Shown: positions 1 through 64,000 of the stretch, piece after piece
Layout of the letters: the number at the start of each line of letters is the position of its first letter
Position numbering within the stretch: the first letter of the stretch is position 1
From: an uncultured Selenomonadales bacterium
GTDB lineage: Bacteria; Bacillota; Negativicutes; Selenomonadales; Selenomonadaceae
DNA: 64,000 nucleotides
Direction of reading: 5' to 3'
NCBI GenBank assembly: GCA_900315155.1
Contig: OMYB01000001.1
Span: 124,001 to 188,000 of the forward strand
Translations under genes and position numbers: made by a program
The notes under the pieces: model-generated
Database searches by the model: none
Told to the model about the DNA's origin: nothing
Seen by the model: only the letters and a program-made list of their open reading frames with translations

Positions 1-935
1 TGCGTGCGGCGTTCTTTCAGCGCCGCCATCTCCCGCCCGGCACGTTCAATCTGTTCGCGCAGAGCTTCGTTCTTCGCAGCCTGTTCCCGCATTGCTGCCT
101 CGATGTCCGTGACATCCTTCGCCAGGGCGGCTTTCTTTGCCTCTGCATTCGTCACGCGCGCAGCAGCCTCCGCCGCTGCATCCTCCGCCTGCTTTTCGCG
201 GGCATCGTTCTCCTGCAGTTTAGCACTTTCCTGACCATAGACCTGCGCCAGACTCGTGAGGCGGCACTGATCGTAATCGCTCTGCAATGCCTGCCACCGG
301 CGCGTCTTTTCGGCATGCTCCTGCAAAGGATCGAGCTGCTTCTCGATTTCACCGAGGATGTCCTGTACGCGCACGAGGTTATTCTCGGTATCCGTAAGTT
401 TGCGGACCGATTCCTTCTTGCGATTGCGGTATTTCGTAATGCCCGCCGTCTCCTCAAAGAATCCGCGTCGTTCCTCCGGCCGCGCGTTCAGGATATCATC
501 GATGCGGTTCTGCCCGATGATGCTCATGCCATCATGACCGATACCGGTATCGGCAAAGAGCTCATAGATATCCTTCAGCCGGCAGCGCGCACGGTTGATG
601 AAAAACTCGCTCTCACCGCTGCGGTAAAGCCGTCTCGTGATAACCACCTCGCGGAAATCGACGGGCAGCGTGCCATCGTTCTCCATGACGAGGGACACCT
701 CCGCCACGCCAAGTGCACGGCGGCTCGCCGAACCCGTAAAGATGATATCCTCCGATTTCGTGCCGCGCAGATTGCGTACGTTCTGTTCGCCGAGTACCCA
801 CCGGATGGCATCGGTGATGTTGCTCTTGCCGGAACCATTCGGCCCGACGATGGCCGTGATGCCCTGGTCAAAATCAATCGTGATCTTATCGGCAAAGGAT
901 TTGAAGCCATAAGCTTCCAGCCGTTTCAACTGCAT
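1..935 (-). CDS. smc: chromosome segregation protein SMC, N-terminal part (runs off the window)
   Basis: Reverse-strand reading from the ATG at 933-935 gives the start of an SMC ATPase: MQLKRLEAYGFKSFADK, then the Walker A loop GPNGSGKSN at residues 31-39 and VLGEQNVRNLRG. After the globular head (about residues 1-170) the chain turns into charged, alanine-rich heptads typical of the first coiled coil. About 311 residues are present; the hinge, second coil and Walker B half lie beyond position 1. An AAGGAT site precedes the ATG. SMC forms the condensin-like loop-extruding complex with ScpA/ScpB on the nucleoid. No upstream partner is adjacent; the gene is divergent from the EAL gene. Family assignment is secure. 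Confidence 0.95.
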   Translation of the reverse strand, partial: MQLKRLEAYGFKSFADKITIDFDQGITAIVGPNGSGKSNITDAIRWVLGEQNVRNLRGTKSEDIIFTGSASRRALGVAEVSLVMENDGTLPVDFREVVITRRLYRSGESEFFINRARCRLKDIYELFADTGIGHDGMSIIGQNRIDDILNARPEERRGFFEETAGITKYRNRKKESVRKLTDTENNLVRVQDILGEIEKQLDPLQEHAEKTRRWQALQSDYDQCRLTSLAQVYGQESAKLQENDAREKQAEDAAAEAAARVTNAEAKKAALAKDVTDIEAAMREQAAKNEALREQIERAGREMAALKERRT

Positions 936-1087
936 ATGCTATCCTTCCTGTCGGATGTGGATGATGTTATAATCCACCTATTCTACCTCATTTTATCATA
1001 GCTCCGGGTACTTGTGAAGGATAGCCGTCATACCACGCAGCAACTACACGCTGTAAAATTTGGAACAGGATAAGGACTTCGGACATA

Positions 1088-1116
1088 TTTACTCTTATTT
1101 TTTTTTATGATAGAAT
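1088..1116 (+). promoter_or_regulatory. possible promoter for the EIIC-EAL gene
   Basis: TTTACT (1088-1093) and TAGAAT (1111-1116) are separated by 17 bases, downstream of an AT-rich tract. This would give a leader of about 200 nt ahead of the ATG at 1321. It is supported by sequence resemblance only. Confidence 0.4.
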
Positions 1117-1164
1117 AACCATGGCGAATATTGATGAGATTGGTTTCCCTTTTTGTGTAAAGGT

Positions 1165-1245
1165 TTCTAAAAGGATTGCATTTTCCTTTTAGAATCTTTC
1201 AATCCGTCACCCCTATTTGACGGATAAAGGGCGATTCCGTCAAAT
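1165..1245 (+). promoter_or_regulatory. leader with one stable hairpin and two mutually exclusive hairpins
   Basis: An 11-bp perfect inverted repeat pairs 1165-1175 with 1184-1194 (TTCTAAAAGGA and its complement). It is followed by three alternating complementary segments: ATCCGTCA (1202-1209), TGACGGAT (1218-1225) and TCCGTCAAAT (1236-1245). The middle segment, extended to ATTTGACGGA (1215-1224), can pair perfectly with either flanking segment but not both. This is the layout of an attenuator or switch. It lies 75 bases before the start codon of the EIIC-EAL gene. It does not match the c-di-GMP riboswitch consensus I know. Function is inferred. Confidence 0.5.
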
Positions 1246-1320
1246 TTGCTTTCATTTCCCTCCCCTAAGTTATTCAAAGTCTTTCAGTCCCATTCAAAAT
1301 TCTATCAAGAAGGTATCTCT

Positions 1321-3486
1321 ATGAATCTGAAAAAGCCCCTGTTCCATTACGCGGACCGGTGGGGTAAGAACCGCGCGCTGCATGCGATGCAGAACGGCAT
1401 GATCCTCATGCTCCCCTTCATCTGCATCCACGCCATAGCAGCCGCACTTCTTACGCTTCCGTTCGCAGCCTGGCAGTCTCTGCTGCATAACAGCGTGCCG
1501 GGTCTTTACTATGCGCTTGCTGCGCTCTATCAGGCGACGGCAAACTACTTCTCCGTGCTCCTCACGGCTGCAATCAGCTATGGTTTTGCCCGCGAATGGC
1601 ATTTGAAGCCATTCCGGAGCATGCTGCTTTCGCTATCGACCATCGGCACGTTCTGGATTTTTTCCGGACAGCAGCTCCAGTATCTCACGACATCCGGCAT
1701 CTGCACGGCTATCGTTTCCGCCCTGTTCACGAGTGCCATTTATCTGAAGCTTTCCATATGGCAGCCCCTTGCCCGTCATATGCGCCGCCCGCGCTGCCAT
1801 ATCAACACACATCTCTACGATGTCATCTACGCCATCCCGCTCGCCACGGTCGTCTTTATCGCCGCGATTGCGACGCAGATCCTGATCATCACACTCGGAA
1901 ATGGCGTTCTCATCGAGAATCGGATCCTTTCGGCTGTCGGCGGTTTCCTCGCCCTGTTCGACGGCATGCCGCTCGTAGGTCAGGCTGTGTACGCCATGCT
2001 TTCGAATGGCCTTTGGTTCTTCGGCATTGACGGACAGTATGTATTCTATGGTGCGCACAGCGCCTTCGTTGGGCAGCAGGCCCAGGCAGCACTGACGGCA
2101 GGAGCCATTCCCGATGTGCTCATGAACCAGTCTTTCCTGAATTCCTTCATGATGCTCGGAGGCTCGGGTTCCGCCCTTGCCCTGATCCTCACGATCCTTT
2201 GGACCAGCCGGCAGAAATTCTCCCGCCAGGCGGCAAAGATGTCGCTGCTCCCCGCCATGCTGAATGTCGGAAGCGTACTCGTTCTTTCCCTGCCGATTAT
2301 CGGCAACCCGATTTTCCTCATTCCCTTTGTCCTAATTCCGATGGCCAACCTGCTTATCGCGTATGGATTCACCACGATGGGGGCAGTGCCGCTGACGCTG
2401 ACCGATGTTCCGGACGCCGTTCCCGTATTCCTCAATGGCATGACAGCCACGGGCTCTCTGGATGGAGCCGTGCTTCAGTTCCTGCTGTTGGGTCTGGATA
2501 TGATTCTTTACCTTCCCTTCGTGCTTCTCTACGATGATTACCGTGCGACGCAGGTCTCCCGCCTCACCCAGCATATGGTAAAACTCCATCAATGGTGCGA
2601 GTCCCGTGCGGAACGCGTCAATCCGGCGAACTTCAACGAGCAGCAGTCGCTGATCTTCTCCTGGCTGTCAAGTGATCTCGCCGAGGAACTCGATGACGAG
2701 CATCCGAAAAACATGTTCATGGTCTATCAGCCACAGGTCGACAGCACGGGCCATTGCATCGGTGCGGAGGCGCTCATCCGCTGGAACCATCCGAATGCCG
2801 GCTTTATCTACCCACCGCTCATCATCACGCTCGCCAAGCAGAGCGGACTCCTGCCGAAACTCGAGCAGTTCATCTTCCGCGATGCCTGCGAATGCATTGC
2901 CACGCTCGAGAAAAAGCTCGGCACCGGCTCCAATTTCAAGATTTCGGTGAACATTACCGGCGATTCCCTCCTCTACGACGGGCTCAATGAGTCGGTAAAG
3001 GACATTACGACGGCCAACGGCATCTCTCCGGAGAAGCTTTGGATCGAGATCACCGAGCAGGATACGATCACGCTGAACCGCCGCACGGAAATCAATCTCA
3101 AGAATCTGCGCGATCAGGGCCATAAGCTCATCATCGACGATTTCGGCATGGGCCAGACCTCGATCACTTATCTGCAGACCGGCATTTTCGGCATGGTCAA
3201 GCTCGACGGCAGCATCACCAAAAAGGTGCTGACCGATGAAAAGAGCCAGCAGATCATCTCCTCGCTCACGGATCTCTCGAAGCGCATGGATCTCGTGACC
3301 GTCGCCGAATACGTCGACAATGTGCCCCAGCGCGACAAACTGCGTCACCTCGGATGCGATATCTTCCAGGGCTATCTCTACAGCCCTCCGGTATCGAAGG
3401 ACGATCTCATCCGCCTCATGACGCATCAGGCACCGGATACACCGGAACCAACACCGGATATGGAAGAAGAATTGGCGATGGCTTAA
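1321..3486 (+). CDS. membrane protein: PTS EIIC-like domain fused to an EAL c-di-GMP phosphodiesterase
   Basis: This is a 721-residue protein. Residues about 20-415 are a polytopic membrane region resembling the EIIC permease of the lactose/cellobiose PTS family. Residues about 465-705 are an EAL domain. Visible EAL signatures are EAL at 483-485, EIT with E576, IDDFG with D606/D607, K627 and D629 (VKLD), AEYVD, and FQGYLYSPP. The metal and catalytic residues are therefore mostly present, so hydrolysis of cyclic di-GMP to pGpG is likely. The C-terminus is Pro/Glu-rich. The start at 1321 (MNLKKP) is chosen for its AGAAGG site; an in-frame ATG at 1246 lacks one. No EIIA/EIIB is adjacent, so the EIIC part may act as a ligand sensor rather than a transporter (inference). 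Confidence 0.85.
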   Translation: MNLKKPLFHYADRWGKNRALHAMQNGMILMLPFICIHAIAAALLTLPFAAWQSLLHNSVPGLYYALAALYQATANYFSVLLTAAISYGFAREWHLKPFRSMLLSLSTIGTFWIFSGQQLQYLTTSGICTAIVSALFTSAIYLKLSIWQPLARHMRRPRCHINTHLYDVIYAIPLATVVFIAAIATQILIITLGNGVLIENRILSAVGGFLALFDGMPLVGQAVYAMLSNGLWFFGIDGQYVFYGAHSAFVGQQAQAALTAGAIPDVLMNQSFLNSFMMLGGSGSALALILTILWTSRQKFSRQAAKMSLLPAMLNVGSVLVLSLPIIGNPIFLIPFVLIPMANLLIAYGFTTMGAVPLTLTDVPDAVPVFLNGMTATGSLDGAVLQFLLLGLDMILYLPFVLLYDDYRATQVSRLTQHMVKLHQWCESRAERVNPANFNEQQSLIFSWLSSDLAEELDDEHPKNMFMVYQPQVDSTGHCIGAEALIRWNHPNAGFIYPPLIITLAKQSGLLPKLEQFIFRDACECIATLEKKLGTGSNFKISVNITGDSLLYDGLNESVKDITTANGISPEKLWIEITEQDTITLNRRTEINLKNLRDQGHKLIIDDFGMGQTSITYLQTGIFGMVKLDGSITKKVLTDEKSQQIISSLTDLSKRMDLVTVAEYVDNVPQRDKLRHLGCDIFQGYLYSPPVSKDDLIRLMTHQAPDTPEPTPDMEEELAMA

Positions 3487-3505
3487 TCCTTACATGAGCA
3501 ATCGA

Positions 3506-3557
3506 AAAAAGCCCCTTTACCGGACATCCTGCGATGTCAACGGTAAAGGGGCTTTTT
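3506..3557. terminator. bidirectional rho-independent terminator
   Basis: A 17-bp perfect stem pairs 3506-3522 with 3541-3557, flanked by A and T runs. It lies between the convergent EIIC-EAL gene and the minus-strand gene at 3574. Confidence 0.9.
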
Positions 3558-3573
3558 GATTGCTGCTATGCCA

Positions 3574-3954
3574 TTATGCAATGGCCATCAGCGCATCACA
3601 GACCTCTTCCCTGCGCTGCTTGCTGGTCCGCATGCGGTACATGCGGTACGGAACGATAAATTCCTCTGGCATCTCATCCGCGCATGCCACGGTCGGATCC
3701 GGCATCTGAAGGACATCCTCCATGACCGCCATCGCGTACATGAGGCCCTCCAGTTCCGTATCTGCCTTTTTTCGGCCCTCTGCGATAAGGACGCGGCATG
3801 CACCGATGGTCGGCAGCAGGAAGTCATCCTCTGCCGCCTCGCACTGCTTTTCCAGCTGATTCAACGTAAAGTCGATATTCATGTTCATCGTTGCCGTGAA
3901 CTGCGCTATCTCATCGCTCTTCTGCTCCAGCTGTTCCTGAATCGGATGATTCAT
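3574..3954 (-). CDS. hypothetical protein, 126 aa
   Basis: I do not recognise this family. The product is acidic and probably helical, with a strongly charged N-terminal half (MNHPIQEQLEQKSDEIAQ) and no signal peptide or membrane segment. The ATG at 3952-3954 follows a good GAAGG site. The gene is bounded by a shared terminator downstream and is divergent from the nitrogenase-like cluster. Reading-frame quality and the ribosome-binding site support it being real; the function is unknown. Confidence 0.65.
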   Translation of the reverse strand: MNHPIQEQLEQKSDEIAQFTATMNMNIDFTLNQLEKQCEAAEDDFLLPTIGACRVLIAEGRKKADTELEGLMYAMAVMEDVLQMPDPTVACADEMPEEFIVPYRMYRMRTSKQRREEVCDALMAIA

Positions 3955-4127
3955 GGTTCACCTTCTTCCTTTCAAAAACTTTACGAACTTTTTACGGTAA
4001 CAAGATTATATCACTTTCACGGGCTCTCCGCCAACTGTTTTCCGAAATTTTTCCGCCAAAAAACCCGCCATAGCGAAAAATATGGCCTGAAAATACGAAA
4101 ACGGTAAACAAATTTTATCCCAGGCTA

Positions 4128-4156
4128 TGGAAAAATGCTATCAATATGATTATAAT
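4128..4156 (+). promoter_or_regulatory. possible promoter of the nitrogenase-like/hyp cluster
   Basis: A consensus TATAAT lies at 4151-4156, with a weak TGGAAA 17 bases upstream (4128-4133). The ATG follows at 4190 after a CGGAGGA ribosome-binding site. Only the -10 box is convincing. No second promoter is evident before 14802. Confidence 0.4.
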
Positions 4157-4189
4157 AAAGAAGGAATACATCATTCGGAGGACTTATTT

Positions 4190-4945
4190 ATGTTGAAAAT
4201 AGCGATTTACGGCAAGGGTGGAATCGGCAAGTCGACCATGACGAGCAATCTCGCAGCGGCATTCGCCAAGCTCGGGAAACGCGTCATCCAGATCGGATGC
4301 GACCCAAAGGCCGACTCGACGATCAATCTGCTCGGCGGCGAGCCGCTCATGCCGGTCATGGAATATATGCGGAAATACGATAAGGAGCCGGAAAAGCTCG
4401 AGGAAATCTCCCGTACAGGATTCGGCGGCATCCTCTGCATCGAGACGGGCGGACCTACTCCCGGTCTCGGCTGCGCTGGACGTGGCATCATCGCGACCTT
4501 CAGCCTGCTCGAGGATATGGAATTATTCGAGAGGTTCCGGCCGGATGTCGTCCTTTACGATGTTCTCGGCGACGTGGTATGCGGCGGCTTTGCCGCGCCG
4601 ATACGCAAAGGCTATGCCGACGATGTCCTCATCGTGACCTCTGGCGAGAAAATGGCACTCTACGCCGCCAACAACATAGCCACAGCCGTCGAGAACTTCC
4701 AGGACCGCGGCTATGCAAAGGTTCGGGGTATCATCCTCAATCACCGGAACGTACCGAAGGAAACAGAAAAAGTAAAAGCTTTTGCCGACAGCAAGGGAAT
4801 TGATATCGTTGCGGAAATCCCGCGCAGCGACGATATCAACAATTTCGAGGAAGAAGGCAAAACCGTCATCGAAGGCAATCCGGAATTGCCGATCAGCCAG
4901 GCTTTCCTGACGTTAGCCCGTGAGCTGCTCGAGGACCATGAATAA
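4190..4945 (+). CDS. NifH-like Fe protein (nitrogenase-superfamily reductase ATPase)
   Basis: The product is 251 residues, close to canonical NifH-family length. It has the P-loop GKGGIGKST at 8-16, the DPKADST segment (38-44), [12 protein letters not shown] with C95, and [11 protein letters not shown] with C131. These two cysteines correspond to the ligands that hold the [4Fe-4S] cluster bridging the NifH dimer. The arginine of GCAGRG (R98) is also kept. The expected role is ATP-driven single-electron delivery to a NifDK-like partner. It is the only Fe-protein gene here, so it probably serves both component-1-like pairs (4965-7381 and 12194-14802). The start at 4190 is chosen over 4127 because CGGAGGA precedes it. 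This is not nitrogenase proper: nifE/N/B and standard nifDK are absent. Confidence 0.93.
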
Positions 4946-4964
4946 GAAAGGATGTGCCTCTGCT

Positions 4965-6311
4965 ATGTCAGAGAAACCATTTTACCGGACAGCTGCCGAG
5001 CTCGCCGAACAGGGAACAGCGAACCTGCCCGAGGAATTCCGCACAGATGCGCATCTCATCTGGAATTCCCCTGCCGCACTGGATTTCAATTCCCCTGGTG
5101 CGCAGGGATTCGGTGTCAAACGTGCCGGCCTCTCGATTCCCGGTTCCATCATGCTGCTCATCTCCCCGGGATGCTGCGGACGAAACACGGCGGCACTTCG
5201 CGGATCCGGGCACTATGGGGAGCGCTTCGCCTTCTATGAACTCGATGACAACGATATCGTCACGGGCCGCCATCTGAAGCGCATCCCCGAGGCAGTGCAG
5301 GCCTTTGTCGCCAGCCGGGAGAAACGTCCGAGCGTCGTCATGCTCTGCCTCACCTGCGTCGATGCCCTGCTCGGCACCGACATGGACCGGATCTGTGAGC
5401 GTGCGGAAAATGCCTGCGGTATCCCCGTACGCCCCTGCTACATGTATGCCCTCACGCGCGATGGCAGCCATCCGCCGATGGTCGCCGTCCGCGAGACGAT
5501 CTACAGCCTTCTTGAGCCCGCGAAAAAGCATCCCGATGCATGCAATATCCTGGGATACTTCACCCCGTTGGCAGCCAGCTGTGAATTGATGCGGATCCTG
5601 AACGGTTTCGGGATGAAGGCGATCCGCCAGCTCCCTTCCTGCCGGACTTACGAGGAATACCAACGCATGGCAGAGGCCAATTTCAACCTCGTTCTCGACC
5701 CCGAAGCACGTGCCGCGGCGGCCGACATGGAAAAACGGCTGCACATCCCTTACATCGAATTACACCGCACCTACCAGTTCGATAAAGTCGCCAATCAGTA
5801 CCGTGCCCTTGCCCGCACCCTTGGCGCAAATTTATCCGGACGTACCAGCTATGAGTGGACCACTCTGCAGCAGATCGAGATGTTCTGCCGCTATCATAAA
5901 GATATCCACTTCGCCATCGGAAGCCGCCTGAACGGCAATTCCTTCGATCTTGCTCTCGCCTTTGTGCGCTGCGGCCTTACTGTCGAAGAAATCTTTGCCA
6001 ATCCTCGCGCCGGGGATGCTTATTATCTCCGCGAGCTCGGCCGCCTCAGCCCGGATACGCGTATCTATACCAACCTTTCCCCGTCCATGGTCAACTATCG
6101 TCCGGAGGAGTCCGGCGTTACGTTCGCTATCGGCGAAGATGCCATCTGGTATCATCCCGGCATCCGCGGTATCGCTTGGAACGAGGAAATTCAGCCGTTC
6201 GGATTTGCCGCTATCCACAATCTCTTCGGTGCCATGGCTGCGGCACTGCAGCCCGGGCACATTCCCATGAGACGCCCATCCGGCAAGACAGCAAAGGAGG
6301 CATCCTGCTGA
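4965..6311 (+). CDS. nitrogenase component 1-like protein, D-type (D1)
   Basis: This is a 448-residue member of the nitrogenase component-1-type oxidoreductase superfamily. Cysteines sit in two segments that recall metal-cluster ligands: ISPGCCGRNT (C70, C71) and MLCLTCVDALLGTD (C128, C131), the latter resembling the family's C-x-x-(D/E)-x-L-I-G-D strand. A second Rossmann-like half follows, with NILGYFTPL and PSCRTYEEY. The chain ends in a cysteine (EASC). It is about 30% shorter than true NifD. The ATG at 4965 follows AGAAAGGA just after nifH-like; its stop overlaps the next start (TGATG), implying translational coupling with K1. The reaction is unknown. Confidence 0.85.
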   Translation: MSEKPFYRTAAELAEQGTANLPEEFRTDAHLIWNSPAALDFNSPGAQGFGVKRAGLSIPGSIMLLISPGCCGRNTAALRGSGHYGERFAFYELDDNDIVTGRHLKRIPEAVQAFVASREKRPSVVMLCLTCVDALLGTDMDRICERAENACGIPVRPCYMYALTRDGSHPPMVAVRETIYSLLEPAKKHPDACNILGYFTPLAASCELMRILNGFGMKAIRQLPSCRTYEEYQRMAEANFNLVLDPEARAAAADMEKRLHIPYIELHRTYQFDKVANQYRALARTLGANLSGRTSYEWTTLQQIEMFCRYHKDIHFAIGSRLNGNSFDLALAFVRCGLTVEEIFANPRAGDAYYLRELGRLSPDTRIYTNLSPSMVNYRPEESGVTFAIGEDAIWYHPGIRGIAWNEEIQPFGFAAIHNLFGAMAAALQPGHIPMRRPSGKTAKEASC

Positions 6312-7381
6312 TGAAAGGATTACGACTCTACCTTGCCCCATTTGCTCCGGATGACAGCGGGGCGGCATCCGTCCTTTATCCGCTCGGCGGTCTCGTCGTC
6401 ATCTGCGATGCGGGCGGCTGTGCCGGCAACATCTGCGGCTTTGACGAGCCTCGCTGGGGGCTGGGAGACAAGACGAGTGCGGTTTTCAGTGCAGGCCTCC
6501 GCGACATGGATGCCATCATGGGCCGCGACGACCGGCTCCTGGAAAAGATGAAACGTGCCTGCCAGGACGTGGATGCTCCGTTCGCCGCTATCATCGGCAC
6601 GCCTGTGCCCGCCGTGATTAGCACGGATTTCGATGCCCTCGCGCACATGGGCGAAACCCGCCTCGGTATCCCTGTCGTCGCCGTTCCCACGACCGGAACG
6701 CACCTCTATGACGAAGGCATCAGCCTGGCGCTCCTCTCCCTGTTTCAGCGCTTCTCCACACCATGCAAAAACCAGGGCAGCCGCCGGATTCTCGGCGTCC
6801 TCGGGGCCACGCCGCTCGACCTCAGCGATATCACAGCGGACCCGCTGCGCCAGGCTCTCGAGCCCGAGGGTTGGGAGGAGATCCGCATCTATGGCATGGA
6901 CGGCAGTCTCGATGCCTACCAGCGCGCCGCCGAAAATACCCGGAATCTCGTCTACAGTCCCGCCGGACTCGCTGCCGCAAAATGGCTGAACCAGCATTAC
7001 GGCACCCCCTATGAAATCCGCTGTCCGCTCACCCAAAGCGAATCCGCGGACGCGCAGCACCTCATCTCATACCTGAAACAGCACCCGAGCCGCGTCCTTG
7101 TCGTGCATCAGCAATACCATGCCAATGCCATCCGGGACGCCATCGAGCAACAGGTTTCTGACGCCTCGGTCACCTGTGCGACCTGGTTTATGCAGGACGC
7201 GGACAAAAGCCGGCCACAGGATAAGCATTTCACGGAAGAAGATGCATTCCGCAGCTGCCTGCAGGAACAGGACTTCGACATTCTTCTCGCCGACCCTGCC
7301 TTCCGCCGCGCCTTGCCACAGGGCCCCACGATTTCCTTTATCCCCCTTCCACATTTTGCGATAAGCGGGGAAGATAACTAA
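6311..7381 (+). CDS. nitrogenase component 1-like protein, short K-type (K1)
   Basis: The product has 356 residues. Its N-terminal half reads LGGLVVICDAGGC, then DEPRW and LRDMDAIMGRDDRLLEKM, matching the nitrogenase-family pattern of a glycine-cysteine loop followed by the DA-I-x-G strand. Cysteines 32, 37 and 42 cluster there. The C-terminus carries FIPLPH followed by SG. Those features recur in K2 (13528), so the two are paralogues. It is shorter than K2 by about 70 residues. The start codon overlaps the stop of D1 by one base. A D1-K1 heterodimer or heterotetramer docking with the NifH-like protein is inferred from family precedent. Confidence 0.83.
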   Translation: MKGLRLYLAPFAPDDSGAASVLYPLGGLVVICDAGGCAGNICGFDEPRWGLGDKTSAVFSAGLRDMDAIMGRDDRLLEKMKRACQDVDAPFAAIIGTPVPAVISTDFDALAHMGETRLGIPVVAVPTTGTHLYDEGISLALLSLFQRFSTPCKNQGSRRILGVLGATPLDLSDITADPLRQALEPEGWEEIRIYGMDGSLDAYQRAAENTRNLVYSPAGLAAAKWLNQHYGTPYEIRCPLTQSESADAQHLISYLKQHPSRVLVVHQQYHANAIRDAIEQQVSDASVTCATWFMQDADKSRPQDKHFTEEDAFRSCLQEQDFDILLADPAFRRALPQGPTISFIPLPHFAISGEDN

Positions 7382-7396
7382 AAATATCTACGAAAG

Positions 7397-9754
7397 TTGG
7401 TTGTTATTGTGTCCATTTACCATAGTAAAGTTTACGGCATCGTCCAGGGTGTTGGTTTCCGCCCGTTTGTCGATCGTCTCGCCGCGAAGCATCACATCTT
7501 CGGCAGCGTCAGCAACAAGGGCCCTTACGTCGAAATCTTCGCTCAGGGCAAAGAAGACGATTGCCAGGCATTCTATCAGGGACTCAAGGCGGAGGCGCCG
7601 GAGCGATCCGCCATCCTGAAGGTCGACACCGAGCCTCTCGACGTGCCCGAATCCTACACGGCATTTTCCATTATCGAGAGTGCCAGGGAGCGCGGCGATA
7701 TCTTCGTCTCCCCCGACATCGCAACCTGTGACAAATGCCGTGCCGAACTTTACGACCCAGACAACCGCCGCTACCTGCATCCTTTCATCAACTGCACGGC
7801 GTGTGGTCCGCGCCTCACGATTCTCGATCGTATGCCCTACGACCGCGAGCGCACCAGCATGAAAGAGTTCCTCATGTGCGACACCTGCCACGACGAATAC
7901 ACCGATCCGGACAGCCGCCGCTATGATGCGCAGCCGGTCTGCTGCAACGACTGCGGCCCGGAAGTCTATATCATAGGTGATGAATCTTGCCGTGGCGCTG
8001 CCGCCATCACGCGCACGCGGAAAACGATTGCCGATGGCGGTATCGTCGCCATCAAAGGCATCGGCGGATTTCACCTCGCCTGTGATGCCCGCAATGCGGA
8101 CGCCATCGCTCGTCTCCGCCGCCTCAAGCACCGCCCCGTCAAGCCCTTTGCCATCATGGCGCGCGATATGGATGCCGTACGCCGCGAGGCAGAGCTTCTC
8201 CCCGGACAGAAGGAGATTCTCACCGGGCATCAGAAACCCATTATCCTTCTGAAACGGAAACAGACGGCAGACGGTGCAGAGATTGCGGACATCGTCGCCC
8301 CTGGCAATCCAAAAATCGGCCTGATGCTGCCGTACAATCCGGTGCAGATGCTGCTCTTCGACTATCCGGATGATGTCCAGGAACGCATGCCCGATGTCCT
8401 CATCATGACGAGCGGCAACCCATCTGGGGCTCCCATCTGCCGCGACGATAAAGGTGCGCTCGAAGCACTTTCCGGCTTTACGGACCTCATGCTTTCGCAT
8501 AACCGCAAGATCCTCATCCGTGCGGATGATACCGTCATGGACTATCTCGATGACCAGCCCTACATGATCCGCCGCAGCCGCGGCTATGCCCCGCTGCCCT
8601 TCATGCTCAAAAACGATTGGCATGGTCAGGTCCTCGGTATCGGCGGCGAGCTCAAGAACACCTTCTGCGTCGGCAGGAACAATCTTTTCTATCCATCGTC
8701 CTACGTTGGCGATATGAGTGACCTCCGCACCGTTCTTGCACTCAAGGAAACCATCGGGCGTCTCACGGAACTGCTCGAGACCGAGCCAACGATTATCGCC
8801 TGTGACCTGCATCCACGCTATAACACGACCACGGTTGCGAAAGAACTCGGCCTGCCGATTTTCCCGGTACAGCATCATTATGCACACATTCTCAGCTGCA
8901 TGGCAGAGAATACTTTCGATGCGCCCGTCATCGGCGTCTCTTTCGACGGAACCGGTTATGGTACAGACGGCACCATCTGGGGCGGCGAAATCCTCCGCTG
9001 CGATTACGATGGCTTCGACCGTCTCGGCAGCATCACGCCATTCCAGCAGGCAGGCGGCGACAAATCCTCCACCGAAGGCTGGCGAATTGCCATTGCGATG
9101 CTTTACGGACTCACGAAAGATAAGGAAAAGGTGAAAGCCATCAACGAAGAACTGCACCTCTGCGACGAAAAAGAACTCACGGCGCAGTTCTTCATGGCGG
9201 ACCATCACGTCAACACGATCACGAGCACGAGTGCGGGGCGCCTCTACGATGCCGTCAGCGCGATCCTTGGTATCCGGCGCGCCTCCACATTCGAGGGTGA
9301 GGCATCCATGTATCTCCAGTACGCCGCAGAACGCGGTGCCGCCCGCCTCACCAAGGAGATGAAGGACGTCAACCTGCTGGAACTCACCGAACTTCTCACC
9401 ATCGAGGATGCGGGCGAATGCTTCCATCTCCCGACGGACCGTCTCTTCGCAGACCTTTTGCGTGCCCGACTGGAGGGTACGGCACCGGACTCCCTGGCGT
9501 GGACGTTCCATGCCGGCCTCGCGGCGATGATCCTCAATGCCTGTGAGAAAGCCCGCGAACAGACTCACCTCCATACGGCTGCCCTGTCGGGTGGGGTATT
9601 CCAGAATACGCTGCTCACGGAACTCGTGACGAATCTGCTGAAGGAGCATCACTTTACGGTCCTTCGCCACAGCCTCATCCCGCCAAACGATGGAGGAATC
9701 TGCCTTGGGCAGGCAGCTGCAGCCATGTATCATATCAACCATAACGAAAAGTAA
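7397..9754 (+). CDS. hypF: carbamoyltransferase HypF
   Basis: This 785-residue protein has the full HypF architecture. It begins with an acylphosphatase domain (VYGIVQGVGFRPF). Two zinc fingers follow, with C-x2-C pairs starting CDKC and CDTC. Then come a YrdC-like domain (GIVAIKGIGGFHLACDA, HRPVKPFAIM) and a Kae1-like domain with the metal-binding HHYAH. HypF makes carbamoyl-adenylate from carbamoyl phosphate and passes the carbamoyl group to the HypE C-terminal cysteine, the first step of cyanide-ligand synthesis. The start may be the TTG at 7397 or the GTG at 7409; neither has a strong ribosome-binding site, consistent with coupling to K1 15 bases upstream. Confidence 0.97.
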   Translation: MVVIVSIYHSKVYGIVQGVGFRPFVDRLAAKHHIFGSVSNKGPYVEIFAQGKEDDCQAFYQGLKAEAPERSAILKVDTEPLDVPESYTAFSIIESARERGDIFVSPDIATCDKCRAELYDPDNRRYLHPFINCTACGPRLTILDRMPYDRERTSMKEFLMCDTCHDEYTDPDSRRYDAQPVCCNDCGPEVYIIGDESCRGAAAITRTRKTIADGGIVAIKGIGGFHLACDARNADAIARLRRLKHRPVKPFAIMARDMDAVRREAELLPGQKEILTGHQKPIILLKRKQTADGAEIADIVAPGNPKIGLMLPYNPVQMLLFDYPDDVQERMPDVLIMTSGNPSGAPICRDDKGALEALSGFTDLMLSHNRKILIRADDTVMDYLDDQPYMIRRSRGYAPLPFMLKNDWHGQVLGIGGELKNTFCVGRNNLFYPSSYVGDMSDLRTVLALKETIGRLTELLETEPTIIACDLHPRYNTTTVAKELGLPIFPVQHHYAHILSCMAENTFDAPVIGVSFDGTGYGTDGTIWGGEILRCDYDGFDRLGSITPFQQAGGDKSSTEGWRIAIAMLYGLTKDKEKVKAINEELHLCDEKELTAQFFMADHHVNTITSTSAGRLYDAVSAILGIRRASTFEGEASMYLQYAAERGAARLTKEMKDVNLLELTELLTIEDAGECFHLPTDRLFADLLRARLEGTAPDSLAWTFHAGLAAMILNACEKAREQTHLHTAALSGGVFQNTLLTELVTNLLKEHHFTVLRHSLIPPNDGGICLGQAAAAMYHINHNEK

Positions 9755-9767
9755 GGAGATTCTATCT

Positions 9768-9974
9768 ATGTGTGTAGGTTTACCCGCAAAAGTCGTAAAA
9801 ATCCAGAATGGCACGGCACTCGTTGATGCCTCAGGCGCGCGCAGAGCCGTCTCTGCTGAGCTGCTCGATCATGTCGATCCCGGCGATTTTGTCATGGTGC
9901 ACGCCGGTATCGCCATCGCCAAGATTACGAGCGATGACACTGAAGAGGCCACGGATGTGCTCGCCTCGCTCTGA
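9768..9974 (+). CDS. hypC: hydrogenase assembly chaperone HypC
   Basis: The product is 68 residues. It has the invariant N-terminal MCVGLPAKV (C2 binds iron after removal of Met1) and VMVHAGIAI, the conserved histidine strand of HypC/HupF. An AAGGAG site precedes the ATG at 9768. HypC partners HypD to carry the Fe(CN)2CO fragment. Its place between hypF and hypD is the usual hyp order. One cannot tell from sequence whether it serves a hydrogenase or a different target. Confidence 0.95.
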   Translation: MCVGLPAKVVKIQNGTALVDASGARRAVSAELLDHVDPGDFVMVHAGIAIAKITSDDTEEATDVLASL

Positions 9975-10016
9975 TCCCCGGGATTTCCCCATATCAACCA
10001 TAAGGAATGACGTATC

Positions 10017-11066
10017 TTGAATGAACAGCTGAAAAAGGCCCGTGCGCTCGTCACGGGATATCAAGGCCGCCCGCTCCGCATCATGGAGGTCTGCGGCACG
10101 CATACCCATGAGATTTTCCGTCTCGGCATCCGCCAGCTCCTGCCGGAAAGCATCGCGCTGATTTCCGGACCAGGCTGCCCGGTCTGCGTGACGCCGACAG
10201 CATATATCGACGAAGCCATCTGGCTCGCTTTGGAAAAACAGGTCACCATCTGCACGTTCGGTGACCTCGTCCGCGTGCCGGGATCGAAAAAGAACCTCGC
10301 CGAAGCCCGCAGCGAAGGCGCGAACGTACAGGTTGTCTACACGCAGCTCGATGCCGAGAAATATGCAGCCGCGCACCCCGATGAGGAGGTTGCCTTCCTC
10401 TCCGTCGGCTTTGAGACCACGACACCGGGCGCGTGCCTCGCCGTCAAACGAGCGAAAGAAGCCGGCCTCACGAATTTCTCCCTGCTCACGGCAAACAAGA
10501 CGATGCCTGCCGCCTATCTCGCCATGGCGGGCAGCTGCGATGCCTACCTCTACCCCGGCCATGTCTGCGCCATTGCGGGTACGGGCGTGCCGGAATCCCT
10601 GGTCGAAAAAGGCATCTCCGGTGTCGTGACGGGATTCACGGCGAGTGAAATCATCACGGCACTTGCTGTGATCATCAAGAAATCCCAGGAAGGCAAGCCA
10701 TTCTTCGTCAATGCCTACCCACGCGTCGTAAAACGCGAAGGAAGCCCTTCCGCCCAGCAGCTTGTTGCCTCCATGATGGAAGACTGCGATACGGAGTGGC
10801 GCGGTCTCGGCGTGATCCCGAGGAGCGGCCAGCAGCTGAACGCTGCCTATGCCGCCTTCGACGCGCGAAAGAAGTACCAAATCCCTCCGCAGGCAGGCAA
10901 GCCCAACCCGGCCTGCCGATGCGGAGACATCCTGCGCGGTGCCTGCACGCCGCCGGACTGCCCGCTTTTCGGCAAAGTCTGCACGCCGGAAAAACCGGTC
11001 GGAGCCTGCATGGTCTCGCATGAGGGTGCCTGCTCGGCCTGGTATCAGTATGGAGGAAATTTCTAA
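10017..11066 (+). CDS. hypD: Fe-(CN)2-CO assembly scaffold HypD
   Basis: The product is 349 residues. Signatures are EVCGTHTHE (C26), GPGCPVCVTP (C54, C57), SVGFETTTPG, the GHVCAIAG strand, and a cysteine-rich C-terminus (CRCGDILRGAC, then DCPLFGKVC) that holds the [4Fe-4S] cluster in known HypD proteins. With HypC it forms the scaffold on which the iron receives cyanide and CO. Translation starts at a TTG (10017) with TAAGGA about ten bases upstream. No in-frame ATG exists nearby. Confidence 0.96.
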   Translation: MNEQLKKARALVTGYQGRPLRIMEVCGTHTHEIFRLGIRQLLPESIALISGPGCPVCVTPTAYIDEAIWLALEKQVTICTFGDLVRVPGSKKNLAEARSEGANVQVVYTQLDAEKYAAAHPDEEVAFLSVGFETTTPGACLAVKRAKEAGLTNFSLLTANKTMPAAYLAMAGSCDAYLYPGHVCAIAGTGVPESLVEKGISGVVTGFTASEIITALAVIIKKSQEGKPFFVNAYPRVVKREGSPSAQQLVASMMEDCDTEWRGLGVIPRSGQQLNAAYAAFDARKKYQIPPQAGKPNPACRCGDILRGACTPPDCPLFGKVCTPEKPVGACMVSHEGACSAWYQYGGNF

Positions 11067-12101
11067 ATGACGAATCACGATAACGACAAACGCATTACGC
11101 TCGCCCACGGTGCCGGAGGACGCCAGACAGCGGCACTCATCCAGGATGTCTTCGCGAAATATTTTGCGAACCCCGAGTTCACATCGGATGATGCGGCCAT
11201 CCTGCCCCTTGGCGGTAAGAAGGCCGCCTTTACGACAGACGGCTTCATTGTCTCGCCGTGGCAGTTTCCGGGCGGCAACATCGGCAAGCTCAGTATCTGC
11301 GGCACGGTCAACGACCTCTCCTGCATGGGCGCACAGCCGAAATATCTCTCCTGCGCCATGCAGATTGAGGAGGGCTTCCGCCTTGCTGACCTCGAGACCA
11401 TTGCCCAGTATATGGCAGAAACGGCTGCGGAGGCAGGTGTGCGCATCGTCGCCGGGGATACCAAGGTCGCCGGCCGCGGCCAGGTGGACCATATCTTCAT
11501 CACGACGACGGGCATCGGCGAGGTCATGGAGGGAGCTCATCCTGCCGGAAACCGTGCCGCAGCGGGCGACGCGATCATCGTAACGGGCGACATCGGCCGC
11601 CACGGCTGCACGATCCTGCTCGCAAGGAATGACTTCGATATCCAGGCTGAGGTCACGAGTGACTGCGCGCCGCTCTGGGGCACCGTGAAGTCCATGTTCG
11701 ACAGCCTCGAGCCAGCGGATAAAGGCGATATCCATGTGATCCGCGATGCCACGCGCGGCGGAGTTGGCACCGTTCTCTATGAAATTGCGGACGAAAGCCG
11801 TATCGGCATCCGCCTGTACGAAGCGGATATCCCTGTCGCCCCCGCTGTCAAAGGTGTCTGCGGCATGCTCGGCCTGAATCCGCTCTACCTCGCCTGCGAA
11901 GGCCGCCTCGTCGTCTTTGCCCCAAAAGCCATCGCCCCCCATCTCGTCGAAGTCCTGCGCCAGGGGAAATACTCACAGAACGCGGCCATCATCGGCGAAG
12001 TCACCGCCGAACATGCTGGCAAGGTCGTCGTTGAAACGGAAATCGGCACGCAGACCATGCTCCCCGCTCCGGGTGGCGAATTATTGCCCCGAATCTGTTG
12101 A
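11067..12101 (+). CDS. hypE: carbamoyl dehydratase HypE
   Basis: The product has 344 residues in the AIR-synthase/PurM-like fold. Visible motifs are LAHGAGGRQT, the FTSDDAAI strand, TDGFIVSP, RDATRGGVGTVL and the C-terminal tail PRIC. The last cysteine is the residue that HypE converts from thiocarboxamide to thiocyanate using ATP. The start is immediately after the hypD stop, with TATGGAGG upstream. Presence of the intact PRIC tail argues that the cyanide-synthesis branch is functional. A repeat element follows the gene. Confidence 0.97.
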   Translation: MTNHDNDKRITLAHGAGGRQTAALIQDVFAKYFANPEFTSDDAAILPLGGKKAAFTTDGFIVSPWQFPGGNIGKLSICGTVNDLSCMGAQPKYLSCAMQIEEGFRLADLETIAQYMAETAAEAGVRIVAGDTKVAGRGQVDHIFITTTGIGEVMEGAHPAGNRAAAGDAIIVTGDIGRHGCTILLARNDFDIQAEVTSDCAPLWGTVKSMFDSLEPADKGDIHVIRDATRGGVGTVLYEIADESRIGIRLYEADIPVAPAVKGVCGMLGLNPLYLACEGRLVVFAPKAIAPHLVEVLRQGKYSQNAAIIGEVTAEHAGKVVVETEIGTQTMLPAPGGELLPRIC

Positions 12102-12112
12102 CTTCGAGTATG

Positions 12113-12176
12113 GCGCCCCCGTTGAGGGAGCTGTCGCCGCAGGCGACTGAGGAGGTCTCCTGCACTACGATATAAT
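12113..12176. repeat. intergenic palindromic repeat, copy A (degenerate)
   Basis: Three short stem-loops in tandem: CCCCC-GTTG-AGGGAG, then TCGCC-GCA-GGCGA, then GGAGGTCTCC. It matches in order and spacing the reverse complement of 33461-33545. Elements of this shape are common in Firmicute intergenic regions. Here it interrupts the cluster between hypE and D2. Confidence 0.7.
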
Positions 12177-12193
12177 CTGTGAGGTGTTTTCTT

Positions 12194-13534
12194 TTGCTAC
12201 AGAAGCTGAACGGCCATCCCTCCCGCGCCTGCATGCGCCTGGCGGAGGCCGAGTTCCCTGCCCCTTTTGCCCATACGCTCGAGTACTCTTCTCCGGCACG
12301 AGGCACCTGGAATATCGTCCATACGGGCATGCAGCTGCCGGAATCGCATCAAATCTATATCTGTGCCTCCGGCTGCCTGCGCGGCGTCGTCCTCACGGCG
12401 GCGGAAATGGGTGCGATGGACCGTTTTTCTTCCGTGGAAGTCAAGGAGAAAGACCTCGTCGATGTCGACAACGAAGCATTCCTCATCGACGGCATCTCTG
12501 ATATCATCGACCGCCTGCCGCAGAAACCGCGCGCGATTCTCGTCTTCCCCGCCTGCGTGCACCATTTCCTTGGCGTGAATTTCGACTATGTCTACGGCAA
12601 TCTGCGCCACCGTTACCCGGATATCGACTTCATCCCCTGCATGATGGACCCTATCCGGCAGACGCGCAGCATCACACCAGAGCAACGTGAGCGCCGGGAA
12701 ATCTACCGCCAGCTTCGCCCACAGGCGCATGAGGAAAAGGCGTGCAATATCCTGGGCAGCAACCTGCCAACGGACCCGGATAGCGATCTCATGCGCCTGC
12801 TCACGGATAACGGCTGGACGGTACGGGATATGACAACGTGCAGCACCTATGACGAGTTCCTTGCCATGGCAAAAGGCCAGTTCAATATCTGGTACAACAC
12901 ATTTGGCGGGCCAGCGGCCAGGGACTGCGAAAAGCGGCTCCAACAGGACAGCCTCCACCTCCCTCAGCTTTGGGGCTATGAAGAAATCACAGAAAATCTC
13001 CATCGCCTTGCGGATCGCATCGGCGTCCCACGCCCCGACTGGCGTCTGCGTATCGCTGAATGTGAGCTCGCACTCGATGCCCTGCACGAGCTCATCGGAG
13101 ACACGCCCATCGCCATCGACCTGAGCTTCGTCTTCCACCCCTTCAGTCTCGCCCGGCTCCTCCTCGAGCACGGCTTTCACGTCACACAGATCTTCGCGGA
13201 CGCCGTATTTCCTGAGGACGAAGCCGATTTCCGCTGGACAAAGGAACATGACGGAGACATCGAACTTTGGGCTACGAAAAATGCGGATCTCCGTCTCATG
13301 GACCGCCATGCTGCGTCCGGAAAAACCGGGCAGAAACTTCTCGCGCTCGGTCAAAAGGCGGCGTATTTCAACGATACCCCCTACTTCGTGAACTTCGTCG
13401 AGGGTGGCGGGCTCTTCGCCTTCGAAGGAATCATCAAACTCGCCCATCTCATGTCAGAAGCCTTCCTCATCCCGAAGGATACCCGCTCCCTCGTGCTGCA
13501 GAAAGGCTGGGGAGGACCGTGCTGCCTATGCTGA
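12194..13534 (+). CDS. nitrogenase component 1-like protein, D-type (D2)
   Basis: This 446-residue paralogue of D1 shares an NILG...LMR-L-x2-(F/N)-G-(M/W) block, C-x-TY-(D/E)-E and the EIFA/QIFA segment. Its putative ligand segments differ: ICASGC (C57, C61) and VFPACVHHFLGVN (C121). The chain ends GGPCCLC, giving three cysteines in the last four residues. A TTG start at 12194 is preferred because GAGGTG lies eight bases upstream; a GTG at 12179 is the alternative. The gene overlaps K2 by seven bases. No hydrogenase or nitrogenase catalytic partner is nearby, so substrate and reaction are unknown. Confidence 0.82.
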   Translation: MLQKLNGHPSRACMRLAEAEFPAPFAHTLEYSSPARGTWNIVHTGMQLPESHQIYICASGCLRGVVLTAAEMGAMDRFSSVEVKEKDLVDVDNEAFLIDGISDIIDRLPQKPRAILVFPACVHHFLGVNFDYVYGNLRHRYPDIDFIPCMMDPIRQTRSITPEQRERREIYRQLRPQAHEEKACNILGSNLPTDPDSDLMRLLTDNGWTVRDMTTCSTYDEFLAMAKGQFNIWYNTFGGPAARDCEKRLQQDSLHLPQLWGYEEITENLHRLADRIGVPRPDWRLRIAECELALDALHELIGDTPIAIDLSFVFHPFSLARLLLEHGFHVTQIFADAVFPEDEADFRWTKEHDGDIELWATKNADLRLMDRHAASGKTGQKLLALGQKAAYFNDTPYFVNFVEGGGLFAFEGIIKLAHLMSEAFLIPKDTRSLVLQKGWGGPCCLC

Positions 13535-14802
13535 ACCAGACTGCCCGCATCATTTCCACCTACTCTGCCGATACGTTCGGTGTCTGCTCCGCTCTTTTCG
13601 AGCTCGGCGGCATGGTCGTCATCCATGACCCATCGGGATGCAACTCCACCTATACGACGCATGACGAGCCCCGCTGGTACGACCATGACAGCATGATCTA
13701 TGTCTCTGCGCTCAACGAGCAGGACGCCATCCTCGGCAACGATACCCGTTTCCTCGATGAGACCATTGAAACGGTCCGCCAGCAGCAGCCGGCGTTTGTC
13801 TGCCTCATTGCCTCACAGATTCCCTTCCTCATCGGCACGGATATGGCAGCGCTCGCCCGCATCGTCGAGAAAAAAACCGACGTGCCGGTCTTCACGCTGC
13901 CGACGAATAATATGCACTACTATGAGCGGGGCATCTACTTTGCACTCGAAAAGCTCGCGAAGCATGTGGCAGCCGTTACGAAGGGCAAAGAAAAGGCATG
14001 GGCTCCGGCAGGAAAGACCTTCCAGCACCTGACAACGAAAGCTCCTTCTCTTACCCTCAATATCCTGGGCGTCACACCGCAGGATTTCTCGGTGAACGGC
14101 AGTGAGGACACGATGCATATCTGGGCGAAAAGCCATGGATTTCATGTGCAGAGCTGCTGGGCAAGAAAAACCAGCCTCGCGGAAATCGAACAATCCGGCC
14201 ACGTAGATGTCAACCTGGTCGCGACCTACGGCGGGCTCGGCGCTGCCCGCGTCCTCCAAAAAGAACTTGGCATTCCCTTCGTCATCGGCGCACCAATCGG
14301 CGTCATGCAAACGTACCTCGCAAAAGCTTTACCCAAAACCGCCGAAGACAAGCAGACGCGCTGCCCGTTCCTCAAGGATGCCGGGCAGCGGGATTTCCTC
14401 ACCGAAGAGCTTGACAAGGCTGTACTCCCCCATACGGAAGGGTCCGCTTTGCATCAGGCATCCCCATCCAGCCTGCTCATCGGTGAAAGCGTCTATGCGC
14501 AGTCCCTCGCAGAGGCGATTGCCTCCGCAACGGGGCATCCTTTCCGCGTCATCGTACCGATGGAGACGGAGCCCTGCCTGCTGCGCCGCGATACCATCCG
14601 TGTCATAGATGAAGTGGACCTGGAACCGCTCTTTGCGCAGGCTCCCAGTATCATCGGAGACCCGATGTACCAGCCCATCCTGCCGAAGACGAGCCGGTTC
14701 ATCCCCCTGCCGCACGAAGGGTTCTCCGGCCGCCTCTACGAGCGCCAGATCCCGAATCTCATCCATGCGGACGCCCTGCAGCAATTCTTGACGAAAATCT
14801 AA
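13528..14802 (+). CDS. nitrogenase component 1-like protein, K-type (K2)
   Basis: The product has 424 residues. It shares with K1 the LGGMVVIHDPSGC loop (C38), the DEPRW motif at 46-50, SALNEQDAILGNDTRFL and a C-terminal FIPLPH followed by SG. It also has YGGLGAARVLQKELGIPF, a Rossmann-like strand-turn-helix seen in component-1 proteins. The ATG at 13528 overlaps the D2 stop; GGAGGA at 13511-13516 is the ribosome-binding site. K2 is the last gene before a strong terminator. Compared with K1 it lacks the extra cysteines 32 and 42, so the two pairs probably bind clusters differently or do different steps (inference). Confidence 0.82.
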   Translation: MLNQTARIISTYSADTFGVCSALFELGGMVVIHDPSGCNSTYTTHDEPRWYDHDSMIYVSALNEQDAILGNDTRFLDETIETVRQQQPAFVCLIASQIPFLIGTDMAALARIVEKKTDVPVFTLPTNNMHYYERGIYFALEKLAKHVAAVTKGKEKAWAPAGKTFQHLTTKAPSLTLNILGVTPQDFSVNGSEDTMHIWAKSHGFHVQSCWARKTSLAEIEQSGHVDVNLVATYGGLGAARVLQKELGIPFVIGAPIGVMQTYLAKALPKTAEDKQTRCPFLKDAGQRDFLTEELDKAVLPHTEGSALHQASPSSLLIGESVYAQSLAEAIASATGHPFRVIVPMETEPCLLRRDTIRVIDEVDLEPLFAQAPSIIGDPMYQPILPKTSRFIPLPHEGFSGRLYERQIPNLIHADALQQFLTKI

Positions 14803-14810
14803 AGCAGCAA

Positions 14811-14845
14811 AATAAGCCGTTACCAATCCATGGTAACGGCTTATT
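14811..14845. terminator. bidirectional terminator ending the nif-like/hyp cluster
   Basis: A perfect 15-bp stem (14811-14825 with 14831-14845) with a five-base loop and A/T-rich ends. It separates K2 from the convergent ndk. Confidence 0.9.
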
Positions 14846-14865
14846 GGATTATCGAAAAACCTGAA

Positions 14866-15303
14866 TCAGTCCGGAATCTTGTAGGCTCCGTCATGAATCT
14901 CCGTCTCATTGAAGAAGATGTGGATTTCGCGGTTCGCGCTTTCCGGGCTGTCGGATGCATGGACCGCATTGCGGTTGCTTGCCGTAGCGAACTGTTTGCG
15001 GATTGTACCTTCCTCAGCCTCATCCGGATTTGTCTTGCCGTTGAGCTTACGGACTTTCTTGATCGCGTTCTCACCCTCGAGCACCATGGCAACGATAGGA
15101 CCGGACGTCATGAAACCGACGAGATCGTTATAATACGGGCGGCCGATGTGCTCCTCATAATGGATCGATGCAAGGCGCTCATCCATCTGCATGAGCTTCA
15201 TCGCAACGATGCGCAGGCCTTCCTGCTCATAGCGCTTGATGATATCGCCGCTGTAGTGTTTCGAAAACGCATCCGGCTTGATGAGTACGAGTGTTTTTTC
15301 CAT
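14866..15303 (-). CDS. ndk: nucleoside diphosphate kinase
   Basis: The product is 145 residues, standard length. It has the N-terminal TLVLIKPDAF and the active-site segment NAVHASDSPESA, whose histidine is phosphorylated during transfer of the gamma-phosphate between nucleotides. Cytoplasmic. It lies 17 bases downstream of the gamma-carbonic-anhydrase-like gene and probably shares its transcript. Confidence 0.97.
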   Translation of the reverse strand: MEKTLVLIKPDAFSKHYSGDIIKRYEQEGLRIVAMKLMQMDERLASIHYEEHIGRPYYNDLVGFMTSGPIVAMVLEGENAIKKVRKLNGKTNPDEAEEGTIRKQFATASNRNAVHASDSPESANREIHIFFNETEIHDGAYKIPD

Positions 15304-15320
15304 GAATGTGAATACTCCTT

Positions 15321-15866
15321 TTACAGCAATTCTGCCTGGTCTTTATATTTCTCAAAAATCTCTTGATAGGTTTTGGAGAATTCGTGATAGTTCAGGGACG
15401 ATGCATGCAGAGCCTCGATCTCATCGTCGCGGAGCGAGCGGATCAGGCGCGCCGGTTCACCGAATACGAGTGAATCATGCGGGATGCGGCGTCCTTCCGG
15501 GATAAGGCTGCCCGGCCCGATGATGACATTGTCGCCAATGCGGACATGGCCGAGGATAATCGAGCCCATGCCGACAAAGACATGGCTGCCGATTTCCGTC
15601 GCATGGATGATGCAGTTATGCCCGATGATGACCTCATCGCCAATGACAAGATGGTGATGAGCTGTCGTATGGATGGTCGAGTTATCCTGGATATTGGTGA
15701 GCTTGCCGATGCGGATCGGCATGAAGTCCCCGCGGATGGAGACGCCGAACCAGACGCTCGAGCCTTCCCCGATCTCGACATCGCCTACGATAGCGGCCGT
15801 CGGGGCCACAAACACGTCCTGCGCAATTTTTGGCGTTTTGTCTTTATAAGGAACGATAAATGCCAT
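15321..15866 (-). CDS. gamma carbonic anhydrase family protein (left-handed beta-helix)
   Basis: The product is 181 residues of hexapeptide repeats (IGEGSSVWFGVSIRGD, IGDEVIIGHNCIIHA, IGSHVFVGMGSIILG). The three zinc-ligand histidine positions of the gamma-CA/YrdA family are seen in HTTAHHHL and GHNCIIH. Such proteins form trimers. Some hydrate CO2, but many YrdA-like members have no proven activity, so the catalytic role is uncertain. The ATG is followed by the common MAFIVPYKDKTP start; AGGAGG lies upstream. Confidence 0.9.
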   Translation of the reverse strand: MAFIVPYKDKTPKIAQDVFVAPTAAIVGDVEIGEGSSVWFGVSIRGDFMPIRIGKLTNIQDNSTIHTTAHHHLVIGDEVIIGHNCIIHATEIGSHVFVGMGSIILGHVRIGDNVIIGPGSLIPEGRRIPHDSLVFGEPARLIRSLRDDEIEALHASSLNYHEFSKTYQEIFEKYKDQAELL

Positions 15867-15909
15867 AAAAATCCCTCCTAAATTTATTCTTTTCTAAGGG
15901 ATTCGTCAT

Positions 15910-17160
15910 TCAGCAGACATTTTCCTTCTTCCAGTCGCGAAAAATTTTCACCTGCTCGGAGAAGATCCACTGTCCGACCTCCGGGCCACGCAGCCCGGGC
16001 GGTGCCTCACGACCAGAAACCCGCAGCAGCGGGATAATCTCCTCCGCACGTTCCAGATAATACGGCAAGCTGTGATGGTCCGCGCGGATGATTGCCAGGA
16101 AATCGGACACAGGAAGCACGTTCGCCTGTTTCTGCATCGCAACAAGCAAAGCCGTAATCTTTCCAGGCTTTGTGAGACGCGGCGCCCTCATATGTTCCCG
16201 GATGACAAAGGATGCCGCCTGCACCCACTGGTGCGGCATCGTCATGCGCTGATTCCATGTACGCAGGACATCCAGGCCACGCACCTCATGGCCATAATGA
16301 TGCGGGAGCATGCTCTCAGGCGTCGTTCCTTTTCCGAGGTCATGCGCGAGTGCTGCGAACCGTGCGGTAAGGGAGTCCGTATCCCGTGCAACGGTATCCA
16401 CGACAAACATGCTGTGCTCCCAGGCATCTCCCTCCGGATGAAACGCTTCCGGCTGCGTCTTGCCGATCAGTGCGGCGAGTTCCGGAAACGGTGCATCCAG
16501 GACATCTGCTTTCTCCAGTGCACGGAAAAACACCGATGGCTTTGGCGTTCTCAGTGCCCGCGTAAGCTCACCGAGCAGGCGCTCCTGCGGTTCGTCTGCC
16601 AGTTCTTCGCGGCAGGCATGCATATAGCCATACGTCTCCTCCGTGATGGTAAAACCGAAGGCAGCGGACTGCCGCGCGGCGCGCAGCGCACGCACAGGGT
16701 CCTCCGTAAAATGCGCGGAAACGGCACGGATCCTGTGCTGTGCGATGTCCTCCTGCCCGCCAAACGGATCAATCAGGGTCTTCGCCTGCCCGTCTTCCGT
16801 CAGTTCTGCGGCAATCGCATTCATCGTCGTATCGCGGCGCCAGAGGTCCTCCTCCACGGTTACGGCAGGCGTGTATTCCGTAACAAAACCCGTATATCCG
16901 CTTCCCGTCTTGCGTTCCTTCCGCGCAAAGGCCACCTCTGAGCTCTCTCCCGCTATCGAGAGGAGATAAACTGGAAAGCTGTTGCCGACTTTCTGCGCAT
17001 CAGGGAACATCCCGCAGAAATCCATTTCGGACAGACCCGACACCATATAGTCTTTATCGTGCGGCTTTACACCGCGCAACCGATCGCGGACCCATCCGCC
17101 AACGATAAACGCCCTGCCGCCAAGTTCACGCACCTTTTGGGCAAATTCGGCTTCCGTCAA
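15910..17160 (-). CDS. cca: CCA tRNA nucleotidyltransferase with HD domain
   Basis: The product is 416 residues. The N-terminal class II nucleotidyltransferase fold shows FIVGGWVRDRLRG and the catalytic HDKDYMVSG, followed by RRDTTMNAIA and the EDPVRALRAAR neck. A C-terminal HD phosphohydrolase domain (HDLGKGTTP) makes it like the multifunctional E. coli-type enzyme, which adds and repairs the 3' CCA of tRNAs. Whether this HD domain has phosphatase activity is not shown by sequence. It is transcribed away from the thrB-hom operon terminus. Confidence 0.9.
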   Translation of the reverse strand: MTEAEFAQKVRELGGRAFIVGGWVRDRLRGVKPHDKDYMVSGLSEMDFCGMFPDAQKVGNSFPVYLLSIAGESSEVAFARKERKTGSGYTGFVTEYTPAVTVEEDLWRRDTTMNAIAAELTEDGQAKTLIDPFGGQEDIAQHRIRAVSAHFTEDPVRALRAARQSAAFGFTITEETYGYMHACREELADEPQERLLGELTRALRTPKPSVFFRALEKADVLDAPFPELAALIGKTQPEAFHPEGDAWEHSMFVVDTVARDTDSLTARFAALAHDLGKGTTPESMLPHHYGHEVRGLDVLRTWNQRMTMPHQWVQAASFVIREHMRAPRLTKPGKITALLVAMQKQANVLPVSDFLAIIRADHHSLPYYLERAEEIIPLLRVSGREAPPGLRGPEVGQWIFSEQVKIFRDWKKENVC

Positions 17161-17224
17161 ACAATCTCCTCCCCCTCGGCAAAAAAACTACCCTCTTTGC
17201 CTATGCAAGAGGGCAGCAGGGATA

Positions 17225-18151
17225 TTATTCGTGGTTAATGATATGGGCACCGCGGCGGTCGAGGTCGAGCACGAGAACCCGGGAGCGGACACAGTGGTTC
17301 GCAAACGTTACACGCATGCTCTCGCCTACGCGGTGAGCGAGGTCATCATCATTCGGGGTAAATGCGAGAAGGCAGGGGCCTGCACCAGACAGGCATGCGC
17401 CATACGCACCAGCTTTTTTTGCCGCCGCGAACACATCCTCCATACCGGGAATCAGGGACGCCCGGTATGGCTGATGCAGGCGGTCATCCAAAGCGTAGGG
17501 AAGCATCCTCTCGTTTCCTCTGCACAGGCAAGCCACCAGCATCGAAGCACGCCCGATGTTGAAGATGGCATCCTCACGGGAAACCTGCTGCGGAAGCACT
17601 GCTCTTGCTTTGCGTGTCGGCAGTGGGAAATTAGGAACAGCTACGACGTATTTCATGTTGTTCTTCGGCATGAACGCATAGCATTCCACCCGTTCCTTAT
17701 TCATGAGGCTGACCGTGAACCCACCGAAAACGGCGGGAGCAACATTGTCCGGATGCCCTTCGATAGCCGTTGCCAGCTCCAGGAGCTCATGACGGTTATA
17801 GCTGTTGCCGATAATCGTATTCGCCGCTTTCAGGCCCGCAACGATAGCTGCTGCACTGCTGCCGAGGCCGCGCGACAAAGGCACGTGGTTTTCCATGCGT
17901 AGGATACCGCCCTTAAAGGTCGTATCCCCTGCCTTATCCAGCAAGTAACGCACAGACTTCCAAACGATATTACGCTCATCCTTTGGGATGAAATCCGCAC
18001 CTTCCCCCTCGATGCTAATCTGTACGCCCGGCCGATCCGTCAGCGTCAACGTCAGATCATTATAGATCGTGCACGCTAAGCCGAGCGTATCAAACCCGGC
18101 ACCGCAATTGGCACTGGTTCCAGGAACGCGGACATGGATAGTTTTTTGCAT
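17225..18151 (-). CDS. thrB: homoserine kinase
   Basis: The product is 308 residues of the GHMP kinase family: VPGTSANCGAGFDTLG at the N-terminus, the ATP-binding PLSRGLGSSAAAIVAG, and GACLSGAGPCLLAF near the C-terminus. It phosphorylates L-homoserine on the way to threonine. The ATG at 18151 starts four bases after the hom stop, so the two are tightly coupled. A longer in-frame upstream reading is only hom in another frame. Confidence 0.96.
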   Translation of the reverse strand: MQKTIHVRVPGTSANCGAGFDTLGLACTIYNDLTLTLTDRPGVQISIEGEGADFIPKDERNIVWKSVRYLLDKAGDTTFKGGILRMENHVPLSRGLGSSAAAIVAGLKAANTIIGNSYNRHELLELATAIEGHPDNVAPAVFGGFTVSLMNKERVECYAFMPKNNMKYVVAVPNFPLPTRKARAVLPQQVSREDAIFNIGRASMLVACLCRGNERMLPYALDDRLHQPYRASLIPGMEDVFAAAKKAGAYGACLSGAGPCLLAFTPNDDDLAHRVGESMRVTFANHCVRSRVLVLDLDRRGAHIINHE

Positions 18152-18155
18152 GAGA

Positions 18156-19454
18156 TTACTGGTCCTCCCCGTTTTCGACACGGATGATATTACGAACCTC
18201 GTCGACGACCGGGAGATTCTCGATAGTATGGATTGCCTGCTGCATCTTCGCATGCTGAATCGTATGCGTGATGGCAACGATTTCCGCATGATCGACAACA
18301 TTGCGGCTGGTCTGGATGACCGAGTTCAGGCTGACGCCGGCATCGCCGAAAGCTGTCGCAATGGCGGCGAGGACGCCCGGTTCATCATCGACAAGCAGGC
18401 GCACATAGTAGGACGAGCTGGTCTTCTCGATGGGGCAGACCGGCTTATCCTCATAGCACGTACATCCAGTCGACGTAACGCGGTCATGGCAGATATCGCT
18501 CGCGGCCCGCATGATATCCGCAACGACCGCAGAGGCCGTTGGCAGCGAACCAGCGCCCTGCCCATAGAACATAGCATCCCCAATGGCATTGCCGTGTACG
18601 AAAATGGCATTGTAGACGCCATTCACGGATGCGAGCGGGTGGTCTTTCGGCAGAAATACCGGATGGACGCGTACGTTGATGCCATCTTCCGTGTCTTTGC
18701 CGACAGCAAGAAGTTTCACGACATAGCCGAGATTCTTCGCATATGCGATATCATCCGGCGTAATCTTCGTGATACCCTCGACGGATACATCCTCCAGCTT
18801 CACACGCGAATTAAAAGCAATGGAGCTCAGGATAACTGCCTTGCGCGCTGCATCGAGACCACCGACATCTGCCGTCGGGTCAGCCTCAGCGTAGCCTTTC
18901 TGCTGCGCCTCGCGGAGGACGCTATCATAGTCGCTGCCACAATCGGACATTTTCGTGAGCATATAGTTCGTCGTACCATTGACGATACCCATGATTTCCG
19001 TAATGCGGTTTGCCGTGAGGCACTCCTTGAGCGGCGTGATGATAGGAATGCCGCCGCCCACGCTTGCCTCAAAGAAAATCTCCGTATGGTGGGCTGCAGC
19101 CATAGCGAAAAGGTCATGGCCGTACTGGGCGATGACGTCCTTATTTGCCGTGACAACAGCCTTGCCCGCCTCGAGCGCCTGCAGCATATATTCTTTTGCC
19201 GGATGGACACCGCCGAGCAGTTCTACGACGATGTCGATTTCCGGATCGTTCAGGATATCCTCGAACCGATCCGTCAAAACGGCCTGCTCAAAGCCAGGAC
19301 GTACCTTCCTGGTATTGCGTACTAAAACCTTGCGGATCTCGATCGGTGTGCCGACACGCTCGATGATTTCCTTGCGGTTGAGCTCAAGAACTTTCGCCGT
19401 TCCCGAGCCGACAGTACCGGCTCCCAGGAGACCGATACGGATTCCTTCTTTCAT
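18156..19454 (-). CDS. hom: homoserine dehydrogenase
   Basis: The product is 432 residues: NAD(P)-binding IGLLGAGTVGSG, catalytic-domain signature GIVNGTTNYMLTKM, the QQKGYAEADPTADVGG block, and a C-terminal ACT domain (YYVRLLVDDEPGVLAAIA) expected to bind threonine for feedback inhibition. The ATG at 19454 has a strong AAGGAGGTG site. It sits between the ACT-domain protein and thrB in one minus-strand operon for threonine/methionine biosynthesis. Confidence 0.96.
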   Translation of the reverse strand: MKEGIRIGLLGAGTVGSGTAKVLELNRKEIIERVGTPIEIRKVLVRNTRKVRPGFEQAVLTDRFEDILNDPEIDIVVELLGGVHPAKEYMLQALEAGKAVVTANKDVIAQYGHDLFAMAAAHHTEIFFEASVGGGIPIITPLKECLTANRITEIMGIVNGTTNYMLTKMSDCGSDYDSVLREAQQKGYAEADPTADVGGLDAARKAVILSSIAFNSRVKLEDVSVEGITKITPDDIAYAKNLGYVVKLLAVGKDTEDGINVRVHPVFLPKDHPLASVNGVYNAIFVHGNAIGDAMFYGQGAGSLPTASAVVADIMRAASDICHDRVTSTGCTCYEDKPVCPIEKTSSSYYVRLLVDDEPGVLAAIATAFGDAGVSLNSVIQTSRNVVDHAEIVAITHTIQHAKMQQAIHTIENLPVVDEVRNIIRVENGEDQ

Positions 19455-19473
19455 GCGGCACACCTCCTTTGCG

Positions 19474-19941
19474 TCAAGCCTGACCGAGAACTTCAAGACG
19501 TTTTACGCCATCGACCATGCGAAGCTTATCGAGCAGAGCCTCGAGGTCGATGGTGAGGTTGACCGTTTCAATGGAGACCGTCGCATTCGCAACGCCCTGC
19601 AGAGGAATGCCCTGGTTGATCGTCATGACGCTGCCGCCATCAGAAGAAATCGTGTTGAGCACGTTCGAAAGGACACCTTTCTTATGCTCGAGCAGGAACG
19701 TCAGCGTAACGATCTTGTTCTTGCTTGCCTCATAGAACGGGAACACGTAGTCCTTATACTTATAATACGCGCTGCGGGAGAGCTCCATACGCTCAACCGC
19801 TTCGTTGATCGTGCGCGCATCGCCGCGTTTCAGCATCTCTTTGACGCGAATCGTCTTCTTGATTGCCTCCGGCAGGATTTCCTCGCGCACGAGGAAGAAG
19901 CCATTACGATGTTCATTTTCCATAGTTTCCATATTTTCCAT
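19474..19941 (-). CDS. ACT domain-containing protein (PheB/UPF0735-like)
   Basis: The product is 155 residues. An N-terminal helical segment carries EAVERMELSRSAYYKYKDYVFPF. A C-terminal ACT domain follows (LTFLLEHKKGVLSNVLNTIS) with the glycine-asparagine turn SSDGGSVMTINQ. This order is typical of the UPF0735/PheB group found beside hom and thrB in Firmicutes. A small-molecule sensing role in amino-acid biosynthesis is presumed. The ATG at 19941 follows GGAGGC; an upstream in-frame ATG lacks a ribosome-binding site. It is first in the ACT-hom-thrB operon. Confidence 0.85.
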   Translation of the reverse strand: MENMETMENEHRNGFFLVREEILPEAIKKTIRVKEMLKRGDARTINEAVERMELSRSAYYKYKDYVFPFYEASKNKIVTLTFLLEHKKGVLSNVLNTISSDGGSVMTINQGIPLQGVANATVSIETVNLTIDLEALLDKLRMVDGVKRLEVLGQA

Positions 19942-20134
19942 GTTATTTGCGCCTCCAATGGATACAAATCTACTTATGGAAGATAGTATAACACATCTTA
20001 TGGACAAAATCCACTGTTTCTTCTACTTTTTTTGAGAGATTTTTTACAAATTTTTACAAGCTTATATCAAACGGCCTGTTTTCTGTATCTCATGCACGAT
20101 GGAGAAATACGAATTTCCTATGTTCCTTTGTATC

Positions 20135-20164
20135 TTGCGACTGGCTTGACGGTTTTGCTACAAT
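20135..20164 (+). promoter_or_regulatory. possible promoter of the zinc-binding lipoprotein gene
   Basis: TTGCGA (20135-20140) and TACAAT (20159-20164) are 18 bases apart, 43 bases before the start codon. No clear Zur or MntR palindrome was recognised. Confidence 0.4.
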
Positions 20165-20206
20165 AGGAATGGACAACTTGGATCATGAATAAAAGGAGGA
20201 TTCCCT

Positions 20207-21121
20207 TTGAACCTGAAACGATTCCTCGCTCTTGTACTCTCGCTCTGCCTGATTTTTGCCCTGGCAGGCTGCCAGGGGCAAAGCGGCACAGCAAAGAACG
20301 GCCACGATGGAAAATTCCACATTGTAACCTCGTTCTATCCTATGTACATTGACGTCATCAATATTGCGGGCGGCATAGATGGTGTCGAGGTCACGAACCT
20401 CACCGAGCCTCAGACAGGCTGCCTGCATGACTACCAGCTCACGACAGAAAATATGAAGACGCTGGAAACAGCGGATGCCTTCGTCATCAACGGCTCCGGT
20501 ATGGAACAGTTCCTCGACAAAGCCATGAAGACCCAGCCGAAACTCAAGGTCATCGATGCATCGAAAACCGATGACATCAACCTCATCAAGGATCCGGACG
20601 GCGAAGGCAACCCGCACGTCTGGCTCAGCGTCACTTACACCATCTGCCAGGTCAAGGCAATCACGGCCCAGCTCTGCGATACGGATCCGGAGCACGCGGA
20701 TGCCTATCGGAAAAATGCGCTGGACTACCTCACGAAGCTCGAGGCTCTGCGCGATGAGATGCACGCGAACCTGGACGACCTGCCGCACAAGGATATCGTG
20801 ACGTTCCACGAAGCCTTCCCGTACCTCGCGAAGCAGTTCCACCTGAACCTCGTCGGCGTCATCGAGCGGGAGCCTGGCACAGAGCCCACGCCACAGGAGC
20901 TCGAAGAAACGATTGAGCAGGTAAAGGAACTCCCAGTCAAGGTCCTGTTCACTGAGCCTCAATACTCACCGGCCGCCGCGGAGACCATTGCCCATGAGAC
21001 CGGCGCGAGCATCTATACCCTCGACCCCATCGTAACCGGCGAGGCCACGCCCGAAGCCAAAGACGACTACCTCAACAAGATGCGGCAAAACATGAAGACG
21101 TTAAAAGAAGCACTGCAATAA
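20207..21121 (+). CDS. metal ABC transporter substrate-binding lipoprotein (ZnuA/TroA family)
   Basis: The product is 304 residues with a lipoprotein signal ending LAGC, then the cluster A-I fold: TSFYPMYIDVINI, HDYQLTTENMKTLETAD (first metal histidine), GEGNPHVWLS (second), TFHEAFPYLAKQF (third) and TEPQYSP. It presumably binds zinc or manganese at the membrane surface. Translation starts at TTG with AAAAGGAGG. No permease or ATPase gene adjoins it, so it would need a transporter encoded elsewhere. A strong terminator follows. Confidence 0.9.
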   Translation: MNLKRFLALVLSLCLIFALAGCQGQSGTAKNGHDGKFHIVTSFYPMYIDVINIAGGIDGVEVTNLTEPQTGCLHDYQLTTENMKTLETADAFVINGSGMEQFLDKAMKTQPKLKVIDASKTDDINLIKDPDGEGNPHVWLSVTYTICQVKAITAQLCDTDPEHADAYRKNALDYLTKLEALRDEMHANLDDLPHKDIVTFHEAFPYLAKQFHLNLVGVIEREPGTEPTPQELEETIEQVKELPVKVLFTEPQYSPAAAETIAHETGASIYTLDPIVTGEATPEAKDDYLNKMRQNMKTLKEALQ

Positions 21122-21140
21122 CGAACGTCAAAAACGCAGA

Positions 21141-21184
21141 AAAACTCCCCTGCCATGGAATCCTCCATAGCGGGGGAGTTTTTT
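21141..21184. terminator. rho-independent terminator
   Basis: A 10-bp outer stem (AAAACTCCCC at 21141 with its complement ending near 21182), an imperfect inner stem and a run of T. It serves the zinc-binding lipoprotein gene and, on the other strand, the DUF5662 gene. Confidence 0.85.
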
Positions 21185-21845
21185 ACCCGATTTTCCCGAC
21201 ACATTGTTCATACCATTTCTTCGTCTCGGCTGGGCGCAGGGCATCGAGCCGGTTCTCCGCCGCGATGCGCCGCAGCGTGCCCTCGACGAAATCCTTCATG
21301 GGCTCCGTCATGGCGACGCCGCGCGCACGTTTCGCCTGCCACCAGTCATATTCTTTCTGGTATGTGAACGCACCCCGCAGATAGGCATGCCCCGCTCCCA
21401 GGAAATCGCAGAGCATCTCTACCGCATATGGATATGGCATATCGATGGGATGAACGCCCCGGTCAAAATCATCATGCCAAGCCTCGTAATGATGCAGGTT
21501 CCGGCCATGATGGTGAATCCACGCCATGGAAAAGCCGTGGTTTTGTACCTTACAGCTCAGGATTGGCGAGTATCGGCCACAGTAATAGCGCACCCCTTCC
21601 CAGAATTCCAACCGGGAGAATTTCGACCAATCGTGCATAAACCCCTGCCAGGGAATCCCAGCCGTAACACAGTAACGGAACACCCAGAACTTATGCCGCA
21701 GGATCGTCCAGGTATGACCGGTCAGTCTCTGCCAAAAATTCAGGGCGTGATTCCTTCGGATCGCATCTTCAGCGATGGCCTGGAGCTGCTGCCGCGTCTC
21801 CTCATCCAATTCATCGCCCGGTTTTCGGTCCCTCCTTTTTGTCAT
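21183..21845 (-). CDS. DUF5662 family protein
   Basis: The product is 220 residues. It is rich in His/Trp/Tyr, with HTWTILRHKFWVFRYCV, MHDWSKFSRLEFWEGVRYY and MAWIHHHGRNLHH. The HDxSKF pattern resembles DUF5662, a family without known function but with metal-site-like histidines. Its ATG overlaps the end of the sensor kinase (ATGA), so both are translated from one message. No membrane segment is evident. Confidence 0.75.
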   Translation of the reverse strand: MTKRRDRKPGDELDEETRQQLQAIAEDAIRRNHALNFWQRLTGHTWTILRHKFWVFRYCVTAGIPWQGFMHDWSKFSRLEFWEGVRYYCGRYSPILSCKVQNHGFSMAWIHHHGRNLHHYEAWHDDFDRGVHPIDMPYPYAVEMLCDFLGAGHAYLRGAFTYQKEYDWWQAKRARGVAMTEPMKDFVEGTLRRIAAENRLDALRPAETKKWYEQCVGKIG

Positions 21846-23884
21846 GACGGCTCTCCTTCTCCGGCATCTTGTTTCGGGAATCGATGACGGTATTTCGTAA
21901 TCAGCTGTTTGAGCGTCTTACAGATCTGCTTGATATCCAGCGGTTTCGTCAAATGGGCATTCATGCCCGCATCACGGGAACGCTTCTGATCCTCCGGGAA
22001 AGCATTGGCGGAGAGCGCCACAATCGGCACCCAGGCAGCATCGGCACGCGGCAGCGCGCGAATGGCCCTTGACGCTGCCAGGCCATCCATAACCGGCATG
22101 CGGATATCCATGAGAATGGCATCGTAAAAGCCCTTGGGCGAGCGTTCTATCGCCTCTACGCCTTGTTTGCCGTCATCTGCCGTATCCACGTGAACGCCGT
22201 ACATGTTCAGCATGGTCGAAGCGATTTCCTGATTCAGGGCATTATCCTCGCAAAGCAGAACACGCGCATCCTGCAGGATGGTTTCCTCGTACGTCCCTTC
22301 TTCTTTTTTCGGTTCAGCAGGCTTCGAGGCGGTCTCCACGGGGATACCAACCGTAAAGCAGGTTCCCTTGCCGACTTCGCTCTCACACGAGATTGCCCCG
22401 TGGAACAGCTGCACCAGGCCTTTGACAATGGCAAGGCCGATCCCCGTGCCGTTCTCCGTGGGATGTTCCTGCTCAAAGGCATTGTACATCTTCGGCAGGA
22501 ACTCCTGTGTCATACCGATACCCGTATCGCGCACCTGAAACTCCACCCAGACCTGTTTGGTATTGAGCCGCTTGGTGACATGCCCGCTCAGCGTGACGAA
22601 TTGTCCTTTCGGCGTAAATTTCACCGCATTCGACAGCAGGTTCATCAAAATCTTATTCAGGCGCACAGGGTCGAGGCGAAACGCCCCGATTGGGCCGAAA
22701 TCCAGGTCGACACGGAAAATGACCCCTTTGCTCTCCGCATTCTCTTTGATGGTCGAGATCAGCGAATCACAGAAATGCTGCGTATCGACCGTCACGAGTT
22801 CCAGTTTCTTCTTCCCGTTTGCGAGGCGGGAAATATCGAGCGTATCGTTGATAAGGCTGAGCAGGATTTCCCCGGACTGGCGGATCTTTTGCAGGTAAGG
22901 GCGCATCTTATCCGCGCGGGTCTCACGCAGGGCGAGATCCGCAAAGCCCAGCACGGCATTCATCGGTGTGCGCATGTCATGGCTGATATTCGCAAAAAAC
23001 ATCCGCTCCGACTGGTTCGCTTTCTCCAGCGAGTCCAGACTGGCCTTCAGCTGCTCATTCAGTTCCAGGATCTTACGGTGCTGACGCCTGTCTACCGTCA
23101 CATCCTCAAAGGTACCCGCGAGCCCAACGATGTGGCGGTCTTTATCATAGATCGGACTTTTCGATGCCACGATATCGCGCATTTCCCCATGGCTCATGCA
23201 CTGCCCGAGCACGCGCTGCGTCCGCTTTCCCGTCTGCAGCACACGCAGCTCATCCTGCCAGTACGGGTCGTTATCCTTGTGCCAGCCCATTTCCTCATCG
23301 GTCTTGCCGATGATCACGGATTCACTGGGGAAGCCATAATAATCGAGAAATGCCTTGTTCGCTCCGAGGAAACGGCGCTCTTTGTCTTTCCAGAACACCG
23401 CCGTGCAAATGGCATCGAGGATGTCGAGGACCTGCTGATCCATATTCTCGACGGCATCGCGGTTCGCCCGCATCTGGGTCGTCTCTTTCGTCGTATCCGT
23501 CAGGATAATGTGGGCCAGCGTTTTCCCACTCGGTCCGACACTGGCTGCCACCGTCCCAAAAATCCATTTCCAAGACCCTTTCGCGTCGTCAGCCTCACCA
23601 GTGCCCCGAGTCCGCGGGCGCCGGCACTCGAAATGCGTCTGCTCCCCCAAATGCTCAAAGGCATACCGCACCGTCATCTTGACGCGGTTCACATCATCCG
23701 CGTAGATAATGCGCTGAATCGGCTGCCGATAATATCGTAAAGCCTGCTCCCTCGTCATGTGATGGGAGCGGCACACGCCCTCAGATACCTCAACCACCCG
23801 CATCCAATCCCCATGCTGCTCTGCGCACAGGACGGAAAGCGGACTATCATGCATCGCCGGAACCATGCCGGAATATATCCCCAC
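21842..23884 (-). CDS. hybrid sensor histidine kinase with PAS domains and C-terminal receiver
   Basis: The product is about 680 residues. Two PAS-like segments come first; the second reads ILDAICTAVFWKDKERRFLG. A short coiled coil precedes the H-box FFANISHDMRTPMNAVLGF, then the ATPase boxes MNLLSNAVKFTPKG, VRDTGIGM and NGTGIGLAIVKGL. A receiver ends the chain, with the phospho-acceptor Asp in ILMDIRMPVMDG. There is no transmembrane region, so it senses a cytoplasmic signal. The GTG at 23884 is preferred because AAAGGAGG lies eight bases upstream; the ATG at 23917 precedes that site. No cognate output regulator is adjacent. Confidence 0.9.
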   Translation of the reverse strand: MGIYSGMVPAMHDSPLSVLCAEQHGDWMRVVEVSEGVCRSHHMTREQALRYYRQPIQRIIYADDVNRVKMTVRYAFEHLGEQTHFECRRPRTRGTGEADDAKGSWKWIFGTVAASVGPSGKTLAHIILTDTTKETTQMRANRDAVENMDQQVLDILDAICTAVFWKDKERRFLGANKAFLDYYGFPSESVIIGKTDEEMGWHKDNDPYWQDELRVLQTGKRTQRVLGQCMSHGEMRDIVASKSPIYDKDRHIVGLAGTFEDVTVDRRQHRKILELNEQLKASLDSLEKANQSERMFFANISHDMRTPMNAVLGFADLALRETRADKMRPYLQKIRQSGEILLSLINDTLDISRLANGKKKLELVTVDTQHFCDSLISTIKENAESKGVIFRVDLDFGPIGAFRLDPVRLNKILMNLLSNAVKFTPKGQFVTLSGHVTKRLNTKQVWVEFQVRDTGIGMTQEFLPKMYNAFEQEHPTENGTGIGLAIVKGLVQLFHGAISCESEVGKGTCFTVGIPVETASKPAEPKKEEGTYEETILQDARVLLCEDNALNQEIASTMLNMYGVHVDTADDGKQGVEAIERSPKGFYDAILMDIRMPVMDGLAASRAIRALPRADAAWVPIVALSANAFPEDQKRSRDAGMNAHLTKPLDIKQICKTLKQLITKYRHRFPKQDAGEGEPS

Positions 23885-24062
23885 GGAACCGCCTCCTTTT
23901 CCCCTTATTCTTCCCATTATGACTCAATTATACCTTAATTCGGCGAAATCTTCCATACAGGAAATGCAGGATGCAACGGATTTGACAGAAAATAAAGGAT
24001 TTCTATGGAATTTAGCGAATATAGCAGGTATCAAAGAAAATACTCTCAAGGGAGATGGCAAT

Positions 24063-25346
24063 ATGAACAAGAAACAGCTTTTGAACCGGCTCGCAGGATT
24101 TGATCCTGCCCTCTATGACATCATGGCCGATGAAATTTCGCGCCAGTCGGATACCCTATCGTTCATTCCTACGGCAAACGCCGCCTCACCTTTCAGCTCC
24201 TACCTGAAAGGCAGCGTACTCGGCAACGAAATCGTCGACCACCACACGGAGCATAACCACACGCGCCTCGAGGAAATGGCCTGCAGCCGCGCTGCAGAAC
24301 TCTTTGGCGCCGACCATGCTATCGTACGACTCGGCAGTCTTGCAACGGCTTCGCGTGTCGTACTCTTCGCTCTGGCGGAGAAAGGGGACACGATTCTTTC
24401 GTTCAACGGGCGCAAGAAAGAATACTGCTCTGGCGACCGTCTCGATTTCCATTGGGTGAACTTCAGCATTTCCCCGGACAAGGAAGCCCTCGACCTCGAT
24501 GCCGTGGATTTCCTCGCGAAGGAATGCAGGCCAAAAGTCGTCATCTATTCTCCGGTCAACAATCCGCACAACATCGACTATGTCCGTCTCGAGCAGATTG
24601 CGCATCATGTCGGTGCGACGCTCTGGGTCGACCTCGGACAGGATGCCGGTCTCATCGCGGCAGGCGTCATCCCCTCTCCGGTTCCGTATGCCGATGTCGT
24701 CACATTCCCGGCATACGTCCTCCACGGCCCGCAGAACGGCGTCATCCTCTGCCGCAACACCTATGCGGAAAAACTCGTCGAGACGGTCCATGCAACGGGT
24801 CATTCCTCGCTGAAAAAGAATGTCCTCGCTGCACTCGCCATCACATTCCGCGAAGCAAAAACGCCGGAATTCCGCGCTTATGGCGAACAGGTCCTCGCGA
24901 ATGCCAAGGCGCTCGAAAAAGGCCTGCAGGCTGAGGGCATCCATTGCAACGGCGCACCGACGCAGAACCACCTCGTCCTCGCCCGGCTGCCGGAGGGCAG
25001 GAACGCGGAAGACGTCACCCGTCTCTGCGCCGATGCCGACATCCTCGTCAAAGGCGAGAACCTCCTCACATCGGATCCCGATGTGACAACTCCCATCCTG
25101 CGTCTCTCCACACTCGACCCGACGACGCGTTCGCTGAAGGAAGAAGACATGGAAAAAATGGGGCATATCATTGGACGCCTGCTCAACGGTACCGGCGACC
25201 AGACCTCGGCCAAGGAAGCGAAAGCGGAGGTCAAGCGCATCATCGGCGGCCTGCCCCTCTTCTCCGAAGAATGGCTCCCCGACAGTGAAGTCAGCCGCAG
25301 CTCCGACAGCGATAACCTCTCGTACATGATGAATTGGAACATGTAA
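24063..25346 (+). CDS. serine hydroxymethyltransferase-like protein lacking the PLP lysine
   Basis: The product is 427 residues with a fold-type I PLP-enzyme outline. The SHMT landmarks NIDYVRLEQIAHHVGATLWVD, AGLIAAGVIPSPVPYADVVT and HGPQNGVILC are all recognisable. In true SHMT the segment after DVVT contains THKTLRGP, whose lysine forms the Schiff base. Here it reads FPAYVLHGP, so that lysine is tyrosine. The VDMAH segment is VDLGQ, and the substrate loop with YYGG is also missing. The start at 24063 follows AGGGAGA. The gene is divergent from the sensor kinase. It may be a non-catalytic or lysine-independent PLP protein; it is not a safe glyA call. Confidence 0.8.
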   Translation: MNKKQLLNRLAGFDPALYDIMADEISRQSDTLSFIPTANAASPFSSYLKGSVLGNEIVDHHTEHNHTRLEEMACSRAAELFGADHAIVRLGSLATASRVVLFALAEKGDTILSFNGRKKEYCSGDRLDFHWVNFSISPDKEALDLDAVDFLAKECRPKVVIYSPVNNPHNIDYVRLEQIAHHVGATLWVDLGQDAGLIAAGVIPSPVPYADVVTFPAYVLHGPQNGVILCRNTYAEKLVETVHATGHSSLKKNVLAALAITFREAKTPEFRAYGEQVLANAKALEKGLQAEGIHCNGAPTQNHLVLARLPEGRNAEDVTRLCADADILVKGENLLTSDPDVTTPILRLSTLDPTTRSLKEEDMEKMGHIIGRLLNGTGDQTSAKEAKAEVKRIIGGLPLFSEEWLPDSEVSRSSDSDNLSYMMNWNM

Positions 25347-25392
25347 GCTGTATTTCCCATCCGATAGAGCAGAAACCTGTGGAACCTGCCAC

Positions 25393-25434
25393 AAAAAGGC
25401 TCCCGGCACCATCTCCGGTGCCGGGAGCCTTTTT
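25393..25434. terminator. bidirectional terminator
   Basis: A perfect 18-bp stem (25393-25410 with 25417-25434), GC-rich core with A and T flanks. It lies between the SHMT-like gene and the convergent gene at 25550. Confidence 0.92.
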
Positions 25435-25549
25435 CTTCTTTTAAATGACGAGAATGTGGTAAAGTCGCCGAGAAAACCGACCGTGAGCAGCAGCTTCCAA
25501 GGTCCTGCCACGAAATGCTTCTCTCGTGTTTGTTTGCTGATTTCTTTTC

Positions 25550-26356
25550 TTATGCTTCAATATCGACGCCGCTGTCCGGCATATCGATTTTGACGTTGTA
25601 CTCTGGCACGGGCGTCTCCGTGGCATCGGGAATCGAGCTCGGCGCCTGCTCCCACTCGCGATCCTCATCGTGCTGCTTGTTGATCTTGTCGTCTTCCGCT
25701 TCTTCCTTGCGCGTCAGCTTATGCTTCTCGAGCGCCGCCATGGATTTCGCGATTTTGTAGAGATCCGGTGCGGCCTCTGCAAGTTCCTTCTCGTCGGCCT
25801 GAGACACCTTGCGCCCCTTCATAATGCGCATGGCCGTCTCGAAAATACGCGACTGTGCCTGCGCGCCCTTTTGCATTGCCTCGCCCTGGCGCTGCGCCGC
25901 CACGGCCTGCTGCGCGAGCGTATTTGCCTCGCTCACGCCCTGGCGCAGTTTTTGCATGGCCTTATCGCGCGCCGTGAGCGTTTTCATCTGCTCATCCGTC
26001 AGGAAATACTGCTGCCCATTCAGCGTCACATAGCCATTCTTGAGTGCCTGCTGCACGGCACCGGCACTCTTGAAGCGCAGCTTGCGGCTCGCGCCTTCGC
26101 CGAAGAACTGCACGCTCGCCGATCCAGCCTGCTCGGCCTTGCCAGTCTGTCCTGCCTGAGCCGTATTCCCGGCCTGCAGTGACTGTTCCGTCCCAGAAAA
26201 CGTTACAACCGTGCTGCCGGCATCCGTTAGCGACTGCTGCGCCACCTGCTTACCATCCGCAAGAGACGCGCCATTCCGCACGTTCTGCTGCCGCTTTTTT
26301 GCCATCGCCTGCTGCAGATACGACTGCACATCAAAACCTGTACGTGTAACCCCCAT
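25550..26356 (-). CDS. hypothetical protein, 268 aa, low-complexity Gln/Ala-rich
   Basis: I do not recognise a family. Residues about 1-80 are Gln/Ala/Gly-rich and probably disordered. A small compact region (FFGEGASRKLRFKSAGAVQ, then NGYVTLNGQQYFL) is followed by long helices with coiled-coil character. The tail is acidic and ends VDIEA. There is no signal peptide. The ATG at 26356 lies nine bases after GGAGG; a TTG abutting that site is less likely. The style recalls selenomonad flagellar/surface accessory proteins, but no link can be shown here. Confidence 0.65.
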   Translation of the reverse strand: MGVTRTGFDVQSYLQQAMAKKRQQNVRNGASLADGKQVAQQSLTDAGSTVVTFSGTEQSLQAGNTAQAGQTGKAEQAGSASVQFFGEGASRKLRFKSAGAVQQALKNGYVTLNGQQYFLTDEQMKTLTARDKAMQKLRQGVSEANTLAQQAVAAQRQGEAMQKGAQAQSRIFETAMRIMKGRKVSQADEKELAEAAPDLYKIAKSMAALEKHKLTRKEEAEDDKINKQHDEDREWEQAPSSIPDATETPVPEYNVKIDMPDSGVDIEA

Positions 26357-26470
26357 CGTGTTCAACCTCCCTGCTCACACCACGGATATCCATATCCATC
26401 TGACACGGATCCAACATTATGGAGACAACATAAATCTTCTATTCTATACATCGGATGTCTTTGAAAGAAA

Positions 26471-27391
26471 TTAAGGGGTTGTTTTATCCTGCCGCGCCAG
26501 TTTCTCGGCTGCCGTCGTATTGCCGCCGCGCATGGCGAGCACCACGCCTGCAACGATGCAGCCGAAGCCCAGCCAGAAATATTTCGTCACCGGCTCGGCG
26601 AGCAGCAGCCAGCCGAGGAATGTCCCCACCACCGGCTGGAAGAACATGAACAGGCCGCCGATGCTCGCATCCATAAAGGTGAGCCCCTTGTTCCACAGGC
26701 AGAAGCCCGCCGTCGTCGAGATAAAGCCGAGATAGAGCACCGATCCCCAGATATCCGGCGCCGCGATGGCGCTGTAGTCCGCCTGCGTGAAACTCCACCA
26801 GAGGCCATACGGCGTGAGCACGAGGAACGCGATGAGCACACCGTAGAACGTCAGCGTAACCACGGAATACTTGTTGAGGAATTTCAGCAACACCGACATG
26901 AGCGCCCAGGTCACGGCCGCGACGAAAAGCGAAATGCCGCCGAGCCAGGAAATCTGCATGTTATCGGGGTCAAAGACGATAAAGAGCACGCCCACCGTCG
27001 CGAGTACTACGGAAACCGCGCGGCCAAGCGTGAATTTTTCGTGCAGCAGCCAGCAGCCGAACACCACCATAAACGCCGGCGTCGCCGCCGTGATGACGGA
27101 CCCCGTCTGCGCCGACGTCAGCATCGTGCCCGTCTCCTGCGTCACGATAGAGAGTGTCTGACCTGTGAGCGCCGAGAGCAGCAGCAGTTTCCAGTCCTTT
27201 TTATCGATATGCCAGTCCACATGCATAAAAAGCCCCACCGCCACGAGTGCGATAAGCGCCGTGCCATAGCGCATCCATACCAATGGGATAGGCGGAATCA
27301 CAGCCACAGACAGCCGCACCGCAATAAACATCGCGCCCCAGATACTCCCCGCCAGGGAGAGCAAAAAAGAGCCGATGAGCAAGTTACGCAA
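26471..27391 (-). CDS. EamA/DMT family transporter
   Basis: The product is 306 residues with about ten hydrophobic helices arranged as two EamA halves: SIWGAMFIAVRL and WMRYGTALIALVAVG in the first, ISLFVAAVTWALMSVLLKF and WNKGLTFMDASIGGLFMFFQPV in the second. Members export or import small metabolites at the inner membrane; the substrate is not predictable. Translation begins at TTG with GGGAGG nine bases upstream. It lies just upstream of the metallo-hydrolase on the same strand in reading order. Confidence 0.9.
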   Translation of the reverse strand: MRNLLIGSFLLSLAGSIWGAMFIAVRLSVAVIPPIPLVWMRYGTALIALVAVGLFMHVDWHIDKKDWKLLLLSALTGQTLSIVTQETGTMLTSAQTGSVITAATPAFMVVFGCWLLHEKFTLGRAVSVVLATVGVLFIVFDPDNMQISWLGGISLFVAAVTWALMSVLLKFLNKYSVVTLTFYGVLIAFLVLTPYGLWWSFTQADYSAIAAPDIWGSVLYLGFISTTAGFCLWNKGLTFMDASIGGLFMFFQPVVGTFLGWLLLAEPVTKYFWLGFGCIVAGVVLAMRGGNTTAAEKLARQDKTTP

Positions 27392-27416
27392 AACGAAGAA
27401 CCTCCCTCCATGTCAC

Positions 27417-28373
27417 CTACTGTATCCTTTCCCACCACCGCTCGAAATTCTCCGGCTGGCTGTCGTACGTCACGATCTGGCCGATCTCCGGCGTGAGCAG
27501 CGCATACGGCTTTCCCTCGCTCATCGCGGCTACCTGCTGCATGGGCTCATACCATTTGTGCCGTGCCAGCGCGAACTTGCTGTTGTGCCCGAGCAGCACC
27601 CGCCGCGCGCCTACGTCGCACGCGGCCTGCACCGTCTCATCCGGCATGAGGTGGATGCGGTGCCACGCCCGGTTATACTGGCCGTTCTCCATGATCGCGA
27701 GATCAAAGCCGCCAAACTGCTCGCCAATGGTGCGGAAGTGCCCGCCCCAGCCGCCGTCGCCCGAGAGGTACACCTGATGCGTCGGGCTCGTGAGCGCAAA
27801 GCCGCACCACTCTGTGTTGCTCTGCGTGAGGAAGCGTCCCGAGAAATGCTGTGACGGCAGCACGTGCACGACGAAACCGCCGCCCAGATCCACGGGCGTA
27901 AACCAATCCTCCTCGTGCACATGCGCGAGATCAAAGCCCCACTGCTCGAAATATTCCCCTACGCCCAAGGGACACACAACATCCCGGATTTGCTCCCGCA
28001 GCGCCATGACGGTCGGATAGTCGAGATGATCCCAGTGGTCGTGGCTCATGAGCAGCACGTCGATGGGCGGCATATCCGCAGGGCTGTAGACACTGCTCCC
28101 CGCAAACGCCCGGTTGACGAACCAGACAGGCGAACCGTACTCGCTGAACACGGGGTCGATGAGGATGCGCCGCCCTGCCAGCTGCAGATAATAGCTCGAA
28201 TGCCCAAGCCACGCCACGCAGTCGAGGCCCGCTGGCAGCGCCCGCAGATCCGTTTTCTGCGCGGGGATGGGCTGCGTGGGCACGCGGTCCGTCTTGTCGT
28301 CAAAGAGCATCTTGTAGAGCGCCTGCGGAATCGTCTCGCCCTCCAGCGTCTGCGTCACGGGCTCCAGGCACAC
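27417..28373 (-). CDS. metallo-beta-lactamase fold hydrolase (NAPE-PLD/UlaG-like), 5'-truncated
   Basis: At least 318 residues. The metal site is intact: SHDHWDHLDYPT, SQHFSGR, SGDGGWGG and the final LLGHNSK. This group hydrolyses phosphodiester or lactone bonds; the substrate is unknown. The family-like segment continues upstream of the GTG at 28373, through RIEASPHYHEGHF and RFGRAPQGERL, to a stop near 28460 without an ATG. That upstream stretch overlaps the 3' end of fic in another frame. The natural N-terminus therefore appears lost, and expression would need a GTG start or reinitiation from fic. Confidence 0.72.
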   Translation of the reverse strand: MCLEPVTQTLEGETIPQALYKMLFDDKTDRVPTQPIPAQKTDLRALPAGLDCVAWLGHSSYYLQLAGRRILIDPVFSEYGSPVWFVNRAFAGSSVYSPADMPPIDVLLMSHDHWDHLDYPTVMALREQIRDVVCPLGVGEYFEQWGFDLAHVHEEDWFTPVDLGGGFVVHVLPSQHFSGRFLTQSNTEWCGFALTSPTHQVYLSGDGGWGGHFRTIGEQFGGFDLAIMENGQYNRAWHRIHLMPDETVQAACDVGARRVLLGHNSKFALARHKWYEPMQQVAAMSEGKPYALLTPEIGQIVTYDSQPENFERWWERIQ

Positions 28374-29152
28374 AAAATGCCCCTCGTGGTAATGCGGCGA
28401 GGCCTCGATGCGCCGCAGCCGCTCCCCCTGCGGCGCCCGCCCGAACCGCGCCGTATGAACGAATTATGCTCGCGCTGGACGATGGTTGGCAGGAGGCCAT
28501 GCTCGTGCTGCAACGCATTCATCAGCAGGCGGCTCACGCGGCCGTTGCCATCGATCCACGGATGAATCTGCACCAGGCGGTAGTGCGCCTCAAAGGTCAT
28601 TTCATACTGAGCGGCTGCATCAAGTGCCACGGCCGCCCGGCGGGCTTCACGCAACCATCCACAGAAGCGCGCCAGCGCAGCGGGAACTTTCTGCCAGGAA
28701 AGGTACGATTTTCCGCCCCGGCCAGCACTCACGTTGACGAGGCGCAGATCGCCCGCCGAGGCATCAAACGAACCCAAGACTGTGTTGTACTGGCTGCCCG
28801 TGTTTTTCATAACCGCCGCCGAAAGTGTCTGAAAATCCTGCACGTTCAGTTCCCTGCCGGTGGCCAGCAACGCAAAGGCCTGTTCGTAGGCCTTTTTCAG
28901 GTCGAAGTTCATCAACTGCTCAGTCAGATTCCGTTTGGCGGGCAAGATGCCATCCTCGAACATCAGCGCATTTTCCCGCTCCGTCACGGTGGAGCCCTCA
29001 ATGGCTGTGGAGTGCGTCACCAGCGCATATAAGTAAAATTTGGCAAAATCAATCTGCTCACCGATGCCCAGTGCCCGGAACTGGTCAACCAGCTGGTTCA
29101 GTGCCGCACGATACGGCGCAGCCATTTTAGTGAAATTCTTTTGCGATATCAT
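28355..29152 (-). CDS. Fic family protein, C-terminus replaced by a frameshifted tail
   Basis: The product is 265 residues. The Fic active-site loop HPWIDGNGRVSRLL is present, preceded by THSTAIEGSTVT, the inhibitory-helix-like (S/T)xxxE(G/N) region, so AMPylation or related NMP transfer is possible. After TIVQREHN the sequence no longer resembles Fic. It becomes an Arg/Gly-rich tail that is the 5' part of the metallo-hydrolase gene read in the wrong frame. The simplest reading is a deletion that joined the two genes. A normal GGAGA site precedes the ATG at 29152. Activity of the truncated protein is uncertain. Confidence 0.75.
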   Translation of the reverse strand: MISQKNFTKMAAPYRAALNQLVDQFRALGIGEQIDFAKFYLYALVTHSTAIEGSTVTERENALMFEDGILPAKRNLTEQLMNFDLKKAYEQAFALLATGRELNVQDFQTLSAAVMKNTGSQYNTVLGSFDASAGDLRLVNVSAGRGGKSYLSWQKVPAALARFCGWLREARRAAVALDAAAQYEMTFEAHYRLVQIHPWIDGNGRVSRLLMNALQHEHGLLPTIVQREHNSFIRRGSGGRRRGSGCGASRPRRITTRGILCAWSP

Positions 29153-29230
29153 TGCTGTATCTCCAATGGTTCTTCCCCAAACTTCGTGTGCTCATGAGAC
29201 TCCGCCTTTATAGGAAAGTTTCGTTGCCCG

Positions 29231-30073
29231 CTAGTCATATTCCTTCCCCCACCAGGACCTCACCATGGCTATCTCCTGCCGGTAGCCCTCATTATCATTT
29301 GGCGTTTCCAGGAAGAACGGCAAGTCTTTGAGCCGTGGATGCGTAACCACCTTTTGAAGAGCCTCCCTGCCAATATAGCCTTCGCCCAGTTTCTCATGCC
29401 GGTCCTTATGGCTGCCACAAGGATTCTTGCTATCGTTCAGATGTATGGCTTTCAGTCTGGACAGGCCAATAATATCATCAAATTCCTGCAGAACACCGTC
29501 GAGATTGCCAATGAGGTCATAGCCACCATCGAAAACATGGCAGGTATCAAGGCAGATTCCCAGTTTCTCCTGCAGCTTGACGCCAGCGATGATGTCCCGC
29601 AGTTCCTCGAAGCGGCTCCCAACTTCCGAACCTTTGCCCGCCATAGTCTCCAGCAGCACTGTGGTCTGCATTTCCGGCCAGAGCAGCCTGTTCAATGCCT
29701 CCGTTATCTGAGCGATTCCTGTCTCCACGCCCTGCCCCGTATGACTGCCGGGATGGAAATTGTAGAGATTCCCCGGAAACAATTCCATGCGCTGCAGGTC
29801 ATCCGCCATCATCTTCTCGCCATAAGTGCGGAGATCCGATTTCTTGGAGCAAAGGTTCAGCGTATAAGGCGCGTGGGCCAGGATTACCGGAAACTGGTGC
29901 TCATTCATCAAGTCTTTCAGCTTCTCTGCATCAGCAGCATCGATATCCTTGGCCTTTCCTCCCCTTGGATTGCGCGTGAAGAACTGAAAGGTAGAACCTC
30001 TCAGAGACAACGCTTCCTGCCCCATGGCATAAAAGCCCTTGGAAATCGACAAATGACAACCAATCGCAAACAT
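29231..30073 (-). CDS. nfo: endonuclease IV (AP endonuclease)
   Basis: The product is 280 residues, usual for the family. It starts FAIGCHLSISKGFY and shows VILAHAPYTLNL, LYNFHPGSHTG, VLLETMAGKGSEVG, LGICLDTCHVF, HLNDSKNPCGSHKDRHEKLGEG and PFFLETP, which supply the trinuclear zinc ligands. It cleaves DNA 5' of abasic sites in base-excision repair. It is flanked by two damaged fic genes and is itself intact. Confidence 0.96.
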   Translation of the reverse strand: MFAIGCHLSISKGFYAMGQEALSLRGSTFQFFTRNPRGGKAKDIDAADAEKLKDLMNEHQFPVILAHAPYTLNLCSKKSDLRTYGEKMMADDLQRMELFPGNLYNFHPGSHTGQGVETGIAQITEALNRLLWPEMQTTVLLETMAGKGSEVGSRFEELRDIIAGVKLQEKLGICLDTCHVFDGGYDLIGNLDGVLQEFDDIIGLSRLKAIHLNDSKNPCGSHKDRHEKLGEGYIGREALQKVVTHPRLKDLPFFLETPNDNEGYRQEIAMVRSWWGKEYD

Positions 30074-30126
30074 ATCATTACTCCATCGTCATCTAATCGA
30101 CTCAAACTTCGCACATAGAAAATAGC

Positions 30127-30713
30127 CTATGTGCGAAGTTTGAGTTCCATACTTTCATCACTGTGCAAAATATGCAGGTACATATCCAATCTCGCATGGA
30201 TATACCTGGCAAATAAATTTTCCATCGACGAAAGGTCATGCCGCACGTGGTAAGCATCGAAGGCATCATAATAAGCCATTCTGTCAGCGAACTTGATATC
30301 TATAGGCGGATAGCCCGCCTTCATCAGTTCCAGATTGACCAGGAGCCTGCCCGTCCTGCCATTACCATCAATAAAGGGATGAATGCCCTCAAACTCAATA
30401 TGGAAACGAGCCAGTTTGGTGACGACGTGTTCCTTACTGTCATGGTATGCAAACAGCAACTGTTCCATTCTGGGTGCAATCAGGTACGGCTGCACCGGTT
30501 CATGCTGGGCGCCCATAATATGCACTGGCACTCTACGGTAAACGCCGCGGTCCTCCGGTTTGTCAGCGAGTACCAAATAATGAATCTGTTTGATAATGCG
30601 CTCACTGATAGGCGCCTGATAGGCCCCCGGATTTTACCAGCGGCACAGAGAGCACGAATTCTTCTGTCTGAGATGTCCCATTTCCCTGCAGCCTGCTTCA
30701 CTGTCATATACAT
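30127..30713 (-). pseudogene. fic-family pseudogene with internal deletion and frameshift
   Basis: Reading from 30713, a helix-turn-helix-like start (MYMTVKQAAGKWDISDRRI, ending GKIRG) is followed by the wrong frame. The correct continuation (AYQAPISERIIKQIHYLVL, then RRVPVHIMGA) is in another frame. The C-terminal Fic core GIHPFIDGNGRTGRLL and the tail ENLFARYIHARLDMYLHIL are intact in that second frame. The middle part normally found before the Fic core is missing. This marks a deletion near 30620-30640. The 3' frame could still yield a 149-residue Fic fragment from a TTG at 30576. Confidence 0.75.
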
Positions 30714-30836
30714 GTTGCCACGCCTCCGTTTCTCGTCGTTATGACACCGTGCTATCGGTACAACATCATTCCTTACGGAATAATACTATCGCAATTAGCG
30801 GAACAATACCAGACGATAGGCGTGGCACATTTATCG

Positions 30837-31349
30837 TTACTTCACGCCCATATCCAACAGCACCTTATCCGTCTCCCAGGGAGCAATCTCTGTATAAGCG
30901 ATGCCGTGACCGTCCAGCACGGCTCGGATTTCGTCATCTTTGACCTTCGCGCGGGCCAGGTCGGTCTCCTTACGGCCATCGATGGAGATAAAGGCATCGT
31001 TGCGGCGCAGCAGGTACTCCACATTGTCAAACTTCGCATGTTCGTGCATGACGAGCTTATCGAACAACTCATCCGGCTCGCAGTTGTAGATGATATTCAG
31101 CGGCAGAGGCGAGTCGCAAACCGCGTACTCCACGCCATAGGCCTGCAGCGTCTTCAGACGGTGCACCTGCTCGGCAAAAAGATACAGCTGATCGCGCACG
31201 ATATCCGTAGCGTTCTGATACCAGAGCCATTTCGCGTACTCGCCCACGAGCTCCGTCTTATATCCCCGCCGCTTGAGCTTGGAAAAAATATCGGCGGCAA
31301 TGGTGCTCTTGCCGATCGCCGCACCACCATAGAAATTCAAAACTTTCAA
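30837..31349 (-). CDS. P-loop NTPase, AAA_28/NadR-kinase-like
   Basis: The product is 170 residues. Walker A GGAAIGKST lies at about residues 8-16, followed by LVGEYAKWLWYQ and a DSPLPLNIIY segment that recalls the LID/Walker B region of deoxynucleoside- and NadR-type kinases. A small-molecule kinase role is likely; the substrate is unknown. It sits downstream of rlmD in the opposite reading sense of no neighbour and may be the last gene of the rlmD transcript. Confidence 0.78.
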   Translation of the reverse strand: MKVLNFYGGAAIGKSTIAADIFSKLKRRGYKTELVGEYAKWLWYQNATDIVRDQLYLFAEQVHRLKTLQAYGVEYAVCDSPLPLNIIYNCEPDELFDKLVMHEHAKFDNVEYLLRRNDAFISIDGRKETDLARAKVKDDEIRAVLDGHGIAYTEIAPWETDKVLLDMGVK

Positions 31350-31376
31350 ATCTAACCCCTCATATGTTTTTTGGCA

Positions 31377-32756
31377 TTACTCTTTCCGCTGTATCAACGC
31401 GACGCTCTCGACGTGCGATGTCATGGGGAACATGTCTACGGGCTGGACCTCTTTCGCGGTGTAGCCGAGAGTCTCGAGAATGGCGATGTCGCGGGCGAGG
31501 CTCGCGGGGTTGCAGGAGACGTAGACGATGCGCTGGGGCTGCATGCTGGCGAAGGTCTCGAGGACGGTCGGGGTACAGCCGGCACGGGGCGGGTCGACGA
31601 CGACAACATCGGCACGCACGCCCTGGCGGTAGAGACGCGGCATGACTTCCGTGGCATCGCCGACCATAAACGTTGCGTTCTTGACGCCATTGTCGCGGGC
31701 GTTTTTCTCGGCGTCCTGGATGGCGGGCTTCACGATCTCGATGCCGATGACTTCGCGGGCATGCCGGGCGAGGAACAGCGTGATGGTACCCGTACCGCAG
31801 TAGGCGTCGATGACCGTCTCTTCGCCCTGCAGATTCGCATATTCGAGTGCCTTGCTGTAGAGCACCTCAGCCTGTTCCGTGTTGACCTGGAAGAAGGAGC
31901 GCGGCGAGATGTGGAAGTCGAGGCGGCCGATGCGGTCGAGAATCGTCGGGCGGCCCCAGAGCAGGCGCGTCTCACGGCCGAGGATGACGTTGTTGTGGTA
32001 GGTCTGGATGTTCTGCTGCAGGCTCACCATGTCCGGTAGCTTTTGGCGCAGCAGCTTGATGACCTCGCGCTCGTGCGGCAGCTGCTGCACGGCGGTCACG
32101 AGGCATACCATGAGGTCGCCTTTTTCGCCCACGCGGCCCATGACGTGGCGCAGGACGCCCGTGTGGCGATCCTCATCGTAGACGGAGATATGGAGCTCGT
32201 TCACGACATCGCGCACGGCGTTCAGGATGAGGTTGTTGCCCTCCGCCTGGATGCGGCAGTCATGCGTATCGATGATGCGGTGGCTGCCACTTGCAAAACA
32301 GCCGATGATGGCATTGCCGCGGCGTCCCTTTTCACGGCCGACGGGGAACTGCATCTTATTGCGGTAGTTCCACGGATGCACGGCGCCGAGCGTCTCGTGG
32401 ACGAAAAGATCCGGCCGCTTGCCGATGCGGCTCACCGCATCGATGACCTGCTGGCGCTTCGCCTTTAACTGCGCCTCATAGGACAGATGCTGCAGCTGGC
32501 AGCCACCGCACTCGAAATAAATCGGGCACGGAGGCTTGGCGCGGTCCTTGCTTGCCTTGAGCACCTTCGCGAGTTTGGCGCGCGCGTATGTTTTCTTGAC
32601 CTCAAGGACCTGCGCCTCCACGTCCTCACCAGGCAGGGCATCCGGAACAAAAACCGTGAAGCCTTCCACGCGGCCGACGCCCTCGGCAGACGTGCCAAGG
32701 CGATCGATGTGGATGCGGTATGTGTGTCCTTTTTCGACGGGAACTTTCTTTTTCAT
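31377..32756 (-). CDS. rlmD: 23S rRNA (uracil-C5)-methyltransferase RlmD/RumA family
   Basis: The product is 459 residues. An N-terminal TRAM domain (IDRLGTSAEGVGRVEGFTVF) comes first. The iron-sulfur cysteine motif CPIYFECGGCQLQHL follows. The methyltransferase domain has DAYCGTGTITLFLA, the VDPPRAGC catalytic region and VSCNPASLARD. It methylates uridine in 23S rRNA with S-adenosylmethionine. Assignment to RlmD rather than RlmCD cannot be fixed from sequence alone. It is 12 bases downstream of gph. Confidence 0.92.
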   Translation of the reverse strand: MKKKVPVEKGHTYRIHIDRLGTSAEGVGRVEGFTVFVPDALPGEDVEAQVLEVKKTYARAKLAKVLKASKDRAKPPCPIYFECGGCQLQHLSYEAQLKAKRQQVIDAVSRIGKRPDLFVHETLGAVHPWNYRNKMQFPVGREKGRRGNAIIGCFASGSHRIIDTHDCRIQAEGNNLILNAVRDVVNELHISVYDEDRHTGVLRHVMGRVGEKGDLMVCLVTAVQQLPHEREVIKLLRQKLPDMVSLQQNIQTYHNNVILGRETRLLWGRPTILDRIGRLDFHISPRSFFQVNTEQAEVLYSKALEYANLQGEETVIDAYCGTGTITLFLARHAREVIGIEIVKPAIQDAEKNARDNGVKNATFMVGDATEVMPRLYRQGVRADVVVVDPPRAGCTPTVLETFASMQPQRIVYVSCNPASLARDIAILETLGYTAKEVQPVDMFPMTSHVESVALIQRKE

Positions 32757-32768
32757 ACATACTCCTTC

Positions 32769-33428
32769 TCAAAAATTCAACTTCGTTAACATCTCGGACG
32801 GATGGTCGAGCAGGATGTCGGCGCCGTGCTCGATGAGTTCTTCTTTTGGGCGGAAGCCCCAGGTCACGCCAACCGCGTAAAAGCCGGCGTTTTTCGCCGT
32901 ATCCATGTCGACGCTCGTGTCACCGAAATAGGCGACGGTTTCTGGCGCGACGTGCATCTCTTTGGCAATCATAAGCGGTTTTTTCGGGTCCGGCTTGCGC
33001 GGATAGCCCGGGCGGTCGCCGAAAACCTCCACAAACATGCCCGCAGGGAACAACTTCGCCGCGATGGCATCGGCTGCGGACTGGTGCTTGTTCGTGACGA
33101 TACCGAGAGGGATTCCCTTTTCCTGCAGAGCATGCAATGCTTCGAGGATTCCCTCGTATGGTACCGTCTTGTTCAGCAGGCGGCGCTCGTAGCAGCCCTT
33201 GTAATACGCCAGTGCTTCATCGACAAAAGCCGTGTCCGTCGATTTTGCCTTTGGCAGGCAGCGCTCGATGAGCTTACGCGAACCATTGCCAACGAAGTAA
33301 CGGTACGGATCCACCGGATGCGTCGGGAAACCATAATGCTCGAGCATCTCGTTCGCACTGTCCGCGAGATCTGCCAGAGAATCGATGAGTGTGCCATCGA
33401 GATCGAAGATGGCGGCTTGAAATTTCAT
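32769..33428 (-). CDS. HAD-family phosphatase, phosphoglycolate phosphatase-like
   Basis: The product is 219 residues. HAD motif I is FDLDGTLIDS at the N-terminus, motif II is IVTNK, motif III is the lysine in RKPDPKKP, and motif IV is YFGDTSVDMDTAKNAG. A helical cap lies between motifs I and II. Gph-like enzymes dephosphorylate 2-phosphoglycolate or similar sugar phosphates; specificity is uncertain. It is cotranscribed with rlmD and follows an intergenic repeat. Confidence 0.85.
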   Translation of the reverse strand: MKFQAAIFDLDGTLIDSLADLADSANEMLEHYGFPTHPVDPYRYFVGNGSRKLIERCLPKAKSTDTAFVDEALAYYKGCYERRLLNKTVPYEGILEALHALQEKGIPLGIVTNKHQSAADAIAAKLFPAGMFVEVFGDRPGYPRKPDPKKPLMIAKEMHVAPETVAYFGDTSVDMDTAKNAGFYAVGVTWGFRPKEELIEHGADILLDHPSEMLTKLNF

Positions 33429-33460
33429 CGTTTAAGCCCCTTTTCTTTATGTCCCAGAAA

Positions 33461-33545
33461 GGGGTCCCCTGTAAAGGATATTTACCACTACAGGGGACCC
33501 CTTCAGACGCCCTGCGGGCGCCAGCTCCCCCAATGGGGGAGCCAA
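33461..33545. repeat. intergenic palindromic repeat, copy B (well preserved)
   Basis: Consecutive palindromes occupy the gap between gph and gatB: AGGGGTCCCCTGTA with a distal partner TACAGGGGACCCCT, then GACGCC-CTGC-GGGCGCC, then GCTCCCCCAATGGGGGAGC. Read on the minus strand, the last two and the GGGGTCCCC block match copy A at 12113-12176. It may also act as a terminator downstream of gatB. Confidence 0.8.
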
Positions 33546-33574
33546 ACTAAAATCTGATGTTTCAGTGTAAATTT

Positions 33575-35014
33575 TTACTGCAGCTTCTTGGCGAGAAGCT
33601 GGTTGACCATCTGCGGGTTGGCCTTGCCTTTCGTGGCCTTCATGACCTGGCCGACGAGAGCGCCGATGGCTTTCTTCTTACCGCCCTTGTACTCCTCAAC
33701 GGCTTTCGGGTTGTTCGCGATAACTTCGTCGACGACGCCCTCAATGGCCGAGACGTCCGTGATCTGTACGAGGCCTTTGTCCTTGACGATCTTTTCCGGA
33801 TCATCCGGGCAGGCCCACATTTCCGCGAACACTTTCTTCGCGATCTTCGAGGAAATCGTGCCCTTGCTGATGAGCTGAATCATCTTGCCGAGGCGTTCTG
33901 CCTCAACCGGAGATTTGCTGATGTCGAGCTCTGCCTCGTTGAGGTTCTTCGCAAGGTCGCCCATAATCCAGTTGGCGGCGAGCTTCGCATCGGCACCCGT
34001 AGCGACAACGGCGTCGAAATACTCTGCCTCGGCGCGGCTGCTCGTGATGATGCCGGCATCATAGGACGAGAGGCCGTAATCTTTCTCCAGGCGTGCACGG
34101 CGGGCATCCGGGAGCTCCGGCAGCTCTTTGCGGTATTTCTCGATGGTCTCATCGCTCGTGACGATTGGCGGGAGATCCGGCTCCGGCATGTAGCGGTAGT
34201 CGTGTGCGTTCTCTTTGCTGCGCATCGAGAGCGTGATGCCGCGTGCCGGGTCCCAGGTACGCGTCTCCTGGATGACGTGGCCGCCATCCTCGAGCACTTC
34301 CGTCTGGCGTTCGATTTCATAGTCGATGGCATCGACGAGGCCCTTGAAGGAGTTGATGTTCTTCATCTCCGTACGCGTGCCGAGCTGCTCAGAGCCGACC
34401 GGGCGCAGGGAGACGTTGACGTCGGCGCGGAGGTTGCCTTCCTCCATGCGGCAGTTCGAGACGTCGATGTACTCCATGATGGCCTTGATTTTCTCCATAT
34501 AGGCGCGTGCCTCATCGGAGGAACGCAGGTCCGGCTCGGAGACGATCTCGAGCAGAGGCACACCCGTGCGGTTGTAGTCGACGTTACTCGTGGCTGAGTC
34601 CTTGATTGTCGTGCCAGAGTGGACGAGCTTGCCAGCATCCTCCTCCATGTGGATACGCGTGAGGCGGATGCGGCGCTTCTCGCCGTCGACGTCGATATCG
34701 ACCCAGCCGTTCTTGCAGATCGGCAGGTCGTACTGGGACGTCTGCCAGTTTTTCGGCAGATCCGGATAGTAGTAGTTCTTGCGGTCGAACTTGCTGTATT
34801 GGTTGATTTCGCAATTCGTGGCGAGACCCGCCTTGATGGCGAACTCGACAACGGACTTGTTTACAGACGGCATGGAGCCTGGCAGACCGAGGCAGACCGG
34901 GCAGACATGCGTGTTCTGGTCTGCGCCAAAGCCCGTGGCACAGCCGCAGAAAATCTTCGTTTTCGTCTTGAGCTCGCAGTGGATCTCCAGACCGATCACG
35001 GCTTCGTATTTCAT
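33575..35014 (-). CDS. gatB: Asp-tRNA(Asn)/Glu-tRNA(Gln) amidotransferase subunit B
   Basis: The product is 479 residues: [15 protein letters not shown] at the N-terminus, the zinc-site segment [20 protein letters not shown], the central kinase-like domain ([20 protein letters not shown]) and a C-terminal YqeY-like tail ending [11 protein letters not shown]. GatB phosphorylates the misacylated tRNA and couples it to ammonia from GatA. Its start overlaps the gatA stop by one base. Confidence 0.97.
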
Positions 35015-36483
35015 CAGTGTTTCCCTCCCAGTTCCGGCATCTCCATGTGATAGCTCTGCGACTGCTCATACGTGTAGGCAGCGCGCAGGATTGTGGCCTC
35101 GTCCAGCGGCTTGCCGATGATCTGCAGACCAATGGGCATGCCCTTCGAACTCTTACCGCAGGGAACGGAAAGGCCCGGCAGGCCGGCGAGATTCAGAGGA
35201 ACCGTGCAGACATCCTGCAAATACATCTGCAACGGGTCGCCTGCCATCGCACCGATCTCGTATGCCGGCGTCGGAGCCGTCGGCGCCATGATGACATCGA
35301 CGTTCTCAAAGGCATCGAAGTAGTCTTTCTGTACGAGCGTACGGACTTTGAGGGCTTTCAGGTAGTAGGCATCATAGTAGCCGGCGGACAGGGCGTAGTT
35401 GCCGATCATGATACGGCGCTTAACTTCTTCGCCGAAGAGCTCCGTGCGCGTATTCGTCATCATCTGGACGAGATCCTCGCCATCGACGCGCTCGCCGTAG
35501 CTGACGCCGTCATAGCGCTCGAGGTTCGTCGCAGCCTCAGCCGGTGCGATGATATAGTAAGCGGAAATGGCATATTTCGTATGTGGCAGGGAAATATCGA
35601 CGATCTCAGCGCCCATAGCACGGAACTGCTCAATCGCAGCGCGGACCGCTTTTTCGACGTCCGGGTCCATGCCTTCCGTGAAATACTCTTTCGGCAGACC
35701 GATTTTGAGGCCTTTGACATCCTGCCGAAGCGCCTGCGTAAAGTCCGGCACCTCCGCAGCAGAAGACGTAGAGTCCATATCGTCATGACCGGAAATGATA
35801 TTCAGGATGTGTGCGGCATCCGTGACATCGCGCGTCAGTGGTCCGATCTGGTCCAGCGACGAGCCGTAGGCCACGAGGCCATAGCGAGAAACACGGCCAT
35901 ACGTCGGTTTGAGGCCGACAACGCCGCAGAAGGATGCCGGCTGGCGGATGGATCCACCCGTATCGGAGCCGAGTGCCCAGATCGCCGTGCCAGCGGCAAC
36001 GGCTGCTGCGCTGCCGCCCGAGGAACCGCCTGGTACGCAGTCCAGGTTCCACGGATTGTGCGTCGGATGGAACGCGGAATTCTCCGTCGAGCCGCCCATG
36101 GCGAACTCATCGAGGTTCGTCTTGCCGAGCAGCACGGGATGCTGCTCGTTGACCTTCGTCATGACCGTCGCATCATACGGCGGAACGAAGTTATCGAGAA
36201 TCTTCGAAGCGCATGTCGTCCGGACACCCTTCGTGCAGATATTATCCTTGATGGCCCCCGGGATACCCTCGAGGAACGAGACGCTTTCACCCTTTGCCAG
36301 TTTCTCGTCGACAGCCTTTGCCTGCGCGAGAGCCTCATCCGGCGTACGCGTGATGTATGCCTGTACATCGCCCTCAACGGCATCGATGCGGCCGAGCACA
36401 TCTTTCGTGAGCTCGGTAGCAGAGATTTCTTTCTTGGCCAGCATGTCGTGCAGGACATGGGCCGGTTTATCAAATAAAGCCAC
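35014..36483 (-). CDS. gatA: Asp-tRNA(Asn)/Glu-tRNA(Gln) amidotransferase subunit A
   Basis: The product is 489 residues of the amidase-signature family, with the Ser-cisSer-Lys triad region in GAIKDNI and [16 protein letters not shown] and the [20 protein letters not shown] block. It hydrolyses glutamine and channels ammonia to GatB. Gene order gatC-gatA-gatB is standard in Firmicutes, consistent with indirect Gln-tRNA or Asn-tRNA synthesis. Confidence 0.97.
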
Positions 36484-36512
36484 AGTAATCCTCCCTGTTC
36501 TTTCCTATCGGC

Positions 36513-36803
36513 TCAGTCTTCGAGAACCTTCGGCACCTTGAAGTAGTTATCTTCCTTCAGGGGTGCATTGCTGAGCGCCAGGTCGCGGTCGAGCGACGGC
36601 TTCACGACATCCTCGCGGAATACATTCTGCATCGGCAGCGCATAGGTCGTCGGCTTGACGTCCGCCGTATCGACCTCGGCGAGGTTATCCATGTAGGTGA
36701 GGATAGAGTCCATCTGCTGGATGTACGTCTCCTGCTGATCTGCCGGAATCGACAGACGCGAGAGCACAGCGACGTTCTCCAAGTCATCTTTCGTTACTTT
36801 CAT
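36513..36803 (-). CDS. gatC: Asp-tRNA(Asn)/Glu-tRNA(Gln) amidotransferase subunit C
   Basis: The product is 96 residues. The start VTKDDLENVAVLSRLSIP and the FREDVVKPSL segment are characteristic; this is the small linker that wraps GatA and GatB. The ATG at 36803 is chosen over 36818, which lacks any ribosome-binding site; a weak GGATGGTG precedes 36803. First gene of the gatCAB operon. Confidence 0.93.
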   Translation of the reverse strand: MKVTKDDLENVAVLSRLSIPADQQETYIQQMDSILTYMDNLAEVDTADVKPTTYALPMQNVFREDVVKPSLDRDLALSNAPLKEDNYFKVPKVLED

Positions 36804-36927
36804 GTTGTCACCATCCATATTGAATACTAGAAAACTATTTCATTATACCACAAACGGGATTATCTTTCACGGACAACGATGCGGACACACGAGAGAAATA
36901 TCGTGCCGCACCAGGCATAGCCTTGTC

Positions 36928-37626
36928 TTAAAATCCTGCCAAATGGATCAGCCAGAGCAAAACAGGCACTACGATGAGCGCAGGCAGGTAGTCGATGACC
37001 TTGAGCTCCGTGATATGCAGCATGTTCAGGCCAATGGCCAGGATGAGCAGCGAGCCCGTTGTCGAAATCTCCGTAATGAGCGCGGGAGAAAACAGTGGCG
37101 CAAGTGCCTCGGCGAGCAGTACGATAGCTCCTTGGAACACCAGCGTGAATCCCGCCGAACCCATGACCCCGATTCCCATGGCCGCACCCATGATGATGCC
37201 CGAGCAGAAGTCCAGGAGCGACTTCGTATAGAGAACCGTATAGTCGGCCTCGAGCCCCGCATTCAGCGAACCAACAATGACCATCGCGCCCACATTCATG
37301 ATGAGGCAGGACGTCACGAACGCATTCGCGATGCGCGCTCCCTCGCCCTCGCCCGTCGCAAAACGGCTCGTGATGCGCTCCGTAAATCGATTCACGTGCC
37401 CATCCCAGTCACAACTCTCCCCCACAGCCACACCGACGACGATCGCCACGATGAGCAGCAGAATATTCTGCTCATGAACCGCCCCCTGAATGCCGATGAG
37501 CACCGTGCACAGCCCCAGTGCCTCCATAATCGCATTCGTGAGACGCTCCGGGATTCCGCGCCGCAGCATCAGCCCGATTCCTACGCCAACGATAATCGCG
37601 ACGGTATTGACAACGACAGCCCACAT
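36928..37626 (-). CDS. DUF554 family membrane protein
   Basis: The product is 232 residues with about six hydrophobic segments. It begins WAVVVNTVAIIVGVGIGLML and has the conserved SCLIMNVGAMVIVGSLNAGL and FCSGIIMGAAMGIGVM blocks of DUF554. Members are putative inner-membrane transporters with no proven substrate. It is monocistronic in appearance. Confidence 0.9.
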   Translation of the reverse strand: MWAVVVNTVAIIVGVGIGLMLRRGIPERLTNAIMEALGLCTVLIGIQGAVHEQNILLLIVAIVVGVAVGESCDWDGHVNRFTERITSRFATGEGEGARIANAFVTSCLIMNVGAMVIVGSLNAGLEADYTVLYTKSLLDFCSGIIMGAAMGIGVMGSAGFTLVFQGAIVLLAEALAPLFSPALITEISTTGSLLILAIGLNMLHITELKVIDYLPALIVVPVLLWLIHLAGF

Positions 37627-37755
37627 CTACGAATCATCTCCTCGTTTCCATGCCCCAAAAAGTGGAGCAATCTGGTACAGGATAGCATGATTCGCCGATT
37701 CATCCCAGCGTCACGGCCAACACTACAGCAGATACGCCCCAAACTGTTTGTTCTT

Positions 37756-38325
37756 TTATTCGGCAAACCCCAGCTCCGCCGCGTGAGCCTGCATACCGGT
37801 GATGGTGCAGGTCATGATGTCGGCGGGGTCCATGTCGCTCATCATGGCGAAGCCTTTCTTGATGATGTCGCGGTTGCAGCCGGCGGCAAAGCGCTTGTCT
37901 TTGAATTTCTTTTTGAACGATTTCAGCTGCATATCCTTGAGTCCCTCGGGGCGCATGAGGCCGTAGGCCATGACGATACCCGTGAGCTCATCGACCGTGA
38001 ACAGGCTCTTCTGGAGAGGCGTCACAGGCTCCGGCTCATCGACGCAGATACTCCAGCCGTGCGAGATGATCGTCGCGATCGTCTCCTCGTCCACGCCCTC
38101 GGGCTCCAGCAGTTCGCGCACATGCTGGCAGTGTTCCTCCGGGTACTTTTCGTAGTCGACATCGTGCAGATAGCCCACGGCCTCCCAGTACTCTTTGTCC
38201 TCACCATAGTGCTCCGCCATCGCCCCCATCGCAGCGCTCACGGCAACGGCGTGCTTGATCAGGTGATCCTCTGTCGTATGTTTTGCTAAAATCGTTTTTG
38301 CCTGTGCTAATGTCAAATTGCTCAT
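37756..38325 (-). CDS. HD domain-containing protein
   Basis: The product is 189 residues. The metal site is seen as HLIKHAVAVSAAMGAMAEHYG followed by YLHDVDYEKYPEEH, with a third histidine in IISHGW. HD proteins of this size are phosphohydrolases of uncertain substrate. A normal AGGTAA-type site precedes the ATG. It is not obviously linked in function to priA downstream. Confidence 0.85.
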   Translation of the reverse strand: MSNLTLAQAKTILAKHTTEDHLIKHAVAVSAAMGAMAEHYGEDKEYWEAVGYLHDVDYEKYPEEHCQHVRELLEPEGVDEETIATIISHGWSICVDEPEPVTPLQKSLFTVDELTGIVMAYGLMRPEGLKDMQLKSFKKKFKDKRFAAGCNRDIIKKGFAMMSDMDPADIMTCTITGMQAHAAELGFAE

Positions 38326-38426
38326 GGTATTACCTCCATCTTGTCTTTACCATTTTTTACATTCTAGCACAAGTTGGAAAATTTTTCTTCTAGAATGTAT
38401 CGGCGCAGTGGTTTTTGCCGATTGCG

Positions 38427-40889
38427 TTACAGCATAGTCAGCGGGTCGATATCTATAGCGACATCCGTGCGCAGGTGCATACCGCTTTCCCGCAGGAAAG
38501 TGCGCACGGCAGCGAGATTTCCCGTCTTGATAAGGACGACAAAGCGATAGGTATCGCGGAATTTCGCAATGGCGGCTGGTGCCGGACCGATAATCTGCTG
38601 GGATTTATTTCCCGAAAAAGCCTTCTGGAAGGCCTGCACCAGCGTCATCGCACGCCCTTTTGCCACCGTGGCATCCTTATCCTGGAACAACATCTTGATG
38701 AGGCGGCTGTAAGGCGGAAAAAAGAGCTCCTGGCGGAATTTGAGCTCCTGTGCGTAAAAACCGCGGTAATCCTGACGGATGCCGCACTGCACCGCGTAGT
38801 GCTCCGGATTATACGTCTGAATCACGACGTGGCCGGGAATATCTCCCCGCCCGGCGCGCCCTGCCGTCTGCGTGATGAGCATAAAGCAGCGCTCCGCCGC
38901 GCGAAAATCCGGCATGTGCAGGCTGCTGTCTGCGCTGATGACGCCAACAGCCGTGACATTGGGGATATCGTGCCCCTTTGCAACCATCTGCGTACCGAGC
39001 AGGATGTCAAACTCATGGCGGCGGAATCGCTCGAGAATCTGCTGATGGGCCAGTTTCGTGGTTGTCGTGTCGCGGTCCATACGGATAATGCGCGCCTTCG
39101 GCACGACCTTGCAGAGCTCCTGTTCGAGCTTTTCCGTGCCCGAGCCAAAATATTTGATATAGCGCGAGCCGCATTTGGGACAGACATCTGGCACATCCCG
39201 ACGCGTATCACAGTGGTGGCACTGCAAACGGCTGCCGTGTGCACTGGTGTGATAGACCATTGGCATACCGCAGTCCGGACAGGTGATGACCGCCCCACAC
39301 GAACGGCACATGACAAACGTCGAATAACCGCGCCGGTTCAGCATGATGATGATCTGCTGATTCCGTGCTATCGTCTTCTCGATGAGGGCCTTCATGAGGC
39401 GCGAGATGATGTGGCGGTTGCCGCAGCGCAGTTCCTGCCGCATATCGACACAGGTCACATCCGGCAGTGGCATGTTCCCGATGCGCTCAGGCAGGCGCAG
39501 CAGCGTGAGCTCGCCCTGTGCCGCGCGCCATGCTGACTCCATCGATGGCGTCGCACTGCCGTAGACGAGCACACTTTTGTGTATATGCGCCAGCGTCTCG
39601 GCGACGACCTTCGCATGGTAGCGCGGGGACTCATCCTGCTTGTACGAAGCGTCCTGCTCCTCGTCGAGGATGATGAGCCCGATATCCGCCGCCGGCGTAA
39701 AGAGTGCCGAGCGAGCCCCGATGATGATGCCCGCCTCCCCACGGCGGACACGCAGGATGGCATCGTTGCGTTCCTGCAGGGAAAGCTGGCTGTGCATGAC
39801 AACGATGTCCTCGGGGAAATAAGATTTGAACGCCATGACAACCTGCCCCGTAAGGGCAATTTCCGGTACGAGCACAATGACCTGGTGACCAGCTGCTCGT
39901 ACGCGCTTCGCCAGCTCGATATAGACCTGCGTCTTACCGCTGCCTGTCACACCCTGCAGAAGGAATCCATGGTATTCGCGAGCCGAAAGGGAAGGCTCTA
40001 CCGCCTGGATGGCATGCTCCTGTGCCTTCGTCAGCGTGATAGCCTTTGGCGGTGCTGCCTGGACATCGCCATAACTATCACGCAGGACACGGCGCTGGCG
40101 GATTGCCACCAGCTGCGGAACACTTTCGGATAGGCTTTGGATGACCATCGCAGAAAATCCCGATTCTTTCAGCTTGCTGAAGGACAACGTCAGAGGGATA
40201 TTCGTACCCTGCTCCATAAGATACGCGAGCAATTGCTGCTGGCCCTTTTTCCGCTTCAGTCCGTCAACATCTGTCTGTACAATCGGATGCGTAACGACGA
40301 GGATTTTCTCATAGCGGGCTGCATCGCGCTTTGTCGCCAGATAAACGCGATGCAGGACACCGTAGTGCGTGAGCCGTTCAAGGATATCCGGGAGCTGCTC
40401 TGCCGCATCGGGCAGGGCATGGCGCAGTTCTGCCGCCTTATGTGCGCCTTCCTGCAGCAGGTAATCGTAGACGGCACGGTACTGCGGCATCGCAAGCATC
40501 ATGTGGCCACCCTGCTCCGCTGCCGCTTCATAGGCCACAGAAATCTTCAGGCCGCTTTTTCCCGGCATGAAAAGCCGCATGATTTCTGCCAGGGAGCACA
40601 GATAAAAATCGGAAAGCTCCCGTGCTGCCCGAATCATCTCTGGCGTGAACCACGCCTCCTCATCGACGGCTCCCTGAATGTCCTTCAGTTTTTTGAGCAG
40701 GCCGGCATCCATCTTTGCCTCATCCTGTTCCTGAACAGAGAGGATGAATCCTTCGACTTTACGCCCGCCGAAAGGAACAAAAACGCGCCAGCCGGCGCTC
40801 AGGTGGCTGAGCTCTGCTGGCACGCGATAGGTAAAAGCCTGAGCGATGCTCTTGACAGGGATATTGACAAAAACACTGGCAGTCTGCAT
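38427..40889 (-). CDS. priA: primosomal protein N' (replication restart helicase PriA)
   Basis: The product is 820 residues. It has an N-terminal DNA-binding domain (FTYRVPAELSHLSAGWRVFVPFGGRKVEG), Walker A GVTGSGKTQVY, a DEEQD box in place of DEEH, and the zinc module with paired cysteines (CRSCGAVITCPDCG, CHHCD, CPKCGS). The helicase motif GTQMVAKGHD follows. It loads the replisome at stalled forks. Its start overlaps the stop of the upstream lipoprotein gene. Confidence 0.96.
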   Translation of the reverse strand: MQTASVFVNIPVKSIAQAFTYRVPAELSHLSAGWRVFVPFGGRKVEGFILSVQEQDEAKMDAGLLKKLKDIQGAVDEEAWFTPEMIRAARELSDFYLCSLAEIMRLFMPGKSGLKISVAYEAAAEQGGHMMLAMPQYRAVYDYLLQEGAHKAAELRHALPDAAEQLPDILERLTHYGVLHRVYLATKRDAARYEKILVVTHPIVQTDVDGLKRKKGQQQLLAYLMEQGTNIPLTLSFSKLKESGFSAMVIQSLSESVPQLVAIRQRRVLRDSYGDVQAAPPKAITLTKAQEHAIQAVEPSLSAREYHGFLLQGVTGSGKTQVYIELAKRVRAAGHQVIVLVPEIALTGQVVMAFKSYFPEDIVVMHSQLSLQERNDAILRVRRGEAGIIIGARSALFTPAADIGLIILDEEQDASYKQDESPRYHAKVVAETLAHIHKSVLVYGSATPSMESAWRAAQGELTLLRLPERIGNMPLPDVTCVDMRQELRCGNRHIISRLMKALIEKTIARNQQIIIMLNRRGYSTFVMCRSCGAVITCPDCGMPMVYHTSAHGSRLQCHHCDTRRDVPDVCPKCGSRYIKYFGSGTEKLEQELCKVVPKARIIRMDRDTTTTKLAHQQILERFRRHEFDILLGTQMVAKGHDIPNVTAVGVISADSSLHMPDFRAAERCFMLITQTAGRAGRGDIPGHVVIQTYNPEHYAVQCGIRQDYRGFYAQELKFRQELFFPPYSRLIKMLFQDKDATVAKGRAMTLVQAFQKAFSGNKSQQIIGPAPAAIAKFRDTYRFVVLIKTGNLAAVRTFLRESGMHLRTDVAIDIDPLTML

Positions 40890-41503
40890 TATTGCTGTAC
40901 CTTTACGCTCTGGAGGATTTTCTCGGCGAGTTTGCCTCGGTCATCCTCGTGCTCTTTCGGATAAGCGAAATTGACGAACCATATCTCACCATCCAGTGGC
41001 AAAGCGAGCAGTTTGAAATTCTCGTCCTCACCCTTCATCTTGCAAGTGATCGTGTAAATCTTAGCCGCATGGCCATCGATCGTGACATCCTTCACGTCGC
41101 GGTTCGTCTCCGAAATCTGCGCATGCTTTTCAAAAAGCTTAAGATAGAAATTTGCCGCCTTCTGAGGGAAAGCCTGCTGAACTTCCGCGCCGGCAGCCGC
41201 AAACTTATCGGCGTCGAGCTGGAATGTCATAAACTGCGCAAGGTGGAAATCCATGCCCTTCGCTTTTGTCGTCGTGCTCTCCGAAAGGCTCTGGATATAC
41301 GCCATCTGCGGAATCTGTTCCTCTTTCAGCTGATTCTCAAGCGTGAACGGCAGGTCAATCTGGATTGCTGTCTTTGTCCCCTGCACCGTCTGCGTCGTGA
41401 GTTTTGCATCACCACAGCCGGCCATAAGGGCACAAGTCATAATGATGGCAAGCATCATGGCAAGCAATCCTGGGTTGTGAGGTCTGATGATAGATATTTT
41501 CAT
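40889..41503 (-). CDS. hypothetical lipoprotein, 204 aa
   Basis: The N-terminus has a hydrophobic signal ending in the lipobox LMAGC after about 29 residues. The mature part is a single globular domain with TKTAIQIDLPFTLE, a VTIDGHAAKIYTITCKMKG strand pair and GEIWFVNFAYPKEHED. This resembles the PsbP/Mog1-like fold of small surface lipoproteins, but that is only a suggestion. It is translationally coupled with priA (stop/start share bases), conserved neighbourhood unknown. Confidence 0.72.
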   Translation of the reverse strand: MKISIIRPHNPGLLAMMLAIIMTCALMAGCGDAKLTTQTVQGTKTAIQIDLPFTLENQLKEEQIPQMAYIQSLSESTTTKAKGMDFHLAQFMTFQLDADKFAAAGAEVQQAFPQKAANFYLKLFEKHAQISETNRDVKDVTIDGHAAKIYTITCKMKGEDENFKLLALPLDGEIWFVNFAYPKEHEDDRGKLAEKILQSVKVQQ

Positions 41504-41599
41504 GGGAGTTGTTCCTTCTTTACCTTAAAATTTTGACACGGCACTTCCTTTCTATTCTATCATTTCCTAGCGGGATTGCCAACAAAAAGGAAGCCGAAT

Positions 41600-43135
41600 T
41601 CATTCCACATGCAGGCCCACATCGTTGCGCAGCTGGATGGCCTCAGCGACATGAACCGCCTCAATCTGCTCGGAGTGAGCAAGGTCGGCAATCGTACGGG
41701 CTACCTTGATGATGCGGTCGTGGGAGCGCGCCGAGAGCCCTAGATTCCGAAAGGCTTCACGCAGGAGAGCATGGGCATCCTTCTTCATCGGGCAGGTCAG
41801 CTGCAGCAAGCGATGATTCATCTGCGCATTGCAGAAAATCCCCGTTCCTGCAAAACGGCGAAGCTGAACCTCCCGTGCCGCCACAACGCGTTCCCGGATT
41901 TCCGCCGAAGACTCCGCCTTCTTCTGCGCGGTAAGCTCGTCATATTTCACGCGCGGCACCCGGATGTGGATATCAATGCGGTCGAGCAGCGGGCCGGAAA
42001 TCTTGCGCATATAGCGGCGGATTTCATTGGGTGTGCAATTGCATTCATGCGAATGACTTTCATCGCCATAGTAGCCGCAGGGACATGGATTTAACGCCGC
42101 TACCAAGATCATGGAGGAAGGGAATTTCAGGGTAGCATGCACGCGGGATACTGTCACGAAACCATCCTCCAAGGGCTGGCGTAAAACCTCCAGCGTGGAT
42201 TTTTGGAATTCGGGCAGTTCATCGAGGAACAGGACGCCGTGATGCGCCAGCGTTACCTCACCGGGATGCGGAATCGAGCCTCCTCCAATCATCGCAGCGG
42301 TAGATGTCGTATGATGCGGACTCCGGAAAGGGCGTTGCCGGACCAGCCCTCCCCGGCTTGGCAGGAGACCGGCAATGCTGTAGATTTTCGTAACCTCCAG
42401 GGCTTCCTCGCGCGTCAGCGGCGGCAGGATCGACCCCAGTCTCCGGGCCAGCATGGTTTTACCAGCCCCGGGAACACCAACCAGGAGAACGTTATGTCCT
42501 CCTGCTGCCGCAATTTCGAGCGCACGCTTTGCAACGAATTGCCCGGCAACATCAGCAAAATCATCGGAATAGCTTGTCGTCTCATGTTCTTCAACGGGTT
42601 CTGCCGTGGTGGGTTCAATCTTCACCTTTCCCGTCAAAAAATGTACGAGCTGAGTCAGATTCGAAACAGCGTATACTTTCAGCCCCTCTACCAGCAAAGC
42701 TTCATTCGCATTCTCCGGCGCAACGAAAAAGGCTTTCAGCCCGGCATCACGGGCGCGGATAGCCATAGGCAAGACACCGCACACCGGGCGGCACTCGCCC
42801 TCGAGCGAAAGTTCTGCTGCAAACAGCGCCCCCTCGAGTGCCTTCTGCGCGATGATGCCATAAGCAGCAAGCAAACCAACTGCGATGGGCAGGTCCAATC
42901 CTGAGCTATCCTTTCGGATATCGGCTGGTGCGAGATTAATGGTTACCTTTTCCTGCGGCACAGAATAACCTGCATTGCGGATCGCGGTACGCACCCGTTC
43001 CTTGGACTCGCGTACGGCGGTATCCGGCAGGCCGACAATGTCGAAGGCGGGCAGGCCGCTCGCCGCATCGACTTCCACGTCGATGAGAAGCCCATCCACG
43101 CCCAGTGTTGTCGCTCCATTTGTTTTTGCATACAT
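41600..43135 (-). CDS. comM: YifB/ComM family Mg chelatase-like AAA+ ATPase
   Basis: The product is 511 residues. An N-terminal ChlI-like/Lon-protease-fold region (IVGLPDTAVRESKERVRTAI) is followed by the AAA+ core: Walker A VGVPGAGKTMLARR, Walker B VLFLDELPEF, and the zinc-type NPCPCGYYG segment. ComM orthologues are branch-migration helicases promoting recombination of imported DNA. The ATG at 43135 is preferred by AAGGAGG; an upstream in-frame start at 43171 overlaps yraN. Confidence 0.92.
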   Translation of the reverse strand: MYAKTNGATTLGVDGLLIDVEVDAASGLPAFDIVGLPDTAVRESKERVRTAIRNAGYSVPQEKVTINLAPADIRKDSSGLDLPIAVGLLAAYGIIAQKALEGALFAAELSLEGECRPVCGVLPMAIRARDAGLKAFFVAPENANEALLVEGLKVYAVSNLTQLVHFLTGKVKIEPTTAEPVEEHETTSYSDDFADVAGQFVAKRALEIAAAGGHNVLLVGVPGAGKTMLARRLGSILPPLTREEALEVTKIYSIAGLLPSRGGLVRQRPFRSPHHTTSTAAMIGGGSIPHPGEVTLAHHGVLFLDELPEFQKSTLEVLRQPLEDGFVTVSRVHATLKFPSSMILVAALNPCPCGYYGDESHSHECNCTPNEIRRYMRKISGPLLDRIDIHIRVPRVKYDELTAQKKAESSAEIRERVVAAREVQLRRFAGTGIFCNAQMNHRLLQLTCPMKKDAHALLREAFRNLGLSARSHDRIIKVARTIADLAHSEQIEAVHVAEAIQLRNDVGLHVE

Positions 43136-43151
43136 GATGAACGTGTCCTCC

Positions 43152-43511
43152 TTAGCTGACCTCAAATGCACCCTTCAGATGATTAATCCGAAATTGTCCG
43201 TCGCACGCAAACACTTCCATAACGTCAAAGCGGCAGGGGCGCCCCGAAAGGTGCCTCTGCCGCAGAAAGAATTCCGCTGTACGGATGATTTTTTGTTGTT
43301 TGTGATAATTTACCGCCGCCGCAGGCCGTCCGCACCGCATCGTCGTGCGCGTCTTGACCTCGACGAATACGATAGTTCCATCCTCCTCAGCGATAAGGTC
43401 GATCTCCCCCGAGCGCAGGCGGAAATTCCGAGTCAGCACCATGCAGCCCTGCTGCACGAGATAGTTTGCTGCCGCTTCTTCCCCGGCTTTGCCGAGTGCC
43501 TTTGTATCCAT
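43152..43511 (-). CDS. YraN/UPF0102 family nuclease-like protein
   Basis: The product is 119 residues. The PD-(D/E)XK-like pattern is visible as GEEAAANYLVQQGC, RSGEIDLIAEEDGTIVFVEVKTR and AAVNYHKQQKIIRTAEFFL. UPF0102 proteins usually sit next to rnhB and comM, as here. Its biochemical role is unsettled; a nuclease function is suspected. Confidence 0.92.
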   Translation of the reverse strand: MDTKALGKAGEEAAANYLVQQGCMVLTRNFRLRSGEIDLIAEEDGTIVFVEVKTRTTMRCGRPAAAVNYHKQQKIIRTAEFFLRQRHLSGRPCRFDVMEVFACDGQFRINHLKGAFEVS

Positions 43512-43540
43512 AGTTCCATTCCATCCTTTCCATCAGGAAC

Positions 43541-43882
43541 TCAGGAATGGAAGATGTCCTCCGGCTTTCCCTTTCGGTCCATGCGGTAGATGTACGCAAG
43601 AACCTCCGCCACAGCCCGATAGAGCTCAGGAGGGATTTCCCGGTCGATATCGAGAGCCATGAGCATATTCACCAGCGTCTTGTTCTGATAGACCGGCACT
43701 GCATTCTGCTGCGCTGCCGCAAGGATGTTTTCAGCCACGTGGCCGCGTCCCTTCGCTACGACGCGGGGGGCATGGCCGCTTTTCTCCTCGTATTTCAGCG
43801 CGACTGCTTTTTTCGGTATCTGCGGGTCCGTTTCCGGCTCCAAAGGCGGCATCGGTGGTTCCTGGGGATATCTGCTGCTCAT
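43541..43882 (-). CDS. FlhB C-terminal-like protein (FlhX/YlqH type)
   Basis: The product is 113 residues resembling the cytoplasmic domain of FlhB: AVALKYEE, then APRVVAKGRGHVAENILAAA, VPVYQNKTLVNML, and EIPPELYRAVAEVLAYIY. The NPTH autocleavage motif of FlhB is absent: the position before AVALKY reads QIPKK. This matches stand-alone FlhX/YlqH proteins, which correspond to the fragment after cleavage and can supplement flagellar export. It neighbours the hook-length-like gene, supporting a motility role. Confidence 0.88.
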   Translation of the reverse strand: MSSRYPQEPPMPPLEPETDPQIPKKAVALKYEEKSGHAPRVVAKGRGHVAENILAAAQQNAVPVYQNKTLVNMLMALDIDREIPPELYRAVAEVLAYIYRMDRKGKPEDIFHS

Positions 43883-43998
43883 CTGCCATCCCGTTCCTTC
43901 ATTCCGGGAAGCACGAATTTTTTCGTACTTCCATTAGTTCCATCATAGCGGTTTCTATTCCTTTTGTCAAGGACGAATGTGCAACCATATACATTCGT

Positions 43999-46389
43999 TT
44001 AAATAGAGGATATCTTGACATCCTTTAACTGTAAGGTCGTCGCACGGATCGACTGACGCAGGTTCGTCATATAATTCCGGAATTCCTGTGCATTTTCTTC
44101 CCGTGAGAAATAGATACGCAAATCCAGCTGGTTTCCTTCATAAACCCGGAACGTCGCATCGACAGCCCCGATATTCTGCGTTAGGACGCAGACACGGAAC
44201 CACGTATCCTTGCGAATCCTTCCCGGACGCTGCGGATCCGGTTTCTTTTCATCGTAGACATGCACAAACGCCGGATAACGGATCTGCGGCTGCCCCATAT
44301 AGAGAGGCATGATGAAATGCAGCGACCGCTGCCCCTGTACGGGATTCTGGGAAGGGTCTCCCGTCATCGACTGCGTCATGGTATTAACAAAAATCGACAA
44401 ATCGCGTGCCACGCGCTTTAGCCTGGAAGACGACATTCCTTTTGCGGCCGTCATATCCGCCAGCTGCATAAACGACCACAATCGCGGCAGTTCCGGCATA
44501 TCCTTCTGAACTGCAGCCTGCTGGACCGCAGCCGGCACGTTGTGCTGAACGACGCGCAGCAGCTGCTGAAGGGCCCGCGCTTCCTTCTCCGGCATGACGG
44601 AATGGCTGCTATTGGCAAAGTCATTCAGCAGTGCCGTGTCCTTAGGGGAAAGCTCCATATGGTCAAGAAGCATACGGGCAAGCCCACGCAGGGTATCCAT
44701 CGTTTCCGGCGTGTTCTCGATAGGCTGGTTCACGAGCTGCTCCCTGGCCTGCTGCATAGCCACCCGAAGGGATTCCTGTCCATTCAGTGCCTGTGGATTG
44801 GCCGGTTGAGCACGCATCGGAACAAACTGGCCTTCCCCATTGATGAACCCCCTTGCCACAAAAGGCTGTTCCTGCCCATACTCCGGATTCTGGACAAAAC
44901 CATTCGAGGCAGGCTGCCCTTGGCTATTCGGCATATTCTGCGTCCCCTGAGGAACAGCATTCCCCTCTGCCATGGGAGCACCAGGCTGCATGGCACTGCC
45001 TTGCTGGGCATTAGCCTGCGGGGCATTTCCTTGCTGGGCATTTCCTTGCTGGGCATTTCCTTGCAGTGCTACCTGCGTATTCGCGGGATTCGTACCAGCC
45101 TGCGGCGCAGCATTCGCCGCTGCCTGCGGGGTAGTGCCATTCTGCGGCGCATTGTTCGCCATTGCCTGCTGGGTGCTGCCACCCTGCGGCGTGTTATTCG
45201 CAACTGCCTGTTGGTTACTGCCAGTCTGCGGCGCATGATTCGCCGCTGCCTGCTGGTTCGCAACGGACTGCTGCCCATTTCCAGCCTGCGCGTTATTGGC
45301 AGCAGTCTGCCCCAGAGCCCCTGCCTGTGGCTGTCCCTGTCCCGCAGCCTGATTATTTCCCGCGGCATTCTGCCCTGGAAGTGCCTGCTGGCCTGTTGGA
45401 GCGTTCTGTCCCGAAACTGCCTGCTGACCGGCAGGAGCACTCTGTCTCTGGGTTGCCTGCTGCTCCGCAGGAGCACTCTGTCCTGGGGCTGCCTGCTGGC
45501 CCGTGGGAGCGTTCTGTCCCGGGACTGCCTGCTGGCCCGTGGGAGCGTTCTGTCCCGGGACTGCCTGCTGACCCGCCGGAGTATTCTGTCCTGGAACTGT
45601 CTGCTGGCCCGTAGGAATATTCTGCCCCGGGGCTGCCTGCTGGCCCACAGGAGCGTTCTGTCCCGGGGCTGCCTGCTGACCCGCAGGCGTATTCTGCCCT
45701 GGCATGGCTTGCTGACCAGCAGCCTGTTGTCCGGCCGATGCCTTGCTATTCTGCGGCATGAACGCCTGCACCAGCTGACGAAGCATCTGGAGTGCCGATA
45801 TATCCTTTCCTACCGTCTGTGTATATGGCTGCTGCAAAGCCTGAAAAAGCTGCTGCATCTTGGTAGGCAGGCTCTCCATTGGCTGATCATCGAGCAGAGC
45901 AAACGAAGCCTTATTGAGAAGGACCGGTTCTGTGCCATCCCCTTCCATCTCAAGAAGGACCTTGAAATTTTTCAGCAAGGCCTGCATCGTATCGCTGGCT
46001 TCGGCATCTCCTCCTTTTGCGAGGACGGAGCCGAGCTGGCTGAGCATGCGTGCGAACGTACGCAGCTGATCCGTAGAAAATCGCTGGCTTTCGAGTGTAC
46101 TGCCTAAGCTTTGCCCGAGTGTCTCCTCCAAGGAAAAAGACTGCCGGATAATCGTGTCGATGACTTTCCGCATATCCTCAGGGAGCTTTTCGACGGCTTC
46201 ATCCTCACTGCCCTGAATGGAAGAAAGTACACCCGCCATATCCTGGATTGCCGTACGCAAAGATACCTTTGTCTCAGGAGCAAAGCCGGAAGAAACGCCG
46301 CCAGACCGCTGGACAGAACTGCTCCCCTCGGTTTTCTGCGCTGGGCCCGCAGGACGGATAACGCCGACATTACTGGTCTCAATAGGCAT
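43999..46389 (-). CDS. large repeat-bearing protein, YlqG/FliK-like (flagellar-locus associated)
   Basis: The product is 796 residues in three parts. Residues 1-225 are a helical N-terminal domain. Residues about 225-490 are low-complexity Gln/Ala/Pro/Gly: ten 12-residue repeats of the type GQQAxPGQNAPT, then four 14-residue units of the type NQQAxANNxPQxGS, then short GNAQQ units. Residues about 540-796 are a folded C-terminal domain with MPLYMGQPQIRYPAFVHVY and VCVLTQNIGAVDATFRVY, similar in position and look to the C-terminal domain of FliK-type hook-length proteins and B. subtilis YlqG. Its place between flhX-like and rnhB matches ylqG. Function is inferred from context. Confidence 0.8.
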   Translation of the reverse strand: MPIETSNVGVIRPAGPAQKTEGSSSVQRSGGVSSGFAPETKVSLRTAIQDMAGVLSSIQGSEDEAVEKLPEDMRKVIDTIIRQSFSLEETLGQSLGSTLESQRFSTDQLRTFARMLSQLGSVLAKGGDAEASDTMQALLKNFKVLLEMEGDGTEPVLLNKASFALLDDQPMESLPTKMQQLFQALQQPYTQTVGKDISALQMLRQLVQAFMPQNSKASAGQQAAGQQAMPGQNTPAGQQAAPGQNAPVGQQAAPGQNIPTGQQTVPGQNTPAGQQAVPGQNAPTGQQAVPGQNAPTGQQAAPGQSAPAEQQATQRQSAPAGQQAVSGQNAPTGQQALPGQNAAGNNQAAGQGQPQAGALGQTAANNAQAGNGQQSVANQQAAANHAPQTGSNQQAVANNTPQGGSTQQAMANNAPQNGTTPQAAANAAPQAGTNPANTQVALQGNAQQGNAQQGNAPQANAQQGSAMQPGAPMAEGNAVPQGTQNMPNSQGQPASNGFVQNPEYGQEQPFVARGFINGEGQFVPMRAQPANPQALNGQESLRVAMQQAREQLVNQPIENTPETMDTLRGLARMLLDHMELSPKDTALLNDFANSSHSVMPEKEARALQQLLRVVQHNVPAAVQQAAVQKDMPELPRLWSFMQLADMTAAKGMSSSRLKRVARDLSIFVNTMTQSMTGDPSQNPVQGQRSLHFIMPLYMGQPQIRYPAFVHVYDEKKPDPQRPGRIRKDTWFRVCVLTQNIGAVDATFRVYEGNQLDLRIYFSREENAQEFRNYMTNLRQSIRATTLQLKDVKISSI
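45358..45717 (-). repeat. 36-bp coding minisatellite, ten units
   Basis: Ten in-frame 36-base units encode the 12-residue repeat GQQAxPGQNxPx. Some adjacent units are nearly identical at DNA level (for example around 45480-45560), while the units near 45440-45480 are more diverged (EQQATQRQSAPA). Such tandem copies are prone to slippage and length change. Confidence 0.85.
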
Positions 46390-46460
46390 CAGGATTCACT
46401 TCCTCTTTCCGCGAAGTCATCTTTTAGGGATAACTATTCCTATTCCTTTTAGAATTCTCC

Positions 46461-47243
46461 CTAACCCTGCAGAAATCCTGCCTGCTCGGCAATACTTTTC
46501 ACGGGTTCAAAAGAAAGTCGGTGAATCGGGCATGGCCCGTATTTGCGCAATGCCTCGATGTGCTCTGCCGTCCCATAACCCTTGTGATGTGCAAAGCCAT
46601 ACTGCGGATAAATTTCATCGTACTGCTCCATGAGACGGTCTCGCGTAACCTTTGCCAGAATGGAAGCAGCGGCGATCGAAGCCGATTTAGCGTCGCCCTT
46701 GATGATGGACTCCGACGGCATCGGGAGGTTTTCGAGACGGACCGCATCGATGAGGACTTTCTGCGGCTGCTTTTCCAGGCCAAAAATCGCATTGTACATC
46801 CCGTTCATCGTAGCCTGATAGATATTCACGCGGTCAATCGTCTGCGCATCGATCAGCGAAATCGACGTCGCGAGCGCCTTCTCCTGAATCTCATCGAACA
46901 GCTCCTCGCGCACTTTCGGGGATAACTTCTTCGAATCATTGATGTGTGGCAGGAAAAGCCCCCGCGGCAAAATGACGGCCGCCACGGAGACCGGCCCGGC
47001 GAGAGGGCCGCGTCCCGCCTCATCGACACCTGCGACGAGCTCGTACCCGGCAGCCGCCGCTTCATTTTCGAACGCATACAGGCGGGCTACGCGTTCGCGT
47101 TCTTTCTGCTCCCGCTCATAACGGCGCACGATCTGCTGCGCCGCCTTTCTCGTATCCTGACGGCATGCCTCCAGGAGCTCAGGCGAGGGGTTTTCGCGTA
47201 CCATCTCCTGGAGCTGCTGGATCGTATAGTCCGAACTGTTCAC
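46461..47243 (-). CDS. rnhB: ribonuclease HII
   Basis: The product is 260 residues. An N-terminal helical extension typical of Firmicute RNase HII (YTIQQLQEMV) precedes the catalytic core, with the D-E pair in VAGVDEAGRGPLAGPV, then NDSKKLSPKVREELFDEI and SIIKGDAKSASIAAASILAKVTRD. It cleaves the RNA strand of hybrids and removes misincorporated ribonucleotides. Its start overlaps the ylqF stop by four bases. Confidence 0.96.
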   Translation of the reverse strand: MNSSDYTIQQLQEMVRENPSPELLEACRQDTRKAAQQIVRRYEREQKERERVARLYAFENEAAAAGYELVAGVDEAGRGPLAGPVSVAAVILPRGLFLPHINDSKKLSPKVREELFDEIQEKALATSISLIDAQTIDRVNIYQATMNGMYNAIFGLEKQPQKVLIDAVRLENLPMPSESIIKGDAKSASIAAASILAKVTRDRLMEQYDEIYPQYGFAHHKGYGTAEHIEALRKYGPCPIHRLSFEPVKSIAEQAGFLQG

Positions 47244-48130
47244 TCTGCGCCCTCCTCCGGTACTTCATCGAGCGTAACCGTGCCCAGCTTGCCCGCGCGG
47301 AACTCCGTCATGACGATGCGCTGAGCCTTATCGAGATCCACAACGCCGCCCTTCACCAAACAGCCGCGCTTGCGCCCGATGGCCTCGAGCAGTTCGAGCC
47401 CCGCCTTCGGCAGCTCCCCTTTCAGCTTAAAGCGCTCGATGAGACGCTCCGGGTAATCGCGGCGCAGGATCTCGAGGAGCAGTGCCGTGACCTGCTCCAG
47501 GTCATAGATATCATCGTTGATAGCCCCCGTGAAGGCCAGTTTCAGTCCCACAGACGGGTCCTCGAATTTCGGCCACAGGATGCCCGGCGTATCGAGCAGA
47601 TCGAGCCCTTTGGCAATCTTGATCCACTGCTTCGCGCGCGTCACGCCCGGTTTATCCGCCGTCTTTGTGATCGCCGCGCCTGCCAGCCGGTTGATGAGCG
47701 ATGACTTGCCGACATTCGGGATGCCCAGAATCATGCACCGCGCCGAGCGGGCCTTGCCGCCCGCCTTGACAAATTTCTCCGTCTTCGGACGGGCTAGCTC
47801 CTCGGCCAGCTGCACAAGCCGTTTCACGCCGCGTCCCTTTGTCGCATCGACAGCCACCGCAGGCACCCCATGCGCGCTGAAATACGCCACCCAGGCCTTC
47901 GTTTTCGCCGGATCTGCCAGATCCGCCTTATTCAAAGCCACCACGCGCGGTTTGTCCTGGATAATCTCCGCCAGCATCGGATTGGCACTGCTGAGCGGAA
48001 TCCGCGCGTCGAGCAGTTCGATCACCACATCCACAAGCTTCAGATTCTCCTCAATAATCCGCTGAGCCTTTTTCATGTGGCCCGGAAACCACTGAATTCC
48101 GGGTACGTCCGTTTTTCTCTCTGTATCCAT
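47240..48130 (-). CDS. ylqF: ribosome biogenesis GTPase YlqF (RbgA)
   Basis: The product is 296 residues with circularly permuted GTPase motifs: G4 ALNKADLADP first, then G1 GIPNVGKSSLINRL and G3 DTPGILWP. The N-terminal IQWFPGHMKKAQRII is diagnostic of YlqF. It acts late in 50S subunit assembly. First of the ylqF-rnhB pair. Confidence 0.95.
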   Translation of the reverse strand: MDTERKTDVPGIQWFPGHMKKAQRIIEENLKLVDVVIELLDARIPLSSANPMLAEIIQDKPRVVALNKADLADPAKTKAWVAYFSAHGVPAVAVDATKGRGVKRLVQLAEELARPKTEKFVKAGGKARSARCMILGIPNVGKSSLINRLAGAAITKTADKPGVTRAKQWIKIAKGLDLLDTPGILWPKFEDPSVGLKLAFTGAINDDIYDLEQVTALLLEILRRDYPERLIERFKLKGELPKAGLELLEAIGRKRGCLVKGGVVDLDKAQRIVMTEFRAGKLGTVTLDEVPEEGAE

Positions 48131-48310
48131 TCTGATTGGTATCCCCTCTGTTCCTTGATTGTCATGTAAACCAGTATTATTATATCACCAACATGGATAC
48201 TTTATCCATCTTTTTGGCATCTGCACCTTCGCTATACCACCTTGCCAGGCAGTCAAAATGCGAATAAAATGGAACCCGAAGATAATCCGCATGCAAAGGA
48301 GCGCACCGCT

Positions 48311-49234
48311 ATGGCAAAATCCTATCCTGAAACGACAAACCCGAATGCTGCGCAGGCGTTTCCCTATCTCGTACGTGAGGTGCGGTCCGGCCGCAGTACG
48401 ACGTTCGATCCCGGGTTCCACGTCATGCATTGGCACTCCGACGTGCAATTTCTTTACGCAGCGGATGGCACGGTCGATGTTCAGACGCTGCACGCGACAT
48501 ACACCGTGCATCCGGGCGAAGGACTGTTTCTGAGCCGTGATGTCGTGCACTGCATCCGGGCCGCACAGACGGCGCATTATTACAATTTCATCTATCCTGC
48601 CGATCAGCTGCATTTCGCCCCCGGCAGCCCGGCCAATGACGACCTCGCGCCCATCCTCGACGGCACATCTTTACCGGTCTGCCCTTTGACGATGGAAACG
48701 GATTGGGGGCGCCGTGCCCTCGCGCAGCTGCAGGAGCTCGCCGCATTCACCGAGGAGCAGCCGGACGCCTACGCCGCGAATATCCTCGTGCGACTGCTCG
48801 ATCTCGTGCTGCTGCTGCGCCTGCACGCATCGCTCGTACAGGCAGCGCGGACGGACGACGCGAACACGGCACGCACGAAAGCCGTGCTGCAATACATCGC
48901 GCTGCACTACGCCGACGACATCACGCTTGCCGACCTCGCCGCAAGTGCACAATGCAGCAAATCCGCCTGCCTGCGCGCATTCCGCACGTGCATGGCGACG
49001 ACGCCATACCAGTATCTCATCGATTATCGCCTCGAGCAGGCCGCATTGCTCCTGCGCCAGACCCAGGACCCTGTCGCCAGCATAGCCGAAACCGTCGGCT
49101 TTCATCATCTCAGCCTGTTCGGCAAATCGTTCCAAAAAAAAATGGGCGCTACGCCAAAAGCGTACCGCACCACAAAGCAGCAAATAGAATCTCAAGGCGC
49201 CGTGCTGTGTTTCGGCACAAAGAAATCGTCCTGA
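48311..49234 (+). CDS. AraC family transcriptional regulator with cupin sensor
   Basis: The product is 307 residues. An N-terminal cupin (MHWHSDVQFLYAADGTVDV, then HPGEGLFLSRDVVH) is followed by two HTH motifs in the C-terminal 100 residues: ITLADLAASAQCSKSACLRAF and ASIAETVGFHHLSLFGKSFQKKMGATPKAYR. The ATG at 48311 lies after AAAGGAG. It probably senses a small ligand and may control the divergent or adjacent ogt/MFS genes (inference). Its 3' end overlaps ogt by 43 bases in convergent orientation. Confidence 0.9.
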   Translation: MAKSYPETTNPNAAQAFPYLVREVRSGRSTTFDPGFHVMHWHSDVQFLYAADGTVDVQTLHATYTVHPGEGLFLSRDVVHCIRAAQTAHYYNFIYPADQLHFAPGSPANDDLAPILDGTSLPVCPLTMETDWGRRALAQLQELAAFTEEQPDAYAANILVRLLDLVLLLRLHASLVQAARTDDANTARTKAVLQYIALHYADDITLADLAASAQCSKSACLRAFRTCMATTPYQYLIDYRLEQAALLLRQTQDPVASIAETVGFHHLSLFGKSFQKKMGATPKAYRTTKQQIESQGAVLCFGTKKSS

Positions 49235-49725
49235 TATCCGCCTTCGAGCTTCAGTAAATACGTCTTCTTTTCGATGCCACCGGCGTAGCCTGTGAGGCTG
49301 CCGTTCTTACCGACGACGCGGTGGCACGGGATGATGACGGAGATCTCATTATGACCGACCGCACCGCCGATGGCCTGCGCCGACATGCGTGCGAGACCTC
49401 GCTGCCGAGCCAACTGCCGGGCAATCTCCCCATACGTCGTTGTCCTGCCGTAAGGGATGGAAAGCAAAATATTCCAGACGTCTTTCTGAAACGACGTGCC
49501 GAGCATGTGAAGGGGCGGCAGAAAATCCGGCTTCTTCCCCGAAAAATACACATCCAGCCAGCGTCTTGCTTCCGTGATAGCAGGCGTTTCTTTCTCCTCA
49601 TGCTCCGGCGCAAGGTTGAGCGCATAGTACTTTTCCTGGTCAAACCACAGGCCCGTCAGGCCTTCATCGTCGGCCGCGAGCAAAATTTCGCCGAGCGGTG
49701 ACTGGTACGTATTCGTATATTGCAT
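49192..49725 (-). CDS. ogt: methylated-DNA-protein-cysteine methyltransferase
   Basis: The product is 177 residues. The acceptor cysteine lies in VIIPCHRVVGKNGSLTGYAGG, preceded by TSFQKDVWNILLSIPYGRTTTYGEIA. It repairs O6-alkylguanine by suicidal transfer. The tail after YLLKLEGG runs about 12 residues (YQDDFFVPKHSTAP), overlapping the AraC gene end on the other strand. Confidence 0.95.
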   Translation of the reverse strand: MQYTNTYQSPLGEILLAADDEGLTGLWFDQEKYYALNLAPEHEEKETPAITEARRWLDVYFSGKKPDFLPPLHMLGTSFQKDVWNILLSIPYGRTTTYGEIARQLARQRGLARMSAQAIGGAVGHNEISVIIPCHRVVGKNGSLTGYAGGIEKKTYLLKLEGGYQDDFFVPKHSTAP

Positions 49726-49742
49726 GTTATCTACCTCCCCAT

Positions 49743-50939
49743 TTAGGATTCACAAGCATGAGCTGGTTTTGGCTGCTTCAGCGCATCCGGCGTACGGAGG
49801 GCGAACGAGCAGACAGCGCCGAGGATGGCGACGATCCATAGACACTGGAGCGCGGCATCGATGCCATACGTGTCGGCGGCGCGGCCGATGAGCGGCGTGA
49901 CGAGGCCGCCGAACGTCGTCGTAAGACCGAGCGTCACACCGGAGGCGAAACCGATATTTTTCGAAAGATACGTCTGCCCGAGCACGACGGCCGAGCTGTA
50001 CGGGGCAAACAACGAGAACGCGACGAGCGGCAGCAGGAGCAGCGCGAACGTGAGGCTGTCGCTGTTCACAAGCAGGAACATCGCGGGAATCATGACGAGG
50101 AACGAGACCCGCAGCACACGCACATAGCCGAGACGGTCGGCGAGGATGCCGCCGAAATACGTGATGACGGCGCCGAGCGCAAAGAGAATCGTGAGCGCGA
50201 GGCTGCCCGTCGCTGCCGTCGCCGACAGCACGCTGATGAGATAGAGCGGCAAAAACGCATTGCATCCATCGAAACCGATAGAGCGCGCGAAAATGAGGAT
50301 CGTGAGCTTACCAAACGAGCGCCAGTCATTTTTCGCCTCCGCACCCTGCCCCTCCGCTTTGGCCGCAGGCTGCTGTGCCGCCATATCGCGCAGGATACCC
50401 GGCATACGGTGGTGCAAAAGTACCGCAACGGCCGTGTTGAACACCGCATAAAACAGCAGCCCCTGGATCCCTGCGACGTACGCGCAGAAACCGGCAAACA
50501 AAGGGCCAACGGCAAAACCGGCGTTGCCACCAACGGAGAACGTGCCAAGCGCCTTGCCTTTGTGCGTACCCGCCAGGCCGTTCACCATGCGCGCCGCCTC
50601 GGGATGATAGATGGCCGAGCCGAGTCCGGAGAACATCGAGCAGCAGAACACCATCCAGTAGTCCGTGACAAAAGGCAGCACTGCAATGCATACGCCGCTG
50701 ATGACGGCGCCGAGCGGCGCGAACCATGGCCGCGATACGCGGTCGGAGTAATACCCGAACACGGGCTGCAAAATGGACGACAACAGGATGTTCGCAAAGA
50801 CAATGGTCCCCGCGTCCTGATAGCTCCAGCCGTACGTCGCGATAAAATACGGCAGCAGTGCCGGGATGGCACCCTGCGCCCAATCGATGGAAAAATGGCC
50901 GACGGTGAAAAGATAAATGCGCGGATCGAATCGCTGCAT
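49743..50939 (-). CDS. MFS transporter, fosmidomycin-resistance (Fsr)-like
   Basis: The product is 398 residues with about 12 membrane helices. GHFSIDWAQGAIPALLPYF, YSDRVSRPWFAPLGAV and SGLGSAIYHPEAARMV are the landmarks of the Fsr-type subfamily. Drug or metabolite export is likely, substrate uncertain. The ATG at 50939 is preferred because AAGGAG lies about ten bases upstream; a GTG three codons earlier abuts that site. It is 17 bases upstream of ogt. Confidence 0.88.
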   Translation of the reverse strand: MQRFDPRIYLFTVGHFSIDWAQGAIPALLPYFIATYGWSYQDAGTIVFANILLSSILQPVFGYYSDRVSRPWFAPLGAVISGVCIAVLPFVTDYWMVFCCSMFSGLGSAIYHPEAARMVNGLAGTHKGKALGTFSVGGNAGFAVGPLFAGFCAYVAGIQGLLFYAVFNTAVAVLLHHRMPGILRDMAAQQPAAKAEGQGAEAKNDWRSFGKLTILIFARSIGFDGCNAFLPLYLISVLSATAATGSLALTILFALGAVITYFGGILADRLGYVRVLRVSFLVMIPAMFLLVNSDSLTFALLLLPLVAFSLFAPYSSAVVLGQTYLSKNIGFASGVTLGLTTTFGGLVTPLIGRAADTYGIDAALQCLWIVAILGAVCSFALRTPDALKQPKPAHACES

Positions 50940-51024
50940 ACTTGCCACACTCCTTTTGCTCTAATCATTTCTTTCGTTTTCTAGTATCATTATAGAGTAA
51001 AAATGCATAGCAAAAAAGTGAATA

Positions 51025-51066
51025 AAACGGCAGGTTTTGACAATATATCGCCAAAGCCTGCCGCTT
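51025..51066 (-). terminator. rho-independent terminator downstream of mscL/Nudix remnant
   Basis: On the minus strand, GCGGCAGG pairs with CCTGCCG across a roughly 22-base loop and is followed by TTTTATT. It lies just downstream of the 51089-51193 remnant. Confidence 0.7.
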
Positions 51067-51088
51067 TGTCATAAAAAACCACCAAGAA

Positions 51089-51193
51089 CTAAAACCCGTC
51101 GATATCATAGTCCTTCTTCACGCGGTACATCATGAGATATTTTCCGTCTTTCTCTATGTAGAAAAGCGTGATGAGATTACTTTTAACACTCAT
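51089..51193 (-). pseudogene. N-terminal remnant of a Nudix (MutT-like) hydrolase
   Basis: A 34-codon reading frame starts with an ATG overlapping the mscL stop (ATGA). It encodes SNLITLFYIEKDGKYLMMYRVKK followed by a stop. This matches the first beta strands of MutT-type 8-oxo-dGTP hydrolases (the T-L-x-YIE-x-x-GKYLM start); the Nudix box that should follow is absent. I read it as a 3'-deleted gene, although a tiny coupled peptide remains possible. Confidence 0.6.
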
Positions 51194-51627
51194 AATTTGC
51201 TCCCCAGATCAGACGTGCAATGCGGGCAGCGTGTGGCGTCCTCAGGGATTTCCGTCTTGCAATAAGGACACAGGCGTGCCGGTTTCGGCTCGGGCTTTGC
51301 CGGCATCAGGCGGTTGACCTGCCTGATCAGCATGAAAATGGCGAAGGAGACAATCAGAAAATCGATGACCGCGTTCAGGAACGAGCCATAGGCGATAACC
51401 GGCAGGCCGGCAGCACGTGCCTCGGCCAAAGTTGCCACGGGCGTGCTCGACAGGTTGAGGAACAGGTTGGAAAAGTCAATCCTGCCGATCAGCAGCCCGA
51501 GCGGTGGCATGAGTATGTCACTGACGAACGATGAGACAATCTTTCCGAACGCTGCGCCGATGATGATACCGATAGCCATATCCAGCACATTGCCGCGCAT
51601 AATGAACTTCTTGAATTCTTCAATCAT
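51190..51627 (-). CDS. mscL: large-conductance mechanosensitive channel with C-terminal zinc ribbon
   Basis: The product is 145 residues. The channel core is canonical: [27 protein letters not shown] (helix 1) and a second helix [16 protein letters not shown]. It opens under membrane tension to release osmolytes. The C-terminus carries an added zinc-ribbon-like knuckle pair ([18 protein letters not shown]) in place of the usual short helix end. The ATG at 51627 has GGGAGG upstream; the longer upstream reading is nitroreductase sequence out of frame. Confidence 0.92.
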
Positions 51628-51646
51628 GACATTTCCTCCCCTCTGT

Positions 51647-52228
51647 TTATTCATAGTACCGGATAACCTGGCTCTCCGAGCGTTTCGGCACGAAATAGTT
51701 GCGCGCCTCGTCCACATAATAATCGAGCGAGGCTCCGTCCTGCGGCGTGACCAGCGTGCTTGTGTGAGCGGGATAGCCCAAAGCCAGTACCAGACGGATA
51801 TCCCAGTCCTCCGGCAGCTGCAGCAGTTCCTTGACCTTGGGATGATTGACGCTCGCGAGGATGGCGCTGCCGACGCCCTGCTGCCAGGCCGTGATGGCCA
51901 TGGCGTCGGCGGCGATGCCCACATCGATGTCACTCAAAGGACCCGCGCCCTTTTCGCGCAGGATGACCACGAAGGCCACTGGCTGCTCGCCGGGCCGCGG
52001 CGTGCCGATCTCTGGTGGCAGAGCCGCCGCCCAGCGCAGCAACGGCTGCATCCCGGCCACCAACGCCTTTCGACTGACCACGGCATAGCGCAGCACGTTC
52101 CCGTTGCGCGCGCACGAACGCTCGCGGGCCACATTGACGAGCGTATGCAAAAGAGCCTGTGGAACCGGCTCCTGCTTAAACCGCCGATACGTACGGCACC
52201 CCGTGAACAATTCTGCCATTTCCTGCAT
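51647..52228 (-). CDS. nitroreductase family protein
   Basis: The product is 193 residues. FMN-binding features are the N-terminal [25 protein letters not shown], and [15 protein letters not shown] followed by LALGYPAH. A nitroreductase-fold oxidoreductase using FMN and NAD(P)H is implied; the natural substrate is unknown. The ATG at 52228 follows GAGGAGG. It lies 19 bases upstream of mscL on the same strand. Confidence 0.88.
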
Positions 52229-52276
52229 AACTATTTCCTCCTCATCACAAGACACCTATGGGTGTAACCAGTTTCC

Positions 52277-53005
52277 TCACCTGCTCTGCCATATCTGCCC
52301 CGAACGCAGATCCATGCAGGATATACGGCCCTCAGACAGGAACGAGCCGGTATCCAGGAAGATGACCTCCGGCGTGACAATCGGCGTGCAGCGCCCAGGC
52401 TCCATCGCTGGCACCGGCGTATGCCCGACTACCACCGTAAGTTCTGTCCCGCCCGTCAGAGACTTAATGTACTTTATTTCGCTATGACTCATGTAGCGCT
52501 CCGCTAAATCGCGCCCCCAGACAAAGTCATTTGTGCTCTGCTCCTCCAGCGGCAAGTCGGGATCAATGCCTCCATGACAGAACAGGTAGTTGTGCCCGTC
52601 CAGCTGTGCCTGGTAATAAAGCGGCAGGCTGTGTACGAACTTCGCGTATTTTTCAAACTCCTCCACCGACCCGGAAATCTGCTGGAGGGTCACATGCCCG
52701 CCGTTCTGCATCCAAAGGGCAAGCTCGTCCACAAACTCACCCATCTGGCTGTAGGTATTGCAGAATTCGCCAAAGCCGTTCCAAAGCATAAGCTCATGGT
52801 TGCCCTGCAGCAGATGAATATTATCGCCTTTCGGCAGGCCCATGATATAGTCCAGCACATGCTTCGGCTCCGGGCCGCGGTCCACGTAATCACCGAGGAA
52901 CACGATTTCATCCTGCCCATAGTCCGGCTGAACCTGCGCCAATAGGCTCACCAGCTTATCCCATTCGCCATGAATATCGCCAAATACAAGAAACCTATCC
53001 GCCAT
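52277..53005 (-). CDS. metallophosphoesterase (PrpA/ApaH-like Ser/Thr phosphatase fold)
   Basis: The product is 242 residues. All metal motifs are visible: FGDIHGEWDKL, FLGDYVDRGPEP, LLQGNHELM, FCHGGID and VVGHTPV. Members dephosphorylate phosphoproteins or cleave diadenosine tetraphosphate; the exact substrate cannot be told. It appears to be a single gene or lead gene of the nitroreductase-mscL run. Confidence 0.9.
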   Translation of the reverse strand: MADRFLVFGDIHGEWDKLVSLLAQVQPDYGQDEIVFLGDYVDRGPEPKHVLDYIMGLPKGDNIHLLQGNHELMLWNGFGEFCNTYSQMGEFVDELALWMQNGGHVTLQQISGSVEEFEKYAKFVHSLPLYYQAQLDGHNYLFCHGGIDPDLPLEEQSTNDFVWGRDLAERYMSHSEIKYIKSLTGGTELTVVVGHTPVPAMEPGRCTPIVTPEVIFLDTGSFLSEGRISCMDLRSGQIWQSR

Positions 53006-53150
53006 ATTCCTGCACCACCTTTTCTGTTACTATTGCACATGTTCATCCAATATTATTTTCGCCGCGCTTACGTTTTATCCTGCCTCAATTTTTCGGATTG
53101 CGCGGCATCATAGTATCGCAGCCTATCCGTCAGGCTTTGTTAAAATATAT

Positions 53151-53179
53151 TTGACAAAATTGAATTTAGTATGTATAAT
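53151..53179 (+). promoter_or_regulatory. consensus sigma-70/A promoter of rubrerythrin
   Basis: A perfect TTGACA (53151-53156) and perfect TATAAT (53174-53179) have an optimal 17-base spacer, within an AT-rich island. It is the best promoter match seen in the window. Confidence 0.9.
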
Positions 53180-53230
53180 AATCCTATCGAAAGAAATCCA
53201 CACATACTGAATCAACAGGAGGGCATAGTT

Positions 53231-53785
53231 ATGAACATGGAAAGCATCTACAGCAAGACCAAGGGCACGGAAATGGCAGGGCTGGTCAATCGCATCATGC
53301 AGGCCGAGGTCAACGGCACGATGATGTATGAGGCACTGGCCATGCTGGCCGATGACCAGGGCATCCCTGAGGCAGCCGATGCATTCCGCAAGGCAGCGCG
53401 TGAGGAGGCCGTGCATGCCGGCTTCTACGCGCTGATGAACGGCAAATATCCGCAGGATTTCTGGCGTCTGGTCAAAGCGGTGCAGAAAGCAGAAGCCAAC
53501 GGCGAAGCACAGGTCAACGCCATTGCAGCCCAGTTCCGCGCCGCCGGCTTGGAGGACGCAGCCAAGACGGCCGAAAACTTCGCCAAGCAGGAAGGCGGTC
53601 ACGGCGTCGCGCTGGCACAGATTCTGGAGAAATATGCGCCGAAAATCGATGAAGCGACCCATACGCTGATCTACGTCTGCCCTGTGTGCGGCTATGAATA
53701 TGCCGGCGACATCACGCAGGAGCCCGATGACTATGTATGCCCGCTCTGCGGCGTGCCGAAAGCGAAATTCACGAAAAAAGCATAA
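53231..53785 (+). CDS. rubrerythrin
   Basis: The product is 184 residues. The di-iron four-helix domain has glutamates in AEVNGTMMYEAL, AREEAVHAGFY, AKTAENFAKQEGGH, followed by a C-terminal rubredoxin-like FeS4 site (VCPVCGYEY and CPLCGVPKAKF). It reduces hydrogen peroxide in anaerobes. The ATG at 53231 follows AGGAGG. It is monocistronic, with a strong promoter and terminator, suggesting high expression. Confidence 0.96.
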   Translation: MNMESIYSKTKGTEMAGLVNRIMQAEVNGTMMYEALAMLADDQGIPEAADAFRKAAREEAVHAGFYALMNGKYPQDFWRLVKAVQKAEANGEAQVNAIAAQFRAAGLEDAAKTAENFAKQEGGHGVALAQILEKYAPKIDEATHTLIYVCPVCGYEYAGDITQEPDDYVCPLCGVPKAKFTKKA

Positions 53786-53806
53786 TCCCCCCCATCTGCC
53801 CAATAC

Positions 53807-53853
53807 AAAAGGGCGACGCCGTAGTCCTGTCTGACTACCCCGTCGCCCTTTTT
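53807..53853 (+). terminator. rho-independent terminator of rubrerythrin
   Basis: A GC-rich stem AAAAGGGCGACG pairs with CGTCGCCCTTTT, with an inner GTAGTC/GACTAC stem and a terminal T run. It can also terminate the convergent AAA+ gene. Confidence 0.9.
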
Positions 53854-53906
53854 GCATGCGTTGAGCACCTTTTTCTAAGCCTTTCGCACTGGCAACAGAT
53901 ACCAGC

Positions 53907-56099
53907 CTACTTTTCCCGCCAGAACGGTTTTCGCCGATAGGACGCAAAATGAAAACCAATGCCCTTTCTTACTGGCTGATTCAGTGCCAATTGCTCGAAA
54001 TCTTCTGCTTCCAGCAAGCGGCCTTGCTCTTCGCTGATTTTTCCGCCCACGTCAAGCAAACGCTTGGCTTGACGCAGAGTGGCCTGCTCCAGTAAATTCC
54101 TGACGAAACGCCCGTTGCCGTAATCTGCTTCCTGTATAGCCGTCGTAAAAATCTCTGAGCATTTTTCCTTGGCGGCCTCCGTTAGTTCATAGCCACGCTG
54201 CCGACACATGCGCGCCAGTATTTGTGACAGTTCTTCAATCGTATAATCCGGGAAATTCACGTGAAACGCAATGCGGCTTTTGAGGCCCTCGTTCTTTTCC
54301 AGGAATTCTGCCATTTTATCCGGGTATCCTGCCAGAATGACGATGACGTCATCGCGGCGGTTTTCCATCTCCTGCACGATGGTGTTGATGGCTTCGTCCC
54401 CATAGCTGTGATGGTCCTCCACCAGCGCATAGGCCTCGTCAATGAAGAGCACGCCGCCCTTGGCCTCCTTGAATTTTTGGCGTACCAAAGGCGCTGTATG
54501 CCCCACATATTTGCCGACCAAATTCGCCCGCCCGCATTCCACCAGCTTATATTCGGAGATGATTTCTTCCTCTGCCAGAATTTTCGCCACTATCCTGGCC
54601 ACAGTGGTTTTTGCCGAGCCGGGATTGCCAGTAAAAAGCATGTGGCGGGAGGCAGTCGGGTCCTTGATGCCCCATGACTTGCGCAGGTTCTGCAGCTTGG
54701 CTGCCGCAATCATATCGTTGATCACGGCCTTCGCTTCGGTCAGCCCCACCATGTCCATCAATTCTCTGCGCGTGGCCTTGGGCTTATCCTGCGGCAAGGG
54801 CTTGTCGGCCAGTTCCTGCTGGTAGGCCGGGTAGATGCGCTCGCGCAGGACTTTTTTGCTCCAATTGTCATATATTTTCTGCACTTCGGAGGCGGTATAG
54901 CCGTCCTGCTCTGGAAATTCTACATCCTCCGGCCTGGCATATTGCGCGCGGTCTGATGCGGCAATCAGACTGTCCAAATATTTTTGGGCCTGAGCCAAAG
55001 GCCTGCGGCCTTCCCCTAGTTCCACAATGCTGAGCACATCATCCACGGAACTGATCAGCCTGTTGCAGGCAGCCTCATGCGGATGTCGCTCCAAAAAGAT
55101 GAACAGAGTCTGCTTGTAATGCTTTTTGATGCGCTCCGCCAGCGTATCCAGCATATTATTATTGGACGCACCGTAAAAGCCATTTTCATCTTCCTCAGCC
55201 AAGTCTGAGAGCGAGATAGCCACCGTCACCCCTGCCGAGGGCAGAAACAACTGGTCGAGCATGTCGTCAGCATTGTGGTAATCTGTGATTTTTTTCAGGA
55301 TGTCATACCGGACGCCCTGCAAGCGCCCCGTCGAATACAGGCAGCGTACCAATAACTCCACCGCAGGCTCAACACAGGCTTCGCTGCCAATCGTCACACG
55401 GTAGTGAGCCGGATGCTCCACGAAAGTATGCATATTGGCAGGATCGTATATACGTCGGATTTCCTGTAGGAACTGGTCATCCAGCATCAAAGTCTCCGCC
55501 TGAGCCAGTGCCTGATTCAAGGTCAGTTTTTCCGCAGAGCAAAGGCCAGATTTCAGGGAAAAAGCATCGGTATCCATATCATTGTCCCATGCTTCAAACT
55601 GATTTGGCCTTTTCCCGAGCATATCCGTGTCATACGCAGCTTCAATATAATCCGCCAGCAGTTTCTGTGAGGATATCTCACGGATTTCGGAAATACGGAT
55701 TCGATCCAGATATTCGTTATTTTGGAACGTTTCCGTTACAACCTGCTTGACCTGTGCCATATTGCATGCCTGCAGTCCGGCCACCACGATCACGCTGTCC
55801 TTTTCCAAAGCACAGGCAGCCGCAAAATCTTTGATGGCACTATGCGAGAGCGGTGCAAAAGCCCGCCGCAGCTGATTGTTGATGCGATGAATCTCCCTTT
55901 CACCGAGCGTCGCAATCATTTCTTCCTCATCATCGTCTGCGGATTTTTTCCCAGGCGTGAAACGGAAGCTGACGCGCATCTGGTAGTACAGCATGCTGAT
56001 TTCCTCCCCCAACCGCAACTTATAAACGAGTCCACCGGCGGGCGGATAAAACTCTACTATCCGTTGCTTATCCTGCCTCGCCCTCAGGTGTCTTTTCAT
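53907..56099 (-). CDS. CbbX/SpoVK-type AAA+ ATPase with a large N-terminal domain
   Basis: The product is 730 residues. The C-terminal 300 residues are a CbbX-like AAA+ module: LTEAKAVINDMIAAAKLQ, Walker A GNPGSAKTT, Walker B GVLFIDEAYALVEDHHS, sensor ILAGYPDKMAEF and GLKSRIAFHVNFPDY. Residues about 1-430 are an unfamiliar domain with no membrane segment, containing VIVVAGLQACNMAQVK and IFLERHPHEAACNRL. CbbX remodels Rubisco, but no Rubisco is here. Relatives also occur in secretion and defence settings. A long N-terminal part like this suggests target recognition by that domain (inference). Confidence 0.82.
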   Translation of the reverse strand: MKRHLRARQDKQRIVEFYPPAGGLVYKLRLGEEISMLYYQMRVSFRFTPGKKSADDDEEEMIATLGEREIHRINNQLRRAFAPLSHSAIKDFAAACALEKDSVIVVAGLQACNMAQVKQVVTETFQNNEYLDRIRISEIREISSQKLLADYIEAAYDTDMLGKRPNQFEAWDNDMDTDAFSLKSGLCSAEKLTLNQALAQAETLMLDDQFLQEIRRIYDPANMHTFVEHPAHYRVTIGSEACVEPAVELLVRCLYSTGRLQGVRYDILKKITDYHNADDMLDQLFLPSAGVTVAISLSDLAEEDENGFYGASNNNMLDTLAERIKKHYKQTLFIFLERHPHEAACNRLISSVDDVLSIVELGEGRRPLAQAQKYLDSLIAASDRAQYARPEDVEFPEQDGYTASEVQKIYDNWSKKVLRERIYPAYQQELADKPLPQDKPKATRRELMDMVGLTEAKAVINDMIAAAKLQNLRKSWGIKDPTASRHMLFTGNPGSAKTTVARIVAKILAEEEIISEYKLVECGRANLVGKYVGHTAPLVRQKFKEAKGGVLFIDEAYALVEDHHSYGDEAINTIVQEMENRRDDVIVILAGYPDKMAEFLEKNEGLKSRIAFHVNFPDYTIEELSQILARMCRQRGYELTEAAKEKCSEIFTTAIQEADYGNGRFVRNLLEQATLRQAKRLLDVGGKISEEQGRLLEAEDFEQLALNQPVRKGIGFHFASYRRKPFWREK

Positions 56100-56151
56100 A
56101 TTCTAATGATAGCATAACACATCAGACAAAAATGGGGTGGGTTTGAAAGTC

Positions 56152-56198
56152 AAAACAGGCTGGGTAGCATCATTGATACTATCCCCCAGCCTGCTTTA
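56152..56198 (-). terminator. minus-strand terminator
   Basis: On the minus strand AGCAGGCTGGG pairs with CCCAGCCTGTTTT across an inner imperfect stem. It lies after the exonuclease remnant, as if once the terminator of that lost gene. Confidence 0.7.
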
Positions 56199-56202
56199 TC
56201 AT

Positions 56203-56237
56203 GCACGGGCGTCCTCCAGTGCATCGTGGAGTCCGCA
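56203..56237 (-). pseudogene. remnant of a DnaQ-like exonuclease 3' end
   Basis: The minus strand encodes GLHDALEDARA then a stop. This is nearly identical at DNA level to 58374-58406 inside the exonuclease gene at 58292-58945 (the ExoIII motif HDALEDAR). Nothing else of the gene remains. It marks a past deletion or recombination next to the hydrolase gene. Confidence 0.6.
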
Positions 56238-56266
56238 GGAAAAAAATCCAATTTCATGAGACACGA

Positions 56267-56307
56267 AAACGGTGGAGAACTGCAATTCATGCGGCTCTCC
56301 ACCGTTT
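56267..56307 (-). terminator. terminator of the alpha/beta hydrolase-like gene
   Basis: A perfect 12-bp stem (56267-56278 with 56296-56307), followed on the minus strand by a short T run. Confidence 0.8.
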
Positions 56308-56317
56308 GCACCTGCAA

Positions 56318-56908
56318 TCAAAACAAAAATCGTTCCGGCAAGCGGATAAAATCCTTCATCGCATTCGAAAAATTATGGTCTGCGGCGGCTATCGTTCCTC
56401 GCTTGATATTTTCTTTCCGTAGGAGGTCAATCAGCTCGGCGTACGGATAAGACGGATCGCGCTCTCCAAAGAGCATCGTCACCTCCTGCTCCGCTGGCAT
56501 TTTCATCAGCCCAGCTCTCGATTTGTGCCAGTTGATCATGAGCGGCATATTCAAGAGCAGCCACTTTTGGACGAACGGGTAGCGATAGCCATACATCGCG
56601 CCGTACTGGCCGCCTTTGGACACGCCGAAATAGTAGATGGGAACGTCGGCAGCGAGCGAAGATGCGTAATCCGAAGCCACGGCCATGGTGATGGACATAT
56701 TTTCATCAGGAGCAAGTTCCAAAGGGTTGTCGCTGACGATCACAGAAACGTTATGGCGCTCCGCGATGCGAGCAGCGAGCGTGAGATACTTGTTCTCATG
56801 TCCGTAAATCGTTCCACCGCTTCCAGTTTTCACGATCAACAAGCCATCCGCCCCTTCCATCAAGCCAAACTTAAGTCCATGGAAAGATAAAAAGGCATCA
56901 TAGTCCAT
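56318..56908 (-). CDS. alpha/beta-hydrolase-like protein
   Basis: The product is 196 residues. The strand-turn YYFGVSKGGQYGAMYGY has the G-x-S-x-G nucleophile elbow (GVSKG), and a possible late histidine lies in AAADHNFSNAM; a catalytic aspartate could be in GERDPSYPY. The expected cap is minimal and the protein is short for the family. Hydrolysis of an ester or peptide is possible but unproven. The start at 56908 is set by GGGAGAG eight bases upstream. Confidence 0.75.
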   Translation of the reverse strand: MDYDAFLSFHGLKFGLMEGADGLLIVKTGSGGTIYGHENKYLTLAARIAERHNVSVIVSDNPLELAPDENMSITMAVASDYASSLAADVPIYYFGVSKGGQYGAMYGYRYPFVQKWLLLNMPLMINWHKSRAGLMKMPAEQEVTMLFGERDPSYPYAELIDLLRKENIKRGTIAAADHNFSNAMKDFIRLPERFLF

Positions 56909-56970
56909 CAATGTTCTCTCCCGGTGATGTTTCAAGAAATTTTATTTGGATGAATCGGAAAAATTTTGAT

Positions 56971-58059
56971 TCATGGATTTTCTTCGAAGCCCTTGCCAAT
57001 GACATAGTGATACCGATCCACAATTCCGTCGAGAGCCTTCTGCATGGCTTGGATGCGATCTTTGTAATTCGTCATGTCATACGTCACATAGCCAACCGAC
57101 ATGAACGTCCCTGTACGGAACGTCTTTTTCTGATACGGTACGCCGAGACATCCGAAATATTCCTTCATCTTCTCGTAGAGTGCCCAACGAATTTGCTGGA
57201 CAATCTCCCAATCGGCAGGCGTTAACTCACCAGCGTTGACAGAATATTTAAGAGCGATGATGTCGGCGTTCTCATCAGATTCCTTTGGTTTGGCAGCATT
57301 TTCGATTTGCAGGTAGAGCTCCCCAACATATTTTCCTGTTGGAGAATCTTCTGCAAATCCCATGCTCGCAAACTGCTTTTCCGCAATCCAATGCCACCAG
57401 AGTCCGAAAAATCCACCTGTTTGGTTGCTGACATACCCCCAGCCTAAGGAGGCCTCCGGCTGCACGATGCCTTGATCCCGAAGATGCTGGAAAAAGCGTG
57501 TATGCATCGCTCCCGTCCATTTCTTTATGTCAGCATTTCCAGGGGCGGCATACGATTCTGCTTCTTCTTCCATCTCTTGAAGATGCTCCACGTAATCGCG
57601 GAAGATTGCGTTGTTTGTTTTATCGGCAAAAGGTTGAAGAATCTCCAAGATGCCTCGGCGAAACAAATTGCAATCTACTTTCTCAAGGTTGCATTGATCA
57701 TCGATTTTGTAATAAACCGTGATAATTTTCGTTTCCGGGCGCTTTTCTCCAAGCTCGCGCTTGTATCGCTCAATCTGGTCGTCATGCTGTCCCGTAAACG
57801 TCTTGTCTTCAATAATGATGGAACAATCGCCTATTGTCACCAAGATATCGATGTTGTCTTTCTGCAGCTCGACAGAAGTCACAGTTTCATCTGGCTTCAT
57901 CCCCTGGTACATCCGCTTCAAAAGCGCTCGTGCGCACTGCGCCAGCGCCGCATCTTCTTGTTCATGCTCCTTCATAGCGAACGAAAGCAACCAACCGAGA
58001 AATGCATCCTGCGACAGCTCACTTGTCGCAAAATTGAAAAGATTGTTTCGTTTTGACAT
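56971..58059 (-). CDS. PD-(D/E)XK nuclease superfamily protein
   Basis: The product is 362 residues. The catalytic pattern is NIDILVTIGDCSIIIEDKTFTGQHDDQIERYKREL: Asp in IDILV, then E-x-K as EDK, matching the PDDEXK_4 group. The C-terminal half contains GWGYVSNQTGGFFGLWWHW, of unknown role. Related proteins are found as orphan nucleases in restriction- or defence-like neighbourhoods. No methylase or partner is adjacent. Confidence 0.8.
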   Translation of the reverse strand: MSKRNNLFNFATSELSQDAFLGWLLSFAMKEHEQEDAALAQCARALLKRMYQGMKPDETVTSVELQKDNIDILVTIGDCSIIIEDKTFTGQHDDQIERYKRELGEKRPETKIITVYYKIDDQCNLEKVDCNLFRRGILEILQPFADKTNNAIFRDYVEHLQEMEEEAESYAAPGNADIKKWTGAMHTRFFQHLRDQGIVQPEASLGWGYVSNQTGGFFGLWWHWIAEKQFASMGFAEDSPTGKYVGELYLQIENAAKPKESDENADIIALKYSVNAGELTPADWEIVQQIRWALYEKMKEYFGCLGVPYQKKTFRTGTFMSVGYVTYDMTNYKDRIQAMQKALDGIVDRYHYVIGKGFEENP

Positions 58060-58162
58060 GACTCACACCTCCATAATCATATCCTGCCAATCTCATGGCA
58101 ATGACTTATTTCTACAATCATCTTCCCCCACATTTGATACTTCCTCCGGCTTGCTGAATTGC

Positions 58163-58264
58163 TTATTTCCTACGTTTGAATTCTACACCTTCATAGATGC
58201 GGACATGACCGCGCTTCAATTGCTGAGGCTTTACCATAGTTGTATCCTCTGCTGCCGTTGTCAT
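58163..58264 (-). other. short reading frame, possible gene remnant, 33 codons
   Basis: An ATG-initiated frame encodes MTTAAEDTTMVKPQQLKRG and ends YEGVEFKRRK. It lacks a ribosome-binding site and the preceding in-frame codons reach a stop within a few residues. Its codon pattern looks protein-like, so it may be the 3' end of a lost gene. I recognise no family. Confidence 0.3.
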
Positions 58265-58291
58265 TTTCTTGCCATTCAAGCTGCCTTATCA

Positions 58292-58945
58292 TCATCTGTG
58301 AAATGGACTTGGTACATCAATGAAACCGTATTTCTCCTCTGCCTCAGCTACCTTGTAAAAGCAGTGCAACGTAGCACGGGCGTCCTCCAGCGCATCGTGG
58401 AGTCTGCCTCCCTGGAAGCCATAGTAGGCCGCGCAAGCGCCAAGTTTTTGCGGCTTGGTGGACGGGTTGGCTCCCGGATTCTCATGGGCATATACCGCAG
58501 GGAAACGCCACATGACATCATAGACGTGATGATTGGCAGAGTGCTTGATGATGTGGCAGAGTTCACCCCGCTGCCCAGGCAAATTGCCCAGCAACATATT
58601 GTAGTCGAAGCGGATATTGTAAGCCACAATCAAGTGGGCCCGACGAAAGAGGTCCAGTATCCTGTCTGCCCATTCCGCAATAAGTGGTGCATCCGCGACG
58701 TCCTCCGGTGAAATATGATTCACACTCTGTGCCTGAGGCCAGGCCGCCACTCTATCCGGATGAAAAAGCTGGTTCATCAATGTCTGCCCGTTGCCGTCAA
58801 TGGCCGAAAACTGCAGAATGTTATCCACATTCCGATTCAGCCCCGTGGTTTCCGTATCAAAGACCAGAATTTCCTCACGCCGTATCAACCCCGTTTCCGG
58901 GTTTTCGAGGCCCTCTGGGCGTATTTTAAAGATGAGATTATCCAT
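58292..58945 (-). CDS. DnaQ-like 3'-5' exonuclease (DEDDh)
   Basis: The product is 217 residues. ExoI is VFDTETTGLNRNVDNILQF, ExoII is YNIRFDYNMLLGN, ExoIII is RLHDALEDARATLHCF with the DEDDh histidine. Proofreading- or repair-type single-strand exonuclease activity is expected, apart from a polymerase. The ATG at 58945 is chosen by GAGAG upstream. The protein ends at FIDVPSPFHR. A fragment of a paralogue lies at 56203. Confidence 0.9.
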   Translation of the reverse strand: MDNLIFKIRPEGLENPETGLIRREEILVFDTETTGLNRNVDNILQFSAIDGNGQTLMNQLFHPDRVAAWPQAQSVNHISPEDVADAPLIAEWADRILDLFRRAHLIVAYNIRFDYNMLLGNLPGQRGELCHIIKHSANHHVYDVMWRFPAVYAHENPGANPSTKPQKLGACAAYYGFQGGRLHDALEDARATLHCFYKVAEAEEKYGFIDVPSPFHR

Positions 58946-59015
58946 TTGCTTGCTCTCGATGTCGCACATATACAGGTAGTTTATTATGAACACGCATTGA
59001 CGTGCATGTGATGCC

Positions 59016-59705
59016 TTAGTTAATCCAATCAGCGACAGCTTTGACAAAGTCCTCCTTATTCTTGCGTTCTGGGTGGCCAGTCCTTAAAAACCTGAAGTTC
59101 ACGTTACCTATACATGCTGTACCTTCCCTCCATGGAACATCTTTTGCTCCAATAAGCTTTGTACCGTCACTGACTATGTTAAAAGCGTCAAATAATCCAT
59201 TCTCGCCATTGAAAATATGTTGGTCATAGTTTCGTCCTGTATAAAAAATAACTTCTTTAGGCTTTATAATTTCAATTTCTTGTTTTAGCACTTTTAGTTT
59301 CTCTATGCAGTTAATTTTTCTCCTATAATCTGTCGTATCAATTCCATCTGAATTGTTGCATTTCACAATGTTGGTGAAAGCAATATGCTCAGGACTATCA
59401 TCGCTATAAATACGGTTGCTTATCAGCCTCGTATATTCCCAATACGGCCAAGATTTATTCCACAATGACTTTCTAGAGATTTCAAAAACATCTTCGTACG
59501 CAACAATATCTGCACCGCCTCTCGCTGTTTTACCAACAAAGAGCGGCTGATGCATTGCATTATGAAACTCGTTGCCAACGAACCACGCTCCTATGAAATC
59601 TAAGGGAACGTGCTGTTGTGCTCTGCATTCTGTACATATGGCACTTTTGCAAACATTAAGCTTGTTTATATAAAGATTTATTATCTCCTTCTCTAGCGAA
59701 TTCAT
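59016..59705 (-). CDS. low-GC protein, possibly uracil-DNA glycosylase superfamily
   Basis: The product is 229 residues with clearly lower GC than its neighbours. It shows AICTECRA, then FIGAWFVGNEF, FTNIVKCNNSD, and KEVIFYTGRNYD with a later FRFLRTGHPERKN. The last part resembles the glycosylase motif around (L/R)-x-x-GHPx. This pattern suggests a UDG-like alpha/beta fold, but I cannot confirm catalytic residues. Atypical composition implies recent acquisition. The start at 59705 has AAGGATGG upstream. Confidence 0.6.
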   Translation of the reverse strand: MNSLEKEIINLYINKLNVCKSAICTECRAQQHVPLDFIGAWFVGNEFHNAMHQPLFVGKTARGGADIVAYEDVFEISRKSLWNKSWPYWEYTRLISNRIYSDDSPEHIAFTNIVKCNNSDGIDTTDYRRKINCIEKLKVLKQEIEIIKPKEVIFYTGRNYDQHIFNGENGLFDAFNIVSDGTKLIGAKDVPWREGTACIGNVNFRFLRTGHPERKNKEDFVKAVADWIN

Positions 59706-59763
59706 ATAAACCATCCTTTCCATTTCACCTTGGTCCTCGCTTTGGTATCATCAAAAAATTGGA

Positions 59764-59985
59764 TTACTCTCCGGACTGCTCGTATAAGGATAGCGTGTTT
59801 TTCAGCATACGGACCAACTTCTCCTGTACTGCCTGCGGTGCCAGGACCTGCACGTTATACGCGCGCTGCATCAGCCAGAAATAAAGTCCTGGGCCATCCT
59901 GAACCTTTACGCTGCCTTCGCAGAAATCCCCCTCCAGTGGCTTTAGTTCAACATACCGCTCGATTTCCTGGTCGATGTACGCCAT
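59764..59985 (-). pseudogene. wyl-regulator remnant (duplicate of the 3' end of 62350-63357)
   Basis: The frame encodes the WYL C-terminus (VELKPLEGDFCEGSVKV, YFWLMQRAYNVQVLAP, LVRMLKNTLSLYEQS), matching 62350-62539. It is then joined in frame to sequence that in the intact copy lies upstream of the regulator gene (60096-59956 versus about 63630-63491). About 950 bases present in the other copy are missing. The frame stays open back to near 60096 (FTTRRRFVLGVGQWECRNG), so a short chimera could be made, but a regulator cannot. Confidence 0.75.
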
Positions 59986-60135
59986 ATCGTCCGGGAAGCC
60001 CTGCCCAATGACTATACTGACACCATTACGACATTCCCACTGCCCTACGCCAAGAACAAATCTTCGCCTTGTTGTAAACTTTTGTGGCAGGATGTGCTAC
60101 AATGTTTACATATCTTTATCATACGGAGAGTTTTA
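59956..60135. repeat. 180-bp direct repeat, left copy
   Basis: It is colinear with 63491-63670 at a constant offset of 3535 bases with roughly nine in ten identical positions and no gap that I can see. It includes an extended -10 promoter (TGCTACAAT, 60095-60103) flanked by TGTAAAC and GTTTACA (60073-60079 and 60104-60110). It carries the same leader that precedes the ketopantoate-reductase-like gene at 63673. Confidence 0.85.
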
Positions 60136-60192
60136 ACTGGTGCCGTCATGCAGGAGCAGCTCCCCGGACTCACCGTGCTGGATGGCTGCATC
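60136..60192 (+). pseudogene. panE-like remnant
   Basis: After the copied promoter and ribosome-binding site, the sequence passes directly to TGAVMQEQLPGLTVLDGCI, the internal segment expected just after NVFGTG in a ketopantoate reductase. The junction ACTGGTG matches the last bases of the window (63994-64000) inside the intact copy. About 107 codons are therefore deleted, and the gene is cut off again at 60192 by the DUF4276 gene. Confidence 0.7.
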
Positions 60193-60194
60193 TG

Positions 60195-60842
60195 TCAATT
60201 GCTTTGCATCCGTCTCAACCCATCCCGGAAACATTGAAAACTAGGTGAGAGATTTTTCTCTACATCCATGTAACGCGAGATATTCGCTGCAATCCGTCGC
60301 TTCAGCTCCATCATCTTTGGCGAGCGATGCTGTGGCAGATGGTCTTCATGCATGACAGCACGCACCAATATCTCCCACGTGCCGCACTGACTATCCTGCT
60401 GGTACTGCTGCAAAACACGCCGATCCGCATCCGGATAGGCCAGCAAAAGTGCAGCCCTGTCACCTAAAAACCATGCTTCCATTTCCTCTATGGCAATGCG
60501 AAATAAACAACGAGGTTTTTGCGGACAGTAGTCCAGCACCTGCACCAGACTCTGTTTAAATATGCGACAATCCGGCCTGGCATCTAAATCCACCAAGACA
60601 ACTACCACCAAATTATCATCTTGCTCTCTGCCATAGGCACGCAACTTGGCAGGAAGCACAGATAACAGTCCCTGTGCGCCAACAGGTGGACGTTCTGCCA
60701 GATTTTCCGGTAATTTACCAATTCCCCGATGCTTGTGAATGCTCCATGTATTGTGTTTACCATACGGACCCAGAATTTGCGACATGATAGTGGACAGAAC
60801 CGTCAGTTCCGTCTGGCCTTCGACCAATATTTCATAATGCAT
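60195..60842 (-). CDS. DUF4276 (TOPRIM-like) protein
   Basis: The product is 215 residues. TOPRIM-like elements are YEILVEGQTELTVL (glutamate), VVVVLVDLDARPDC (D-x-D) and AIEEMEAWFLGD. DUF4276 proteins are usually paired with an AAA_21-type ATPase, as here (13 bases away), and such OLD-like ATPase + TOPRIM pairs are associated with phage defence. A nuclease role activated by the ATPase is inferred. The gene abuts the panE remnant. Confidence 0.85.
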   Translation of the reverse strand: MHYEILVEGQTELTVLSTIMSQILGPYGKHNTWSIHKHRGIGKLPENLAERPPVGAQGLLSVLPAKLRAYGREQDDNLVVVVLVDLDARPDCRIFKQSLVQVLDYCPQKPRCLFRIAIEEMEAWFLGDRAALLLAYPDADRRVLQQYQQDSQCGTWEILVRAVMHEDHLPQHRSPKMMELKRRIAANISRYMDVEKNLSPSFQCFRDGLRRMQSN

Positions 60843-60854
60843 AGCCGTACCTCA

Positions 60855-62111
60855 TCAATCCAGATAATCACTGTACCACAGCGCCCCCAACGGCTGGCCT
60901 TCAGCTACCATATTTTTTACATAGGGGATTTCACTGACGCGCTGTATACTCGAAAAGCCCTCCTCTCCCTTTTTCAGTATCCAGACCTCATCAGGGGCCA
61001 TAGCATCCACAAGATACGGTTGATGCGTTGTGATAAAAACCTGCGAGCCACCCTTACGGCCTGTAGCATGCTCGCGCAACTCAGAAACCAGGTCCGCCAG
61101 CAGTTTGTGGTAGAGTCCATTTTCCGGCTCCTCGATACACATGAACGGTGCTGGATTGGGGTCATACAGTAAAAGCAGGTAGCAGAGCATCTTTAAAGTG
61201 CCATCCGACATCTGCTGCTGATTGAACGGTTTAGCAAAGCCTTTATCCCTGAACAATAAATAAAGGTTATTTGTGTAAGGATCCTGGTATGGCTCTATGC
61301 GCCCTATACCAGGTATTTTGGCGGAAATATCCTGCAATACCTTTTGAAAAATGCCAGGATAATTGCGGTAAAGATACTGAATGTAGTTGCCCACATTATC
61401 CGCATGCAGGTTCAGGTGCTTTTGCCCGCCCGCCTGCGGTATCTGCCGAGCTGCATCAGGCGTAAAATAGCTCAAATACCAATTGCGGATAAAATGCTTG
61501 AATTTAGCAATACGTGGGTTCTCCTTTACTTGCTCAGCCAAAGAGGAAATAGCCAAACGGTGTGGGTCAAGCTCAACCTGCCGACACTCTATATCACCAT
61601 CCTCACCCTCCAAGGCCTCGTCGCCTATCCAGACCTTACCTTTGCCGTACTCGAGAAATAGGAACGAGCGAGGACGCCCTGTTTTGTGATTTTTAGGCCT
61701 TTGCCGCAGGCGTTCCGCCTTAACAATAGGCAGGCCGTCATCCGGCGATGCCCCGATGACAACCTCATACGTAATCGGACGATCATTATGTGACTCCCTG
61801 TAATAGACGGTAATAGCGATATCACACGGTTCCCCGTCCTCTGCGCCTGCCGACTTTGCTGAGACCAGCTTGTCAAATCCGCCACGCCCCCGTGCATTGC
61901 ACACAGCCTCCAAATCAAGTTCCATGCAATCTGCCAAAAAGCCGAACGCATCGAAAATGGAGCTCTTACCTGCACCATTCTTGCCTATGACTACCGTCAG
62001 TGGCGTCAATGGATCCGCATCACGATAAGCCTCCATCGTGCCTATACGCCCCATTGTAATATCCCGCAAAGCCCTATAATTTTGAATACGAATGCCCTCT
62101 ATCATCGCCAT
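60855..62111 (-). CDS. AAA_21/OLD-like ATPase paired with DUF4276
   Basis: The product is 418 residues with an SMC/ABC-type ATPase layout: IRIQNYRALRDITMG start, Walker A GKNGAGKSS, a middle insertion, the signature-like QQQMSDGTLKML, Walker B PFMCIEEPENGL and the H-loop VFITTHQPYL. It belongs to the OLD/RecF-like group found in defence operons. The start at 62111 follows GGAGGG; a longer in-frame start at 62138 lies before that site. With the DUF4276 protein it forms a two-gene unit. Confidence 0.88.
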   Translation of the reverse strand: MAMIEGIRIQNYRALRDITMGRIGTMEAYRDADPLTPLTVVIGKNGAGKSSIFDAFGFLADCMELDLEAVCNARGRGGFDKLVSAKSAGAEDGEPCDIAITVYYRESHNDRPITYEVVIGASPDDGLPIVKAERLRQRPKNHKTGRPRSFLFLEYGKGKVWIGDEALEGEDGDIECRQVELDPHRLAISSLAEQVKENPRIAKFKHFIRNWYLSYFTPDAARQIPQAGGQKHLNLHADNVGNYIQYLYRNYPGIFQKVLQDISAKIPGIGRIEPYQDPYTNNLYLLFRDKGFAKPFNQQQMSDGTLKMLCYLLLLYDPNPAPFMCIEEPENGLYHKLLADLVSELREHATGRKGGSQVFITTHQPYLVDAMAPDEVWILKKGEEGFSSIQRVSEIPYVKNMVAEGQPLGALWYSDYLD

Positions 62112-62349
62112 AGCTGTACATTCCCTCCGCCGTTTCACCTTATATCGATATGCTGACTCAACTTACAGCATACTATAGTTATGCATAACCATTTTCAACC
62201 ATGATTATACCATGAAACAAATCCCCTTCCCATCCAAAATCTACACCCCCCTTGGTTATCGAGCCTTATCATCGCAAAGGATAGCAAGAACTCAGGCATG
62301 CACTTCGTGTTCCCTATCTGAAAGCGTTGGCAGGAAAATATCCATTTAT

Positions 62350-63357
62350 TTACTCCTCAGACTGCTCGTATAGAGCTAGCGTGTTTTTCAGCATACGGAC
62401 CAACTTCTCCCGTACTGCCTGCGGTGCCAGGACCTGCACGTTATCCGCGCGCTGCATCAGCCAGAAATAAAGTCCTGGACCAGCCTGAACCTTTACGCTG
62501 CCTTCGCAGAAATCCCCTTCTAGTGGCTTTAGTTCAACGTCCCGCCCGAACTGGTCGATAATATCGTCCAGCTCGTAGCTGGGGAATTTCAGGTGCAGAC
62601 AGATGGGCTCTCCCGTCCAGCTATACAGAGACTGATGTACGAAATCCGTCAAGCCCGTGCGTTCGTGAGCGCCAAAGAATTCCTTCAGCGGCTTACGTGG
62701 TACATCGTTCAGGATGTGCAAACTCCCCATACGCTCCAGCCGGTAGTAGCTGAGATTGTCATATTTGCTGTAGTTGCAGATCAGGTAGTAGTTGTCCCCT
62801 TTGCGGACCAATGCGTATGGGCTGACCTGATAGCGGCGATCCCGACGTGGCTTTTGTTGTTTTTCTATATCAAAATGCAGATACTGAAAAGCAATTTGCC
62901 GATTCGCGCGAATGGCCTGCATGATGGCATCGATATAGTTCTTGACCTTGCGCCTGTCGCCTACCGGCTGCGGAGCAACCGGCGTAATCTGTGACAGCAG
63001 TTGTCTGCTGGTTGGGCTGCCCTGCTGCCTGAGCTTTTCCACCAAATCCCGCGCATCTTTTTCCGCCAGCGTCTTGGAGGCCAGTACGGCATCGATGAGG
63101 AACTTCAGCTGCCAATCCTCAAAGGTGCGACTGGCCAGAAAGAAACCATCCTTGTTATCATGCGCCTGAACGATATCCATTTCGCACTCGCCGCGCAGAA
63201 CGTTGATATCCCGGCAAATAGACTTCCGCTCAGCTGCAATGCCGTATTTTTCATCCAGGATTTTGCTGATCTGCACTGCCGTCTTGGGGTGCTCTTCATC
63301 CGTATCCAAAAGGATCTCCATGATGTGGAAAAACTTAGCTTTGGTATCTGCCATCAT
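62350..63357 (-). CDS. WYL-domain transcriptional regulator
   Basis: The product is 335 residues. An N-terminal winged HTH (TAVQISKILDEKYGIAAERKSICRDINVL) is followed by a WYL domain (RYQVSPYALVRKGDNYYLIC) and a WCX-like C-terminus. Such regulators sense nucleic-acid ligands and repress defence genes or stress genes. It stands between the ATPase pair and panE. Its C-terminal 60 codons are duplicated at 59764-59953. An identical-length Met-Met start leaves the first codon ambiguous. Confidence 0.9.
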   Translation of the reverse strand: MMADTKAKFFHIMEILLDTDEEHPKTAVQISKILDEKYGIAAERKSICRDINVLRGECEMDIVQAHDNKDGFFLASRTFEDWQLKFLIDAVLASKTLAEKDARDLVEKLRQQGSPTSRQLLSQITPVAPQPVGDRRKVKNYIDAIMQAIRANRQIAFQYLHFDIEKQQKPRRDRRYQVSPYALVRKGDNYYLICNYSKYDNLSYYRLERMGSLHILNDVPRKPLKEFFGAHERTGLTDFVHQSLYSWTGEPICLHLKFPSYELDDIIDQFGRDVELKPLEGDFCEGSVKVQAGPGLYFWLMQRADNVQVLAPQAVREKLVRMLKNTLALYEQSEE

Positions 63358-63490
63358 TCATTCCCCAACCTCTGCAAAACCGGTCCCGTCATAAAAATGG
63401 CTCTAATATGGCCATGCTGCGTCTCTCATACGTAGTATAGCAAAGTACACAGGACACTATTGTCGCACGTTCTTTTCTGCTGGGCAGGGT

Positions 63491-63670
63491 CCGCTCGATT
63501 TCCCGGTTGATGTACGCCATATCGTCCGAGAATCCCTGCCCAATGACTATACTGACACCATTATGACATGCCCTCTCCCCTGCGTCAAAAACAAATCTCC
63601 GCCTTGTTGTAAACTTTTGTGGCAGGATGTGCTACAATATTTACATATCTTTATTATACGGAGGGTTTTA
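63491..63670. repeat. 180-bp direct repeat, right copy
   Basis: This partner of 59956-60135 lies in the 315-base gap between the WYL gene and panE. It contains the presumed panE promoter (TGCTACAAT near 63630-63638). Its reverse reading, SIVIGQGFSDDMAYINREIER, is shared with the left copy and may be debris of an older gene. Confidence 0.85.
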
Positions 63671-63672
63671 CT

Positions 63673-64000
63673 ATGAAATTTGTTATTGTTGGCACTGGCG
63701 GTACGGGTGGCGTGCTGGGCGCCTATCTGGCGCACAGCGGACAGGACGTGACGTTTATCGCGCGGGGCGAGCATTTACGGGCTATACAGGAGCACGGCCT
63801 GCGCCTGCACACGGAGCATCGCGGCGATATCCTCGTAAAGCCTGCCCAGGCCTGCACGATGGACGACTATCACGGCACGCCCGACGTCATGCTGGTCTGC
63901 GTAAAGTATTATGGGCTGGATAGTGCCATCGCCCTGGCGCGCCGCGTCGCGGGGCCGGACACGCTCATCATCCCTATTCTCAACGTTTTCGGCACTGGTG
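63673..64000 (+). CDS. ketopantoate reductase-like protein (PanE/ApbA family), partial
   Basis: The first 109 residues are visible before the window ends. A Rossmann dinucleotide site FVIVGTGGTGGVLGAYLAHSG opens the protein, followed by FIARGEHLRAIQEHGL and DVMLVCVKYYGLDSAI, then NVFGTG. 2-dehydropantoate reductases convert ketopantoate to pantoate with NADPH in coenzyme A synthesis; paralogues reduce other 2-oxoacids. The ATG at 63673 lies behind CGGAGGG. A deleted copy of this gene is at 60136. Confidence 0.88.
   Translation, partial: MKFVIVGTGGTGGVLGAYLAHSGQDVTFIARGEHLRAIQEHGLRLHTEHRGDILVKPAQACTMDDYHGTPDVMLVCVKYYGLDSAIALARRVAGPDTLIIPILNVFGTG

Follow-up and report, generated by a model that had tools for sequence, protein, structure and literature searches.

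Introduction

In the window, by which we mean the whole stretch of 64,000 nucleotides analysed here from the genome of an uncultured Selenomonadales bacterium, four hyp genes share one operon with two sets of nitrogenase-like genes, which raises the question of what an iron-CO-cyanide assembly set does in such company. HypF and HypE make thiocyanate from carbamoyl phosphate, and HypC and HypD build Fe(CN)2CO. In current descriptions, the H-cluster of [FeFe]-hydrogenase is assembled by the HydEFG pathway, in which CO and cyanide come from tyrosine. HydG, the usual supplier for [FeFe]-hydrogenase, makes both ligands from tyrosine, and the substrate of HydE in this pathway carries one cyanide and two CO. 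We consider it quite probable that the operon is a HydG-independent supply of the iron-CO-cyanide precursor for the H-cluster.

The acetogen Clostridium ljungdahlii, earlier reported to be HydG-less, is a carrier of the operon. According to Di Leonardo and others (PMC9431212), C. ljungdahlii, C. ragsdalei, C. coskatii and strain AWRP have HydE and HydF but not HydG, and HypCDEF but not HypAB; the first pattern is reported also for C. carboxidivorans and the second also for C. autoethanogenum. The same paper reports a HydA hydrogenase in C. ljungdahlii and its relatives, recalls the purification of an [FeFe]-hydrogenase complex from C. autoethanogenum, and credits that species with a plausible HydG of atypical motif. 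Its passages on the missing HydG offer several possible explanations, none of them with nitrogenase-like genes. The operon genes are not discussed in the main text of a paper on transposon essentiality in C. autoethanogenum (PMC9004356), and a literature search that placed preprints outside its scope found no paper linking HydG absence, Hyp and nitrogenase-like genes.

Results and Discussion

A conserved nine-gene operon

Nine intact, co-directional genes lie at positions 4190-14802 in the order NifH-D1-K1-hypF-hypC-hypD-hypE-D2-K2, with intergenic gaps of 0-92 bases and two overlaps (Table 1). Pfam and NCBIfam identify a NifH/CfbC-like protein (H1), four Oxidored_nitro proteins and HypF, HypC, HypD and HypE, every one of these last four above its curated NCBIfam cut-off. 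The start of D2 is a TTG, set by comparison with relatives, and HypF may alternatively start at GTG 7409. H1 scores under the NCBIfam cut-offs of NifH, CfbC, BchL and BchX (300 bits against the CfbC model, for which the cut-off is 402), and its P-loop and both cluster cysteines are invariant across 18 relatives. A preliminary description of the window had listed the nine genes, the intact P-loop and cluster cysteines of the NifH-like protein and the PRIC tail of HypE, all of which were borne out; the HypE of the window ends in PRIC.

Table 1. Genes of the operon, with positions in the window and the profile matches that identify them
Gene	Product	Positions	Strand	Profile match
H1	NifH-like ATPase (electron donor subunit, [4Fe-4S])	4190..4945	+	PF00142 1.5e-87
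D1	nitrogenase component-1-like alpha subunit, module A	4965..6311	+	PF00148 1e-26
K1	nitrogenase component-1-like beta subunit, module A	6311..7381	+	PF00148 1.4e-13
HypF	carbamoyltransferase	7397..9754	+	TIGR00143 744 bits, cut-off 466
HypC	Fe-CO-CN chaperone	9768..9974	+	TIGR00074 66.9 bits, cut-off 48
HypD	scaffold with [4Fe-4S]	10017..11066	+	TIGR00075 387 bits, cut-off 193
HypE	carbamoyl dehydratase, PRIC tail	11067..12101	+	TIGR02124 403 bits, cut-off 252
D2	nitrogenase component-1-like alpha subunit, module B	12194..13534	+	PF00148 4.1e-14
K2	nitrogenase component-1-like beta subunit, module B	13528..14802	+	PF00148 5.4e-23

D1 or part of its operon is present in 24 of the 189 Selenomonadaceae genomes, a set with Mitsuokella, Selenomonas and Schwartzia among its named members. 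When 84,980 species were scanned with a D1 alignment, 502 loci encoding D1 relatives came up, spread over Clostridia, Selenomonadales, Coriobacteria, Lentisphaeria and Synergistia; the best 80 of the 502 include Clostridium acetogens, Blautia, Roseburia, Anaerobutyricum hallii, Coprococcus and Ruminococcus bicirculans, together with Coriobacteria, Lentisphaeria and one Synergistaceae MAG. The full-length loci that were read hold two linked modules, H1-D1-K1-HypF-HypC-HypD-HypE and (H2)-D2-K2, and among the best 80 of the 502 loci the H2-D2-K2 module stands either before or after the H1-D1-K1-Hyp module; H2 is absent from the Selenomonadaceae operons read. As the same gene order is found in every intact locus read from the 24 Selenomonadaceae carriers and recurs in other classes, the association is not due to chance, and the operon is an old, conserved unit.

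Linkage to HydE and HydF and exclusion of HydG

The recurrent neighbours of the operon, as identified by NCBIfam, are the TM1266 iron-only hydrogenase regulator, HydF and HydE, and at least one of the three lies within the fetched flanks of 42 of the best 80 of the 502 loci. R. bicirculans carries them in a single run, TM1266-HydF-HydE-H2-D2-K2-H1-D1-K1-x-HypF-HypC-HypD-HypE, and in one Selenomonadaceae genome (G179) HydF follows immediately after K2. HydF and HydE are present in the window genome, in which a search with the HydG cut-off did not find HydG. HydF co-occurs with the operon in 23 of 24 Selenomonadaceae carriers and in 19 of 19 Lachnospiraceae carriers, so that the linkage to and co-occurrence with HydE and HydF expected of H-cluster maturation are found, whereas HydG, which the known pathway would include, is present in none of these carriers (0/24 and 0/19) and in 2 of 50 named carriers. 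The preliminary description had stopped at a free-standing nitrogenase-like complex whose product it could not name; the TM1266, HydE and HydF neighbours and the strict exclusion of HydG point instead to H-cluster assembly. The operon route shares TM1266, HydE and HydF with HydE-HydF-HydG maturation, and in both cases CO and cyanide must be provided bound to iron. Unlike that pathway it has no HydG and has extra nitrogenase-like reductases, and its cyanide would derive from carbamoyl phosphate via Hyp and not from tyrosine.

The exclusion is seen in two families. Of the 94 HydF-positive Selenomonadaceae, 62 have HydG alone, 23 have the operon alone, nine have neither and no genome has both, and the 95 HydF-negative genomes of the family hold no HydG and one operon. 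In a Lachnospiraceae sample of 299 genomes HydG occurs in 131, and the 19 operon carriers are all HydF-positive and all HydG-negative. Pooling the HydF-positive genomes of the two families gives 190 with HydG, 42 with the operon, none with both and 23 with neither (p about 1e-31, a value that, like others of its kind, overstates the exclusion since the genomes are related). The alternation between HydG and operon also takes place inside genera (g22, g23 and g29), and these within-genus swaps, together with the second family, argue that the exclusion is not a single accident. That the operon substitutes for HydG is strongly supported genetically. Only some of the 23 HydF genomes with neither system are explained by importers, broken HydG or incomplete assemblies.

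A proposed route to the H-cluster precursor

We propose that the route begins with known Hyp chemistry, in which HypF and HypE would convert carbamoyl phosphate to enzyme-bound thiocyanate and HypC-HypD would build an Fe(CN)x(CO) unit. As Hyp gives Fe(CN)2CO, whereas HydE uses one cyanide and two CO, both the ligand ratio and the redox state must change, and D1K1, which lies beside Hyp, and D2K2, which lies beside HydE/HydF, are the candidates for this change. H1-D1-K1, which always adjoins HypFCDE, may use a cavity without FeMo-cofactor to bind the Fe(CN)x(CO) unit or else a CO2/formyl source of CO, and reduce what is bound with ATP-gated electrons, so that the ligand set would move from (CN)2CO towards the CN(CO)2 used by HydE. 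The second module, (H2)-D2-K2, is paralogous to the first and remains next to HydE/HydF even in loci that have no D1-Hyp; it may perform the last reduction or hand-over. The 2Fe subcluster would then be finished by HydE and HydF, a step that is established for the HydG pathway. The chemistry of the route is inferred, and the separate roles given to D1K1 and D2K2 are put forward as a proposal.

It is conceivable, though on balance unlikely, that the nitrogenase-like modules never act on an Fe-CO-CN unit and that they make CO only (from CO2, for instance) or have a part in the dithiomethylamine bridge or in electron supply, with HypCDEF giving the cyanide. Such a role would suit a 2025 review, which leaves open both where HypCD obtain CO under anaerobic conditions and what donates electrons to HypD (PMC12134894), and the operon in any case bears on the question of the CO source. 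However, that there are two paralogous modules, the first linked with Hyp and the second with HydE/HydF, suggests two successive steps, and since the bridging ligand is not the product of HydG, a role in bridge formation would leave the exclusion of HydG unexplained.

A more distant reading, which we regard as improbable, is that the operon supplies a different enzyme with an Fe-CO-CN cofactor and that HydE and HydF track it through strict anaerobiosis alone. It would accommodate C. drakei and C. thailandense, the two of the 50 named carriers in which HydG scores above cut-off and which both keep the operon, a finding that counts against replacement, as well as the genome G127, in which the operon is present and HydF was not found, which counts against a role in the H-cluster. 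Yet anaerobic life alone would predict neither the exclusion of HydG inside single genera nor the placement of TM1266-HydF-HydE in the same gene run.

Many gut and gas-fermenting bacteria may therefore build the H-cluster by an undescribed route. If the operon does supply the precursor independently of HydG, there would be an explanation of how [FeFe]-hydrogenase could be matured in the absence of HydG by C. ljungdahlii and its relatives, by the common gut genera Blautia, Roseburia, Anaerobutyricum and Ruminococcus and by the rumen Selenomonadaceae. Nitrogenase-like enzymes would gain a new class of substrate, a pre-formed Fe-CO-CN complex, and the NiFe, FeFe and nitrogenase-like organometallic systems, now treated separately, would be joined. 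Moreover, a new maturation set would become available for engineering industrial acetogens.

The Hyp set and NiFe hydrogenase

HypC, HypD, HypE and HypF of the operon form a complete Fe(CN)2CO set with catalytic residues in all four proteins: the PRIC tail is present in 59 of 60 HypE relatives, the cysteine motifs in 65 of 65 HypD relatives and the Met-Cys start in 63 of 63 HypC relatives. The set resembles HypABCDEF NiFe maturation in these intact active sites and differs from it in that the unit has no HypA or HypB, most carriers are NiFe-less and the operon HypD proteins group in one clade that excludes the four hydrogenase-linked HypD of a small comparison set. The preliminary description had noted the absence of HypA, HypB and hydrogenase subunits, which is correct for the locus but not for the genome, as contig C19 of the window genome (G000) encodes a full-length NiFe large subunit (C19:3732-5453) and HypB (C19:7111-7743), and its NiFe operon also has a separate HypC, HypD and HypE. 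Since that operon has its own hypB and hypCDE, the hypCDEF genes studied here are a second, dedicated set. Consistently, at least two HypD copies are found in 22 of 24 Selenomonadaceae carriers versus 5 of 165 other genomes of the family (p 7e-22).

NiFe hydrogenase occurs in nearly all Selenomonadaceae operon carriers, the window genome included. In the 50 carriers checked, a full NiFe large subunit was found in five Clostridium and three Selenomonadaceae, six others have an N-terminal match only, of about 70 positions, and 36 have no match to the large-subunit family (PF00374), so that the NiFe hydrogenase expected in every carrier of a NiFe maturation unit is missing from most. A role of hypCDEF in NiFe maturation only was ruled out by the second HypCDE set and by these 36 carriers. 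It is accordingly very improbable that hypCDEF is an ordinary NiFe-hydrogenase maturation set with unrelated nitrogenase-like neighbours: HypCDEF are by definition NiFe maturases, and the window genome and nearly all Selenomonadaceae carriers do have such a hydrogenase, but the NiFe operon comes with a hypC, hypD and hypE of its own, the NiFe large subunit is missing from 36 of 50 carriers and the gene order of the operon is fixed across classes. The second set in the window genome, its retention in the NiFe-less carriers and its own HypD clade all uphold the suggestion that these hyp genes are dedicated to the nitrogenase-like genes. That suggestion was to be abandoned if a NiFe operon with hypAB lay elsewhere in the genome and no other linkage was conserved; a NiFe operon with hypB does lie elsewhere, but other linkage is conserved.

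The nitrogenase-like proteins

In a tree of D and K proteins with NifDKEN and BchNB (MarDK and CfbD sequences were outside the set), two groups with good support, one of D1 and D2 and the other of K1 and K2, stand apart from NifD, NifE, NifK, NifN, BchN and BchB, which upholds the preliminary description as far as these families go. Each D/K dimer keeps the equivalents of the P-cluster cysteines alpha-88, alpha-154 and beta-95, the other three being gone: D1 has cysteines at the NifD 88 and 154 positions, the invariant cysteines of D2 are C62, C66, C126 and C221 (numbered as in the window ORF), and K1 and K2 each have an invariant C37 at the NifK 95 position. In the alignment neither D1 nor D2 has a cysteine at the FeMoco ligand position alpha-275. 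Judging from these residues, the retained cysteines of each dimer would suffice, together with a fourth ligand, to hold one FeS cluster.

AlphaFold models of D1 (pLDDT 81.5) and D2 (pLDDT 83.8) both have the component-1 fold, and fold searches with them matched nitrogenases, NifEN, MarDK and BchNB alike at TM about 0.6, favouring no family. PDB profile searches gave distant matches to NifE, NifD and BchB only, the best sequence match of D1 being NifE (E 1e-13). The pattern of ligands and fold is that of a reductase which, like DPOR, may hold its substrate at the place of FeMoco, the proposed substrate being the Fe-CO-CN complex.

The proteins have neither the full P-cluster ligands nor the alpha-275 cysteine of a nitrogenase (NifHDK), they stand in groups separate from the NifDKEN clade with scores below the NCBIfam cut-offs, and they do not group with BchN/BchB as a DPOR (BchLNB) would. 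N2 fixation and DPOR function were both ruled out by the ligand pattern and the tree. With DPOR and CfbCD they share an ATP-dependent NifH-like donor, a D/K-like acceptor without FeMo-cofactor and a substrate expected in the cofactor cavity, but D and K fall outside BchN and BchB (in the tree without CfbD), there are no nearby tetrapyrrole genes and two paralogous modules are linked. NifEN is the best PDB match of D1 through NifE and is likewise a metal-cofactor assembly protein, although NifE, unlike D1 and D2, has a cysteine at the FeMoco site, and the operon proteins are a separate clade. MarHDK and other group IV nitrogenase-like enzymes are also nitrogenase-like HDK systems of anaerobes, including Clostridium acetogens; group IV-A MarHDK-like genes lie near mlp clusters in acetogens (PMC10418091). 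Published MarDK, however, carry nitrogenase metalloclusters, whereas D1 and D2 are without the FeMoco cysteine and have other gene neighbours (MarDK being outside the tree), and MarDK structures are only distant fold matches of the D1 and D2 models. That the operon encodes a nitrogenase or methylthio-alkane-reductase-type enzyme with a passenger hyp set is scarcely credible, for although its parts are NifH/D/K-like and the fold matches include MarDK and nitrogenases, the FeMoco ligand cysteine is gone, only three of six P-cluster cysteines remain, D and K lie outside NifDKEN and BchNB, and both the HydEF linkage and the HydG exclusion stand against it.

Importers and loci without D1

Some HydF-positive genomes without HydG and D1 have importer genes at the locus. 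In four of them (G355, G371, G462 and G463) H2-D2-K2 lies beside HydE/HydF with a FecCD-type importer interleaved, and in three (G286, G379 and G418) a NitT/Ssu-type importer lies beside HydF. A strong importer match was found in 8 of 13 HydF-positive loci lacking HydG and D1 and in none of 18 loci taken from genomes with HydG (p 2e-4). A further genome of the D1-less H2-D2-K2 group to which G355 belongs, G481, has its locus cut by a contig end.

On one reading, D1-less cells with an importer take up a precursor made by others. A fuller scheme would then combine a second, HydG-free route to the H-cluster, with two nitrogenase-like reductases remodelling an iron-cyanide-CO complex made by Hyp, and an organometallic precursor passed between gut cells; we regard it as a tentative possibility. 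The idea of cell-to-cell passage takes its start from the early part of the route, which is missing in some gut bacteria, and from the ABC importer found with D2-K2 or HydE/HydF. More distant HDK sets stand beside iron-complex importers on Treponema and Sporomusa plasmids, and this arrangement suggests an alternative reading, a role on imported iron complexes.

Reduced and disrupted operons

The operon of genome G170 (loci L053/L087) retains D1, K1, HypF, HypC, D2 and K2, whereas NifH, HypD and HypE are missing from it. The sole HypD of this genome is the copy linked to hydrogenase. The arrangement suggests that client specificity is carried by HypC and that HypD and HypE can be shared. In G140 the set resembling module B, i.e., (H2)-D2-K2, is free-standing and lies on a different contig from the D1-Hyp operon, which no D2-K2 adjoins. 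Multiple in-frame stops and frame breaks interrupt D1 and NifH of G163 (L071/L072), and stops are found in its HydF as well; these lesions reflect either decay or assembly error.

Importers at module B and HydF loci

H2-D2-K2 accompanies HydE, HydF and TM1266, D1-Hyp being absent, at L190/L191 (G355), L196 (G371), L199 (G462) and L200 (G463); L201 (G481) belongs to the same group, its contig ending before any visible D2-K2. At all of these loci the permease, ATPase and substrate-binding protein of a FecCD-type ABC importer are interleaved. A NitT/Ssu-type importer directly adjoins HydF at L193 (G286), L197 (G379) and L198 (G418), with HydE present at two of the three, and these genomes lack both HydG and D1. 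HydG and D1 are likewise absent from the HydF-carrying Selenomonadaceae G173, G175, G176, G177, G117 and G166, and among the loci read from them (L167, L169, L170 and L204) none has a matching importer alongside HydF.

Two plasmids carry related NifH-D-K sets, and the Sporomusa set is flanked on both sides by TonB siderophore receptors.

A gene upstream of the operon in the window encodes a protein of 746 aa that, judged by eye, looks like a fusion of a sugar PTS permease to an EAL (cyclic-di-GMP phosphodiesterase) domain.

Coordinates of a gene upstream of the operon and of related NifH-D-K sets
Feature	Source	Position	Strand	Joined to
Putative permease-EAL gene	window	1246-3486	+	
NifH-D-K	L058 (G140, Schwartzia-like)	11274-14596		
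NifH-D-K	L206, Treponema saccharophilum plasmid pTS1	12599-20255		iron-complex ABC importer
NifH-D-K	L207, Sporomusa termitida plasmid pSPTER	3972-11296		iron-complex ABC importer
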